Source: Antedon mediterranea (lineage: Eukaryota; Echinodermata; Crinoidea; Comatulida; Antedonidae). Taken from it: a DNA stretch of 64,000 bases. The stretch spans positions 32,982,501-33,046,500 of the forward strand of contig NC_092672.1 of assembly GCF_964355755.1 (NCBI RefSeq), read 5' to 3'. The translations under genes and the position numbers were made by a program. Positions 1-64,000 of this stretch are shown here, piece after piece (position 1 is the first letter of the stretch; each line of letters begins with the position of its first letter). Under the pieces are notes generated by a model. That model searched no databases and was not told where the DNA came from. It saw nothing but the letters and a program-made list of their open reading frames with translations.

Positions 1-1300
1 CCTCCAATGGACAATTTGCAGTTTTTTGGCTATAACTCTTGAAATCTATGGAGTATTTTCTAAAAAATGCTTGTGCATTTGCAGAAACGTATTTAGAATT
101 TTTTTAGATAAAATTATTACCGTATAAACGGTTATTCATCGAGTAAATGACGATTTAAAATCTTAAAATCAACGGTTTTTTTCTGGCAATACCGAAGTTG
201 GCCTGGCAACGTTGTCCGGGATACAGCTCCGTGCGCAATGATGCGTATCCATATTTTCCGTTCGTGTATTTTGTATCGTTCGTAATTTATACTGCTAAAA
301 TGTGTTAGTTTCTTTAGTTTTTAGTTTAGCAGAATTAAATTAGTAATATGAGATGATAATTTATTTGTCACGAATCAGGCAGTTCGAAAACGAATTTTAT
401 TCATATTTTACTTTGGCTTGACAATGAGCGCAGCAAGTTGTTGATATCGCTTTGGTCCTTGGATGCACATGAAACGGAGCCTCGCCGCATGATGTGGGTG
501 GTGGATCGACTCCGCGCACTGGATTGGGTGGGGCCTAGGCCTAGTAAAGGTTTGGGAGGTAGGTCTTCTAAATTCGGGTTTTAGAACAAACGAAGTACAT
601 TTTAGGAACCTATATTTCAACAACATTAGATATTGAATAAATTAGTATTAGTGTCAACGCTTCGCGTATCTTTCCAGGCCGTCGATCATTCACTGACTAT
701 CGGGCGGCATACACGCTCTTGATATCATTGTGTGTATATGTGACGTCGTGAATATAGAGGCTTCCGACGGCCGTTGAAATAGAATATTGCAATGGCGTGA
801 GTAATTTTCGCTAATTTACCATGGTATCTTAAAATTTCGTTTTTACTCAAAATACTATACATTTTGTTTTTATTTGTATGGGTTTGTGTTAATTTGATAC
901 ATTTAAATAACATGTGTGAATTTCTTGAAAATCGAAATTCCATTTCAGGTCCATTTTAAGGAGACCCCTTGACTGTAATGGTGATAGGATTAGAGAATAC
1001 GGGTGTTTTGCGATCATTAAAACATCGAAGTCTTAGATCGAGTGTTAAATGAGCATGCCTAGTACAACATAACGTTAATATGCTTATTTCACGAACATTG
1101 ATACATTTATCAATGATGTATGTTAATTAAATATTTTCTTACAGATTAGAAATGTTCTCCGAGCAAAGATTTCTCCCGACTAAAATGAATATTGGTATAT
1201 GATTCGATCGACTGGAAAACGCCATATGTCACCTTCACATTGGATGTTTCTATTTCAACCTTTACCTCAGATTGAAATAATTGTATCATGCAAGTCTAAA
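1..1300. other. No gene recognised; AT-rich intergenic DNA
   Basis: No open frame here looks like a protein, and those present are short with no recognisable composition. The stretch is plain AT-rich sequence with one slightly GC-richer patch near 480-560 that holds AGGCCTAG words. Confidence 0.5.
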
Positions 1301-1307
1301 AACGTCA

Positions 1308-2505
1308 ATAGGGTTGGTGAAATTCAGTCCAAAATACGCAGAATTTTTTCCAAAATACGTCAAGTTGAGGGCGCTATACTAATCCAAAATACGCGAGTCT
1401 TTCCAAAATACGTCGACTTGGGGGCGCTATTCATTTTCCAAAATACGCGAATTGTCCAAAATACGTCAAGTTGAAGGCGCTAGTCATTTTCCAAAATACG
1501 CAATTTGTCCAAAATACGTCAATTTGGAACCGCTTGTAATTTTCCAAAATACGTCAACTTAAGAGCGCTATTCATTTTCCAAAATACGCAATTTAAATAA
1601 CTCCTTTACTTCTTCTAACCAATTAATTATTGCTATTATTTTAATCACAATACCATATGCTTTTTATTATTATATATTATATGAAATAATTATTATGTTA
1701 GATTTCAGATTAGGTAACTTATTAGACCATAAGTACTGTACATTAAATTGAAAGCGATGTTGGTCTGTCGAGCTCGGGAAAAATATCGATTTTGTAGATC
1801 ACCAATATATAACACATACCTATCACTATACTTAAATACTATATACGTACATGCTGGTTTTGTAGCCGGTTTATGCCGCATTTAAACTAGCTACGTCTGG
1901 CAATGCAATCGTACATCGTTCAGACATTATTAACGTATATTATAGGCACTGTCTATTGACTGATGTTGGCACATATATTTGTATTGAAAAATAATAATTG
2001 GCTACTCTATGACATTTTATTTACAAAAAATTCTGCCTTCTAATACTTTCATTTATAACTAAAATGTACTTGTTTGTTTTATTCCAAGAAACTTTTTTGA
2101 ATACATTAAACTGTAATTTTACCTTACACTCTCAATATGATACATTTGGAAAGGCTCTCGTATTTTGGAAAAAAAGTTTGCCGCCCTTAAGTTGACGTAT
2201 TTTGGAAAATTACTAGCGGTCCCAAATTGCAAATTGACGTATTTTGGACAAATCGCGTATTTTGGAAATAAATAGCGCCCTCAATTTGACGTATTTTGGA
2301 CAATTCATGTATTTGGGATAATTTATAGCACCCTCAACTTGACGTATTTTGGACAATTCAAGTATTTTGGAAAATGAATAGCGCCCTCAAGTCGACGTAT
2401 TTTGGAAAGACTCGCGTATTTTGGATTAGTATAGCGCCCTCAACTTGACGTATTTTGGAAAAAAATCTGCGTATTTTGGACTGATGTTCACCAACCCGAC
2501 TCAAA
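1308..2505. mobile_element. Foldback element built of CCAAAATACG subrepeats
   Basis: The left arm (about 1,308-1,600) carries repeated units in which 'TCCAAAATACG' alternates with 'GTCAAGTTGAGGGCGCTAT'-like text at roughly 60-bp spacing. The right arm (about 2,150-2,505) is the same array in reverse complement ('CGTATTTTGGA', 'ATAGCGCCCTCAACTTGACG'). The outer ends pair as GGGTTGGTGAA and TTCACCAACCC. The middle, about 550 bp, is AT-rich with no open frame. Long inverted arms made of tandem subrepeats are the hallmark of foldback transposons. No transposase is visible, so it is non-autonomous. Confidence 0.8.
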
Positions 2506-2990
2506 AACGTAAATGTTCTATAAATTATAACAATTAATATACGCCTACACCTATTATAAAAAGACTTTTGGGACTAAACAATAAATGTAGCTACCGATTC
2601 AACCGAAAGACAAACTTTTGGAGGCAAGTTATTGATTAGACGTAGAAGTGAATTAAAAATATTATTATAATGAGCAGCCTATATGTAAACAAATTAAAAC
2701 TAGACCACATGCAATAACACGCAAGCGAACAAACGTGGATAAATCTTTTGTATTGTTGCTGCTATACCCGGGTATAATATGCAAACGGAATTATGCAGTT
2801 TATTGTTGTTGTACAAATAATGTGAAATGAAATATATTTAAATGGTCTATTATATTGTGTTTGAACTAAAAGTTTAGTTCCAACTCACGTGTGATGTTCG
2901 TTTGTCAATTGTCTATTCATGATGTCTGAGAAATCCGTGACAAATTGTGTATGTACGTATTACTGTTCAATGTATTTACCACAATCGTAT

Positions 2991-3110
2991 ATGGTGTTCC
3001 CACTAGGACATAAACACAATGACGTAAGCGCGCCGCAAGTAAATTGACGACCACGCGATGGGAATCACCAGAATTGTCGCTTGTGATTAGTCAACTCATT
3101 TAGGCCTACG
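2991..3110. mobile_element. Degenerate GTTCCCACTAG/ACGCAACG MITE copy
   Basis: It starts with GTTCCCACTAGGACATAA and continues with a GACGTAAGCGC block, a 'GCGATGG' block and a 'CGCTTGTGATTAGTCAA' block. This is the same order as in the fuller family copies at 3,950-4,311 and 37,731-37,876. The right terminal repeat is lost. Confidence 0.5.
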
Positions 3111-3137
3111 TCAATAATGTCTTTGCATTTTATTTAA

Positions 3138-3433
3138 GGCCGTGTTTCCAAAGCCGAAATTTAACCGATTAAAACAATACAAATTAATCGATAATTCACC
3201 GATAAACTGCCTGTGGAAACGGGGTTTAACCGATTTCAATCGAGAAAAAATAACCGAAAATTCTCAAATCGGATAATTATCAGATAAATGCAAAAATTGT
3301 TAAGTTAACCTTTGACCTAAAGAACAAATTGTTGCATTGTGATTGGGCATCATGCCCATTTATTTTTAAATTAATTATCTTATTGGTTAAAAAATGAACC
3401 GATAATTTTTTGTTTGGCTGCGGAAACACGGCC
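3138..3433. mobile_element. MITE with GGCCGTGTTTCC terminal inverted repeats
   Basis: The left end GGCCGTGTTTCCAAAGCCGA pairs with the right end 'TTGGCTGCGGAAACACGGCC'. Inside, 'AACCGAT' and 'ATCGGTT'-type words repeat in both orientations. The element is about 296 bp with no coding potential, typical of a MITE. Confidence 0.7.
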
Positions 3434-3572
3434 CTCGTGGAAACCACGCATTTATGGAATTGTTGTTTGTTATGGATACTGTTTTGTATCGTAAACTTTT
3501 ACGACTCAGTTGGTAATGTTGCATATTGATGGAACAGAAAGGGAATTTATAAATCCGTCCACATTATTTAAT

Positions 3573-3681
3573 GCTCTGTCTACACTATCAAAAAAGTGCC
3601 CAAATATGGTAGTGATATGCTTAAATATGCAGTGATATGACATCATCATGTCCATTATGTTTGATAGTGTAGACAAGGCTT
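3573..3681. mobile_element. Short MITE, CTCTGTCTACACTATCAAA family
   Basis: Terminal words GCTCTGTCTACACTATCAAA and 'TTTGATAGTGTAGACAAGGC' are inverted repeats. The body has the family-typical 'GCCCAAATATGGTAGTGATATG' text (one mismatch from other copies) and 'GACATCATCATGTCC'. At least eight full or partial copies occur in the window. Confidence 0.75.
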
Positions 3682-3903
3682 AAGGAAATATATTTCATGT
3701 TGCTATGAATTGTCTATAATAAATAATACTATTTGTAAATAAGCACAGTCTTTTATGAATATACTATATTCTTGTATGAGTAAGAAAATAAACACCAAAA
3801 ACGCTTGTTACAAAATATTCTTTTATTTATCAGTTATCATTTTATCATGTTACAACGGTATTTGTGTGTTGGTGGTATGAATTAGTATGCTATGTTGGGC
3901 TAA

Positions 3904-5300
3904 AGAGTGGTTTCCACTAGAACGCAACGTAACGCAATCAACGCAGCGTAAAGCGTGGTTCCCACTAGCGACGCAACGCAAGGACGTAACGCAACGCAAG
4001 TGAATTGACTAATCACAAGCGATGGCTTATTCGCTTGTGATTGCTAAAGCGTGGTTCCCACTAGAACGTAACGCAAGGATGTAAACGCAACGCAAGCGTT
4101 TTAACCAATGACAAGCGAAGTTATAGACAGCAATCACAAGCGAATAAGCCATCGCTTGTGATTGGTCAATTCAGTTGCGTTGCGTTACGTCCTTGTGTTG
4201 CGTCGCTAGTGGGAACCACGCTTAACTGTCTATAACTTCGCTTGTCATTGGTTAAAACGCTTGCGTTTCGTTTACGTCCTTGCGTTACGTTCTAGTGGGA
4301 ACCAAGCTTAAAGTGTGGTTCCCACTAGAACGCAACGCAACGTAACGCAGCGACGTATCGATTAGTAGTATCAATACCATATTTCCGTTTTTATCGTTGT
4401 TGTTTTCTTTTTTTTTCTTACGTTGCGTAGATTGCGTTACGTTGCGTAGATTGCGTTACGTTGCGTCGCTAGTGAGAACCAAGCTGAAGAAGGAAGGGCA
4501 TTTGCTAAAGCGTGGTTCCCACTAGCGACGTAACGTAACGCAAACGACGCAACGTACGAAAATGCCCTTCCAATCATTGTCTTTGCCCCCGCCTGCGTGA
4601 AATCAAACCTGTGATTTTTACAGCAATGTTGCGTCGTCGGTTAAAGATTAATTCGAAACTTCCAATAGAGGGCTGCGGCAAGAGAAATGTTTCTCTCAAA
4701 GAGTGTTTGTTTGGTAGACAGCAGCAGTGCTTTAGCCTAGACTACCGGACTGGATTGTTATGCTTGGTTACCACTAGGACGCAACGCAATGACGTAGAAG
4801 CAACGTAAAGCGTGGTTCCCACTAGAATGAAACGTAACGCAGCGACGTATCGACGCAAAGTGCTATATTGCGTAATCACAAGTGGGAACCGATGACGCAA
4901 TGCGCAACAGTGCTGCAAAAATCGCAGGTTTGATTTCACGCAGGCGGGGGAAAACACAATTATTGTAAGGGAATTTTCTTATGTTGCGTATAGATTGCGT
5001 TACGTTGCGCCGCTAGTGAGAACCAAGTTGAGTTGACCAATGACAAGCGACTTTTCGATAATCCATCGCTTGTTAAAGCTTGGTTCCCACTAGAACGTAA
5101 CGCAAGGACGTAAACGCAATGAAAGCTTTTTAACCAATGACAAGCGAAGTTATAGACAGTTAGCAATCACAAGCGAATAAGCCATCGCTTGTGATTGGTC
5201 AATTCACTTGCGTTGCATTACGTCCTTGTGTTGCGTCGCTAGTGGGAACCACGCTTTACGTTGCCTTGCGTTGCGTCCTAGTGGGAACCAAGCTTTATGT
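3904..5300. mobile_element. Cluster of nested TGGTTCCCACTAG/ACGCAACG MITEs
   Basis: At least five arms of one MITE family are packed together. The usual terminus is 'AAGCGTGGTTCCCACTAG', followed by 'ACGCAACGCAAGGACGTAA', 'ACCAATGACAAGCGA' and 'CAATCACAAGCGAATAAGCC' blocks, then the mirror image. A standard two-arm copy is at about 5,075-5,255. A block at 3,949-4,311 has four arms in interlocked order. A second subfamily (4,507-4,950), also seen at 23,484-23,705 and 58,190-58,345, carries a 'TGCGTGAAATCAAACCT' body. Short open frames here are by-products of the repeats. Confidence 0.8.
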
Positions 5301-5484
5301 GATCACCGTTACAATCCTTCTCATTTACAGTATCCATGGTCAAATGTAGCGACATATGTTGAAATCAGACGAATACAACTTACGTTTACAGTAATGTATG
5401 CAAATTTATTCACATAGTTTAATATTCTTAAGGTGGTACAGATAATTGTTTGATTTTAAATCTAACTCTTGGAAGGAAAACCTT
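5301..5484. other. Unremarkable intergenic sequence
   Basis: Nothing beyond plain AT-rich DNA is visible between the MITE cluster and the next MITE. Confidence 0.4.
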
Positions 5485-5632
5485 AAGCTCTGTCCACACT
5501 AACAAACTAGTTGGACAAAACAGTTTGATGAGCCTAAATATGGTAGTGATAATATGATGTCATCGTGTCCATATATGGGCACATCGCAATGTTTTGTCAC
5601 ATAAAGTTTGATAGTGTGTGAACAGAGCTTTA
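5485..5632. mobile_element. Short MITE, CTCTGTCTACACTATCAAA family
   Basis: It begins AAGCTCTGTCCACACTA and ends 'TAGTGTGTGAACAGAGCTTT'. In between are 'CCTAAATATGGTAGTGATA', 'GATGTCATCGTGTCC' and 'ATATGGGCACATCGCAATG', all family-typical. Confidence 0.75.
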
Positions 5633-5837
5633 GTAATGAAGAAAACCAACCAGACATTATTATTGCAAATAGAAAAGAATGTTTTAAAATTAAATGATCT
5701 GTGATAAATTTGATATGATATAACATTGGACAATACTATTAAAGAAACACATTTACGATAATCAGAAACTGCGTTCACACTGATCAATATGGACGTAGAT
5801 TAAGCATTAACTGAAACAATTAGTAGCTAAATAATAC

Positions 5838-6025
5838 CTGATTCCCACTATACACAATGTATAGTGAGGCAATACACGCAACGCAAATAATTTGACCACT
5901 CACATGCACGGTAACCCCTCCTTCCTACCCTACTACAACGGATTATCCGAACTTTCTGCGTTGCGCGTACGTTTTAGCCTTGCGCGTACGTTCGCGCGCC
6001 CTCCTAGTGAGTGTACCAAGCTTGT
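5838..6025. mobile_element. Diverged TTCCCACTA/ACGCAACG MITE copy
   Basis: It starts 'GATTCCCACTATACAC' and contains 'ACGCAACGCAAATAATTTGACC' (truncated family text), 'GGATTATCCGAACTTTC' and 'CGTTGCGCGTACG'. It ends 'CCTAGTGAGTGTACCAAGCTT', which is the family's right terminus. Confidence 0.6.
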
Positions 6026-6756
6026 GCTTAGCTCTGGCATTGATCTTATTGATAACTATTTCCACAGTTTTTATCGAGATGCTTTTGAGATAAATGTCAG
6101 GTCCGTAATAAAATAAATATCGAAACTTGAACAGAGTGAAAAAGTAGTTATTGTTGACAGTGTGTTGTTGTTATACTTTAAAAGTTAACACCATTTGGAA
6201 GAATAATTTTGATGGATATGCATTTTTATTTCTCGCGCAGACAAACCCTAACAAGTAAAAGATGTAACTTTGTTATACCTCTTATTATGTTCAATGGTGA
6301 CATTTGATGCCAGATAATTTAGATGAAAATAAATTGTAATTTATGAATCTTTATTCAAACTATTATTTTACATTCATTATTAAGAACCACACAACATGAA
6401 ATAAACTTATTGTTAGACAATGAAGAGATATAGCAGCTAGACCAGTTATACTGTAATTTTTGTTTTAAAAAACGAAAGCTTAGACTGGTCACTTTATGCA
6501 AATATTGGCCAGTTTTGAATAAGAAATAAGGTGTTCGTTAATACTTACCTACAATTAACAAAAATTCAATTCTAATCTTACTAGCTACATATAATGGTTT
6601 TGTGCAAACTTTGGACGTTTTACGCCCATGCCAATTGGATCAAATTTCAGCGATTGTCTGGCAACATTTACAGTTCTTCCAATTTTAAATTGTACAATGA
6701 AATACACATTATGATACAATAGTTGCCAGAAAATGCAATTTTTCCTTGATAATAAT
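6026..6756. other. No gene recognised; AT-rich intergenic DNA
   Basis: No supported open frame, RNA gene or clear repeat is visible in this stretch. Confidence 0.4.
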
Positions 6757-7246
6757 GAAACTACCCCATCAAATGTCAATTGACAAAAAACTTCGATAAA
6801 AAAGAAGTGTAAATATCTAATTACGTCATTACGGTTAAAATTTAGGAAAAAATTTATGAAAACGCCAATTATGCATAAATTGAATCATTACATTAAAACT
6901 TTAGTAAAATCATGTCTTAAAATTTAAATTTGTTATTTGGATTATACGGTACGTTTACTTTTACGAACCAAAAATATATTGATATATACATTATATGTAT
7001 TATTGTATTCGTTGCAGCTGGTGTTTATATTAAATTGAACTCGAAATTCATTAAAGCTAAAACGAGTAGAATTAAAAAGAACAATTATCGGGTTAATAGT
7101 CGATATAAAAGGCGAATCAGAACGATTTCTAAACAGGGCAAAACAACAATTTTGAGGTTGAATTACCGGCGGTGACGTGACTGGGGCACACTGTATTTTA
7201 ACGCAAAGATTCTTCTGCCGTTTTTGACATGATGGGGTAATTTCAA
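6757..7246. mobile_element. Candidate non-autonomous element with ACCCCATCA inverted ends
   Basis: 'ACTACCCCATCAAATGTCAA' near 6,762 is mirrored by 'TTGACATGATGGGGTAATTT' ending at about 7,245. The roughly 450 bp between them hold a frame at 6,930-7,175 that lacks an ATG start and resembles no known protein. The inverted ends support a small DNA transposon, but only one copy is present. Confidence 0.5.
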
Positions 7247-9800
7247 ATACCGACAGTACTTATCGAAAATATGTATTTAAAATACTGTACATAATTATAT
7301 ACCAATAGAATAATTTAACAACGTAAAACCTGTTTTACAGGAAAAGCGACATATTGATTACACAAAAATTAACATGCTTGCTATACACAATTTCATTGTA
7401 AAGCACCAAATAAGGTTTTAAAAACGCCACTAAAAATCTGGAATCACTGCATACGGTCAGGACTCACTACTAAACACTCCAATGACACGGTGTGGAGCGT
7501 AGATGTCACGTGTGTGTAGGACGTCGCATCTACGCGCCAAGCGTCGAATACTTGATGACGTAAACAAATTCGTCATGCAACGTTCGAATGACGCGTTTAA
7601 CACGTGACAAATGAGATTCCTCCTTTGAATTGACCATATCCGGCCGCACTGCCGTGTCTTGGAACCAAGTTTAGCAAAGATACAATTTCGTCTGGGCTTA
7701 ACTACTATTAGGCCTATACAAACAATTAACCAATTTGGACTACTAGTTTAAACAATATAACAGAGTAATTTTGCATTACTAACATTACTTGATGTGTGTG
7801 AACATAGAAAATGACCGTGTACTAGCATTTATATAAGAACGCACATCCCATTATTCACAAGATATCTAAATATTGCATTTTGTAGATTCAGAAACGACCG
7901 AATATACTAAAAAGTTAATAGAAAGCGCTGTGGATATTTTCCCGACATAGGCCTACTAACATATTTATCGTCAATCTAGTAAAGCTTTTTGTTGACCAAT
8001 CACAAGCGATGGATTATCCGAACAGGAGCTTGTGATTTCAATGGCGGAACAATATCCAGAGCGTTTTCAGACAGAACATTTTTCCAAATTTTCCTGGAGA
8101 GAATCTCATTCTTCATATACAGTAATTAATTCATGTGATTTATTTGTACACCATGCCCTCAACTGGGTCGGATTGGAATATCATTGGACAGACGATTTTA
8201 AAGATTAAAATAGACATGCTTTGTACAACGATGTAGGTATAGTTTTAACGAGACAACCCGGTACTGAATAAACTGTTAATACATTCTGCGCACACTTAGA
8301 CAATTATGAGCGTGCGCAGAATAACTAACGAGGACTCCTAATAATGTATACTCGGACTAACACAAGAAAGTGGTAACACAATTACATTCAAGTATTCCTT
8401 GCGTTGGGATATCTCGAAGGTAGTATGTAGAGGGCAGTAGACACAAATTTAAACCAACAATAGAGGGCAGTAGATAACAATAACTAGATTGCTTTTAACC
8501 AAATGATGAGGGGATGGGGGAAGGAACCCAACTCTGTGCACTCTCTACTTATTACCACTTTCTTGGCATCTTGAATATGATAACAACTATAATTAGGCCT
8601 ACGTACACTATTTAAAAAACTTAAAAAATAAATTCTTGTGCAGTTCCATCCAAAATTTACAATCAAGAAAGTACATATCTTATTATTAGACTACCTTAAA
8701 AAAAAGTTGCACATTGGAGTAAATATAACACTGAAAAATAAGTAATTTTGGTTATCATCTCATTGGCATACTTGCGGAATACAAATTACTTCTTTATAGT
8801 GCATTTAAGATGTTGAGAACATTACATTTTTTTACCAACAAATAGTTTAACGTCATCACTGACTCTGGCCACTGGGTGGCGCCCTCTAGTTTCAAAGGCA
8901 TATAAACGCCATTATTATACCACTCTCATTTTTATACAACTATTTGTTTAAAACTTAAAAAAATCTTAGATCTTATTAACCGGTTATTACACACAACTAG
9001 TACAAATCTTAACAATTAATGTATTGAATACGATAAAAGATTTGTTTAACATTTAACTTAATATAAACAGAGTGTACGCTCAAAGCGATATACTAGTTGC
9101 ACACAAAGGCTGTCTAAAAAGAGCCATAAAGTTTAACTTTGTACAAAACACCTTCCCACTACTTTTAATTGCAGTATTACACGATATTATTCAACTTAAC
9201 GTCACCCAAATGTACAAGACAGGGCTCTTTTAAAATAAAACGCAATTATTACAAACTTATATTATACTCCCCAAACCACCTTTTCCACCCCTTCCTCTGC
9301 CCAGCGCCCTCCCCAAAACAAATGAATACAAAAATAACACTATTAATAAATAATTAAAAGAAACACCCGGCCAAAAAAAAAGGACGCTTCATTGCTCATC
9401 CATTTTACCATGTCATCGTTTTTTTCTTTGGAATCATTTTGTGTTTCCATTTACAAAATCGGATATCGCCATCTATTTGACTAAAACTATGACCTTCTGA
9501 CAAGGCACAGCCGAATAATTAAGTTCGTATTCATTTTTCGCAAGCACGCCCCATACGAAGCTACATTCTATATTTTACATTAATTACATATTAGCAACTT
9601 TTGAAATCTTATTAAAGTTAGCTAAAATACCGTACACTAATTAATTTTAAAGTTAATCTGGCAAAAGTTATCAAACACTTATTTTTGATAAACTAATATG
9701 TGGCCATGAAGCAAGCTTCCACGCGCGCACGCACGCGTGTCTAACGCTTTTGTCTCAAACGTTAATCAAAGCATTTATTAAATCATTTCTTTACATTGTA
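7247..9800. other. No gene recognised; intergenic DNA
   Basis: AT-rich sequence with a small MITE relic near 7,990-8,045 ('ACCAATCACAAGCGATGG'). At 9,719-9,740 there is an alternating purine/pyrimidine run (ACGCGCGCACGCACGCG). No coding exon is recognised. Confidence 0.4.
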
Positions 9801-9805
9801 AAGCT

Positions 9806-9955
9806 CGATTCCAACTTATGCGCAACGCAAGGACGTAACAACCGCATCGCAAATAATTTGACCAATCACGACGCGATGGAGTATCAGAACTGTCGCTTGT
9901 TGTGATTGGTCAACTCATTTGCGTTGTGCGTACGTCGTTGCGTTATGTCAATGTT
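9806..9955. mobile_element. TTCCAACT/ACGCAACG MITE copy
   Basis: The order 'CGCAACGCAAGGACGTAA', 'AATAATTTGACCAATCAC', 'GCGATGGAGTATC', 'TGTGATTGGTCAA' and 'GCGTACGTCGTTGCG' matches the two-arm family copies. The terminal CCCACTAG words have decayed. Confidence 0.6.
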
Positions 9956-10489
9956 GAAAACAACCATTCACAACAAATACATTACACTGGTCTGATAATG
10001 GCTAATTATACAACAGAAGCAGATAGACCATATCAACATTATCAATCCAATACTCGCAGTATTATACAATAGCTTTAATCAAATAAAGAAATAAAAACAA
10101 ATAATTTCAATACGGAAAAATATTAATTTCTTTTTTAACCCGCCGCCTTGTTTCAATCTTTACCCACGGGTTCAATAAAATAGCTTTTATATCAATTCAA
10201 TAAAGTAATAGAAAGAAATATCGTAACAAATTTCATTATGAAAAATATTAATTTCTTATTTATCCCGCCGCCGTGTACATATAAAATAAACCCACCATGA
10301 TATAAAATCTATAAATTAGCATTCGGAATTACGGTTAAAAGATTTAGAAAAAAAAAACAACTCTTTGATGGCCATTTTGGAACTAAAATTTCTGTTTCAG
10401 AGTAGGCCTAAGTACTGCAAAATATATTTTTTTTGTAAAAGGCACTTGTCCAGTCTTTTCGCGTACAATCAACATCATGTTACCACGAT

Positions 10490-10768
10490 CTAATACTCGA
10501 AATAACTAAGAATAACTCGGTGAATTGGTATAAAAAAAATACCAACAATCGCGATGTATATTGTGCATTTATTGCACAAAGCATAAACCCTATGCGGCGG
10601 ACTGTTGGATTTAATTCGGACCATAGATATACTACAGTGGAACTGTACTTGAGAGTCAACTGGGCTGAGCGAAATCAGCCCATTTATTATCTATTATTTT
10701 TAGAAAATGTTAACTGTTTTTTGTTTTTATTTGAGAAATAAAAATTATTGATTGATTGATTGATTGAA
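10490..10768 (+). mobile_element. LINE/SINE-like 3' end with (TTGA) tail
   Basis: The unit ends in 'AATAAAAATTATTGATTGATTGATTGATTG', a short tetranucleotide tail preceded by an AATAAA-like word, as in 3' ends of CR1/L2-type retroposons. The upstream text 'GACTGTTGGATTTAATTCGG...CTGTACTTGAGAG' has no intact coding frame. An inverse-oriented element with a similar tail lies at 37,515-37,700. The family assignment is inference. Confidence 0.45.
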
Positions 10769-10769
10769 A

Positions 10770-11415
10770 TGGCCACCGTATATCAGTTAAAACATTATTT
10801 TATAAAATTGATAACTCTGATAAAACTATTAAGAAACACAGAGACATAAACATATATTAAAAAAATATTTTTGTTGTATAAAATGAAATCTATGTTTATG
10901 GCTTAAGAGATTAATTTCTTGGCAAGTCTTTAACATAAACGAGAGAACGTTCAGTACGCTATACATAGTACGTCGTAGTAGTGGTGTATGGGGAGGCGCG
11001 ACTCAAAACTGGCGTACGATACAGTATGTTTGACCAATTGGTACAGTTATTTTTTATGGTTCCCCACTCTCCGTAGTGAGACGCTTTTTGAGCGGTAAAG
11101 TTGACTCTCTAGCTTTAATTGTATAGCCTCTTTGTGTAGCATGTACTTGACAACCATTTTTCTTAAGTAACTAAAAAAAATGTTCTTTAGACTAGAGAGT
11201 ACATTATAAATTTGAGAGATTGTTTAAAAAAAGATTTAGCAATTTAAAAAATTTTGCAATTTGAGAGATTTTTAGTATGGAAATATTGGTTAGACATATT
11301 CTAGACTGTTCTTTGGTAATTGTGCTTTTTCTAGCAGTTCCTATTGCTGTAGTCGTTAAATATAAATAAATAAGTTATCAATCATTGTTTTTATCATCAG
11401 ATGGTTGCCGTTCAC
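10770..11415. other. No gene recognised
   Basis: AT-rich sequence. Nothing repeated or coding was recognised. Confidence 0.4.
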
Positions 11416-11417
11416 CA

Positions 11418-11925
11418 GTAGTTGGTGGTGGTGTTGATTGTTGCTCCCACAAAATGGTTGCTGCTCTCACCAGATGGTTGTTGTTGGTTGTTGCTCTCAC
11501 CAATGGTTGTTATTGGTTGCTGCTCTCACCAGCTGGTTGTTAATTGTTGTTGCTCTCCCCAGATGGTTGTTATTGGTTGTTGCTCTCACCAGATGGTTGT
11601 TATTGGTTGCTGTTCTCACCAGATGGTTGTTATTGGTTGTTGCTCTCACCAGATGGTTGTTATTGGTTGTTGCTGCTCTCACCAGATGGTTGTTATTGGT
11701 TGTTGCTCTCACTAGATGGTTGTTATTGGTTGTTGCTCTCACCCGATGGTTGTTATTGGTTGTTGCTCTCACTAGATGGTTGTTATTGGTTGTTGCTCTC
11801 ACCCGATGGTTGTTATTGGTTGTTGCTCTCACCAGATGGTTGTTGTTGTTGGTTGCTGCTTCCACTAGACGGTTGTTGTTGGTTGCTGTTCTCACCAGAT
11901 GGTTGTTGCTCTCACCAGATGGTGA
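11418..11925. repeat. 30-bp minisatellite
   Basis: About seventeen tandem units of roughly 30 bp, reading 'GGTTGTTATTGGTTGTTGC' plus 'TCTCACCAGAT'. The first and last units are more diverged, with a few 3-bp indels. Because the unit length is a multiple of three and lacks stops in several frames, the array produces open frames on both strands. These are not evidence of a gene. Confidence 0.92.
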
Positions 11926-12717
11926 TTGTTCAGATTAAGATTAAATAAAAGAGTTTTCAAAACGTTGCTTGGCAGACCTCAACAGGTACACAATTCCCAA
12001 GGAATAATATATTATTAGTTTTTATAATTTATAATGAAAATATTTTATAAATAAAAAAAGGATGACAATTTTATGTTATTGAAACATTAATTACAAAAGT
12101 AAAAATAAAACAACAAAAAACACAACACATTAAATAAACAAGAAAGTTTAGAGTTACAGGTAAAAATGGTAATACCAAATGTTCTCCATAACTATTTTTA
12201 GAGAATCTTGTAAAAACAAAATTCTTAATATAATTTAAAAAAAATTCAAGTATCTCTAATGTATTTATAGTGCTAATAGGATACACTACATGGCCCTTCT
12301 GTAACCATCCCTAATTTTTTAGTAGAGGCATAAAAACAATATTTTGAACCCTGTAACGCAAGAATTTTGAGAAATTGCATTTCAATTGTTTAGTAAATTA
12401 TGGTATAGTCATCACTTTCAAATGAATAGAATACAAAACTTAAATTGGTTACTCAAGAGTTTCACCATCATGTCAGGAAAACAAGAAAAAACTCATATTT
12501 ACTTAACAATTATAGGTTGAATGCTTAAATTTACAAACTTTCGACTCTCTAAAAACTATTTAATGTTAAACATTTGCTAGTATCCACTGTATGATGAAAT
12601 ACATTTTGAATGAAATCCCTTCAAAACTAAAAGGACATATAAAAATAAAATTTCCAATTCCAACTTGTAATGCTAATCACGTTTGACTCTTTAACAAAGA
12701 CATGGTATTGCTCATTT
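11926..12717 (-). other. Probable 3'UTR and downstream flank of the zinc-finger gene
   Basis: This lies directly downstream of the stop codon at 12,718-12,720 on the minus strand. It is very AT-rich and has no coding exon. I could not pick a clear polyadenylation signal. Confidence 0.4.
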
Positions 12718-15700
12718 TTAATGGTGATGAAATAAATTTTTGTTGGGATCTATTCCTAGACTTTCCGTTGTTCCTGGCATCCCATCATGGTGCATCCCTG
12801 TCAGCATCTGCATTCCAGTTGAAAAAGGAACTTTCATGTGGTGAGATCTAGTGCCAGGTTCCATCCTAGGCATGACAACATTTGGCTTCAGCATGCCTTT
12901 CTCTAGATGATGCAGATGCGACAGAGTCGACGATGCAGACATGTTGATGCCCCGTGACAGTAACTCCTGTTGTCTTGCGGTTAGGTAGTGCTCTTGACGA
13001 TGAACCAGGGAACTTTGTGGAAGGAGCTCTTCCCGTTGAACACGGTTCATCAACTCCTGCCGTTCTCGGCTAATCATTTCTTGTCTTTCTCTGGTCAGCA
13101 TTTCCTGGTGTTCGATGTTTAAGATCTCTTGTCTGTGCTGTGACATCAGTAGCTCCTCTTGTCTGTTCTTCATTTGAATAATTTCTTCTCTTTGCTGCAA
13201 CTCCTCTTGTTTGTCCGATCCTCTAACTTGTGAAGAGGAGTGGTTTGAAAACTTCTTGTGTTCTTGATTGTTAGAAGAATTACTACTTTCAGATACACTC
13301 TCTTTACTGGTTCCATTTCCAGTGAACTTCTGCGTCTCAAGACTTGCGGAACTTTGGGGATGTTTAGACTCCATGTGCTTTATAAGGTACAATTCTTGCG
13401 CGTAAGCCTTACCGCAGACACCGCATGATAATTTTCTCTCACGTCTGGTATGAGCGTGACAGGATGCGTGGTGTTGCAACGATTGCGCATCATCAAACGC
13501 ACGATAACAGTCTCTACATTTATAAGGTTTGTCTTTCGTGTGCTTACGGGTGTGTGATTGAAGATTCGCAAGCTGTGTGAAGGCTTTGTCGCAATCTGGG
13601 TACGTGCAGCGATACGGACGGTCTCCTGTGTGGATGCGTGTATGTTGCTGAAGGTGGGACAATTGTTTGAATGATTTCTCGCAGAACTCGCATTTATACG
13701 GTTTCTCACCGGTATGAATGCGAGTGTGTTGACTCAAGTACGAAGTGCTTGCAAAGGTTTTACCGCAGTCTTGACATTTGTGCGGCTTTCCTTCTTTGTG
13801 TGATCGCGTGTGAAGGTTAACATCAGACCGAGTATAAAATATTTGTGGACACAACTTACATTTATATTCTTTTGGAGTGTTTGAATCTGCTCGCACGGGT
13901 GAACGGTCTCGTGTGTTTGGGATAGAGACTTCTTTAGCACTATCTGGTGGTGAATTAGGTTCTTTACTCGACTTCATTCCAAATGATGAGCGAGTCACTG
14001 CCGCGTCACTTAGGCTGTTTGCTCCTCCACGTAGTGCTGGACATTCCTGCAACTCGTGACTTAGTCGGGACACAGCTGTGCTGAAATATGCTCTGCAGTG
14101 GTGACACTGATACACTGAAAGAAAAACATTCGTAAAATATAATAAATCTATTAATAATTTATATTTCATCTTATTTATGCTTACTATTGTCTTAGCACCT
14201 TAAATACCTATATCTTTATTGTTTTAATTTTATAATTCTTTGCTGTTGTTTGTCATTCTCTTTAAATATGGTGAAATAAAAATAAATAAATAAATAATAC
14301 TAAAAAATATATTTAAAAGTCTTAATAGAACACCCTGATGAAAAGGTCAGGGTACAACTTGTCATTTCAGCTGATCATTTTTGGTTCCACAGCATCAATT
14401 ATAATATAAGAATATTACTATTTGAAAAATATACTATACATTTTTGCATACAGAATTTTTTTGCGATTTATCATTCATTATATCGTTTCCGCATGTTGAT
14501 AATTTCACAGATGCCATTTTAGAATAAATTTTAGCTTAAGCCTGTATAACATACCCTAAATTAACCCCTTTTTGTATTACAAAGGTGAAATAGACGGCAG
14601 GTTTATACTGTAGATATCTTTAATTAATACAGTACCTATAGGCCTACCTACCAGACACGGTCTATGTAGGCTTCATGTCACCCGCATTTATAGCAGTAGT
14701 CCTAATGTACTATCTAGTATTAATGTTAATATACTGTATCGATATATTTTTTCCCTCTGCGAAACTGACACAAGAGGCATCGTCAATTACTGCGGTACTT
14801 GCCGGGAGTGAGACGATATGTGTGCATGTTTAAGGGTTTTCCCCCTTTCTATCAGAGGCTGTTTGTAAATGTTGATTTGAGTTGAAATTGTCATGGTACG
14901 GTTCTCAATCGCGGACTTTGCGAAATTTAAACTGCCGAGAAAAAAACGGCACAGTATTAAGTCAGCAAGCTTCTGAATGTCGTTTATTTAAAAAAAGACT
15001 TATGTACAGACAGAGGCCCAGAAAGTGTAATACTTCTTTTAAAAATACTGAAGAAACACATCTCGCCTTTCCCGAGGGAACATGAATTTATAAAAAAAAA
15101 AAAACACATTACACACAGACAGACTGACCTTCCACCAGACCAACAAAAAAAAATGGAAGTACAGTAATAATCTATAACATTGATCATAATATAATGTTTA
15201 CTATTTAGAATATGAAACGCTGCTAGCAAATTATACTACAAACAAGGCAAGAATTTGTATACAATAATTAGTCTAGCTGAGCACAGAACATCATATCATT
15301 ATATGCAAAGTACTAACTACTGTACCATGCTTCGTGGCTAGACACAATCAACATTAATACGAATAAAAATTACGATAATGAGCATGTTATAAAAACACCC
15401 GTACCTGGCAATACAGGTAAAGAGAAAATTTTAATGATTTTTCAAGCCAATCTATTGTGTGCTATGTTTACAGCTAGTAGAATTCTCTAGGGCAGAAAAC
15501 ATGGTTACGACGAGATATGCATATTTTATTTAATATGTATTCAATGTCTAGACTGTCCTCTCTCCTCCTCGCTTTTGTTCATCTCTTATCAATCAACTTT
15601 AGATTACCGGTATTGATAACACTAATTGCAATATAGCTTAAAATTATTACAAAAAAAATGATGGAATTTCTTGGTCCAATGTCATTTTGTCTAGACGTCC

Positions 15701-17999
15701 TCGAGAGAATTGAATGTTGTAGTTTAACACATTCATCATGCATAAACTCCTACCTAGCATGAATCTGGCATTTTCATGTTGTACAATGTTCAGACACATT
15801 CATTTTCATAATATGTTTGCTTTGCATACGAAATATAAAAATTAATAAAATCTCAGAATTTTACTTCAACATCTCTAGACAGAAATGTTATCATAATTAA
15901 TATTTTAGAATGTAATGTAATGTCAATATAATAATAATTATTATTAATTATTAATATTAATTATTAATTATTAATATTTGTTAATGAACACATGTCCTTC
16001 TGGTAGAATAATCCTTCTCGGCAGGAATAAGCTGTCTACATTGTTAAACTTTATGTGACGAAAATGTTATGGGCCCAAATATGGACATGATGACATCATA
16101 TCACTACCATATTTGGGCATATCACTATCTTATTTGGGCACACATTTTTTTGTGTCTTTTTTTAGTTTGATAGTGTAGACAGAGCTTTACACTATGGTAA
16201 ACCACAGAAAAAATGTCCACCATCGAGAGTTATACACAATTCTCCCAATGAACATTAAACTGCAAGAATATCCTACTATCCACCTAGTTTGTCTATAAAT
16301 ATATATATTTTTTTTTTAAATAATAAAAGGCAAATAATAAAAATTATAACCAGTGGATGTTAAAAAGATATTTATGGAGCCATAATTTTAGAATATCATA
16401 TCATGTACCAGCAATCGTAAGCGTACAGTATGTAACTCTAAATGCAGCCGGAAGTTATACTGTATATAGTGTGGTGTCTGTTTTTGAAAATTTGTATTGG
16501 AAAAAAAAACTACTGTGAAAAGGTGAAAAGTAATTAAAGAATGATTTTGTGTACTGAGTCTGCAGTATCAAGGCAAATTCTTTAATACAGTGTTACACGT
16601 AGCACATGTATTATTAGGTTTAGCTTATGGCATGATACAGTTGTCACATGTTATATATGTGACACAAGGGAAGAGTAAATTCTCTGGTGACGTACTGTAT
16701 TACAGAATTTGCTTTATAATACTGGACAAATTTTAGCAATATGAGTATAGAGAATCAAACTTTTCATTTCTAATTTTTAATTGATCTTTAAATACTTGTG
16801 TATGACACTTCTTTTCACTTACTTTCTTTAGGGTCACCTTCCGTGGTTGAACTTTGACCGAGTGAGTGATGGTGATGATTGGACGGTGGGTCAAATTGAT
16901 CAATGGCAATGCAACTGCTAATCTCATGTGAAAGGCGTGCAACAGCGGTCTGGAACGGTGCTTTACATTTCCGGCATTCATACTCTGAAATAGGAAGGAA
17001 TTCATTTTTGCTGATACCCCTTCCTTAAAGGATAGCTCCAGTTTAAAAATTGTTGTTTGTTATTAATATTATAGAAAAACAAATTTATATTGTAGGTTAT
17101 ATTTTCAAACTCTGAAAGAAGAAAATATAAAAAGTACAAATCTTTCACCAAATAAATTATTTGTACCATATAGACATTCATACTGCATACAGTAAAACAT
17201 TATTATTTGTTTTAACACACCTACATTTAATGTGAGGCTAGGTCAAGGCCTAAATCATTTGAAAGGGCTGAACAATTCTTGATGGCACACACTATGGGTA
17301 GATCAAATGTCAACAACAGCTTAGCCCCTTTCTCACTTTATACACTGTATATATATAATGACATTGCACTCTTGATGATGTCATTAATAGTGCAATAGAA
17401 CATGAGATGACCCACATGCATTCCTCTAAATCAAAAGACCAACAATTATTTTAAGTGTGTTTAAATATAAAAACCTTTAAAACAATTCACATAATAAAAA
17501 ACAACTAAAAGAACTATATATTTAAAGGTGTATTGTCCCCAAAAAACATGAAAAATGAAGATTAATTAAATCAGACTTTGATTAGGTTAATTAATGTAGT
17601 AATACAAGTTTTAATCAATTTAATCACTTTCGTACAAAATTGTATAATTACTATATATAAAATGACAAAATAAATCGACTATTTTTTGTTTTTTTGTTTA
17701 CATTTTTTTCAATCCAATTTTTTGGTCAAAGTGGATATTCTATTAAATGACATTAAAATGAAATATTAAACAAAAAATCTTTAAAATTTGCAGGAGGACC
17801 ATAACTATACATCTTTACTGTAAATGTTAGCTTTATTATTAACCTAAAATGTTCATGTTTTAAATTATTATATTTACGACTTACTCATTTTGTCGTCTCC
17901 TTGTTCGATGGATGAATGCACGCTAGATCCCGATCCAAGGATGTCATGAGGTACTGGCCCACGATGACTATTGGGTATGTTTAGCATTGACTGAGCCAT
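12718..17999 (-). CDS. C2H2 zinc-finger transcription factor, ZNF362/ZNF384/rotund-like
   Basis: Coding exons are 17,999-17,885, 16,984-16,823 and 14,114-12,718. All junctions are AG/GT and phase 1, giving 557 residues. The start ATG (17,997-17,999) has G at -3 and G at +4; its exon runs 5' to an AG at 18,023. Six C2H2 fingers lie at about residues 176-344: 'CKLC', 'CQDC', 'CEFC', 'CTYPDC', 'CRDC' and 'CGVC', joined by TGEKPYKC and TGDRPYRC linkers. The 'KSFKQLSHLQQHTRIHTGDR' and 'CDKAFTQLANLQSH' finger text is typical of the ZNF362/ZNF384, rotund/squeeze and lin-29 group of nuclear DNA-binding regulators. Ahead of these, each of exons 2 and 3 encodes a CxxC..HxxxxC motif (about residues 41-62 and 95-116). 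A Q/E-rich repeated 'RQEEL/RQEML' stretch (about 395-490), probably coiled coil, follows the fingers. The protein ends NLFHHH. DNA target and role are inferred from the family only. Confidence 0.88.
16027..16190. mobile_element. MITE of the TGTCTACACTATC family in zinc-finger intron 2
   Basis: The left end 'AAGCTGTCTACATTGTTAAA' and right end 'TTTGATAGTGTAGACAGAGC' are inverted. The centre has 'GGACATGATGACATCATATC' and two 'ATTTGGGCA' units. Confidence 0.75.
17521..17835. mobile_element. Candidate GTATTGTCCCCAAAAA MITE in zinc-finger intron 1
   Basis: The left terminus 'AAAGGTGTATTGTCCCCAAA' is shared with copies near 36,825 and 44,890. The right side 'GGACCATAACTATACATCTT' is a degraded inverse of it. 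The body is AT-rich with no coding. Confidence 0.45.
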
Positions 18000-18022
18000 T
18001 ACTGTTGGACGTCAGATACAAC
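18000..18022 (-). other. 5'UTR part of the first coding exon, zinc-finger gene
   Basis: Between the ATG at 17,999 and a 'TTCATTCAG' acceptor (AG at 18,024-18,023) lie 23 non-coding bases. At least one upstream non-coding exon is therefore expected, which I could not place. Confidence 0.55.
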
Positions 18023-18029
18023 CTGAATG

Positions 18030-19720
18030 AAATAAATATAATCAAATCAATTTTGGCAAGGACAGCCTCCACACATTCACAACGTAGTTACTGCTATTAT
18101 ACCCCTTCAACAAGGTATAATGTAATCCCATTCTACATTCCCCTATGTTGAACACAACAATAATCCCCTACCACTAACATCCCTCATCCTCCCTTTCCCC
18201 TACGATGCCCAATTTCTCCGCTAGAACAAAAACGATAGATATCAACATCATACTTAGTCTGGCTTTCAGACAGAGTTTTGACTTTACTATTAGTAAAAAG
18301 ATAATATTTTGGCACAAATGGCGTTTCATACGTATACTACTTGAGCTTGTAAACTTTCAAACAAAAATCAAAACGTCGACTGGTGTCTAAAAAAGACAAT
18401 ATTACAGACTTGGGGCAAGTCTACATCATACTGTATGTTATCCAACATTCTCTGAATTCGGGAAGGTTAACATTTTTTTTATTCTGAATTAAAACATTCT
18501 AGAGAATCATTAATGGAGAAACAGCATGTCATTGTCAGCTACCTTGGAATTACAGTATATGAACAATTTTTTGCTGGTATTCGGCAGAGCAATGCCTAAG
18601 CCTTAAAGGCCAGGTGCGGGCAAAAAATTTCTATTGATCATACATTCCAATAATTATCGATCTATAGTTTCCCCTATGTTTCATAATTTTTGGGATTTTA
18701 TTTGTGTTACACGAGCTTGTTGAAAATAAGCACTTTCTTATCAGTGGGGGGATAGTTCAAATTACACAGTAAAATCTCTATTCTTTTGTACACAAATTTT
18801 GTAAATAGAGAGGCATTTTAAAAAGCTATGAAAAATAAACAGTGTGGTAAAAAATGTTATCAGATGACTAAATATAGGTAATATAACATGAATATTACAT
18901 TTCTGGTATTTTTATTCAACTTCAGATTTTTATTTTCATGCTATAGCAAAAATTATTCACTGTATATCCACCATCTTTTTTCACCTTCTGGGGAGTCACC
19001 AGACATTTTATTACATTAGGTTAACTACCTAACTACTGAAAAAAAGTCTTTCTGGTTTTTATGAAAGAATTTTGCCAACTTTTGTATTTGACCATATTAA
19101 GGGAAATTCATGTTTTTTCGTCTTGATTTCTGTTACAAATATTTGATTTATGTACAATTAACCAAATATTATATTTAAAATTCATGCCTGTACCTGAGCT
19201 TTAAGACTATCATTTATGTCAGTATGGTATCACATTTTTAGCTGGCGACACGGCTTCTTTGATGAATTTTCACTCTTTCAACAAGAGCAACTACGTTTTC
19301 TAAATTTGTCTAAGTCTATTGCCGCACTGGAATTTCTGAAGTTCAATGGCTGCAGAAATGTTCACTTAGTTTCACTTATAATAATAATATGAACTATGAC
19401 CTATGATACCCAAGCAGCATGGCAGTCCCTTAATTAAATATTACAAGATATTGGGATGTTCACGGTGTAAAATGTTAAGTTTCAGACTAAGGTCGAATAG
19501 ATCCATCCCTTAATTTCTACAAATCCCCACACAGTGTCATGTGATTTATTACGGCTCAGTACCGTGAAATTCAAATTCTCTTCAATTCCAGATCTTCTCC
19601 CAAATGGTAACAGGTTTTAAGCAATGTACTGTACTAAAGGCCAGTTTAAACCAAACAAGATGTTCCTCTAGAATAAAATAAAAGGGTCATTATGGAAATA
19701 GAATTTCAGAATTTCTTTAT
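18030..19720. other. No gene recognised upstream of the zinc-finger gene
   Basis: AT-rich sequence with one short frame (18,205-18,390) that resembles no known protein. It may hold the promoter and first exon of the zinc-finger gene, but no signal can be named. Confidence 0.35.
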
Positions 19721-19721
19721 T

Positions 19722-19951
19722 TGGCTTGTTTTCCACTAGGTGATTTTATTCATGCGAATCCAATACGTAGAAAATAAATTTCCGATACAGGTATTAATAC
19801 CCTATTATTTCCTACTAGAGCGAATTGTTGCTATAAATTTCAAATAAACTCAAAGTGAGTAGAATTTGTTGCAGAAAGTAGGATGACAAAAGAAGGAATT
19901 ACGATACAAGAACATTGCAAATAATAATTGCACGCTAGGTGGAAAAAGGCT
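19722..19951. mobile_element. MITE with TTTTCCACTAGGTG ends
   Basis: 'GGCTTGTTTTCCACTAGGTG' at the left is mirrored by 'CGCTAGGTGGAAAAAGGCTT' at the right. The body is about 190 bp and non-coding. Confidence 0.6.
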
Positions 19952-20139
19952 TAAATGGTCTTTCACACATGTTCCGGCACGGTTCCGGAGCGGTTAAATT
20001 AAAGCAAACGCCAATGTTTCATTTTCACTATGCTTCACGCGGCAATCGATACGCGTACCCGAGTTAAAACGAAGAATTGACATTCAATTTGATTCACCAG
20101 CATTGGACCCTGTACCGGAAAAGGTAGAAAGACCTTAAT
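19952..20139. mobile_element. Candidate MITE with GGTCTTTC ends, abutting the previous one
   Basis: 'AAATGGTCTTTCACAC' with 'GTTCCGG' pairs with 'ACCGGAAAAGGTAGAAAGACCTT' at the right. It begins where the preceding MITE ends, so one probably landed beside or into the other's flank. Confidence 0.5.
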
Positions 20140-20401
20140 AATAGAGTGAATGTTTATTGGATTGCCATAGAAACATTTGATCAAATCCTTCCCTAAGAAA
20201 GAGTAGCCTACTGTCTAGTGCTCTAAATAGAATGATATTAAGGATATGATGCATCATGCGTCACTACACATTATCTACATATCAATGTATTTGATGTATA
20301 GTATGTCAAAGTACCAATCAATACCGGCGGACAACCTTTTGGCCTGACCTATGTCTGGCTTATCAAGATTGGGAGTTTTCAGCAAGGAGTCCTGTATTGG
20401 A

Positions 20402-20640
20402 AGAGTTTACAATAGAGCTTGGTTCCCATTTAGACGTAACGCAAGCAGTTGCGTAATGCAGGGAGCAAAGGCCCCTCATTTAGCACTCGTAATCCAACGC
20501 TGGGTAGTTGCATTGGGTTGCTTATGCCCTTCGGCTTAGCCAGTGAGCGCTTACAGCCATTATGCCAATGAAGGCCAGGACGTAAAAATGTACCACAAAT
20601 AATTTGACCAATCATATGACATGATAGAAACTGTCACTGG
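20402..20640. mobile_element. Diverged TGGTTCCCA/ACGCAA MITE
   Basis: It begins 'GAGCTTGGTTCCCATTTAGA' and 'CGTAACGCAA', and later has 'AATAATTTGACCAATCA' and 'GAAACTGTCACTGGC', the usual internal order. An unrelated piece of about 140 bp lies between the two halves. Confidence 0.5.
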
Positions 20641-23480
20641 CAATCAACGACGGAACCGGTTTTATCGTGGTAGTAAAACTTAACTGCAACACAATCATTT
20701 ATAAACAGTTTCAAAGAAATTTGTTCTATTTTGGGATGTGTTGAAGAGAATAGGCTACACAGTATACAGACTTTACATTATCTACAGTACATTGCGAAAG
20801 AATTTATAACAGCGAAATTTTACGAGTTGTAAAAATGGTCCCAACACCGAAAACACCGAAAATAAAAAACATACTCCCAGGGTCTTGTAATTTCAATAGA
20901 ATGGTTTGACAATAAAAGAAATTTTCATGGGAAATTTTAAATATACAGGCTACAAAAAATGGTATACAATATATAGATTTAGAATCATACAAGTAAAAAC
21001 AAAACGTATCACTTTAAGAAACCTCAGTGGACTTGGAATGGCATACACATTAAAGGAAAGCACCGTTAAAGTTTGTCTAATCTTATTCTAACGCATACCA
21101 TGCCAACACTCCCGCATTTTAGATTCGTCTCCCGGACTAATATTGTCCTCCCGGTAGCCGCATTTTCTCCCAGTACAAAGATAACTCAATTTTGATGTAT
21201 ACTTCGTATATTTTGCTTAAATGTAATAGTACACAAAGAAATCCAAAGCTAAAACGGCCTATTAACACATGCAGAAAAGAAAAAATGCAAAATTTATTCA
21301 ATTATCATGAACATCTTGCACGGTGCCAGAACATTAATTATCATAGTAATAATGAAAACATGAATAAAATATTAAAGAAAACCTGCCAAAAAAAAAAATT
21401 TTTTTTACTGTACTGTAATATTTCATGATTGTACTGCAAGTAGCTATTAAAGGAGGTTAAAGGAGGTTTAAAAAGGTTTAAAACAGAATTTCAGGTATAC
21501 ATACAGTGGGCATATTTCAATTACACATCTTTGTGTGAGAATGATGACTCCCTATTTTGGAATAAACCCTTATTATATATAATGGTAACTTTCCTGTGAT
21601 ATCAATGAGGAGCATTGTGTTTAGCACATACCACAATAACAAACCACTAATGAAGGGCAATTCAAATGGGACACTTTGTCTGATAGTGTCGTCATAATAG
21701 GGGTTAGTCCCTAAATATCTAAAGTGATATTTTTTTTAATTTTTGGGTACGTTTCTACTGTCAAACCTAACTGTGAATGGAAAATGCAGCCAGGTTCCTT
21801 GGGTGGATGCTACAGTACGTTGAAATCGGGCTAAGATTCTGAAAATAATGGGGATATAATAATGTAGGTTCCACAATACACTACATGACATGCTACTACA
21901 AATAATTAAAATCAATAAAATATTAAAAACAAGATACATTTATTTACATTACATTACCTACAGTAATGATTGCTTTCTGTGTTGGTTAAAAAGATGTTCA
22001 ATAAAAACAATAAAATAACGTTCAATATTAAACACATTAAACTTACTGTCTAGTAAAAGTGTAATGTTGAAAATCATACTAAAAGTATAAATACAGACGA
22101 GTTGTAACCACCTCATTCAATAGTAACTAGCAGGCTTGGAATAATAAAGTGTTGTACAGTACTTTTGAAAAAATATATAAAAAGTGACAAAAAGATCTTA
22201 TATAAACCACCAACTACCAGCTGAATAATTGTTGTGAGGTCATTCAATAGAAAAAAAAAATTTACATAACAAAAGAAATGTTAACATTAATAGACATTAA
22301 AGTATGTGTTTTTAATGCGCAGGCTATTTAAAAGACAATTGGAGTATGTTCTTTGTTCGAACATGATAAATGTAACGATAATATCCTTTTTTTAAATCAT
22401 ACCATAACCCATTTACCTACAAAAAAAACCTAAAAATATACTTTTAATTTTGGACCGATGGCTTTATTTTATTTTTAATCGTTTTGGAAACAATTATTTT
22501 TTTCAGACACCCTGAGAATTTGAAAAGACTATTTTCAAAGAGAAGATTAAAGTATGTGTACTTTTTTTTAATGGTTTTGTATCAGATCAATTTTTATACC
22601 TGAGTTTTAGGCTATAATCACTAATAATCATGGAGAATAAACATAATTATATTGTGTATTTTAATCAAACATTTTGAGACTGTTTTATAATGCTTGGCTA
22701 CTGTACCAATTCCAAGGCACGGCAATTAAATTCCACTCCCAAAAAATTTCATACACCTTTTCCTGTGAACAGATTTCTAGCATTTTTATATTTGTTCATT
22801 AAAACTAATATGGTCCTACAAATAAAACTTCTACTTTGCATCGCAAATCGTGACACAATAACACTTATTAATAACTATTATATAAGACACTTATCACAAA
22901 TAAAAATATACAGTCCTGCTTCATGTATAGTACTGTAGGTCTAGCTATAGTAGTTAGACTAAAGCCTATCCAGGGAATAATTTCGCCAGTGTAGCATAGC
23001 AAAAAGCTATACAAAACAACCTTCTTGCTACACATTTCTAAAATTGTGTAGCAAAAAAAGACAATACAAAACTATGTTTCTCGACTAAAAAATCAGTTTG
23101 ATTAGCAATAATTGCTAAACAAAATTTTAAAATGAAATTTTTCCCTGCTATCTCTTTTTTAATCTTATCTTGGAGAACTGTAAGATTTGGCCAGTTAGTT
23201 TTAGTAACTATCACTGTATCAGTAAGGCTGAGAACTGAAGACTAACTATAAGACTACACAGTAGATAATTATTTTAAAATAAATTTTTCTAGTAAATCCA
23301 CATTTCTACCACCAGAACTACTACTACTACTACACCAGAGGTGGAACTGTAGTTTTCTGTACAGTATTTTATGGCCTGATTTTACATGTTTTTTTGTGAA
23401 CAATAAATTTTCCTAATACTCTAATAAATACCCCATGTGAAACGATACAGTGCTACATTTATTAAGCCCCTGAACTGTAC
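20640..23480. other. No gene recognised; AT-rich intergenic DNA
   Basis: Several short frames occur, but none has codon structure, splice context or similarity suggesting a protein. A 'CTCCCGG' repeat patch lies at about 21,108-21,175, and a related one is near 30,690-30,760. Confidence 0.4.
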
Positions 23481-23483
23481 GAT

Positions 23484-23708
23484 AAAGCGTGGTTCCCACT
23501 AGCAACGCAACGTAACGCAACCTACGCAACGTAAAAAAATGCCCTTCCAAACATTGTTTGCCTCTGTCTGCGTGAAATCAAACCTACGATGTTTGCAGCA
23601 CTATTACGTCATCGGTTCCCACTTGTGATTATAATAATAATAATTATGCAATACAGCACTTTGTGCCGATAGGTCGCTGCATTATGTTGCGTTCTTCTAG
23701 TGGGTTTA
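23484..23708. mobile_element. TGGTTCCCACTAG MITE, 'TGAAATCAAACCT' subfamily
   Basis: It starts 'AAAGCGTGGTTCCCACTAGC' with 'AACGCAACGTAACGCAAC', then the 'CTGCGTGAAATCAAACCTA' body and 'GGTTCCCACTTGTGATTA'. It ends 'GTTGCGTTCTTCTAGTGGG'. The same body is seen at 4,507-4,950 and 58,190-58,345. Confidence 0.7.
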
Positions 23709-24066
23709 ATCTTCAGGTTTAATGGTTTATTGCTGTTTCTTATTTTTCAAATTGCTACTTGTCCTTTTTTTGTATTAAGACCACAGTGTGACTAAAACTG
23801 GAAGGTTTATAGATTTAGGTCTGGCTCACACTACTGGACTCTGTCACTGTAATCTAGGTCGAAAGAACTAACCATTAGCCTAACCAATCACATTGTGTGT
23901 TGGAGCACCTCATTAATCCTGCTTTATAGTACATCTGGATGTTCTGTACAGTAGGTACGTATACCAAACAGTTTAATGATTTTAATGATTTAAAATCTGT
24001 ATAGCTCAATACAAATAGTCTCTATGCACTGTGGACTCAGAATACACAAACCAGTAGTGGTGTTTA

Positions 24067-24608
24067 GTAGTCTATAAGTGCTAGCTGTATAAACCGACAA
24101 TAGCCTGTGCTCTCCAGAGAGAGGGCTTTAGATACGAAAGTGAAAAGTTCCTAGAACACCCCTGTATTATAATGGACCAGTCCGCAACCACGCCCTGCCT
24201 CATGTGGGAACGTACCAACGTACCACTGTCATCATTTTCTTTCGTAACGTGAGAACGTTACGACGTATAGAGAAGGATACTAAGTGTTAACTTTGTTGTA
24301 CATTATACATATACTATACAAGTTACCTACTTTCGAACACTGTTTATAAATGCCAGTTGCAGTACCAGCACTTGATATCAAACTATATATATCAAGTGCT
24401 GGTACTGCAACCGCCGTCGAAAGAAAATGATGATAGTGGTACGTTGGTACTGTACGTTCCCACATAAGGGCGTGGTTGCGGACTGGTCAATTATAATACA
24501 AGGGTGTTCTACTGTAGGAACTTTTTACTTTCATATCTAAAGCCCTCCCTCTGGAGAGCACGGGCTATTGTTGGTTTAAACAGGTAAGCTAGGCACGATA
24601 TAGACTAC
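24067..24608. mobile_element. Long-hairpin transposable element
   Basis: Two imperfect arms of about 180 bp face each other. The left arm has 'ACAATAGCCTGTGCTCTCCA', 'AGGGCTTTAGATA' and 'GACCAGTCCGCAACCACGCC'. The right arm has their reverse complements 'GGCGTGGTTGCGGACTGGTC', 'TATCTAAAGCCCT' and 'TGGAGAGCACGGGCTATTGT'. The outer ends are GTAGTCTATAAGTG and a CACGATATAGACTAC counterpart. The arms enclose a separate perfect hairpin. No protein is encoded. Confidence 0.8.
24357..24410. repeat. Perfect 22-bp hairpin with 10-nt loop
   Basis: The arm 24,357-24,378 (containing 'GTACCAGCACTTGATAT') is exactly complementary to 24,389-24,410. The loop is CAAACTATAT. It lies inside the larger inverted-repeat element. 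It could give a small-RNA precursor if transcribed, but nothing here shows that. Confidence 0.85.
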
Positions 24609-25230
24609 ACTTATCAACTACATGCTTCTCTCAATTAGTCTTGTTCTTCTTAAAATTGGAGTTTTATAAAGAAAGTAACAAAAGACCATCACAATGCAAT
24701 TAAATACTAGACAATTGGCACCTTACCAAAAATGGATGATTACTGTATTTATCAATACTTGGTTAACATTCAACCCAGTTTTTACAGGCTGGTGTATGTA
24801 ACCATCCAACAAGCGATCGGTTTATAACACAATTCCATTACAAGCACTTTCTGCAACTTTCTCATGCAGTACCCATTTTGGCCAGAAATTGTAAAACGTA
24901 CCGCATTAAAAATGTTGTTTTTTTTTTAAAGGTTCACTAGAATTTAAATTAAAAAGTTAATGCAAAGGATTGTAAAAATATTTTAATCAGTAGTTTTTCT
25001 TATGAAATTCGATATAAAGAAATGAAGCTACAGGCTCAGACAGGTAGTTTATCAAAGCTGGAAAATGTATTTGATTTTTAACAAACTGAACATTTACTGT
25101 AGTTCAGGTTTAATTGAAAAAAAGTATAATTTACTCTTTGGTTTTTGTAGAAGATTCCAATGTTTGATTCATGATGCACCTCTCCCGGGGGTCGTATAGT
25201 GGGTCATACAAATGCATAAAGCAATATACA

Positions 25231-25363
25231 ATATGAAACTGCGATGTACCAATATATGGACATGATGATGTCATATGACTACCATATTTGGGAATATCAC
25301 TACCTACCATATTTGGGCATATCAAACTTTTTGTTAAAAAGTTGGATAGTGTAGACAGAGCTT
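25231..25363. mobile_element. Left-truncated MITE, TAGTGTAGACAGAGC family
   Basis: It contains 'TATATGGACATGATGATGTC', two 'ACCATATTTGGG' units and the right end 'GGATAGTGTAGACAGAGCTT'. The left terminal repeat is missing. Confidence 0.65.
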
Positions 25364-25381
25364 AACACTATAAACAGTTAA

Positions 25382-25492
25382 GTAAACTCCCAATATGGAA
25401 CACCTTTGGGCTGGCCAAATATGTCTGGTTTTCCTGAAGGGTTTCGGAATTCCAAAGTCTGGAATGGGGAGAGTTGACCTTATTCAACTTTT
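25382..25492. mobile_element. Relic of the CCAATA..GGACACCTTTGGGCTGGCC family
   Basis: 'AACACCTTTGGGCTGGCC' and 'AAATATGTCTGGTTTTCC' match the element at 60,408-60,569. The right side ends 'GGGGAGAGTTGACC'. The ends are more decayed here. Confidence 0.55.
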
Positions 25493-26062
25493 AGGCTAAA
25501 CTTGTTTTTGGTACACAAAATACACTTGATCCAAAATATTTAAAGAACATGGGGAAACCCCAGAAACATGGGAAAACCACAGATGAGGAAACATAATGCT
25601 ATAAATAATTATAATATAAATCTTTAATAATTTGTTATCCTTTTAATATCAAACAACTAAACTCACTAAAATCTAGAAAAAACTCCATTAAAAGTGATGC
25701 AAAAAAATCAATTGATATTAAATGATATAAATTACGCAATGTCTCTTGTTCTGTTCGTTACACATTGCGATTGCTGGATTGGCGACGATAATGTGGTTCA
25801 GTGAAAAAGTTAGCCAGTGGGACAAATTTTCGTCTTTTTTTGGAGAATTGTATTCTTTTTGACCTGTTTGGAAAAGAAACATTATTTTTTTTGGACTAAT
25901 TCCAAGTGCCATGCTAAAGGTTAAAATTAGAAAAATTAAAGTTTTAAAATTAAAAGTAAGTAATTTAAAAGAAGTAAAATTACACTGTCAGTGTCTGTGG
26001 TGTAAAGGAAGAGGTAACAGTAAACACTGTCTGGGCTGGTGCATGTATAAATGATGTTTTAA

Positions 26063-27713
26063 TATGTGACCCGATCTGGCAAAACCCTCTCTTTGTCGGC
26101 AATTCAAAATTCACGTAATCAGTCAAAATACGTCCAAATCGACTACCCTGGCAGATTCCATGTTTTTGCATTTTCAAAATATTTCACTATCCAAGAATAC
26201 GTCTACCTGATTTAAACTCCCGAAATTTAACTAAAATTATGAAAAAAGAGAGTTTTAAAAACATGTATTTTCCTCAAGCCTAACAATTTATTCACGATCT
26301 ACGCTAAAATTTTGCGTAAATTCAGTTGAAAGTTGCCGAGTTTTACGACATTTTGATCGCCAGTTCGCTACAAAATGTTGAAAGGTCACACATCAAAATA
26401 AAGCTCATCCATTTGACATTCCAAATATGGAAGTTTTAGGGCGGAGTTTAAAGAAGGAACCAATGAAAACTTTGATTTACTATGACATCATTTCAGAAAA
26501 TTCGGTTCTTCGAAGTTTCTGGAACAGCGAACTGCGTGTGTTGCTATGGCGCATCATCGCAATAACAAACGTTATTGGTCAACGCGCTAGATGTTATACG
26601 CTCAACGCGCGGAAATAAAAAGTTGTTTACATTTTTGTGAGGTTATTTTTATTGTACACACAGCATGTCGTAAATTGGAATAAAAACGATTTTAATATTC
26701 AAAGTAAAGTGTTCTGCAATAGCTGTAGTGTGTATTTGTTTATTCCATAGTAAAATAGACAAGTCAAAAACAATTCACGTCATAAATTCAATTGTATTTT
26801 CTATATTTTTTTGGGCTAGTAGTAGGCCCTAGGCCTAATTTTATTATGGTTGTAGGCTTACTACTACTGGGCCTAGCTTTATATTATTGTCAATAGTTTT
26901 ATTTATACATTTTATATATCCAATCGGCTCTTAATTATTTATTTAATTTATTGTCCATTACTTTCATATTAAATGTTTTTTTAAATCATTGGATTCAAGC
27001 CCAAACATCACAGCGAATCTTCCACGTTATAAAAAAAACAAATGTAATCGTCAATACAGTGTAATGTTAGCTTGCAATTAGCTGTGACTCTGCAAGGCGC
27101 CTAACTTGTCTAGACTAACGCTAGCCCCCGTGTCGATGCACCGCTGCCATACACGGCCTGATGAACACCCATCATCAGTAGGTCTTGATACAGGCGATGA
27201 CGGCGAAAATCTGAATAAATAGGCGCGCCTAGGCCTAGGCCTGCTTGGTTTTTTGCCGTTGATATCGTAAACACTTCCGAAACCAGTTAACATTAGCTTG
27301 GTAGTTATAATGCTGCTTTTCAATAGTGCAAAATAGTTAATTCGAGTGACTAAATAGGTTAAAACGGCGTCTGAAATCAGTCAAATTGACCATAGTGTCC
27401 ACGCTGCTGCTATATCGCACACACTTCCTGGTATGACGTCATTGTGCCTTAGACCAAAATAGCGCGTTGCTACGGAGTGAGTTTTCAGCGCGTATCAAAA
27501 AGAATTTCATTGCAAACTTCAAACGCGATTTTCTCGTAAACTATATAGAATGATTTGTAAGTTTTTAAAATATAATAACTTTTTAAATATTTACTCAATT
27601 TTTATGAAATAAACACCATTGCAAAGCTTATGATTCACATAATCCAAATATATAAAAAAATACAAAATGAATATTTCCGACAAAAGTAGGGTTTTGCCAG
27701 ATCGGGTCACATA
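26063..27713. mobile_element. 1.65-kb DNA transposon with TATGTGACCCGATCTGG ends
   Basis: The left end (26,063 onward) reads 'TATGTGACCCGATCTGGCAA' then AACCCT. The right end ending at 27,713 is its exact reverse complement over about 26 bp, and 'TTTGTCGG'/'CCGACAAAA' extends the pairing. Both sides are flanked by TAA (26,060-26,062 and 27,714-27,716), a possible target duplication. Inside are GC-richer patches (about 27,100-27,240) and short frames at 26,427-26,618 and 27,078-27,323 with no recognisable transposase. It is probably non-autonomous. Confidence 0.8.
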
Positions 27714-27719
27714 TAAAGA

Positions 27720-28590
27720 TGTATACAACAATTGACTAGTGAATTTTAGTGAACTTTTTTGCAATTTTGACTTTTATTAAAAACAAATCCTGGATTGGAA
27801 ATACACCAGCCAGCCATTCCTCTTTATCATGATCATTCATCAATATCAACAGCAAGTCTTACATGGACAGTTTACATTTAATAATTTTATGAAACTACGA
27901 TAAACACGTACACTGTATGGGAATCCCACTACCTATCAACACTGTGTTTGTTATACCAAGGCCCATGGATCCATACAAAAAGGCAACAAGGGTCCAGCTC
28001 ATATTGACTGCTGGCTGCAGTCAGTAAATTTAGGCCTACTAGCTAGGCTAGCCGGTTAACCTACCTTGCCTTACTCTTCTTCAAAAAAAGACTGGCCAAC
28101 ACCTCACCGAATCGAACATGCGAGTGAAAATATTACAAAGAACAGAAGAAATAATTCACTTCATAAGTGTTAATTACGCTGCAATCAGAAAGAAGCCAGG
28201 AACACACCTTTTTTCAAAAGGGTAAAAGTAATCAAAACAAATCCAAAACCATGTACTAAAACTCCAGTCTCCATCCCAAGTCAGATTTTAATATCGACCT
28301 TCGTTTAACCTCAAGATAAACTGTTTACAGGAATATATAAGCCCAATTTAAAAAAAATCATTAATGAATTTTTTTGTAAATGAAATTACTTTGATTAAAT
28401 TAAATATTAATTGAAAAGTTATTATTTGTTGTTCAAGGAAAAACATACCCTTTTGCATATACCGGACAGAAAATAATTAAGTGAATGTCATTTGAGGTCA
28501 CACGTGGACGTACGATCGACGAAGTGTGGCATGTGTGTGTGTGTACTAGATTCGTTCGTGTTTACTGTTTTGTGAAAGGTTGGTATTGCC
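27720..28590. other. No gene recognised
   Basis: AT-rich sequence with a short (GT)n run near 28,530. No coding exon or complete repeat was recognised. Confidence 0.35.
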
Positions 28591-28980
28591 TAGCCTCTTT
28601 TTATCGTAGGTCTAGGCCTAGATTTCGCTAATTATACTTATAAATTATGTAATGTTTAAATGTAGTTTATCAACTGAGTAGTAGTGTAGTGGAGCCTAAC
28701 CAATTTAATTTTATTTGTACAGAATTTTAGGCCTGCCTAGCTAGGGCCTAGGCCTAGCCTAGCCCTAGTACTAGTAGTAGGCCTTTCTAAACTAGCTAGC
28801 TAGGCCTAGCTAGGCTAGGGAGAGTCTACTACTTAATTTTTAACTAGGCCTAGCCTAACTAAGGCCTACTACTAGTAGTACTAGCCTACTACTACTACTA
28901 GGGCTAGGCCTAGCTAGCTGGGCCTAGGCCCTAGTTGGCCTACCTACAGTACAGGCTACTAATACTACTATAGACTGAGT
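28590..28980. repeat. Low-complexity AGGCCTAG/CTAGTAGT tract
   Basis: The stretch is dominated by overlapping TAGGCCTAG, GCTAGCTAGG and CTACTAGTAGTA words, nearly all self-complementary. A second tract lies at 53,330-53,830. Single AGGCCTA words are scattered across the whole window. Confidence 0.75.
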
Positions 28981-28998
28981 GAGGCTAGGCATACATAG

Positions 28999-29798
28999 TG
29001 TTATGCGCGATTTGAACGATTTGCGCAATTTGAAATTGCGCAAAAAAATCCTTGCGCAATTTGAAATTGCGCAAAGAATTTTTGCGCAATTTCAAATTGC
29101 GCAAGGATTCTTTTGCGCAATTTCAAATTGCGCAATCAACTTGCGCAATTTCAAATTGCGCAAGAAAATCTTTGCGCAATTTTAAATTGCGCTGCACAAT
29201 TTGTAAATTGCGCAAGATAGTTCTTGCGCAATATGACACCTTTGCGCAATTTGAAAACGAACTGTAAATTTTCCCATACATGGCTAGGCTAGGCCTAGGC
29301 AGAGGAGGTTTAAAATTTAGTATTTTATTATATAAATAAGACCATTTCAATGAAGATAATGTTTAATACTCACTTTTTAAGTTTTTAATATTAGTTTAAG
29401 CTAGGCCATGTAACCTAGTCAGTATCAGTAGTCCAGACCCTGGCTAGGCTAGAGTAGTATAGCCGGCCGCCCGCGCCGCGCCCGCCTGGTGGAACACCAC
29501 CGCTTCGTTTTCCTTCGTCGGTTCTTCGACGGTATGCTAACTTATAACAATATTTGCACTACTAAAATAAGGAAATGCGATATTTATCTTTAATTTTGAA
29601 TCATTCTTAGAAATTACTATAAAAATATGGGTGTGCATGATTTCACAATCTGCCGAAAAACCTTGCGCAATTTGCAGATTACTTGCGCAATTTAATACGT
29701 TGCTTGCGCAATTTGAAACACATGTTTCAATTCAAATTGCGCAAGGATTTTTTTTGCGCAATTTCAAATTGCGCAAATCGTTCAAATCGCGCATAACA
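28999..29798. mobile_element. Foldback element of TTGCGCAA palindromes, copy 1
   Basis: The ends are TGTTATGCGCGATTTGAACG and its reverse complement, flanked by CATAG on both sides (28,994-28,998 and 29,799-29,803). The left arm is an array of near-palindromic units of the form TTGCGCAATTT(C/G)AAATTGCGCAA; the right arm is shorter. The centre (about 29,460-29,530) is a GC-rich patch with CCGGCCGCCCGCGCC. The centre matches the copy at 55,722-56,587 in inverted orientation. Open frames rich in 'LRK' and 'AQF' are by-products of the palindromes. No transposase is seen. Confidence 0.88.
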
Positions 29799-29803
29799 CA
29801 TAG

Positions 29804-30900
29804 GATCCAGTAGGTGAGTAGTAGGCGACCCTGGCTGGGTAGGTCTCCATTTTCATTACTACGATTAAACAGCGTGCATGGTACTAAAACTATGCGTGCA
29901 ATGCCATTGACGTGGTGTTTTTACACTTTTTTTAGGTCATTATTCTAAATTAATTATGAAAATATTCTTTTAAGTGAATATTTATTTACCTATTATTCTA
30001 TAAGATCAAGTATTTTTTATTTAAATATGAATATAGCCTAATGGTTAAAAGATCGTTATCGTCAAGCGCATATAGCTTTGGTTTAATAATACTAGAGAAC
30101 CCTTGAACAGCCTATGACCTACCATTTTCAACCTTAGTTTTGTAGTTGAGCCTCTTATTTTATGACCTCAAAATGTGTTTTCTTCCTTCAAGATAATATA
30201 CAGTAGTTCCACATACCATGTGCTTGTTACTAAAGGAAAATATTAATTTTTAAAAAGTGCTAAAAAACACTTTTATCCCGATATGAGGCCTTTAATGATT
30301 GAATATTTCACAGTAACAACCCATATACCATGAGAAAAAAAGAGAGAAAATTCCAAGGGGCTCAACTACAAAAACAGCATTTTGTGGTATGATGTCATTA
30401 TAAGCGGCAGCCAATCAAACCTCCGCTTTCGACTACTCCGCAGGGCTAACGGTTTAACAAATTTGGATTCTCCCCCTTTGATTGGTTGATGTGAAGTTAA
30501 TAGGTTTACAACAAATGTTAAAGAATTAAACTCATCACAAACCACCTCGCGCAATCATTTATTTTTTAATTAGTTTTATTATAGGCGTGTCACACATTCT
30601 ACCAACTAATCAAATGTAATAATGTATTAAATACAGAAATAACACAATTCAGACAATATAAAAAAAATGTTGTTTATAATATTCAGGAGATCGGGGGATT
30701 AAATGAAAATTCGGGAGGCTCTCGGGAGATGCCCGGAAAAATCCGGAGGGTTGGAACGTCTAGACTACAGGATGGATACATTTAAAAGCTAGAGGCTTTG
30801 ATATGGTACCATATCTCTAGCTTAGATACTTTTGTATTAAAAATCAATATCCGATTGTCTCCTTATTTTTATACAAATCAAATTTAGATCTTCATTGAAT
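29804..30900. other. No gene recognised; upstream flank of the RRM gene
   Basis: AT-rich sequence with a 'GGAGATCGGGGG...CCCGGAAAAATCCGG' repeat relic at about 30,687-30,760. The promoter of the downstream gene should lie here, but no core element can be named. Confidence 0.35.
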
Positions 30901-30902
30901 AC

Positions 30903-30968
30903 ATGAGCTACTGTCTGTATACACTCAATAACGTTCTGACATCCATACAACATGGTGAAGACAGCTGA
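30903..30968 (+). promoter_or_regulatory. Possible upstream ORF overlapping the RRM-gene start
   Basis: An ATG at 30,903 opens a 21-codon frame that ends with TGA at 30,966-30,968, overlapping the main ATG (30,952) in another frame. It would reduce translation of the main frame only if transcription begins upstream of 30,903, which the sequence does not show. Confidence 0.3.
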
Positions 30969-33900
30969 AAGGAAAGATGCAGCAAAGAAAGCTACCAAAA
31001 AAAGTGGTAAGAAAAATAAAGAAGTTTCAGAATCGGCAACTAAATTAAAGCAAAAGAAAAAAGTGATGAAGAAAAAACAGCAAGCTGAGGAGTCAGATGA
31101 TGATTATGAGTTACCAAATCCAGCTTTTGAATGCCCGGACGAAAATGCAGAGCAAGCATTATCCGCGTCATTCATTGAGTTGTACGAAAAAAAGCAGGAG
31201 GCTGAAGCTGCAAAGCAGTTTGTAAAATTAACTGAGGAACAAACAGAGAAAAAAGTCAGTGAAAAGTCGAGAAAAAAGTCACAAAAAGATGATGTGGTCG
31301 AGAATGAAAAAAGTAAGGCGACGAAAAAACGTAAACAAAATAAAGAAAACGATGACTCCAATGCGAAAAAAGCAAAAACTTCAAACAAGAAAAAAACTGA
31401 AACTGTTAATGTAAATGCGACAGAAGAGGGTAAACGCAAACTACCGAAAAAAATAGGAAGTGTTAAAGTAGAAGTGGGAAGCATTGTTGAACCTGAAGAA
31501 AAACGTGAAAAGAGGGATGTGAAAAAACGAAAAGTGAGTACAACAAAAAAAGAAGAAAGTTCAAACGATGAAAGAGATACAGACGAGTCAGACAGATTAC
31601 AAAAAAAAGGTTAGTTTGATAGTAGAATTTTCATAAAAATTGAATTGCGTGGGGTAAATGCAAGTTTGACATAAGGTGACTGGATTCATCTTTTATCTTT
31701 ATTTAAGATGTTCACCTACTGTACTGACCTAACTTACACCCTAATAAAGCCTTGTCTACACTATGAAACTTTAAGTGGCAAAACAATCGGATATGCCCAT
31801 ATATGTATCACTATCATACAGTATCTATACCATATTATGTGGGCACATTTGTTTGTCATGTTTGATAATGTAACTTGTAAGTGTAGACAGAGCTTTAGAA
31901 GAATTCTGTACTGTAGAGTAATTTGTTGTTTTTGTATCGGGACAGTGTTATTAAACTCAGTTTGATGTGCCCAAATATGGTAGTGATATGCCCAAATATG
32001 GTAGTGATATGCCCAAATATGGTAGTGATATGCCCAAATATGGTAGTGATATGCCCAAATATGGTAGTGATATGCCCAAATATGGTAGTGATATGACAGC
32101 ATCATGTCAATGATAATTGAAGGGAATGGTGTTTAACAGAGCATTTTAACGGTTATTCGAAGGATTGCGTGCACTTTATAAAGAATCTGGCGCATCCTGC
32201 GTAAAAATGTTGGCAGGTATGTTTTTCCGTAGGGTGATATCTAGCAGTTTAATGGTCTGATTTTCAGTTACGTTCAGGCGGCCAATCTTTTTAACTCATG
32301 GAATTGTCTTGTGTTTAAAGTTCTGTCCACACTATCAAACTTTATGTGATAAAAAAATGTGATGTGCTTATATACATGCACAATAATATATCTTGAAATA
32401 AGTATATAATCAATTGTTTATTTAAGTAAAGGAACTAATGCATTCTCCATTGTTGTGTTTTACTCCAACACAATCTTTAAAAGTGAATGATTTTAAGGGG
32501 AAAAACTTGATATTAAATTACTTTGTGTTGAGTTGGGCGTGGTCATTGTTGCAGTCTATTCTACATGTGCATTAAATGAGAAGGGCCTAAAGTGCGAAGT
32601 TAAAAACATTCTGGCTACAGTCCTGACTGACCCTAATGGTGTCCCATATACACAGATTTTAGAACTGGCCAACCACAGTGAGTTACCATCACCCCTCCCC
32701 ACTATACATTATATAACCCCCATGTTAAAATTCTAAGTTGTATACTACACATCCATAACATAGTCTAAACAAGTGTTCATTTCAAAGCCATAACATTAGA
32801 AATGTTGGGTGTAGGCCTTGGTGTTATAATATTAACTATATACAAGATACATTATCACATGAATAGACCTATGTTTCTAACATTAAATGTTAACATCGAA
32901 TGATGCATTCATAATGTGCTTTGACCTCAGGTCAGATCGTGCTGAGCATTGGCAACTTGCCAACTGGTTGCAATAAGGAAGCCCTGAATTTCTTTTTTCA
33001 TGAAAGTAATCTTTTTCCTAAAATCAACTTGAAGAAAAGACCAGTTACTTTTGAGAATTCAAGGGGTGAAAAGAAAAAGAAATTGGTATGTAAAGGGTAA
33101 GTTCTTCGAAATTGTTTTCATTTATGGTAGTTAAAATGCGCTGTGTACTCCGTTAACATCACAGGAAGGAAACGAAAACATTAATCATAACTTGTGATGG
33201 CACATAGGTTAACATTCTTCAGTGAACAAAAAAAAAACCTGTTTGGTGTGATACATATATACGCAACTTTTCATTAACATTTTCTTATTTAACATTCCTT
33301 ATAAAATATTATTGGTATCAGTTAAATATGACGGTAGTACTGTACTATTATTTTCTTATTTTTTTATCTATAAAAAAAATTGTTATGGACCAGAATTACC
33401 ACTAAAAATAATTGAAGGTTTGATGATTAGCAATTTTGAAAACTTTTGAACAAAAAAATATTTTTTTCAAGAATAACTTTTTTTAAGAAATTCGTTAACT
33501 CTTAAATAAAACAAAGGGTGTGTTTTTCCAGGCCCTAGAAAAAAAATAGAGGTTGAGCGGAAAAAGGGTTAAACAGTTGATCGCAAAGTTTTCAACGAGG
33601 CACCAGAGGCTTGTTGAGCGAGTACTAAGTTTCAATTTGTACTCGGAGAAAAAAAAACCTAGGCTGGGTACAATGCCGATCTTAGCCCCCGTAAAAATAG
33701 TTCCTTAAATATTCAACTAACCATTTAAAATGTCTTCTAAGTGCAGTCAGCTGTTGATATTTTTTCCCTAGGCCTAAAGCAAAAGCAATGGTCTACAAAA
33801 AAACTATAGAGGGCTTTTGTATACATGTGTCCAAATCCGTGCATGATGCATGGTAGTGAACAAGCAAACTGCACATGCTCAGAACATAAAACTAAAAAAA

Positions 33901-36900
33901 AATGTGTGCAGAAAATGATGTTTTATTTTTCCTCTTTTAGGCCCAACCTTATAGAAGTATTAAATTCTGTAGCAAAAAAATAATGTGTTGCTTCTAAAAC
34001 ATAGAGGGCTTTATTAAACATGTTTATTATGAGGTGATAGCGAGACACATCAATGAGGTCAAGGCCATTAGTATAAGACTAAAATGTTCCGTAAATTGTT
34101 GTTCAGTACATGTGCTGTACAATAGCATTGAATTCCTCCAGCAAAAATTCAACAGCAGAAAGAATGTTTAATTTAGTCTACAGGCCAACATTGAGCTTAT
34201 ATTAAGCATAATAACTTTATAAATAATACTATAAAATATACATACTGTACATGCAATTAAAATACTCCCATTATAATTTTGTCTTTGGGCCAGCATTGAG
34301 CTTATATTAACCATATAATAACTTATAATATTGTCAAATATACATACTGTACACAATTAAAATAGTCCCATATTAAAAAGTATGCCATTTCACAATAAAA
34401 TATATTTAAATACATTTGTACTGTACTACCAACTAAAGCTATGTGCATTTGGTGTTAGACTCGCATTGTATGCCTTTCACACTAAAAGTCTATAATCTTG
34501 CATATTATTTATTGGCTCATTTTCTATATCGTGAGTACAATCAAAATACATAATACATGACGATAACTTGTGGTTGCAGTCAAAAATGTGTCCTCTACTT
34601 TGATTTGAATATCATGAAGAATTGTGTTCCCTTGACTTGTTCCCCTTGGAGCAACGTAAGGTCAATGCAAGTGACTTGACCAATCACAAGTGGTAGTTCG
34701 GATGATCCATTGCGTTGTCATTGGTCAAATTGCTTGCAGTGCGCTTACATACTTGTGTTGGTGTTCGAGTGGGAACAAAGCTTATCTTGGCAAATAAACA
34801 TGGACATAAAAATAGCAAAGCTTTTATGTTATGATATAAAAATAATACATCTAAAATTCATACAATTTATGTGATTAAGGATCCTACCAGCATTGTCAAA
34901 ACCTTGAAGGAAAGGTCAACCCGTGCAGGAGAGGTGAAACCAGCGATCTTATAATTTATGTAATAGTACTATAATATTTTCGATCAAATTTCAGGTCCGC
35001 TACCTTAACATGCAAATCACAGGCCGTAGCAGATGAAATTCTAAAGTTAGATGGCGCAACGATGACGTCTGAGACCGGTGAGGAGTCGGAGGTCACGATA
35101 TCGTTACAACGAATGGCTGATCCTATTGAAAGTATGTGTTTTGTATCTTGGATCAAATTTTGTTTTTTTAAACTAATTAATTTTTGTATATTTTTATTTA
35201 TTTTTTATTCTGTTGGACATCCCTATAATAAAGAGTCACTTTCCCATGACATGATCAAGAGGAAATTAGGACACATCTACAGGGACACCTTTTTTGATCC
35301 CCTTAACAATAGGTTCTACTGTAGTATAGTTTAAAGCAGTCAAAAACATTTGAATTTTTTTATAAATAGATGCAACAAAGTTGTATATTGGAGGACTGCA
35401 TCCAAAGGTAACAGAGACAGAAGTACGAGAGGCCTTTGAAGGTGAGGGCATCAGCTTGGTCAAGTACAAGAGAGCAAGTTGGAAAGGACAGAAAAAGACT
35501 AGGTCTAAAGGGTAAAAGAAAAACATTCTTTCATTTTTTAAGTTTAAGCTTGAGAGATGGCATTGGTAATTTTAATGTGTATAGAATGTATTATATCAAT
35601 ATGAAACGATAAAGATGAGTAAAGCTGTGGGGAATAAAAAAAAAAAACGCCTCCCCAAACCAGATTCGAACCCGGAACAGTCTGCTTAATATGCAGATGT
35701 CCTAACCATTGGACCACTCAGGCTTTCATGGTTTTGTTCAAACTTGATTAGAAGCAACTCCTTAACACGCGTGGTACAGCGGAACAGCACTAGTTCCTTA
35801 ATTGTATGCATGCGCACCAGAGATCAAATTGATACGCCCTCATCTTTTTAGTGTTTTTATTCGCGAAGCGGGATCTCCGAAGAGGTACTTTTATATATAA
35901 ATTTATATAGCGCATTCCATAATATTATATAAATATGTTCAAATGCTGCTTTTTCACATTATTTCTCCGGTTATTTTGATCAAACATGTATGAAAACATA
36001 GTTCCATAATGCTGTAATTCCGTAATCAGTGCTTGGTGCTTTGACCTTACCAGGTACCCATTTATACACCTGGGTGGAGAGAAGCAAACATAAGTAAGGT
36101 GTCTTGCCTAAGGATACAGTCAGTCATTGGACTCAAACTCTCTGGTAAACTTAGAATCGCACTAGAGGCCTGTGGCCGTATTCACCTATCACACTTAGGC
36201 GAAGGGAAATACTTACCCTTAAAATAACAAAAATATCTCCTATCTAAGTGAATAATATCTCCTATCTAAGTGAATACACTTGAAGGGAAATACTTAAATA
36301 TTAATATTATTTCACTTAACTCAATAAATACTTAAGTGAATTATCTCACGTAAGTGTGATTGGTGAATATGGAAACTGATTCCTACTCGTGAAAAATAAT
36401 TTACATTTGAATTCTGTACTGTATGATCTAAGAATCGAGAATCCACCACTTTTACAATTATTCTACTCTAGAAATCATTATGTATTACATAGTTATGATT
36501 TTTGATTAAAGATTACAAGAAACCACATTTTCAAACATGAAAGGCAGAGGCTTTCCGAAAGTCAACCACATTTCTGTTTAAAAAAAATAAAGACAGAGGC
36601 TTAAAGTTTGACCACAATCTTGTCTGATACAGTATGTGCATCATTAGCAGCTAATGATCTTAGGCCATGGGGAATTGATTTTATGGTTCTCACTCATCAA
36701 CAGTGTGTGAAATTCAGCCTCTACGTATGTTCATGTTTCACCTTTGTTGTTTCAAAAAATAAATAAATACTGGGAATGGTGTGGAAATTGTTCCGTCCTC
36801 TTATTTATTTGCATCAGGACGGTTAAAGATGTATCCCCCAAAAACATTAAAAGATTAATTTAAAAAAAGACTTTGGCCATTTTACAGTTTTAATAATCAC

Positions 36901-37308
36901 AATTCCCTAGAAAAAAAAAAAAAAAATTTTTTTCCTATAATATAAACAAACAAAAAACTGTTTAATTCAACAAAAAAGCCCATTCATTGACTTCCAGTCT
37001 CCAAATTTTTTTTTATATTATTTTTTCAGGTAAATATTTTTGAATAACTATACAACACTAAAATGGCATATTCAACAAAAATATTGGGGGGACATATCTA
37101 ACAAAAGGGACCATGTCAAAATTATTCTACTGCAGTTACTGCAGTAACTACTTTTTTTTTTCCGTTTGCTTTTAACCTAATCATACACGTTTTTTTCTAA
37201 TATAGATATGGATTTGTTTGGGTAGCATCACCAGAGGATGTGAATAAAACACTGGTTGCTGATATAACAATTGAAGGAAAACAACTTGTAATTATGCATT
37301 CAAAATAA
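30952..37308 (+). CDS. Lysine-rich protein with two RRM domains (nucleolin/RBM34-like)
   Basis: Six coding exons: 30,952-31,609; 32,555-32,677; 32,931-33,096; 34,995-35,131; 35,370-35,511; 37,206-37,308. All have GT/AG borders, and phases (1,1,2,1,2) agree, giving 442 residues. The first ATG has A at -3 and G at +4. Residues 1-219 are Lys/Glu-rich and strongly charged, with many KKxK clusters typical of nuclear/nucleolar targeting. RRM1 (about 262-360) has RNP2 'IVLSIGNLP' and a degenerate RNP1 'CKGSATLTC'. RRM2 (about 366-440) has RNP2 'LYIGGL' and RNP1 'KGYGFVWV'. The architecture, basic-acidic tail plus two RRMs, resembles nucleolin- or RBM34-type nucleolar RNA-binding proteins, probably acting in pre-rRNA handling; that role is inferred. 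The exon 2 acceptor has a weak pyrimidine tract and is the least certain junction. Confidence 0.85.
31746..32110. mobile_element. Two MITE copies with an expanded 21-bp internal array
   Basis: A complete TGTCTACACTATGAAAC...GTGTAGACAGAGCTTT copy spans about 31,746-31,896. A partial second copy follows at about 31,950-32,110, in which the family's 'CCCAAATATGGTAGTGATATG' unit is repeated six times in tandem (31,970-32,095). Both lie in intron 1 of the RRM gene. Confidence 0.8.
32318..32372. mobile_element. Fragment of the TGTCCACACTATCAAAC MITE
   Basis: Only the left end is present: 'AAGTTCTGTCCACACTATCA' then 'AACTTTATGTGATAAAAAAA' and 'TGTGATGTGC'. Confidence 0.6.
34626..34787. mobile_element. 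Diverged CCCACTAG/ACGCAACG MITE in RRM-gene intron 3
   Basis: The order 'GCAACGTAAGGTCAATGCAA', 'TTGACCAATCACAAG', 'GATGATCCATTGC', 'TCATTGGTCAAATTGC' and 'GAGTGGGAACAAAGCTTA' follows the family layout. Confidence 0.6.
35648..35725 (-). pseudogene. tRNA-like sequence, degenerate
   Basis: On the minus strand it has a D-arm with A-box text 'TGGTCCAATGGTTAGGAC', a perfect 5-bp anticodon stem TCTGC/GCAGA around a 7-nt loop ATATTAA, and B-box text 'GGTTCGAATCT'. T-stem and acceptor-stem pairing are poor, and the implied anticodon ATT is unusual. A long T-run follows directly, as at Pol III terminators. A tRNA pseudogene or the head of a tRNA-derived SINE fits best. It sits antisense in intron 5 of the RRM gene. 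Confidence 0.6.
35885..36172. mobile_element. SINE-like retroposon fragment
   Basis: 'TTTATATAGCGCATTCC' at the start and 'CAGGTACCCATTTATACACC', 'TGGGTGGAGAGAAGCAA', 'AAGGTGTCTTGCCTAAGGA' later match a short interspersed repeat style common in marine invertebrates and fish. A related head ('ACATTTATATAGCGCTATTT') lies near 46,515. The exact family was not determined. Confidence 0.45.
36174..36372. mobile_element. MITE with GGCCGTATTCACC ends
   Basis: 'GGCCGTATTCACCTATCACA' pairs with 'AAGTGTGATTGGTGAATATGG' at the right. The body repeats 'TCACTTAG/CTAAGTGA' words. It lies in intron 5 of the RRM gene. Confidence 0.7.
36825..37100. mobile_element. MITE with GATGTATCCCCCAAAAA ends
   Basis: The left end 'AAAGATGTATCCCCCAAAAA' is mirrored by 'AATATTGGGGGGACATATCT'. 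The AT-rich body resembles the relics at 17,521 and 44,890. It lies in intron 5 of the RRM gene. Confidence 0.65.
37112..37152. mobile_element. End fragment of the CATGTCAAAATTATTCTAC foldback family
   Basis: Its first 19 bases match the terminus of the large element at 38,558-43,319. They are followed by an ACTGCAGT palindromic stretch, which occurs as 'GCAGTTACTGCAGTAAC' here and near 48,082. Confidence 0.6.
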
Positions 37309-37514
37309 TGAAACACGATCAAACGTAAGGTCATATTCGGTCATTTGTAAGCCGCAACAATTATGAAAATATATTTGATTTGATATTTAACCAGACAGCA
37401 GGCTACAGTATATTAACGATGGAATCATAGATGAGAATGTGACATTAAAAAAATAATAATTTTATAATTGTTTTTTTGTTGAATTATTCTGTTGAAGCCA
37501 AAATGTTAAACATA

Positions 37515-37700
37515 CAGAGGATATAAGTCAAATCAAATCAATCTCTTTATTCATCTCATAACAAAAACAATACACATAACAAAATAGGGTAAATAAATTT
37601 AAAGAAGATGAAAGGGACCTACAGGAAACCCTATGGGGCTGTGATAGCACTAAAAACTAGTTATATTGAGATAATAAACTAATAAATAAAAGCTTGTATA
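37515..37700 (-). mobile_element. LINE/SINE-like 3' end, inverse orientation
   Basis: It begins with '(TCAAA)2TCAATC' and 'TCTTTATTCATCTCATAAC', which on the minus strand reads as a 3' end with a short repetitive tail. No coding frame remains. Confidence 0.4.
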
Positions 37701-37730
37701 GACGAATAGACCATGAAAGCACATTGTTAA

Positions 37731-37876
37731 GCTTGGTCCCCACTAGGACGTTACCACAACGGAAGTAACTTGGCCACTCACAAGCGATGGATTATCCGAA
37801 CTGCGGCTTGTCATTGGTCAATTCGTTCGCGTTGCGCTTACGTCCTTGCGTTGCGTCCTAGTGGAAACCAATCTTT
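37731..37876. mobile_element. Compact two-arm CCCACTAG/ACGCAACG MITE
   Basis: The complete small copy starts 'AAGCTTGGTCCCCACTAGGA', has central 'CACAAGCGATGGATTATCCG' and 'GCTTGTCATTGGTCAATTCG', and ends 'CCTTGCGTTGCGTCCTAGTG' plus GAAACCAA. At about 146 bp it is a good reference for the short form. Confidence 0.75.
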
Positions 37877-37879
37877 AAG

Positions 37880-38550
37880 GAATACTATTGCCATGTACTT
37901 TGTCCAAGCATAGCCGCCTACTGACGATCAACAGTACAATACAGTGAAATAGCAGTATTTTTAGCCATCACGCCAAGTTTACAATATACTAAAATCTGTA
38001 CTATTCTCTGACCCGTGTCTAAGCCCACTCATCCTCAAAATTTAAGTAATTTTCATGCAAGCTAACCCACTACATTTTGCTAAGCTAATTCTCCCAAACC
38101 CAATATTCAAGAACAGGGTGGGCTTACCCCAAATGGTACTACTGCACGCATGAGTCATAATAAGATATCACTCACTATTAACATACCATTTCACTGCCTC
38201 AGTCAGTTGGAATGATTCAACACTGCCTGTCACAACTTTTAGTTGGCCGAAGTTTGTCCTGATTCAACGTAAATTGTCTTCCGGCTATACAAATTTACCA
38301 CAAAGCTTTTAATAAGCATAAGGCCTAGCTAGTCATGTTTGGTAGTGCAACAGCTAACGTAGGCCTAAAAAGTTATGTATGTAGGCCTAAATATGTGTAA
38401 TAATAATTTAGACAATTTCTCAAGTCAAATGTAAGAGTACGTCTATGTTTTATTGTTTCAACTTATTTGAATCTGAACATTCAGAAGATGGGGGGTAGGG
38501 AGGGAGTGAAGGCAGTGCCAACCCTTTCATAGAGAATAGTTCAATTCAAT
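37880..38550. other. No gene recognised
   Basis: Intergenic sequence downstream of the RRM gene with scattered AGGCCTA words. Nothing else is visible. Confidence 0.4.
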
Positions 38551-38557
38551 TTTAGAC

Positions 38558-41500
38558 CATGTCAAAATTATTCTACTTACTCTAGTAGCTAGATCAACTT
38601 TCGTATGCACTTTGAGGTCCAGAGAATTTGACTTCAGAAATTGGTTTAGGGTGGTCAAACAATCATTTTTGGCTTGGTTACACATTTTGAAAATGTGGCG
38701 AAAGGTCAAAAGGTCAGGGTCAAAGGTTATAAGATCAAACACCATTATGTCCTTAAATCTCAACAACCACTGGTCACAGCGAGGTAATTTTGGTCTCAAA
38801 TTGATCAGAAGGTATACATTCATATTCAGTATAATGAAACATTTTAGTCGAAAATGACCGGAAATGCCATTTCTGACCTTTGACCAATAAACCAGGGCAT
38901 ATCTGTATCTCCGTAACTATTGGCCGTAGAGACTTGAATTTGGGCTCAAATTGTTCGAAATATACATTTAGTTATTTGTTACACATTTTGAACAATGTTA
39001 CAAAAGGTCAAAAGGTCAAGGCCAGGGGTTATATGAATAAACACAAATAGGTATTTGTATCTCGGCAACCACAGGTCACAGCGAGTAAATTTTGGTCTCA
39101 AAATGTTCAGAAGGTATACATTCATATTCAGTCTAATGAAACATTTTAGTAAAAAATGACCGGAAATGACATTTCTGACCTTTGACATACATACCAGGGC
39201 ATCTTCTTATCTCTGTAAGTACAGGTCGTATAAACTTAAATTTAGTATCAAATTGTTAGAAATACACATATTTACATTCATTCTAACAGAAAATTTGGAT
39301 AAAAAATGATCAGAAATACTATTAATTACTAATCTTTTAAATGAAAAACATATCTACCCAACTTATCATTAGACAGTAATGTTATGCAATAATTGATGCT
39401 TAATGATTTCATTATACTGTAGGAATTAAAACAAATCCTTTACTGTTTGTAATAATTGTACTTTTGCTTATAATAATGCTAGAAAGTGTTGTTGACCCCC
39501 GAACGTTCAAACATTTTTGAGAATGCTAGAAGTAATTTACTGTAGTTACCCGAATAAAAGCCTCGGGCATTTATTTATTCAGGGAAGGCGTTTATTTTGT
39601 TGGGTGTAATAATGGTAACATGTATAATCAAATAAATACACCCCAGATATATATATAAATAAAGATATATATAATATAATAAGAATAATAACGGGATTAA
39701 ACCTCATTCTATCCTGGTGGAAGTACAATCATGTAGGCCTAATAAAAGGTATCGGAGACCACAATAATAGACCAAGTCATTGTCATTATTACGTAACACT
39801 GTTGCATAATAGTTTTGAATGTCAACGACAAAACTTATACATATACACGTCTGTTCCCAGTGTAGATAATAAAACAATATATATTTCTGGAGATTTATTA
39901 TCAATACCACTAGAAACTTTGACATGTTTTAGGTACTGAATGCATTGACAATAAAAGCATCAGAAGTTTATCATGATAAAATCATACTACAACACTGTAC
40001 TACAGTACACAAGGGTGTTTTCAGGAAAGCTGGACATATTGTACAATAGTAATGAAACTATGTATTGGCATAAAACTATGCAAAAGATTGTTGTCGAATT
40101 GTAGTTACAAACAAATAGATGATAGAATGAAGATCCATTATGAGTGCAATCGTGTCAGGATAATGATGTGTCATTGTTTTATATCATTATACTGGCACCT
40201 GGAGGAGAAGATCCATTTAATGGAATCTATCACTTTTATTTTAAAAGACAGAAAGATTTCGTTAAAAAGCATAAAGAGGAAAACGAATCATGTAAAGTAC
40301 CTTTTATCAGTTGAGAAACGAAATACAATTATTAAAATTAGAGTATTCCTTCAAATAAACGCCACCATTCCCTCCAATAGAACACCATGTGGAATAAACG
40401 CCCCGCCACATGCATTTACACAATAATTGTATCACGTCAACACATTTCATTAACTACCATAAATCTACAATTTACCAAGCATTTTGACATAATTTTATCA
40501 CTTTTTTATATTAATTGTGCAGTATTTTTTTACATCTAGGTGGTATTTATTTGATTATACATGTTACCATATTATACCCCAAATAAAGATGCCTGTCAAA
40601 AGGTCAAGGCCAGGGGTTATATGAATAAACACAAATAGGTATTTGTATCTCGGCAACCACAGGTCACAGCGAGTAAATTTTGGTCTCAAAATGTTCAGAA
40701 GGTATACATTCATATTCAGTCTAATGAAACATTTTAGTAAAAAATGACCGGAAATGACATTTCTGACCTTTGACATACATACCAGGGCATCTTCTTATCT
40801 CTGTAAGTACAGGTCGTATAAACTTAAATTTAGTATCAAATTGTTAGAAATACACATATTTACATTCATTCTAACAGAAAATTTGGATAAAAAATGATCA
40901 GAAATACTATTAATTACTAATCTTTTAAATGAAAAACATATCTACCCAACTTATCATTAGACAGTAATGTTATGCAATAATTGATGCTTAATGATTTCAT
41001 TATACTGTAGGAATTAAAACAAATCCTTTACTGTTTGTAATAATTGTACTTTTGCTTATAATAATGCTAGAAAGTGTTGTTGACCCCCGAACGTTCAAAC
41101 ATTTTTGAGAATGCTAGAAGTAATTTACTGTAGTTACCCGAATAAAAGCCTCGGGCATTTATTTATTCAGGGAAGGCGTTTATTTTGTTGGGTGTAATAA
41201 TGGTAACATGTATAATCAAATAAATACACCCCAGATATATATATAAATAAAGATATATATAATATAATAAGAATAATAACGGGATTAAACCTCATTCTAT
41301 CCTGGTGGAAGTACAATCATGTAGGCCTAATAAAAGGTATCGGAGACCACAATAATAGACCAAGTCATTGTCATTATTACGTAACACTGTTGCATAATAG
41401 TTTTGAATGTCAACGACAAAACTTATACATATACACGTCTGTTCCCAGTGTAGATAATAAAACAATATATATTTCTGGAGATTTATTATCAATACCACTA

Positions 41501-43319
41501 GAAACTTTGACATGTTTTAGGTACTGAATGCATTGACAATAAAAGCATCAGAAGTTTATCATGATAAAATCATACTACAACACTGTACTACAGTACACAA
41601 GGGTGTTTTCAGGAAAGCTGGACATATTGTACAATAGTAATGAAACTATGTATTGGCATTTAAAACTATGCAAAAGATTGTTGTCGAATTGTAGTTACAA
41701 ACAAATAGATGATAGAATGAAGATCCATTATGAGTGCAATCGTGTCAGGATAATGATGTGTCATTGTTTTATATCATTATACTGGCACCTGGAGGAGAAG
41801 ATCCATTTAATGGAATCTATCACTTTTATTTTAAAAGACAGAAAGATTTCGTTAAAAAGCATAAAGAGGAAAACGAATCATGTAAAGTACCTTTTATCAG
41901 TTGAGAAACGAAATACAATTATTAAAATTAGAGTATTCCTTCAAATAAACGCCACCATTCCCTCCAATAGAACACCATGTGGAATAAACGCCCCGCCACA
42001 TGCATTTACACAATAATTGTATCACGTCAACACATTTCATTAACTACCATAAATCTACAATTTACCAAGCATTTTGACATAATTTTATCACTTTTTTATA
42101 TTAATTGTGCAGTATTTTTTTACATCTAGGTGGTATTTATTTGATTATACATGTTACCATATTATACCCCAAATAAAGATGCCTTCTTTCCCCCTAAAAA
42201 CCATTTTGAACAATGAATGCCTGGGGCGTTTAATCGGATACATATGGCAAGTTACTTCTAGCATTCTGAAAAGAACTGTTGAGCTTAACGTTTCTATCAA
42301 AATGTCCTCGGGGACAGCAATAACTAGTATTTGAAATTAAAACAATTTAAAGTATCAGTTATTGCATAACATTACTGTCTAAGGATAAGTTGTGTAGATA
42401 TGTTTTTTGTTTGAAACATTGGTAATAGTATTTCTGTTCATCTTTTAACCACATTTTCTATTACAATGAATGTAAATATATATATTTCGAACAATTTGAT
42501 ACCAAATTTAAGTTTCTACGACCTGTACTTACAGAGATATGAAGATGCCCTGGTATGTGGGTCAAAGGTCAGAAATGGCATTTCTGATCATTTTTGACTA
42601 AAATGCCCCATTAGATGGAATATAAATGCATGCCTTCTAAACATTTTGAGACCAAAATTGACTTGCTGCGACCAGTGGTTGCCGAGATACAAGTACCTTC
42701 TTTTATTTGTTCAAATAACCCATGACCTTGACCCTTTGACCTTTTGTAACATTTTTCAAAATGTGTAACAAATAACAAAACATATATTTCGAACAATTTA
42801 AAACCAAATTCAAGTGTCTACGACCAGTAGTTACGGAGATACATACATGCCCTAGGTTGTGGGTCAAAGGTCATAAATGGCATTTCCGGTCATTTTTTAA
42901 TAAAATGTCCCATTAGACTGAATATAAATGTATACCTTCTGATTAATTTAAGACCAAAATTACCTCGTTGTGACCAGTGGTTGTTGAGATTTAAGGACAT
43001 ATTTATGTTTGGTCTTATGACTTTTCACCTTGACCTTTTGACCTTTCGCCACATTTTCAAAATGTGTAACCAAGCCAAATATGATTGTTTGACCACCCTA
43101 AACCAATTTCTGAAGTCAAATTCTCTGGACCTCAAAGTGCATACGAAAGTTGATCTAGCTACTAGAGTAACTGCAGTAGATACATTTCATTTTTCGTTTA
43201 ATCTTTAACCTGTCAATACACACTGTTTATTGCAGTGACCCACTCATAGTGGCAAAGTAAAATAATACCTTTACAGTGAAGTATTACTGCAGTAATTGCA
43301 GTAGAATAATTTTGACATG
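38558..43319. mobile_element. 4.8-kb foldback element with about 1-kb arms
   Basis: The termini CATGTCAAAATTATTCTAC (38,558) and its reverse complement (to 43,319) begin arms that pair imperfectly to about 39,560 on the left and 42,200 on the right. Each arm holds degenerate repeats of about 230 bp with 'AAAAGGTCAAAAGGTCA', 'GACCGGAAATG..ATTTCTGACCTTTGAC' and 'ACCAGGGCAT' words. The right arm carries the complementary 'TGACCTTTTGACCTTT'. The interior has 'GAATAAAAGCCTCGGGCATT' and 'AATAAACGCC' text and two copies of a 1.59-kb segment. The frames at 40,052-40,426 and 41,561-42,016 resemble no known transposase. The element is non-autonomous. Confidence 0.82.
39007..42184 (+). repeat. Near-identical 1.59-kb tandem duplication
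   Basis: 39,007-40,594 and 40,595-42,184 read the same base for base wherever compared, apart from a 2-base difference ('GGCATAAAAC' versus 'GGCATTTAAAAC', near 40,070 and 41,660). The unit runs from the left arm of the foldback element to just before its right arm. Confidence 0.9.
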
Positions 43320-43324
43320 ATCCT

Positions 43325-46300
43325 ATACCTACCTAATTGTTCCCAACATCGACACCTTAAATTAAATTTAACAGCCATGTCTTTTTGAAATAAAATAATA
43401 ACCAAAAAAATAACTGCAAACCTATGGATCGTTTTTATCATTATAAAGTATTTAGTTCCCTTCCCCCCCCCCCCCTTTTTTTCTATAATGCTTGATCTCT
43501 CCCTGCATTAAAGCAATTCCAAATTAAATATTATCCACAAATTACTCAAAATGTTGGAAATTCCAAGAATTTATTTTATCGGACAAGTAAGATTTCATAA
43601 ATGTATCCCAAATTAATCATCAATAATTTCTATTTGTAAACACTGATCAAAAGATTACAATTGTAACCTCTTCAACTAGGAAGGAAAGAGGTTTGGTCAC
43701 CATGGTTATGTCTCAGCAATACATCCCCAATGACAAACGATTTTGATGGCTACCAAATATGGTAATGGCCAAAAATGAAAGCTTTTTTTTTTTCTAAAAA
43801 TGATTTGCCATCTCCGGAAAATTGATCGATGCATTTGTCAATCAAATGGTTAATATTTTTTTTATACAAAAAGAAAAAAAATGCTTTGAGTTTTGATGTC
43901 AAGTTTTTAACTGGTGGAATAAATATCGGGGGCGGATAATTTTGAATGGCGAAAATTATGTGGTGGTTGACAACAAAAATAACTTCTTTTCCCTCGAAAA
44001 ATTGGAATTGTACGTGAAATTTTAATTTTTTTTAATAAACTTATTTTAAAGGCATTTTTAATTTTAATTTAATATTATATAAGTTTATAGACATCAATTT
44101 GGCAGCTTGCCATAGGAAATTTAACAAATATGCACAACCAGGAAATATGAAGTTGTGATGACTGGTGGAATAGCGGGTGCAATATATATGTCAATGTTGC
44201 TTTAGGTATGGTTGATTCCCAGGGACTCCGCTGCACAAGCAGTGCTCACAACGTGAGTGCAGGTATTTGTGGTTTCTCGCTGCTACAGAAGTCCAATAGC
44301 CATCAATAAATTTTCACTAACTTAAGTTTAGATGATGTATCGTCCACCACAAACATGAGAAATTATTTTTTTTGTCAAACTAGTTTGATAGTGTAGACAG
44401 AGCTTTACCGATGTCTTTTGAGGTTGAAACGAACACAAAATGTAACTGTACAGGTAAAATGATATTAAAAAAATAAATTGTATAATATAGAAAGCATTTA
44501 AATTAAAAAGACAAACAATTACATTTAATTAAAATGATATCTCATTTAATAATTACCTTTACCCTAGTGATTAAAAAAACAATTTGGTTTCATATAAATA
44601 TTTTTTTCATAATAAAATGCACCTTATTTATCCTAGGCATAGCACTTATATATATCCCAGGCATAGCAGCAATAAATGTAAGGCCTATACATTTGAAATC
44701 ATCCTCCAGGTGGGCCAAATAGGTATTGGCGACTTTTTTAACATTACAGTAAATTTGGCAATGCAGTTTCTAAATTTTAAAACTCCTTTGGCATGTATCG
44801 ATGGAAGACAAATCAGAAATTAAACTTACTGTTACTTTTTCAATCAAATCTAATCATTTTAGAAAAAAGGGGTTTTTTTTGGTAGATGGTAATTTTGAAG
44901 ATGTATTGTCCCCAAAAATATGAAAGATGAAGATTAATAAAATCAGATTTAAATAGCCCATTTTCCGCAGAAAAAATTGAACCCCCAAAATAATATAATA
45001 ATAATAATGTCTTCACTAAAATGACAATAAATGGATAAATTCAACAAAAATCTATTGGCTATTTTTTACTATAAATTACAGTTTTTTTCAGGGAAATAAT
45101 TTTTTTTTTCCAATTCAATTTTCCGTCAAAATGAATAACTATTGTGTGACATTAAATTAATTAATTAATTAATTAATACAATACATCTTAAATTAAAAAA
45201 AAATTAACAAAATACAGTAGATATTATATTTAGTAAACACTAGAAAATATCACTGAAAATGTATTAAAGATGGAAATTAAAATAAAAAGGGTCAACCAGA
45301 CGACCCTCATGGATCCATTTTTTAGGTAATTTTTTAGGTAATTTTTTATTATGTCTTTCACATTTCCATATGTCCTTTTTATGATCCTTGTTCACTTTCA
45401 CATCTCCGATTTCTCTTGCAGTGGACCCCATTGGAAATAAATTGACTTGTCGATTTTATGGGTCGTCCCTGCATCCAATCACTTTGGTTTTATTCAATTA
45501 TAATATTTCAATTGTTTGTATTTTGTCTTTGTTATGTATTTTAAATGTATTGTTGAATGGATGCCGAATGAATAAATAAATAAATAAAAAATCCATTTTT
45601 TAATAGAGAAAAAAAATATATATGTTTCATACAACATGAATGTTTATATTAAAATCTATTAAAAATAGGGTATGCACAATCCTAGCCAGATTACATATGG
45701 CTATGAATAATGTATATCTAAAGATTGAATAAATTGATATGGAATAAAAAAAAAATGGTTTATAATTGGTTTTATTAATGTTAGTGAGACGTGTTGTAAT
45801 CTATCTCTATATAGATCATCTATGATAACAATGGCTGTATTGTTATTTAAATGAGTCCGCTATAGCACATGGGCTGGGTATCATTTTCAATGAAAACTAT
45901 GCATGTGTAAATCCAACAGGCCTGTTCGCAATTGTTTTTGGTCGATACTTAGGAAGCGTCTCATGTACGCTGTGGGATGTTACAATACAATTTGAACGTG
46001 AAAGGATTAACAAAATCATTTCACACTATTCAAATCGTGGTTGTGCAGATTTTCTTATCTTATTTATAACTTAAAATAAATTTCCAGTCCTGTGTACCAC
46101 TGGACAGTTTCTCTGCCTGAAAATAAATGCAAGTCTGGAATATGTAATGTTAAACAACTGCAGTACCAGTAGTATGTATGCTATGATTTTAAGAACCTAC
46201 ATACACATTTGAGAAAAGAAAAATATTAGAAAAATGTTTTAGTTAATAAAAAAAAACAAAAAACATTGTTTTTTGTTTCTACAAAAATTCTACCATTCAT

Positions 46301-46840
46301 GTTTTTGGTAAAACTGAAAAAAAAATCATATTAAATATTTTAATCATAAATAGAATATATACATAATTTTACATAATGTATATTATAGTATTATATAAAA
46401 CTCCATAAGTAGTATAATATATTAAATTATATCTTTTAAATATTTACAAGCTGTGTTTTCACTTAAAATAATTTACATGCATGTACTCTTTGTTTGTAAT
46501 AATAATAATGCGACATTTATATAGCGCTATTTCGTAATATGTTAACCTTTATAAATCCATAAAAAAATAAGTACAATCTAAATAGTATGCGATTGTCAGC
46601 TTAAAACGACAACGTAAAGTTGGAAGACATGCTTGAATGAACATATAAAAATAGATTAAAATTGAAAAAAAAATGTAAATTTGTTTACCTTTGGCAAATT
46701 AATTAAATCCGTTATAAACAACAAATTTATTTAAAATATATTTTCCATTGCTTATAAAGCAGCCTTATTTCAAATACAAAAAATATATAAGTGTAAAGTC
46801 ATGTGACCTTTATTTAGTACTGTATTAACAGAATTATGAA
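43325..46840. other. Intergenic, repeat relics only
   Basis: It holds a C13 homopolymer near 43,464, a MITE end at 44,378-44,406 ('TTTGATAGTGTAGACAGAGC') and a GTATTGTCCCC relic at 44,893-45,130. A retroposon-like 3' end (45,415-45,590) terminates in (AATA)n. A SINE-like head lies near 46,505. No coding exon was recognised. Confidence 0.5.
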
Positions 46841-49800
46841 TCATAGGAGAGAAGTTGGATCACATCCAACCTCAACAACCTCTTCAGCTGCGGATTTCTG
46901 AACAGCACCTGTTGACGATGTCGCCCTCTGGTGTTCACTCTTTGCCTCATGAATCGTAATTTCAGATAAACTTGCCGATTTGACTATCTCTGTTACTTTG
47001 GTTTTCTTATCGCATTCGTTTAAGAAGCTGTTGGCTGATTCACTTCGAGAAACTCCTGAGGACATCTTGGCAACTTTTTGAGATTTTGGTAAAAGAAGAT
47101 CGCAGACATCGACTTTAGGATCTTCTTTTTCATTGGTGGCGCCCTTTGTTGCATCCTTCGCTGCGCCACCCATTTCACGTAGCAAAGGAGATGAACTCCG
47201 TTCAATCGTTTTTATCCCAATATGTGCTAGAATCTCATCAATTTTTTCGGAATAATCTAGATGACCTCCGACCTGTGAACATTTAAAAAAATAAATCTAC
47301 TTAAATGCTATAAACACAAAATCAATGTAATTATAGTAAATATTAAAACAAATATACCAAAATATGTATATTATTTTTTGGCCTATTTGAAGTTTGTGAA
47401 CTAAATTATGACTATGCCTACTCTTGTATTAGTATGTAATTTTTTTATTTATTTATTCTTTACATTGTGTAGCCTCTTCAGTCAAGGACAGTTCACCCAG
47501 AGGGCCCATACCAGTGTATAGTACTATGATGAATTTGTGACAGTGGCTGTGTGTGTGTGAACTAGTACACCGGGGTAACCCCCTACCTGTATTGAAAGAT
47601 ATACTAGGTTCCTCTAAAGTGGTTATAATTCCAGATGTGTACACTGGACATTTTATAGTTTTTATAGTTTATAGTCCTTATCCGAGAAGACTCGTTCTAC
47701 CACCAGAACCATGGAGCAAATGATCCTCGAAACCCCTTGCCGATGTTATGGCTATGTATTACGGTTTCCCTGTCTTAACCACTCGGGTTAAGCACTCACT
47801 CATTTGTGAATTGTTTTCAACAAGTTATTTTGAAAACTGTAATTACAGTATCTACAAGCAAAAGTTCCTTTGTTATGTTTATTACTACTTTTCCTAATCA
47901 ATAAACAATAAACTTGTTTACTATATCAGTTAGGTCTATATTCTCCATCCGCCTGTTGTCCCAATTTACTGGGCCTAGGCCAGCTATGTTAGTAACTTGT
48001 ACAGATGCAGTACGGTACACAAACTGAAGAAGCCAATCTCCTCTGCAAAACAAATAAAAATTAGCTTACAGCTACTAAAATGCAGTTACTGCAGTAACTG
48101 CAGCAGAATTTACATGATCCTTTAATGGTACCTTTTACAAAAGTATAATACCTGCAATAGCCATTAATGATTCTACCAGACACCACCTTTTCAAGCGGTT
48201 GCCATGACTTCACAGACGATGTTATTGGTGCGCCTAGCAGCACAACATTTTCTACAATTCCTTCTGAGCCTATGTAAAAAAAAAAAAAAAATGAAATAAT
48301 GCATAGCTTTTTACACATAGTAAGAATGCACTATAGGCTTATAAAGCTCCGTCTACACTATCAAACTTTATGTGCCAAAAAAATGTGATGTGCTGATATA
48401 TGGACATATCACTACCACATTTGGGCACATCACACATTTTTTTTGTCAAAGTAGTTTGATTGTGTAAGATGACTTGCTGGTCAAATTAACTTTTTTTCAT
48501 GTACAGGTACGCCACTCTTTTTACGATGCTTACCTTTACGTATGGACAACTCTTGCAAGGCAGAGAAGATAACTCTAGCACCCATACTAAAACCGATAAG
48601 AGTTACAGGACGTTTTCCCTAAAAATAAAAGTGGATTTTTAAAACATTTATCATTATTAATGAGCTAAAATTAACATGCAACATAAAATTATGAAAATGA
48701 AAATCATTCATTCCTTACCTGAAGCCTTTGCAGTAGTACCTCAGCCAACTCCTTCCCTGTCTCAACAGACCTTCTTGTGACGAGACTCCAGGGATTGTCA
48801 ATCGCGGAGAGGGCGCCGTAAGCTGCTGCTGGCAATGCGATGGCAGCGAGAAGACCTATAATAAATTTATCATTAAATTTATGATCCAGTTTATTAATTT
48901 ATGATTAATATTGCAATGTCTGCAAAATTCACTAAAATTTGTACAAATATTTTGACATCAGATATCTGGCACTCACCCGCCAGTACAGTGTACTTCAGCG
49001 CCTCTTTTGCTGCCATTGTCATCACGCTATCCATTATGTACTCAAGGCCATCTCCGAGATTCTTCAGGTACTTAGATTCCCATTTAAGTGTATACTGTTC
49101 CTTGGACTCTGCCAGAGCTAGCCATGGCACGGTAAAGTTGTCTAAATGAAACAACATTAAAAAACTAGGGATATAAATTGTATGTTTCTTTAGGCATTAG
49201 ACAACAAAAGTGTGTTGTGTCCAAATATGGTAGTTATATGCCCAAATATGGTAGTAAAATATGACATCATCATGTCCACATATGGGCACATCACAAAGTT
49301 TGATACTTGATAGTGTAGACAGAGCTTTAAACCCAAGTCTTCGAGAGTGGAGTTGTTTTTGCCAGGATGACAAAATCGTAAAAAAACTAAAGAATCTTCG
49401 ACTCCGACTACTTTTGTCTTTTACCTAAACGGTCTTTTGTAAGCCAACCAGAAACGGCAATGACCACATGCAAATCCTTGCCCTTTCCTAACGAGGCAAA
49501 TTCAAACTCCTCGATAGCACCAACTCTTCTCTTCATTTTGTACCCTAAAAAGAAAATAAAGCTATTTATAATTCGTTACTGTAAGTTTTGACTTGCTTCA
49601 ATTCTCTAGTTATCATTCCTTTATGAACTCCACAATTTGTAGTTTTGATTCGTAGGTATGACACGCAATTTATGGCAAAATGTTTTTATCAATAACATGT
49701 TGAAGCGCCGCCTAGAACCTATACTACTGTATGTTATGCAGTTGACTATTCTATTTTTTATTAGTAACAAATTATAATTTGTATGATCCGTTCTTTCCTA

Positions 49801-52800
49801 CCTCCAAGACCAGCACCAGCAGCTCCAAACATAGACATCATTATAGCTAGGCCCGCAGTGGTACCAAGAAAGGCTGCACCCGAACCAAACAGAGCTACAC
49901 CAGCTGTGGCGACTAGTGGAGCAGCAAGTCCTCCAGTTAGGCCTAAAAGTAAAACACAATACTATTATATTTAAAAACAACAAACATCCATATTTCTTCA
50001 TCATCATCCAATTTCTTTTTTTTTGGCACAGAGATAAAATTGTCAGGGAATGCAAAAGTAATTAAGATTAACTAAAATATATAAATAATATATTTTGATG
50101 TGTATATATATAAAAATACTCTTACCAATAAGAGCGCCACCCCCGACAGTTGCTGCACCAATAGCAAAATATCTCTTTACTTTTGTGCGCTTTGAACGTT
50201 TTTCTTTTTCAGCTTTTTGTTCCCTGTCAACAGAAATGATAAAATATATATTAGTTCATCATTTGGAAATGCAAGAGTTACCCCTGACTGTCTTATCAGC
50301 CTATACGTTTTTAAAGCCTATTCCATGGAGGCTCAAAACAAAACATTCTATACTCAGTTTTAAGTACTTCATTATATCACAAAAATCTGTACAACACAAG
50401 TGTAAATTGTTATTGAAGTCAATATCAAAGAATTTATCAATCAAAAACTGAACTAGAAATGAAACTATAACGTTTAATTACTCGGTTTCAATGATTTCTT
50501 CTTGCTCGAAGCTTTCAACGATCATGTCTTCAAAGCTGTTAACGTCTTCTCTAGGTACGGCCATTAACTCGGCAATATGAAAGATGATGAACCTTGATCT
50601 TGCATCATAATTTCCTTTTTCTATAGTAATTCCCAAAAGATCCTATAATTCAAATATTATTCATCGATTTGGTTATTAAGTTTTGTCCATAAAATCATTA
50701 AAAAACATTGATGGCATGATATGTCCAGTATCATAGGTAAATTCAGAATACAGTGTCACATATGTGCTTCCTGTATTATGACAAGGTTCAGCTTATTGCC
50801 TATGATACGGTGTAATATGTGATACACGGGACACTGTATCACAGAATTTTCCTATGACACCGTAAATGATAGATAGGCCTACAGTACGGCAAATCGAATA
50901 ATATTACTGACCTGTGCAACAATGCTTGGATTGTCTTTGATCATCCAATCATCTTTGAGTATTTCAACATACGCATTAGCATGCAGCGGTCTCAAGTCTT
51001 CATGCAAAAACTGAACCATTGTCTTCTCAACTCCCCTCTTCGCTTTTAAATGTTTACATAGGGCTTTGATATAGTTATCTTTCCAACTCCTGGAAAAGAA
51101 AATTTAACAAAAATATGTTGCTATAAAGTTTGCGGTACACCATGTTTATTTAGTTCTGAAATGATTTCGAGTCACTACAATAAACAGTGTGTATGTAATT
51201 GCACTTATTAAAAACAACTTGTTAAATAATTGCATAAACAGGTTAAAGAATAATGTTAGTTACTGCAGTAAAATAGTTTGACATGGTAAGTTATAACAAA
51301 AGTTGTAATAAATAATAATTAAACATACTTGTGCCATTGGTCACTGAAAGTTGTTGCCAACGCAACAGCAACCAACGAAATATAAGCAAACTCTCCAGTC
51401 TCTGTTAAGATGTCAGACATCCCCATGCCTTTCTCTGCCAATTCAACAAGAGGTGTTTTTTCTTTCTTCGTCTTCCCTGCTGCTTCAGTAACTTTGGCAG
51501 AACAGACTTCATTTTCCTGTTGAGGTGGTTTCTCACATGAAGGTGCATCTTTAGATTGTGCTGCAACTGTATTCCCTGCCTCTGGTTTTGATTGAGCTTT
51601 TATTTGGTCATGACCAGCATTCTCTGCCTCATCAGGTTTTGACCGAGATTCAACATCAAGGAGGGGATGCCATATTTTGACATCACTGTTCTTTTCTGCT
51701 TCTACCTCTACCACAACTGAATTCTTTGTTTTTTCCTTTTTATTTTCTTGGACAGATATTTTTTCTTCTTCTTGTGAAACTAAATCTTTATTTTCAAGGT
51801 TAAGAAGAGGATGCTGTATTTTGACATCACTGTTCTTTTCTGCTCCTTCATCTGCCATAACTGAATTCTGTGATTTTTCCTCTTTGTTTTCTTGAACAGA
51901 TAATTTTTCTTCTTCTTGTGAACCTAAATCTATATTTTCAAGGTTAAGAAGAGGATGCTGTATTTTGACATCAATGTTCTTTTCTGCTCCTTTATCTGCT
52001 ACAACTGAATTCTTTGTTTTTTCTTTGTCAGCGTTATGAAGAGGATGCTGTATCTCCTCTTTCAAATCGCTGGTTTCCTCATTATCTTTTGAACACATTG
52101 CTTCTATGGCAAGCTCACAGGCACTTGGTGGAACATTTGGTTGTAAGGTTTTTTCCATAAGTTGTTTATCAGACGCTGCCTCCTTTTCATTATCCTTGGC
52201 TTCGATGTGTTGCATATTTGATAGCTTTTTACGGTGGTCTGTAGTTTCATTTTCTAAATCAGTTGCCTCACATTCTTCATTATTTTTAACTTTATTACCT
52301 TTTGAAGTAGTTTCGTCAATTGGTATTGTTTCATTTTCTAAAATAGTTGCATCACAATTTCCATAATTCTCTCCTCTACTAAATTGAGTCTGTTGAGCTT
52401 CCTTTTCTGAATCAGTTGCAACATCATGATCTTCACAATCATCTTCATCAACTTGAGTTTTTAGAGGATTTTTATTTTGGTCAGTCTGGTGCGCTTCTTT
52501 TTCAAAATTAATAGAATCAAGGTTTTCATTTGTAACTCTTCTTTGACCCCTTTGTTCTTCTTCTTGTTCTTGCTGTTCATTAAGGTCATCTGACATCATA
52601 ATCTCATCAGTAGAGGTGCTTTCAGTGCATTCCATACTGACATCTTCATTCGGAGGTCTTAATAGGTTTTCATTATCATTTTTGTCTACTGCTTTACAAT
52701 CAATTTTACTAGCTGTTGTATCTGTCTTGACTTGAGCATGTTGGATTTGAGATTTCCCAGTGATCTCACCATTAACTTCTTTGGTAACAACATTCTCAAC

Positions 52801-52950
52801 TTCTGCACTATTCTTTGAATTTTCTTCTATGCATTCTGTATTTACATGTGTATCTTGTTTGGAAGAGTATGTTCCTTCTTTGTTGAATTCTGATTGTTCA
52901 GAATTAACAGCAGCTTCCAGTAAATTACAATTTACATCATCAGTTTCCAT
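46841..52950 (-). CDS. TMCO4: TMCO4 homologue (DUF726 protein)
   Basis: Twelve coding exons, 5' to 3': 52,950-51,329; 51,089-50,912; 50,642-50,482; 50,223-50,126; 49,942-49,802; 49,544-49,425; 49,141-48,977; 48,855-48,719; 48,618-48,534; 48,269-48,152; 48,042-47,922; 47,272-46,841. All phases agree, giving 1,125 residues. The C-terminal half follows the family throughout: a glycine/alanine-rich hydrophobic segment (about 670-733, 'IGAATVGGG', 'MSMFGAAGAGLGG'), then 'GYKMKRRVGAIEEF', 'WESKYLKNLGDGLE' and 'AIDNPWSLVTRRS'. A lipase-like nucleophile elbow 'LIGFSMGARVIF' (about 880) follows, then 'VVSGRIINGYCRGDWLLQF' and 'DIVGGHLDY'. This suggests a membrane-associated alpha/beta-hydrolase fold; whether it has lipase activity is not known from the sequence. 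The first exon encodes about 480 extra acidic, low-complexity residues. The start ATG has G at -3 and G at +4. Confidence 0.93.
47450..47830. other. Unclassified sequence in TMCO4 last intron, possible SINE relic
   Basis: It is GC-richer than its surroundings, with 'CCTTATCCGAGAAGACTCG' and 'ACCACTCGGGTTAAGCACTC'. It resembles a decayed short retroposon, but no tail or second copy is visible here. Confidence 0.3.
48346..48475. mobile_element. MITE, GTCTACACTATCAAAC family, in a TMCO4 intron
   Basis: 'AAAGCTCCGTCTACACTATC' begins it and 'AAGTAGTTTGATTGTGTAAG' ends it. Internal text is 'TATGGACATATCACTACC' and 'ATTTGGGCACATCACA'. Confidence 0.7.
49198..49332. mobile_element. MITE, TAGTGTAGACAGAGC family, in a TMCO4 intron
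   Basis: Two 'CCCAAATATGGTAGT' units, 'GACATCATCATGTCC' and the right end 'TTGATAGTGTAGACAGAGC' are present. The left end is lost. Confidence 0.65.
50728..50868. repeat. Inverted repeat in a TMCO4 intron (MITE candidate)
   Basis: 'ATCATAGGTAAATTCAGAAT' plus 'ACAGTGTCACATATG' on the left faces 'CACTGTATCACAGAATTTTC' plus CTATGACACC on the right. A related inverted repeat is near 16,565-16,715. Confidence 0.55.
51655..52045 (-). repeat. 144-bp coding tandem repeat in TMCO4 exon 1
   Basis: The first coding exon encodes about 2.6 copies of a 48-residue unit containing 'AEKNSDVKIQHPLLNLEN' and 'SQEEEKLSVQEN', preceded by a partial 'EEIQHPLHN'. The unit length is a multiple of three, so the frame is kept. 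Confidence 0.88.
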
Positions 52951-52952
52951 GT
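52951..52952 (-). other. 5'UTR bases and acceptor of the first TMCO4 coding exon
   Basis: Only AC separates the acceptor 'TTTAATTATAG' (AG at 52,954-52,953) from the ATG. A non-coding upstream exon is therefore needed. A donor-like 'AAAG|GTAGGC' at 53,931/53,930 in front of a purine-rich stretch up to about 54,010 is a candidate. Confidence 0.45.
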
Positions 52953-53099
52953 CTATAATTAAAGAATAATGTCATACAAATATTAAAAATAATTGTACTA
53001 TACTAGGCCTAGGCCTATTATCATTTCTTTGACGTCACTTGAGTACTACAAACCGTTATCTTGCTAATTATTATCTAATGAAAGTAGGCCTACTGTATC

Positions 53100-53139
53100 C
53101 ATGGAGGTATAAAATAATATATAATTTTATACCTCCATG
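53100..53139. repeat. 40-bp palindrome
   Basis: The 16-bp arms CATGGAGGTATAAAAT (53,100-53,115) and ATTTTATACCTCCATG (53,124-53,139) are exact reverse complements, separated by AATATATA. Confidence 0.75.
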
Positions 53140-53329
53140 CTGTATCTAGACCTATTAGGTTAATTATTAATATTATATTAAAATTGTTGATTAATGAATT
53201 AATGAGTTGGAATTTTTTCTGGCTTTGGGTTTAATTAACCAATCAATGTATGGCATAAAAAACCGGCTCTTGGACTACTTAGTACTAGCTTTATAGGCTA
53301 CTATTATTATTATTATTAGTATTATATGG

Positions 53330-53637
53330 AGGTACAGTAGGCCTACTCGTCCTCTAGCTAGGGCCTAACTAGTAGTCTAGGCCTAGCTAGGCTAGTAGGA
53401 GGCCCCAGTAGGCCTATTATTACCTAGGCCTAAAAATATAATATATAACCTACCTAGGCCTAGTAGTAGTAGTAGGCTACTACTAGGCCTAGCTAGAGGC
53501 CCCGGCCTAGGTAGGCCTAGACTAGCTTAGGCCTACTAGGCCTACTAGATACTGATAGAGTAGTTGGCCTGTCCCCTGCTGCTGGCCCCGATACCCACTA
53601 GGCCTAGGCCCCCTACCTAGCTAGCCTAGGCTAGGCC

Positions 53638-53679
<42 letters not shown>

Positions 53680-53830
53680 GCCTAGGCCTAGTAGTAGTAG
53701 CCTAGTCTAGGTAGGCCTTAGTTAGGCCTAGCTAGCCTAGCTAGTACGTAGCCTTGATTAATAGAAGGAGGATTACTAGCCTGGCCCTATCACTAACTGC
53801 AGGTACAAACTGGCCTAGGCCTAGACAATT
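53330..53830. repeat. AGGCCTAG low-complexity tract with (TAG)n microsatellite
   Basis: Dense TAGGCCTAG, CTAGCTAGG and CTACTAGTAG words fill the tract, as at 28,590-28,980. A pure (TAG)n run of about fourteen units sits at 53,637-53,679. The tract lies just upstream of the TMCO4 coding start, where its first non-coding intron is expected. Confidence 0.8.
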
Positions 53831-54229
53831 AAACTAACTGCTAACACTAAACATATGTATATCTAAATGGCGATAAAGCAATACTTTTTATTATCTTATT
53901 ATGCTTTTAGCATAAAAAACGTACGCCTACCTTTCTCTTTCTCCCCTATTTCCTTTAAATCCGGCGAGTCACTCACTCTAATTTTATTTTAGTTATACGC
54001 CCTCTATAAAACAGCAAGTTTTTTACACGACGACGTAGAATCTCGTAGATTGTTCTTTATGAATATAATATTCAGAAAAAGTATATCACAGCAGAAACGA
54101 TTAAGTGCAAAAAGGTCTTACGACCTGGTCTACAGACCTTATATTTTTAATTTTATCATACAACTAAATAATAATTAAATACATCATGAGTGTACATAGC
54201 CTACTAGTAGGCCTACGTAATTGCTTGTA

Positions 54230-55190
54230 CGTTATAATAATAATAATTTATTGGAAAATTCACTTTTACAACAGTGGCACACTTTGATGATAAAGGTGCG
54301 TCCAAATAATAACATACAAGAATAAATAAAATTATTAACTTAAAAATAAATCAAAATGAATGAATGAAATACAAAACATAACTCTAATAATTAAATACTT
54401 TAAATCAAAATAAATAAATAAAACAAACTTGAGAGGAATAAAAATAAATAAAAATGTTTAGATACACACAAAATAAATAATAAAATTAATTTCATGGTAT
54501 GAATCAAAATAAAGAGTATAACGGTGTGTGTAATACTCAACACTAAGGCATAATAAATAAAATAAAAAGACAAAGATTACGAAACAGAAATCAAAATGAC
54601 ACACAAAAGTTGAAAAGCAGTTCAAAACACAACAGCATTGACGTTATAAGTTTAAAAGAGCACAACGTTTCTTCCATAAAGATTTAGCCAATGATTTACA
54701 GAATTTGTCGATTAAAGACTTAATATTATTATCAAATAAATCATGGTCATTGCCTAGAATAAGAAGGGTTTTGTTGAATAAATCTAAATTCTGAAAATAG
54801 TCAAAGAGATAAAAAGATTACATTCCAAAAGTTCTTGTTGGAATTTAGCAATTTGGTTTTTTCTCTCTTCTTCTAGAGTGGTACATGTTAGGAGAAAGTG
54901 CATAATGGTTTCTTCTTCATTTCTGTTGCACAATTTACAACAACCATTAGCATTAGGGTCATTTGACCATTTAGATGTTTTTCTTTCAAGGGGAAGGGTG
55001 TTTGATCGCAGCTTAAATTTTAACGATGCTCCTTCAGAGTCAATTTTATCAAGTAGATACTGTTCAAGTTTTGGTTCATTTTTTATATACATATAATGTT
55101 CAATTGACGTTTTACATTTACCGTCTTCAACCCAATGCGAGAGAGCTAGATTTTTCATAATTATTTTTGTTTTGTTCCATGGATTCGGTC
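54230..55190 (-). mobile_element. 5'-truncated LINE relic
   Basis: On the minus strand 55,158-54,784 encodes 124 residues. Its 'LKFKLRSNTLPLERKTSKW' and 'CKLCNRNEEETIMHFLLTC' motifs are typical of the region after the reverse transcriptase in invertebrate non-LTR retrotransposons (Cys-rich 'CxxC..EExxHFLLxC' end). The A/T-rich stretch to 54,230 with ATAATAATAATT would be the 3'UTR and tail. No reverse-transcriptase core is present, so it is a dead copy. Confidence 0.75.
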
Positions 55191-55666
55191 CATGCTTAAT
55201 GTACTGTTACCATAATGCCGATACATACTGTATACTATTTTGTAGGAAAACGAAAAAATTAAATAGTACAACTGCGTCGTATATCCATATTCGATGTGAA
55301 CACTAACTGACAAATTGTTATTAGTTACAATTGTAGGCATAAAATACATAAACAGTAATCCAAGGATTGAATTTACACGATTCTTTTTTTCAGAGACCGC
55401 TACAATGTGAACGGTAATTCTGATTGGTTAAATAAAGTTGCATAGTCACACCTAACAGTTTTTATTGGGTAATTGTTTTGTGTACCTTGTGTTCACTGAA
55501 CTGTATCAAATTCAACCAAAGTAAAAACAACCCAGGGCGTCAGGAAGCTATCAGCAGGAAGGTCCAGTAGGCCTAGCCATTCTTACATTGTCCGGCGATA
55601 GTCTTTCTTTAACTTCATATATTTGACCAATAATAATTTTATAATTTTCCAAATTGAATATTGCTT

Positions 55667-58600
55667 ATGAAAGACGGAGTTATGACGAGTTCTAAGAAGA
55701 GCTGGAACTTTACGATGGTAATGTTATGCGCGATTTGAACGATTTGCGCAATTTGAAATTGCGCAAAAAAAATCCTTGCGCAATTTGAATTGAAACATGT
55801 GTTTCAAATTGCGCAAGCAACGTATTAAATTGCGCAAGTAATCTGTAAATTGCGCAAGGTTTTTCGACAGATTGTGAAATCATGCATACCCATATTTTTA
55901 TAGTAATTTCTAAGAATGATTCAAAATTAAAGATAAATATCGCATTTCCTTATTTTAGTAGTGCAAATATTGTTATAAGTTAGCATACCGTCGAAGAACC
56001 GACGAAGGAAAACGAAGCGGTGGTGTTCCACCAGGCGGGCGCGGCGCGGGCGGCCGGCTATACTACTCTAGCCTAGCTAGGGTCTGGACTACTGATACTG
56101 ACTAGGTTAGCTTAAACTAATATTAAAAACTTAATTTTTACATTTATTTTGATTTATTTCAAGTTACAGTGATAATATTATTTAATTGTAATAATAAATG
56201 TTATGTATTTATTACACACATCTTCGCATTTATTATGTTTTATTTTGAGTTATTTAGTTTCCAATAAATTATTATAATACCGATTGTCTGGTAGAATTTT
56301 GTTGCGCAATTTGAAAATTTACAGTTCGTTTTCAAATTGCGCAAAGGTGTCATATTGCGCAAGAACTATCTTGCGCAATTTACAAATTGTGCAGCGCAAT
56401 TTAAAATTGCGCAAAGATTTTCTTGCGCAATTTGAAATTGCGCAAGTTGATTGCGCAATTTGAAATTGCGCAAAAAAATCCTTGCGCAATTTTAAATTGC
56501 GCAAGAATTCTTTGCGCAATTTCAAATTGCGCAAGGATTTTTTTGCGCAATTTCAAATTGCGCAAATCGTTCAAATCGCGCATAACAGTAATATTAGGCC
56601 TATTTGGCTTATCAGCAACGTGCGGGCTTGGGCAACTTATTAAAATAGGTGGTGGTAATGTAGGAGAAACATCAAGCCCGCTCACAAAAGAGACAGATAG
56701 TTTTACGTTTAAAATATACTGGGGCCTGGCTTCTAAATGCTCAAATCTGGGCATAGATCTTGAATTGCAAAAGTGGGGTATTTCAGCAAATAAAGACACA
56801 TCGGTGGAAATGGGTGACGTTTTTAATGCTTTCCATAGCGGCAACTTTGGGTATCCGTACATCGATGATGACACTAGGAAGTTTATAAATGGTGGACTAC
56901 CGCAGGTAAGATAAAATTTACTTTAAAAAAATAATGTTTCCCTCAGACAACCAGTCTGAGGGAATATTAGCACAAATAACCAGATTGAATGTCTACTCTA
57001 ATGTACAGTAAGAACCCCTATCCTTTCCGAGGAGACCTTCCTACCTGAAAAAAGTACAAACAATTCCTATTAAGGAGCACTTTGATGTGTCCCGAAGGTT
57101 TCCCATTAATAGGGGTTCCAAACGATCACAGACTTATAGTCTCTCTATAGGCATAGTTTTTCACATCTTATAATAGTTGTACACTTTATTTTTTTATTTT
57201 TTTTTTTTATTTAATCGAAACCAACAGCGATAATTACCGCCACTAACAGGTTTGATACAAACAAAGCCAGGACTGTTTAAAGCACCTTGATTGGTCCTAA
57301 CATTGATCAATGGCTTCTCTCGTCCAGTGCCCACCTTGTACACATAATTACACAGTATCTACTTTGTTTTTGTGTTTTATTATTTATGATTTCATTTTTA
57401 TTTTTTCAGGCAAGAAACCTCAGGAAACATTTAGAAATAGCAACAGTTGAAATCATCAAAAAAATTCCAAATTCTCAATTCAATGGACTTGCAATCATAG
57501 ACTGGGAAAAGTGGAAACCACACCTGGATGAAAACTTTGATAAACGAACAATTTATAAAAACGCTTCTGTTGATCTAGTGAAACAGAGAATACCAAACCT
57601 AAACAATACATCTGTATATGAATTAGCTAAAGTTGAATATGAGATGGCAGCCGAAAGTTTAATGAAAGGTGTTCTACGCTTGGGGAAAACCCTACGCCCA
57701 AATGCATCATGGGGGTTTTATCATTACCCATACTGCCATAATAAAGAACCATCTACAGACTATGAATGCTTAAATGCGACTGTCGCAAGCAACGATAAGA
57801 TGACGTGGTTGTTTGACGAGAGTAGCGCCATCTTCCCGTCAATATATCTCCTTCCATACGTGAAAAATAACCTTGAGTTTGTGAATAGTAAGTTACAAGA
57901 AGCTCTGCGTGTTGTGAATAACTTAAAAGAGCCAGGCAAGCCAGTGTATGTGTACAATCGCTTTAATTATTCCAATTCAGGATTGTATTACAACATAGTA
58001 AGTGAAAACCAATTCTAAAACAGTAAAAAAATAATTCATATCAACCTCTACAACAACCTCCATCCTCAGTGAGAGATCTAGGAAGAAAAAATTGTCAAAT
58101 TAAGTACTTTTGTACCGAACTTAAGTATAAGTCCTATATAGGTGCCAGGCTGGCTTCCCCACCAGCCTTAAATCCAATATGATCACCATCTCCCAACCCC
58201 ACAAACGAACCCTTCCATTAATTGTGTTTTCTCCCGCTTGCTTGAAGTTAAACCTGCGATGTTTACAGCACTATGTTGCGTTGCGTCAACGGTTCCCACT
58301 TTTGATTATGCAACACAGCACTTTGTGTCAATACGTTCTAGTGGGGACCACCAAAGCCTGTTCTCCCAATGATGTGATGTTGAAATTAACAGCATTTCAA
58401 CAATGAATGGTAGGCCTACTATAAATTCTGTTCTAACATCAGGCTGGAGTAGAAAATGATTTTTAATGCTTAATTTTACAAAAAAATTATTTTTCTTTAT
58501 TAAAATTTTGTTTAGGGTGATATCGAAATGAGCGTGTGTAAAGCCGCCATTTTATCATTTGATGGAATTGTTCTCTGGGGTTCTAAAGAAGCACTGGAAA

Positions 58601-58839
58601 ACACGCAATCATGCACGGAACTTAAACAACTACTCGCAACAGTGTACGGCCCTGCGTTGCTAAATACGAAGACACAAGCCGAAAGTTGTGGCAACAAAAT
58701 GTGCTCTGGTCATGGTAGATGTTTATTAGATGATGCAAGATTTGTGAGTGATGCATTATGGGATTGGCGGAGATTGGATTTTGTTAAATGCAGATGTTTG
58801 ACCGGTTGGACTGGTAATAATTGCTCAAAGAAACCCTGA
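55667..58839 (+). CDS. GH56 hyaluronidase gene, interrupted in its signal-peptide exon
   Basis: Pieces: 55,667-55,721 (N-terminal codons); foldback insertion 55,722-56,587 with GTAA repeated at 56,588-56,591; 56,592-56,905; 57,410-57,997; 58,516-58,839. All introns are GT/AG and phase 0. Without the insertion the product would be about 426 residues, the usual length of the family. The family hydrolyses hyaluronan or chondroitin outside the cell or in lysosomes. Visible features: 'KIYWGLASKC' near the N-terminus, 'FNGLAIIDWEKWKP' with the catalytic Asp-x-Glu, 'WGFYHYPYC', 'WLFDESSAIFPSIYL', and a C-terminal EGF-like module 'CGNKMCSGHGRC..CRCLTGWTGNNC'. Several N-glycosylation sites are present. 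The ATG at 55,667 has a second in-frame ATG at 55,682 with better context. As written, the 5' frame meets TGA inside the insertion and the 3' frame has no ATG before the codon for 'VEMGDV', so this allele is probably non-functional unless spliced around. Confidence 0.85.
55722..56587. mobile_element. Foldback element of TTGCGCAA palindromes, copy 2, inside the hyaluronidase gene
   Basis: The 866-bp element has ends TGTTATGCGCGATTTGAACG and its reverse complement, and GTAA flanks both sides (55,718-55,721 and 56,588-56,591). The short arm is on the left and the long palindromic array on the right, opposite to copy 1 at 28,999-29,798. The central GC-rich patch (about 55,985-56,060) matches copy 1 in reverse complement. 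About 100 bp of AT-rich text near 56,130-56,290 is not shared, so the two copies differ by replacement or extra sequence there. Confidence 0.9.
58150..58346. mobile_element. Degraded 'TGAAATCAAACCT'-subfamily MITE in hyaluronidase intron
   Basis: 'TTGTGTTTTCTCCCGCTTGC', 'AAACCTGCGATGTTTACAGC', 'GGTTCCCACTTTTGATTATG' and 'GTTCTAGTGGGGACC' follow the subfamily at 23,484 and 4,507. It lies in the last intron. Confidence 0.55.
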
Positions 58840-58904
58840 TAGATAGAAAAAATTATTTGAACAATACAATTTTGTGTTGATTTGTATAATTTATTATTTT
58901 TGTT

Positions 58905-58910
58905 AATAAA
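58905..58910 (+). terminator. Polyadenylation signal AATAAA of the hyaluronidase gene
   Basis: AATAAA lies 66 bp after the stop codon TGA (58,837-58,839) and is followed by another AATAAAA-like word. Position and motif fit a poly(A) signal. Confidence 0.55.
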
Positions 58911-60400
58911 ATAAAAATGGAGAAAATCATTGTTTATATAAATACTAGATACATCATTTTAATTAAATACAAACAATATTTTCTTTAACACAAGAAATAA
59001 ATATTTTATTTGAATTATGAATAAAAGAAAATAAAAGGAATGCTTTATTTGTTGTCGTACACTGTTTACAACGTTAACTATATAACCTATGATTCAGTTT
59101 GTCACATGTGATGAATATGTGATGGTGTATCAAAAAACTTTCCTAAATACATTGAGAACTGAACTGAACTCTCTTGTATATAACATACAAACTATTCACA
59201 TTATTTTAATTCATTGTGCACAAGCAAGCTGGACACAGCTTTGGCAGACTCAGGTCCAACAATACAATGTGTGCAGGTCATAGGTCATTGTATTTTCAAA
59301 TCTTAGAGTTTACTTTCTTATTTTAAAATATAGTTTTAAATTAGATAAAATATTTAAAGGTACAGTACAATGACTGGAATGAATAATTAGCATCATGTGA
59401 GCCAATTTCACGGCCAATATCTTCCGATTGCTATTCCATTTCATCCGGATGTCTAAAAATGACAATTGAAAAAAGAACGACTTCCACGTCCGAGATGACA
59501 CCACAAGCGCATTTTAATTCCTCTAGGAAGTGGCGGGTACCAGTACTTCAATCAATTGGAACTGTTTCTACTTCCTATGGGAATGTATTTATAGATGATG
59601 TCATTGTTATGTAATTTGGTCAATGCCATATGCATAACTTTTATTCGAAATTAGTTTTCAAATAAATGTTGCGATTTATGAATCTGTAAAGTATATACAA
59701 AAGTAAAATCATAAATCTTTATGGATAAAATAAGTATGACGTGATTAAGAACCTTCACCTCCCTCAGGAAAAGGGTGAGCATCCTAACTATTAGACCACA
59801 AGGGAACTTGATTATATAGGTCAAATGTACTGCAGGAGACATGGTTTATCATGCAGACAAGATGGCCACAAGGACTTTGAACATGTCTCTGGAAGAAGTG
59901 AGTAAGCTAGGCCTAGGTAAACATATTGTGACGTAACGGCTATGCATGCTCACTGGCTAAACCGAGGGGCCCCAGAACTTAAAAGAGGCCCGCAGAGCAT
60001 GAGCAGTCCCAATGCAACTACCCAGCATTTAATTGGCGGTTTAGGAGTGCTAACCCAGGGCCTTTCTCCCTGCGTTACACCATTTCTGGGTCCACTCGTA
60101 CTCCCCATTTAGATTGTGTTCTCAAATACAATGCTTTATTTCTTCATTCACTCGTTATATAAATGGGTACTGTATCAGAATATCTGGAAGTAAGAATGAT
60201 GTAGCCACAAGAAATAAAGTTGGTCCGGTTTTCGCAAGAAAAAGTGGGTCAGGTTTAAACCTTACCAACCACAATTAGCCACGATACTTATTAAACAAAG
60301 TAAAGTACCAGATACACACAAATAAATTCAATATATTACAAAAATGTGTTACATTGGTCCGAATGTGTCAAAGTGTTATCAATGTAAAATCTTGTATAGT
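58911..60400. other. Intergenic; one tRNA-like relic
   Basis: No coding exon is recognised. On the minus strand about 59,813-59,750 reads 'TCCCTTGTGGTCTAATAGTT' and 'AGGATGCTCACC', a tRNA-like 5' half with an A box. The T-arm is lost, so it is a pseudogene or SINE head. Confidence 0.45.
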
Positions 60401-60407
60401 TTATACA

Positions 60408-60569
60408 GTCAACTCTCCCAATACCGGACACCTTTGGGCTGGCCAAATATGTCTGGTTTTCTGAAAAGTCTGGTATTCAGAAATGAATTTGGGACTGTTT
60501 GGACCTCACAAAACGTCTATTATTGGAGATTTTCCGGTTTTCAGAGAGTCCGGTATTGGGAGTGTTGAC
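60408..60569. mobile_element. MITE with GTCAACTCTCCCAATACCGG ends
   Basis: The left end 'GTCAACTCTCCCAATACCGG' pairs with 'TCCGGTATTGGGAGTGTTGA' plus C. Internal text 'CACCTTTGGGCTGGCC' recurs at 25,382-25,492. The ends resemble pogo/Tigger-derived miniatures; that link is inference. Confidence 0.7.
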
Positions 60570-61436
60570 TTTAATTGTAACACAAAGAGCGCGTTATCTC
60601 TTTACATTACACCGTGAAAAACTAGCATGATTAAAAAATAAAAACATTTTGTTACATGTGAATCGGGTATAAGTGGTCTTTTTTATGCTTATCCAAACCA
60701 CTACAAATAAGGTAGATTCCTTCCCTGATTCTATTAGTCATTTTTTAAACAGAATACTTATATATTTTTAACCAAATTACTTATTCAGTAAGGAGACACT
60801 TGTCCAGGCTAAAATTCCAAGACTAGACCAGAAGGAAGTGGTTTAGATTTTAGTTCATACTTTTGAATACAATAGGGATGAGTGAATTTAGACAATTACA
60901 CATTAGTGGTGTTAATTTCAGGCTGTTCCAGGAAATATACTTGCACCCTCTACTCCATATGTTGAGATAAATCTAAAATACAGAACAGGTTGCCTGAATC
61001 CAGGAATGAAATGGAAGAAAAATGTAGCGATGGCAGTGCAGGATGTTTGTAAATATTGGGGGTTAGGGATAGCGTTCTGGGGAGGGGGTGAAAGGAGAGA
61101 TGGTGGAGTTTTTTCAAGGTTTGAATAGGATGAAACACCATGAGAAACTTAGCCCCTTATCGCACCTTGTTAGGGGTGAGAAAACACCCCTCCATCACGG
61201 TTAGAGAGATACTATACAACGTACAACATGTTTGAATTCAATTATGTATTTGATTTTGTGATGCATGTGTGCTTGTTTTTATATATTTTGGCAAATTGTC
61301 AAGGATAACTATAAGCAAATTCATTCACTATTCTTCTTAAAGGTGGCAATCCTGTTCACAAGACAAACATATACACAAGATGCTCTACATGGGAGTGGAG
61401 TTGCAATTTGTTTGAAACAAAATCCTGACATACTAC
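60570..61436. other. No gene recognised
   Basis: Plain intergenic sequence with a G-rich patch at about 61,060-61,095. Nothing is supported. Confidence 0.4.
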
Positions 61437-61437
61437 A

Positions 61438-61502
61438 GGCTTGAACCCAGAACCCTTGGCTTGGTAGCCAAGCATCATGACCACCAAGCCACAACTCTAC
61501 TA
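61438..61502 (-). pseudogene. tRNA-like sequence (probable SINE head)
   Basis: The minus strand reads 'GTTGTGGCTTGGTGGTCATG' (A-box-like), an inverted CTTGGC/GCCAAG pair around a short loop, and 'GGTTCTGGGTTCAAGCC' (B-box-like). Stems are not canonical, so this is a tRNA-derived repeat rather than a working tRNA. Confidence 0.5.
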
Positions 61503-61514
61503 CACTTTATGTGT

Positions 61515-61763
61515 TAAGCCTGGTTTCCATAAAATCGCTACACGACAGAGCGTAGCGATTTTATGGAAACGCTAGAATTTATCGGGGATCTAGTACGCGA
61601 GCGCTAAATATTCTTAGGTACGCGTAACGATTCATCGCCGACACAATCGGCAAAGTTGAACATGGTTGAACTTTGCCAATTTGACTGCAATGAATCGGGG
61701 AGCCTTCTCGATTGCGTCGGCGACATCTGTGCGTGTAGCGATTTTAATGGAAACCAGGCTTTA
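61515..61763. mobile_element. MITE with TAAGCCTGGTTTCCAT ends
   Basis: 'TAAGCCTGGTTTCCATAAAA' plus TCGCTACACG is mirrored by 'CGTGTAGCGATTTTAATGGA' plus AACCAGGCTTTA. A second inner hairpin (ATCGCTACACGACAGAGCGTAGCGAT) lies at the left. In the centre, 'CGCCGACACAATCGG' and 'GATTGCGTCGGCG' also pair. Confidence 0.8.
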
Positions 61764-62837
61764 CAAAATACAAACAATATACATTTTTTTTCATTTCATG
61801 TAACACTTTATTTTCATATAAAATAGTATGAAGTATTTGGTATATTTTGTATGTATGATATAGGAATATAAAGCAGTGGATCCAATTCATTCTAAAAATC
61901 ACCAAGTCTTCGACGGAATAATAATAATAATTATCAACAAATTTACAAATTTTCAAATAAAATTCTAGCAAGTTTTAAACATGCTACTTGTTAATATTCT
62001 GTAATTCCATATTTTAAATATTCTACTATCCAAGTTTGAAAAATTATTCATACCACCACAAAATAATGAAAACAAAATCTATATCTCTGTGATAACACAA
62101 CAAGTACCGGTATTGATAAATTAGCACACATCAAAATTACACGCATTTAAAAAAACGCATATCATATATTAAACCTGCATGCATACACGCAGAAAATCTT
62201 CCCTTCAATTGCCATAGAAATTTCTTAAAAAATTAATTATTTATTATTTTTAGTTCACTAATAATGCAAACCCCATCCCTACGTTGTGGTCCCAACCAAA
62301 TCTCAAAATCATTGTAATTAATCAGATTTTTTAACTTAGTATTTAATACAATATTAAAGAATGTGGCACTGTACGATATAAACCGCAATGTGAAATTCAC
62401 ATTGTGGTTCAAGAGAATTTAATTTGGCCATCCAAACAGGCAACAGACATTGGCCAACAGTCAGGTTATCAGTAGTTTTTGCAGGGACTTTGCACTTTTG
62501 CATGTTAGCGCAAGAGCATTTAGAAGTTACGCACACTTGTCGTTTGATAAATTTAGTAAACGCAAAACCAACTCTCCTTTTTTTCATCTACAGTAGACTT
62601 TTCGTCCCATAGTTACTTTCAAACAAGGTAAATAAAGAAGATTTACTTATTTCCTAAATGTGTCTTTTAGCCACTATATTCATGCTATTATGTTCATGGT
62701 AAAAAACTTATTCAAATACAAAACAACTAAAGGGAAAAAATGATTAATTTAAAGGAATGTTTAAATGGAAATAAATGTTCATTTTATAAATTGGAACATA
62801 TACATTTTAGTTTGCTACATCTGATTAGTCAATTGCA
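61764..62837. other. No gene recognised
   Basis: AT-rich intergenic DNA with no supported feature. Confidence 0.4.
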
Positions 62838-63165
62838 GCTTCCTTGACCAATCATGTGTACTGTTAGATGATCTATTGACCAATCATGTGTACTGTTAGA
62901 TGATCTATTGACCAATCATGTGTACTGTTAGATGATCTATTGACCAATCATGTATGCTGTTTCATGATTCAACTATTGACCAATCATGTTTTTTGTTTCA
63001 TGATTCAAATACTGACCAATCATGTTTTTTGTTTCATGATTTAACTATTGACTAATCATGTATGCGGTTTTATGATTCAACTACTGACCAATCATGTTTT
63101 TTGTTTCATGATTTAACTATTGACCAATCATGTATGCTGTTTAAAATGATTCAATTATTGATCAA
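62838..63165. repeat. 32- to 36-bp minisatellite of TGACCAATCATG units
   Basis: About nine units start with TTGACCAATCATGT. The first three are 32-bp and identical ('GTACTGTTAGATGATCTA'). The later ones are longer variants with 'TTTCATGATTCAACTA'. The shared word ACCAATCATG resembles the central block of the ACGCAACG MITEs, so the array may have grown from one. Confidence 0.88.
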
Positions 63166-64000
63166 TGATAAGAATTGAACTTGAAAAAAAAAATGGAAGT
63201 TCTTTTTAACTAAATAATATATACACAATATCTTTAGAAATAAGTTAAAAAATTTAGACAGATTTAAGTAACAAACTTTTACTAGAAGTAGGTGTGTTTA
63301 TACCAGATGCCTACACCCATACTAAACCTTTAGAAAATATTGGGGTAGTGTTATTATAGTATGATTAAAGTATACCATACATATTACATTCCAGAGAAAT
63401 GAATTCCCTTGCATACTTGATGATAAAGAATATTTTGATTGCACCAATCAAGGAAAAGGGCGCTGGAGCATAACAAACATCTGCACATGCTCACAAACAA
63501 ACTACAACTACATTTCATCCCGTCATAATTCCATTTTTTTTGTAAGCATGTGTGTAGATATTTGCTACGCTTCAGTGCTTCTTAGATTTCAGAGCTATAT
63601 AGTGCAAACGAAAAAGTACTTTTTATATTCATCATTTAACAAACTATCAAACAATTCTATTTAACATTTATACCTTAGTACAATCGTACTAACAACTAAA
63701 TAAATACATATATATGGAAAACACTTTATTTACAGTCCTAATATAAAATACAATTTAACTATCCTGTTCCTACAAAAAAAAATTGTTTTAAAGCACCATT
63801 GAAATCATATTTCTATTTGATTCAAAATTTGTTTTGATAAGGCTTGTTATCGTAAGCCATACTAAACATTACAACTGAAAAGAAGTTTATTTATAATGAA
63901 ATAATTTAACTAAATTAAATTTTATTTGTTCTTGTCATTCTGAGGTGAGCTAGATGGGTGCACTTCAAGCCATTGGCTAAGCTCAAGTCTCGACCTCAGA
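63166..64000. other. No gene recognised
   Basis: AT-rich sequence to the window end with no supported coding exon or repeat. Confidence 0.4.

Follow-up and report, generated by a model that had tools for sequence, protein, structure and literature searches.

A recent foldback element insertion that probably breaks the leader codons of a hyaluronidase-type gene in the crinoid Antedon mediterranea

Among described DNA transposons, Ginger2 elements carry TGTNR ends, generate 4-bp target-site duplications and favour an RTATAY target (PMC2836005), and they and the related TDD elements (with 5-bp duplications) have inverted repeats of about 50–180 bp. TGT...ACA ends together with 4-bp duplications can occur in IS481EU elements as well (PMC10045372). 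A foldback architecture, with long inverted arms made of short repeated units, is described for Tetris of Drosophila virilis (PMC4079207) and for Tm1 of root-knot nematodes (PMC3169594), the latter under a title naming it Mutator/Foldback, and some introners derive a splice site from their 4-bp duplication (PMC9860276). On the side of the host gene, the nearest described proteins are the GH56 hyaluronidases such as PH-20 and HYAL1; in echinoderms no hyaluronan synthase has been found and another substrate specificity has been suggested, according to a review (PMC10381214). The locus compared here with these systems lies in 64,000 nucleotides of Antedon mediterranea genomic DNA (the window, C3:32982501–33046500, within which all positions below are numbered), where an earlier note had proposed that a foldback transposon interrupts the signal-peptide codons of a hyaluronidase gene. 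The features on which the analysis bears are as follows.

55667–55717, plus strand: putative 5′ part of the coding sequence, to the left of the element, with in-frame ATGs at 55667, 55682 and 55715
55718–55721, no strand: left copy of the target-site duplication GTAA flanking the element
55722–56587, no strand: foldback element of 866 bp with TGTTA...TAACA ends and palindromic TTGCGCAATTT-type subterminal repeats
55736–55738, plus strand: TGA ending the left reading frame, at element positions 15–17
56193 and 56263, plus strand: AATAAA motifs inside the element, possible premature polyadenylation signals
56588–56591, no strand: right copy of the target-site duplication GTAA
56591–56905, plus strand: remainder of the first coding exon, on the right side of the element, with a hydrophobic stretch followed by the GH56 N-terminal part
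56810–56812, plus strand: internal Met codon, the start of the public protein P0001 (335 aa)
57410–57997, plus strand: second GH56 exon, encoding 196 aa that include the DWE motif
58516–58839, plus strand: GH56 exon 3, with an EGF-like tail and a TGA stop
28999–29798, minus strand: the window's other copy of this element family, 800 bp long, with the 5-bp duplication CTATG

The hyaluronidase-type gene and its interrupted first exon

The three exon pieces matched PF01630 with 27.9, 206 and 28.7 bits, respectively (cut-off 23.2). The product of exon 2 (196 aa) was 100% identical to the Antedon mediterranea public protein “hyaluronidase-5-like”, and the segments 56810–56905, 57410–57997 and 58516–58839 together encode P0001 in full (335 aa). 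The contig listed for P0001 has 38,962,182 bases and C3 has 38,956,436, so the public model may derive from another release of the assembly. In comparisons with solved structures, exon 2 matched PH-20 (9jub) with an E value of 4.4e-35, aligned over residues 4–190 of 196, and HYAL1 (2pe4) with an E value of 4.7e-32; the first exon piece alone gave no solved-structure match. As in these GH56 hyaluronidases, the gene encodes a DWE motif and EGF-like C-terminal cysteines. D63 and E65 of P0001 (D-x-E) were invariant in nine aligned proteins, and we take them to be the catalytic pair. Unlike in the typical GH56 hyaluronidases, the substrate of the crinoid enzyme may not be hyaluronan, given what the review says of echinoderms (PMC10381214). 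A GH56-like protein was also present in a Phycisphaerales bacterial assembly (P0002, 28% identical, E 2.8e-9).

Two genome scans gave GH56 matches at this locus only, with the reservation that one of them, which used a loose first look, recovered the gene's own exons 2 and 3 and missed exon 1, so that a divergent gene could escape it. At the sensitivity used, the GH56 gene could be shown to be single-copy. Both flanks of the element also occurred once in the assembly (55207–55717 being the left flank tested), and neither an empty allele nor a duplicate gene was present there. Apart from the insertion, the gene was open throughout, with GT/AG borders and no decay elsewhere.

The element and one GTAA add up to 870 bp, which is divisible by three, and both flanks therefore keep a single frame: the ATGs at 55667, 55682, 55715 and 55721 are all in the frame of the downstream exon (2 mod 3), which agrees with the earlier note's claim that the codons on either side match in frame once the element and one GTAA are removed. 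Read as it stands, the left frame meets 23 stops inside the element, the first being the TGA at 55736–55738, within the first 20 bp as had been proposed, and on the right side the frame stays open from 56405 onwards, with its first ATG at 56810, so that, again as proposed, no ATG precedes the mature-protein region. As to the further claim, that the two sides would together form a typical hydrophobic leader, the right piece does read like the hydrophobic stretch of a signal peptide. Just after the element it is hydrophobic (1.88 over 11 residues), and a test stretch of 15 codons that took in the right GTAA reached 2.04; equally hydrophobic and open stretches occurred at 248 of 9129 places in the window (2.7%) and in 1.6% of 20,000 letter shuffles. 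The left piece carries ATGs and basic residues but has no hydrophobic stretch (maximum −0.58 from 55682); it had no homologue and by eye was unlike the leader of the Anneissia protein.

The element, its family and its classification

The termini of the element are TGTTATGCGCG...CGCGCATAACA and its subterminal arrays are made of TTGCGCAATTT palindromes. The terminal inverted repeat is perfect for 50 bp, with the first mismatch at position 51, and a separate measure gave 53 nt at 98%. RNA folding of the element yielded −357.5 kcal/mol against a shuffle mean of −199.9 (sd 7.6, n=20), that is, a z of −20.7. Long inverted arms of repeated units and strong self-folding, both features of foldback elements, are therefore present, and the earlier identification of an 866-bp foldback transposon bounded by GTAA on both sides as a 4-bp target duplication proved to be real, with the fold and the repeated family described below in its favour. 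Other large inverted-repeat structures, of different sequences, occur in the window at 1311–2497, 3939–5268, 24082–24586 and 40595–43042.

In the genome searched (354 Mb, 18 contigs), the exact 20-nt terminus occurred 319 times in forward and 319 times in reverse orientation, the reversed control giving 0. A DNA search of the genome returned 440 candidate copies, and the best 40 of these 440, which were scored, were all 95–100% identical and nearly full length. Target duplications were then counted in a set of 41 copies (the two in the window plus 39 fetched from the best-scoring matches of that search), giving exact 4-bp repeats in 30/41, exact 5-bp repeats in 5/41 and neither in 6/41, one of these six being a copy for which no exact left end was located. 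Among the copies with 4-bp repeats, the 29 whose two ends were exact shared the insertion site T-R-[4 bp]-Y-A, with T at −2 in all 29, a purine at −1 in 28, a pyrimidine after the duplication in 28 and then A in 26; these represent at most 27 independent insertion events, since two pairs of copies with identical 100-bp flanks are duplicates. The pairs concerned, L015/L016 (2.9 kb apart on C9) and L028/L032 (on C6 and C10), share these flanks on both sides, which implies that duplications carried the element along. TATA was the commonest duplication, in just 3/29 copies, two of them copies with identical flanks. The gene insertion site, TG-GTAA-TA, matches the general pattern.

Among the 41 aligned, best-scoring copies, the one in the gene had no private substitution, as was the case for 19/41 copies, and its nearest relative, on C8, differed by 2 substitutions in 866. 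The insertion at the gene consequently looks recent, and the element together with its recent insertion is regarded as secure. The mean pairwise difference in the same set was 1.15%, a figure that overstates the youth of the family because the copies used for dating were the 40 best of 440 candidates. The second copy in the window, at 28999–29798, is in opposite orientation, differs in its interior and has 58 private substitutions.

On the combined evidence of termini, duplication and target, the element is best read as a Ginger2-like foldback MITE, a DNA transposon of non-autonomous type. As in the Ginger2/TDD elements (PMC2836005), TGTNR ends are present (both termini of the window copy being TGTTA), duplications are of 4 bp and in some copies of 5 bp, and the inverted repeats are of about 50 bp; a purine and a pyrimidine surround the duplicated bases, and the commonest duplication is TATA. 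Unlike the elements described there, it contains no transposase, has extended palindromic arrays that make it a foldback element and follows the RTATAY target less strictly. The Ginger2 placement is thus one by resemblance rather than by transposase, because the ends and duplications of IS481EU elements can look alike. Likeness to Tetris and Tm1 lies in the long inverted arms and short repeated units; the 4-bp duplication and TGT...ACA ends, which set it apart from Tm1 (PMC3169594), would point to an integrase-type transposase rather than to Mutator/Foldback.

Ginger2-type elements are mobilised by a transposase that has an H2C2 finger and a DDE domain. No autonomous partner was found in 12 stretches of C1 (each of 10 kb apart from a single one of 1.5 kb), most of them around apparently unpaired ends, and a second end at ≤3 substitutions was present in 9/12, the other three being L055, L057 and L058. 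Nor did a partner occur at 12 variant-end loci, two of which were read further and five to 1.5 kb. Pfam comparison of six chosen open frames gave no transposase, one matching a mitochondrial morphogenesis regulator and the rest showing no match or one below the curated cut-off. As the genome pattern search covered the first 100 places, this partner search inspected a minority of the 638 ends. If the placement holds, the family, with its 638 exact ends, would add a crinoid example to the Ginger2-like foldback MITEs.

Proposed origin of the interrupted allele and alternative readings

The reading that we favour, with a probability of about 0.7, is that of a recent Ginger2-like MITE insertion in the only GH56 gene found, null for the secreted enzyme and probably segregating. 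Under this reading, the start codon of the gene would originally have been the ATG at 55667 or 55682, and a staggered 4-bp cut at TG-GTAA-TA in the first coding exon would have received the foldback MITE in recent times. Translation begun at 55667 or 55682 would now run for 23 or 18 codons, respectively, and stop within the element, and mRNA of the insertion allele would at best give an unsecreted protein from Met 56810 in which the barrel lacks its beginning. Transcripts may also be stopped by the strong hairpin and by the AATAAA motifs at 56193 and 56263. Such a null allele would probably not be fixed, its presence in the assembled haplotype being a matter of chance. The break of the leader codons by the element is likely, and a null, segregating allele is the best reading of the sequence at hand; of loss of function, polymorphism and bypass by the transcript, the three options that had been put forward, the first seems the likeliest.

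Other readings were weighed against this one. The true first coding exon might lie elsewhere, with the element in an intron or in the 5′ leader and the frame match with 55667 due to chance, which for the match alone is one in three. Site scores (donors, acceptors and exon scan, all calculated from splice-site frequencies) lend this some colour, as an acceptor-like site at 56615 reached 2.7, above the gene's own site at 58515 (−3.4), and a candidate upstream exon was seen, running from an ATG at 54499 to a donor at 54524 (phase 1, score 3.9). However, that single candidate in 53,000–55,721 is at chance level (shuffle mean 1.59), no candidate exon with a hydrophobic stretch was present in 52,000–56,590, joining at 56615 would lose the hydrophobic stretch that is present, and in the public model no in-frame start was picked up ahead of 56810; it is considered unlikely that the first exon lies elsewhere. 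Least credible of all is a gene that normally starts at Met 56810, encoding 335 aa with no signal peptide and having the element in its 5′ leader. P0001 does consist exactly of the three exon pieces from 56810, but the right part of the first exon aligned ungapped over 72 aa with Anneissia japonica P0003 (69% identical), and 40 of those residues lie upstream of the start Met of P0001, 29/40 being identical. Pfam coverage tells against it as well, with positions 49–334 of 335 in P0001 and 7–334 in the Anneissia protein. This upstream conservation means that the public model lacks conserved coding sequence; the protein as annotated may be a single-haplotype artefact.

The transcript might also remove the element in the manner of an introner, the duplicated GTAA serving as 5′ splice site, so that the protein is still made. 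The likeness to introners (PMC9860276) is that of a non-autonomous DNA element whose 4-bp duplication is able to offer a 5′ splice site, and the scores are not far from those of the gene itself: the donor ATG|GTAATG scored 1.0, near the weaker of the gene's own donors (1.5, the other being 7.2), and the acceptor CAG at 56586–56588 scored −3.25, near its weaker own acceptor (−3.4). Unlike in introners as described there, the 3′ site that goes with this donor does not keep the frame, and joining 55717 to 56589 places a TAA directly after an in-frame ATG codon. The frame-keeping excision expected of an introner was thus tried with the GTAA donor and CAG 56588 and rejected. Among 43 length-compatible donor–acceptor pairs, 18 were open and none had two good sites: in open pairs where the donor was good the acceptors scored −5.9, −7.9 and −7.3, and the one that used the good acceptor at 56615 had a donor of −8.3. 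Splicing out of the element appears very improbable. The insertion could, on the other hand, be fixed in the species, the sole secreted GH56 enzyme having just been lost. This would accord with the one GH56 locus in the genome scans and with flanks that each occur once, leaving no empty copy in the assembly, but a primary assembly normally represents one haplotype, in which a missing empty allele says little, and the rest of the gene is without decay; fixation is accordingly thought improbable. That either the only secreted hyaluronidase-type enzyme is being lost, by a fixed or common insertion, or a newborn intron has arisen in the leader codons by way of the element's splice sites is, taken as one proposition, doubtful.

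Among the titles listed on Antedon hyaluronidase, crinoid transposons and loss of function by transposable elements, none reports this insertion. The kind of insertion is already known, young-element insertions in genes being common; it is the target, an apparently single-copy GH56 gene of a published assembly, that is worth noting. The insertion fits with the internal-Met start of the public model and serves as a warning on the annotated protein. If it segregates, as in the favoured reading, animals homozygous for it would provide a natural test of the role of GH56 in echinoderms, which reportedly have no hyaluronan synthase (PMC10381214). The case would gain in importance if such animals proved to survive with no secreted GH56 activity. 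Directly upstream of the gene, a 140-aa open frame on the minus strand (54784–55206) gave a below-cut-off match to PF13966 (zinc-binding in reverse transcriptase) and is probably a LINE remnant.
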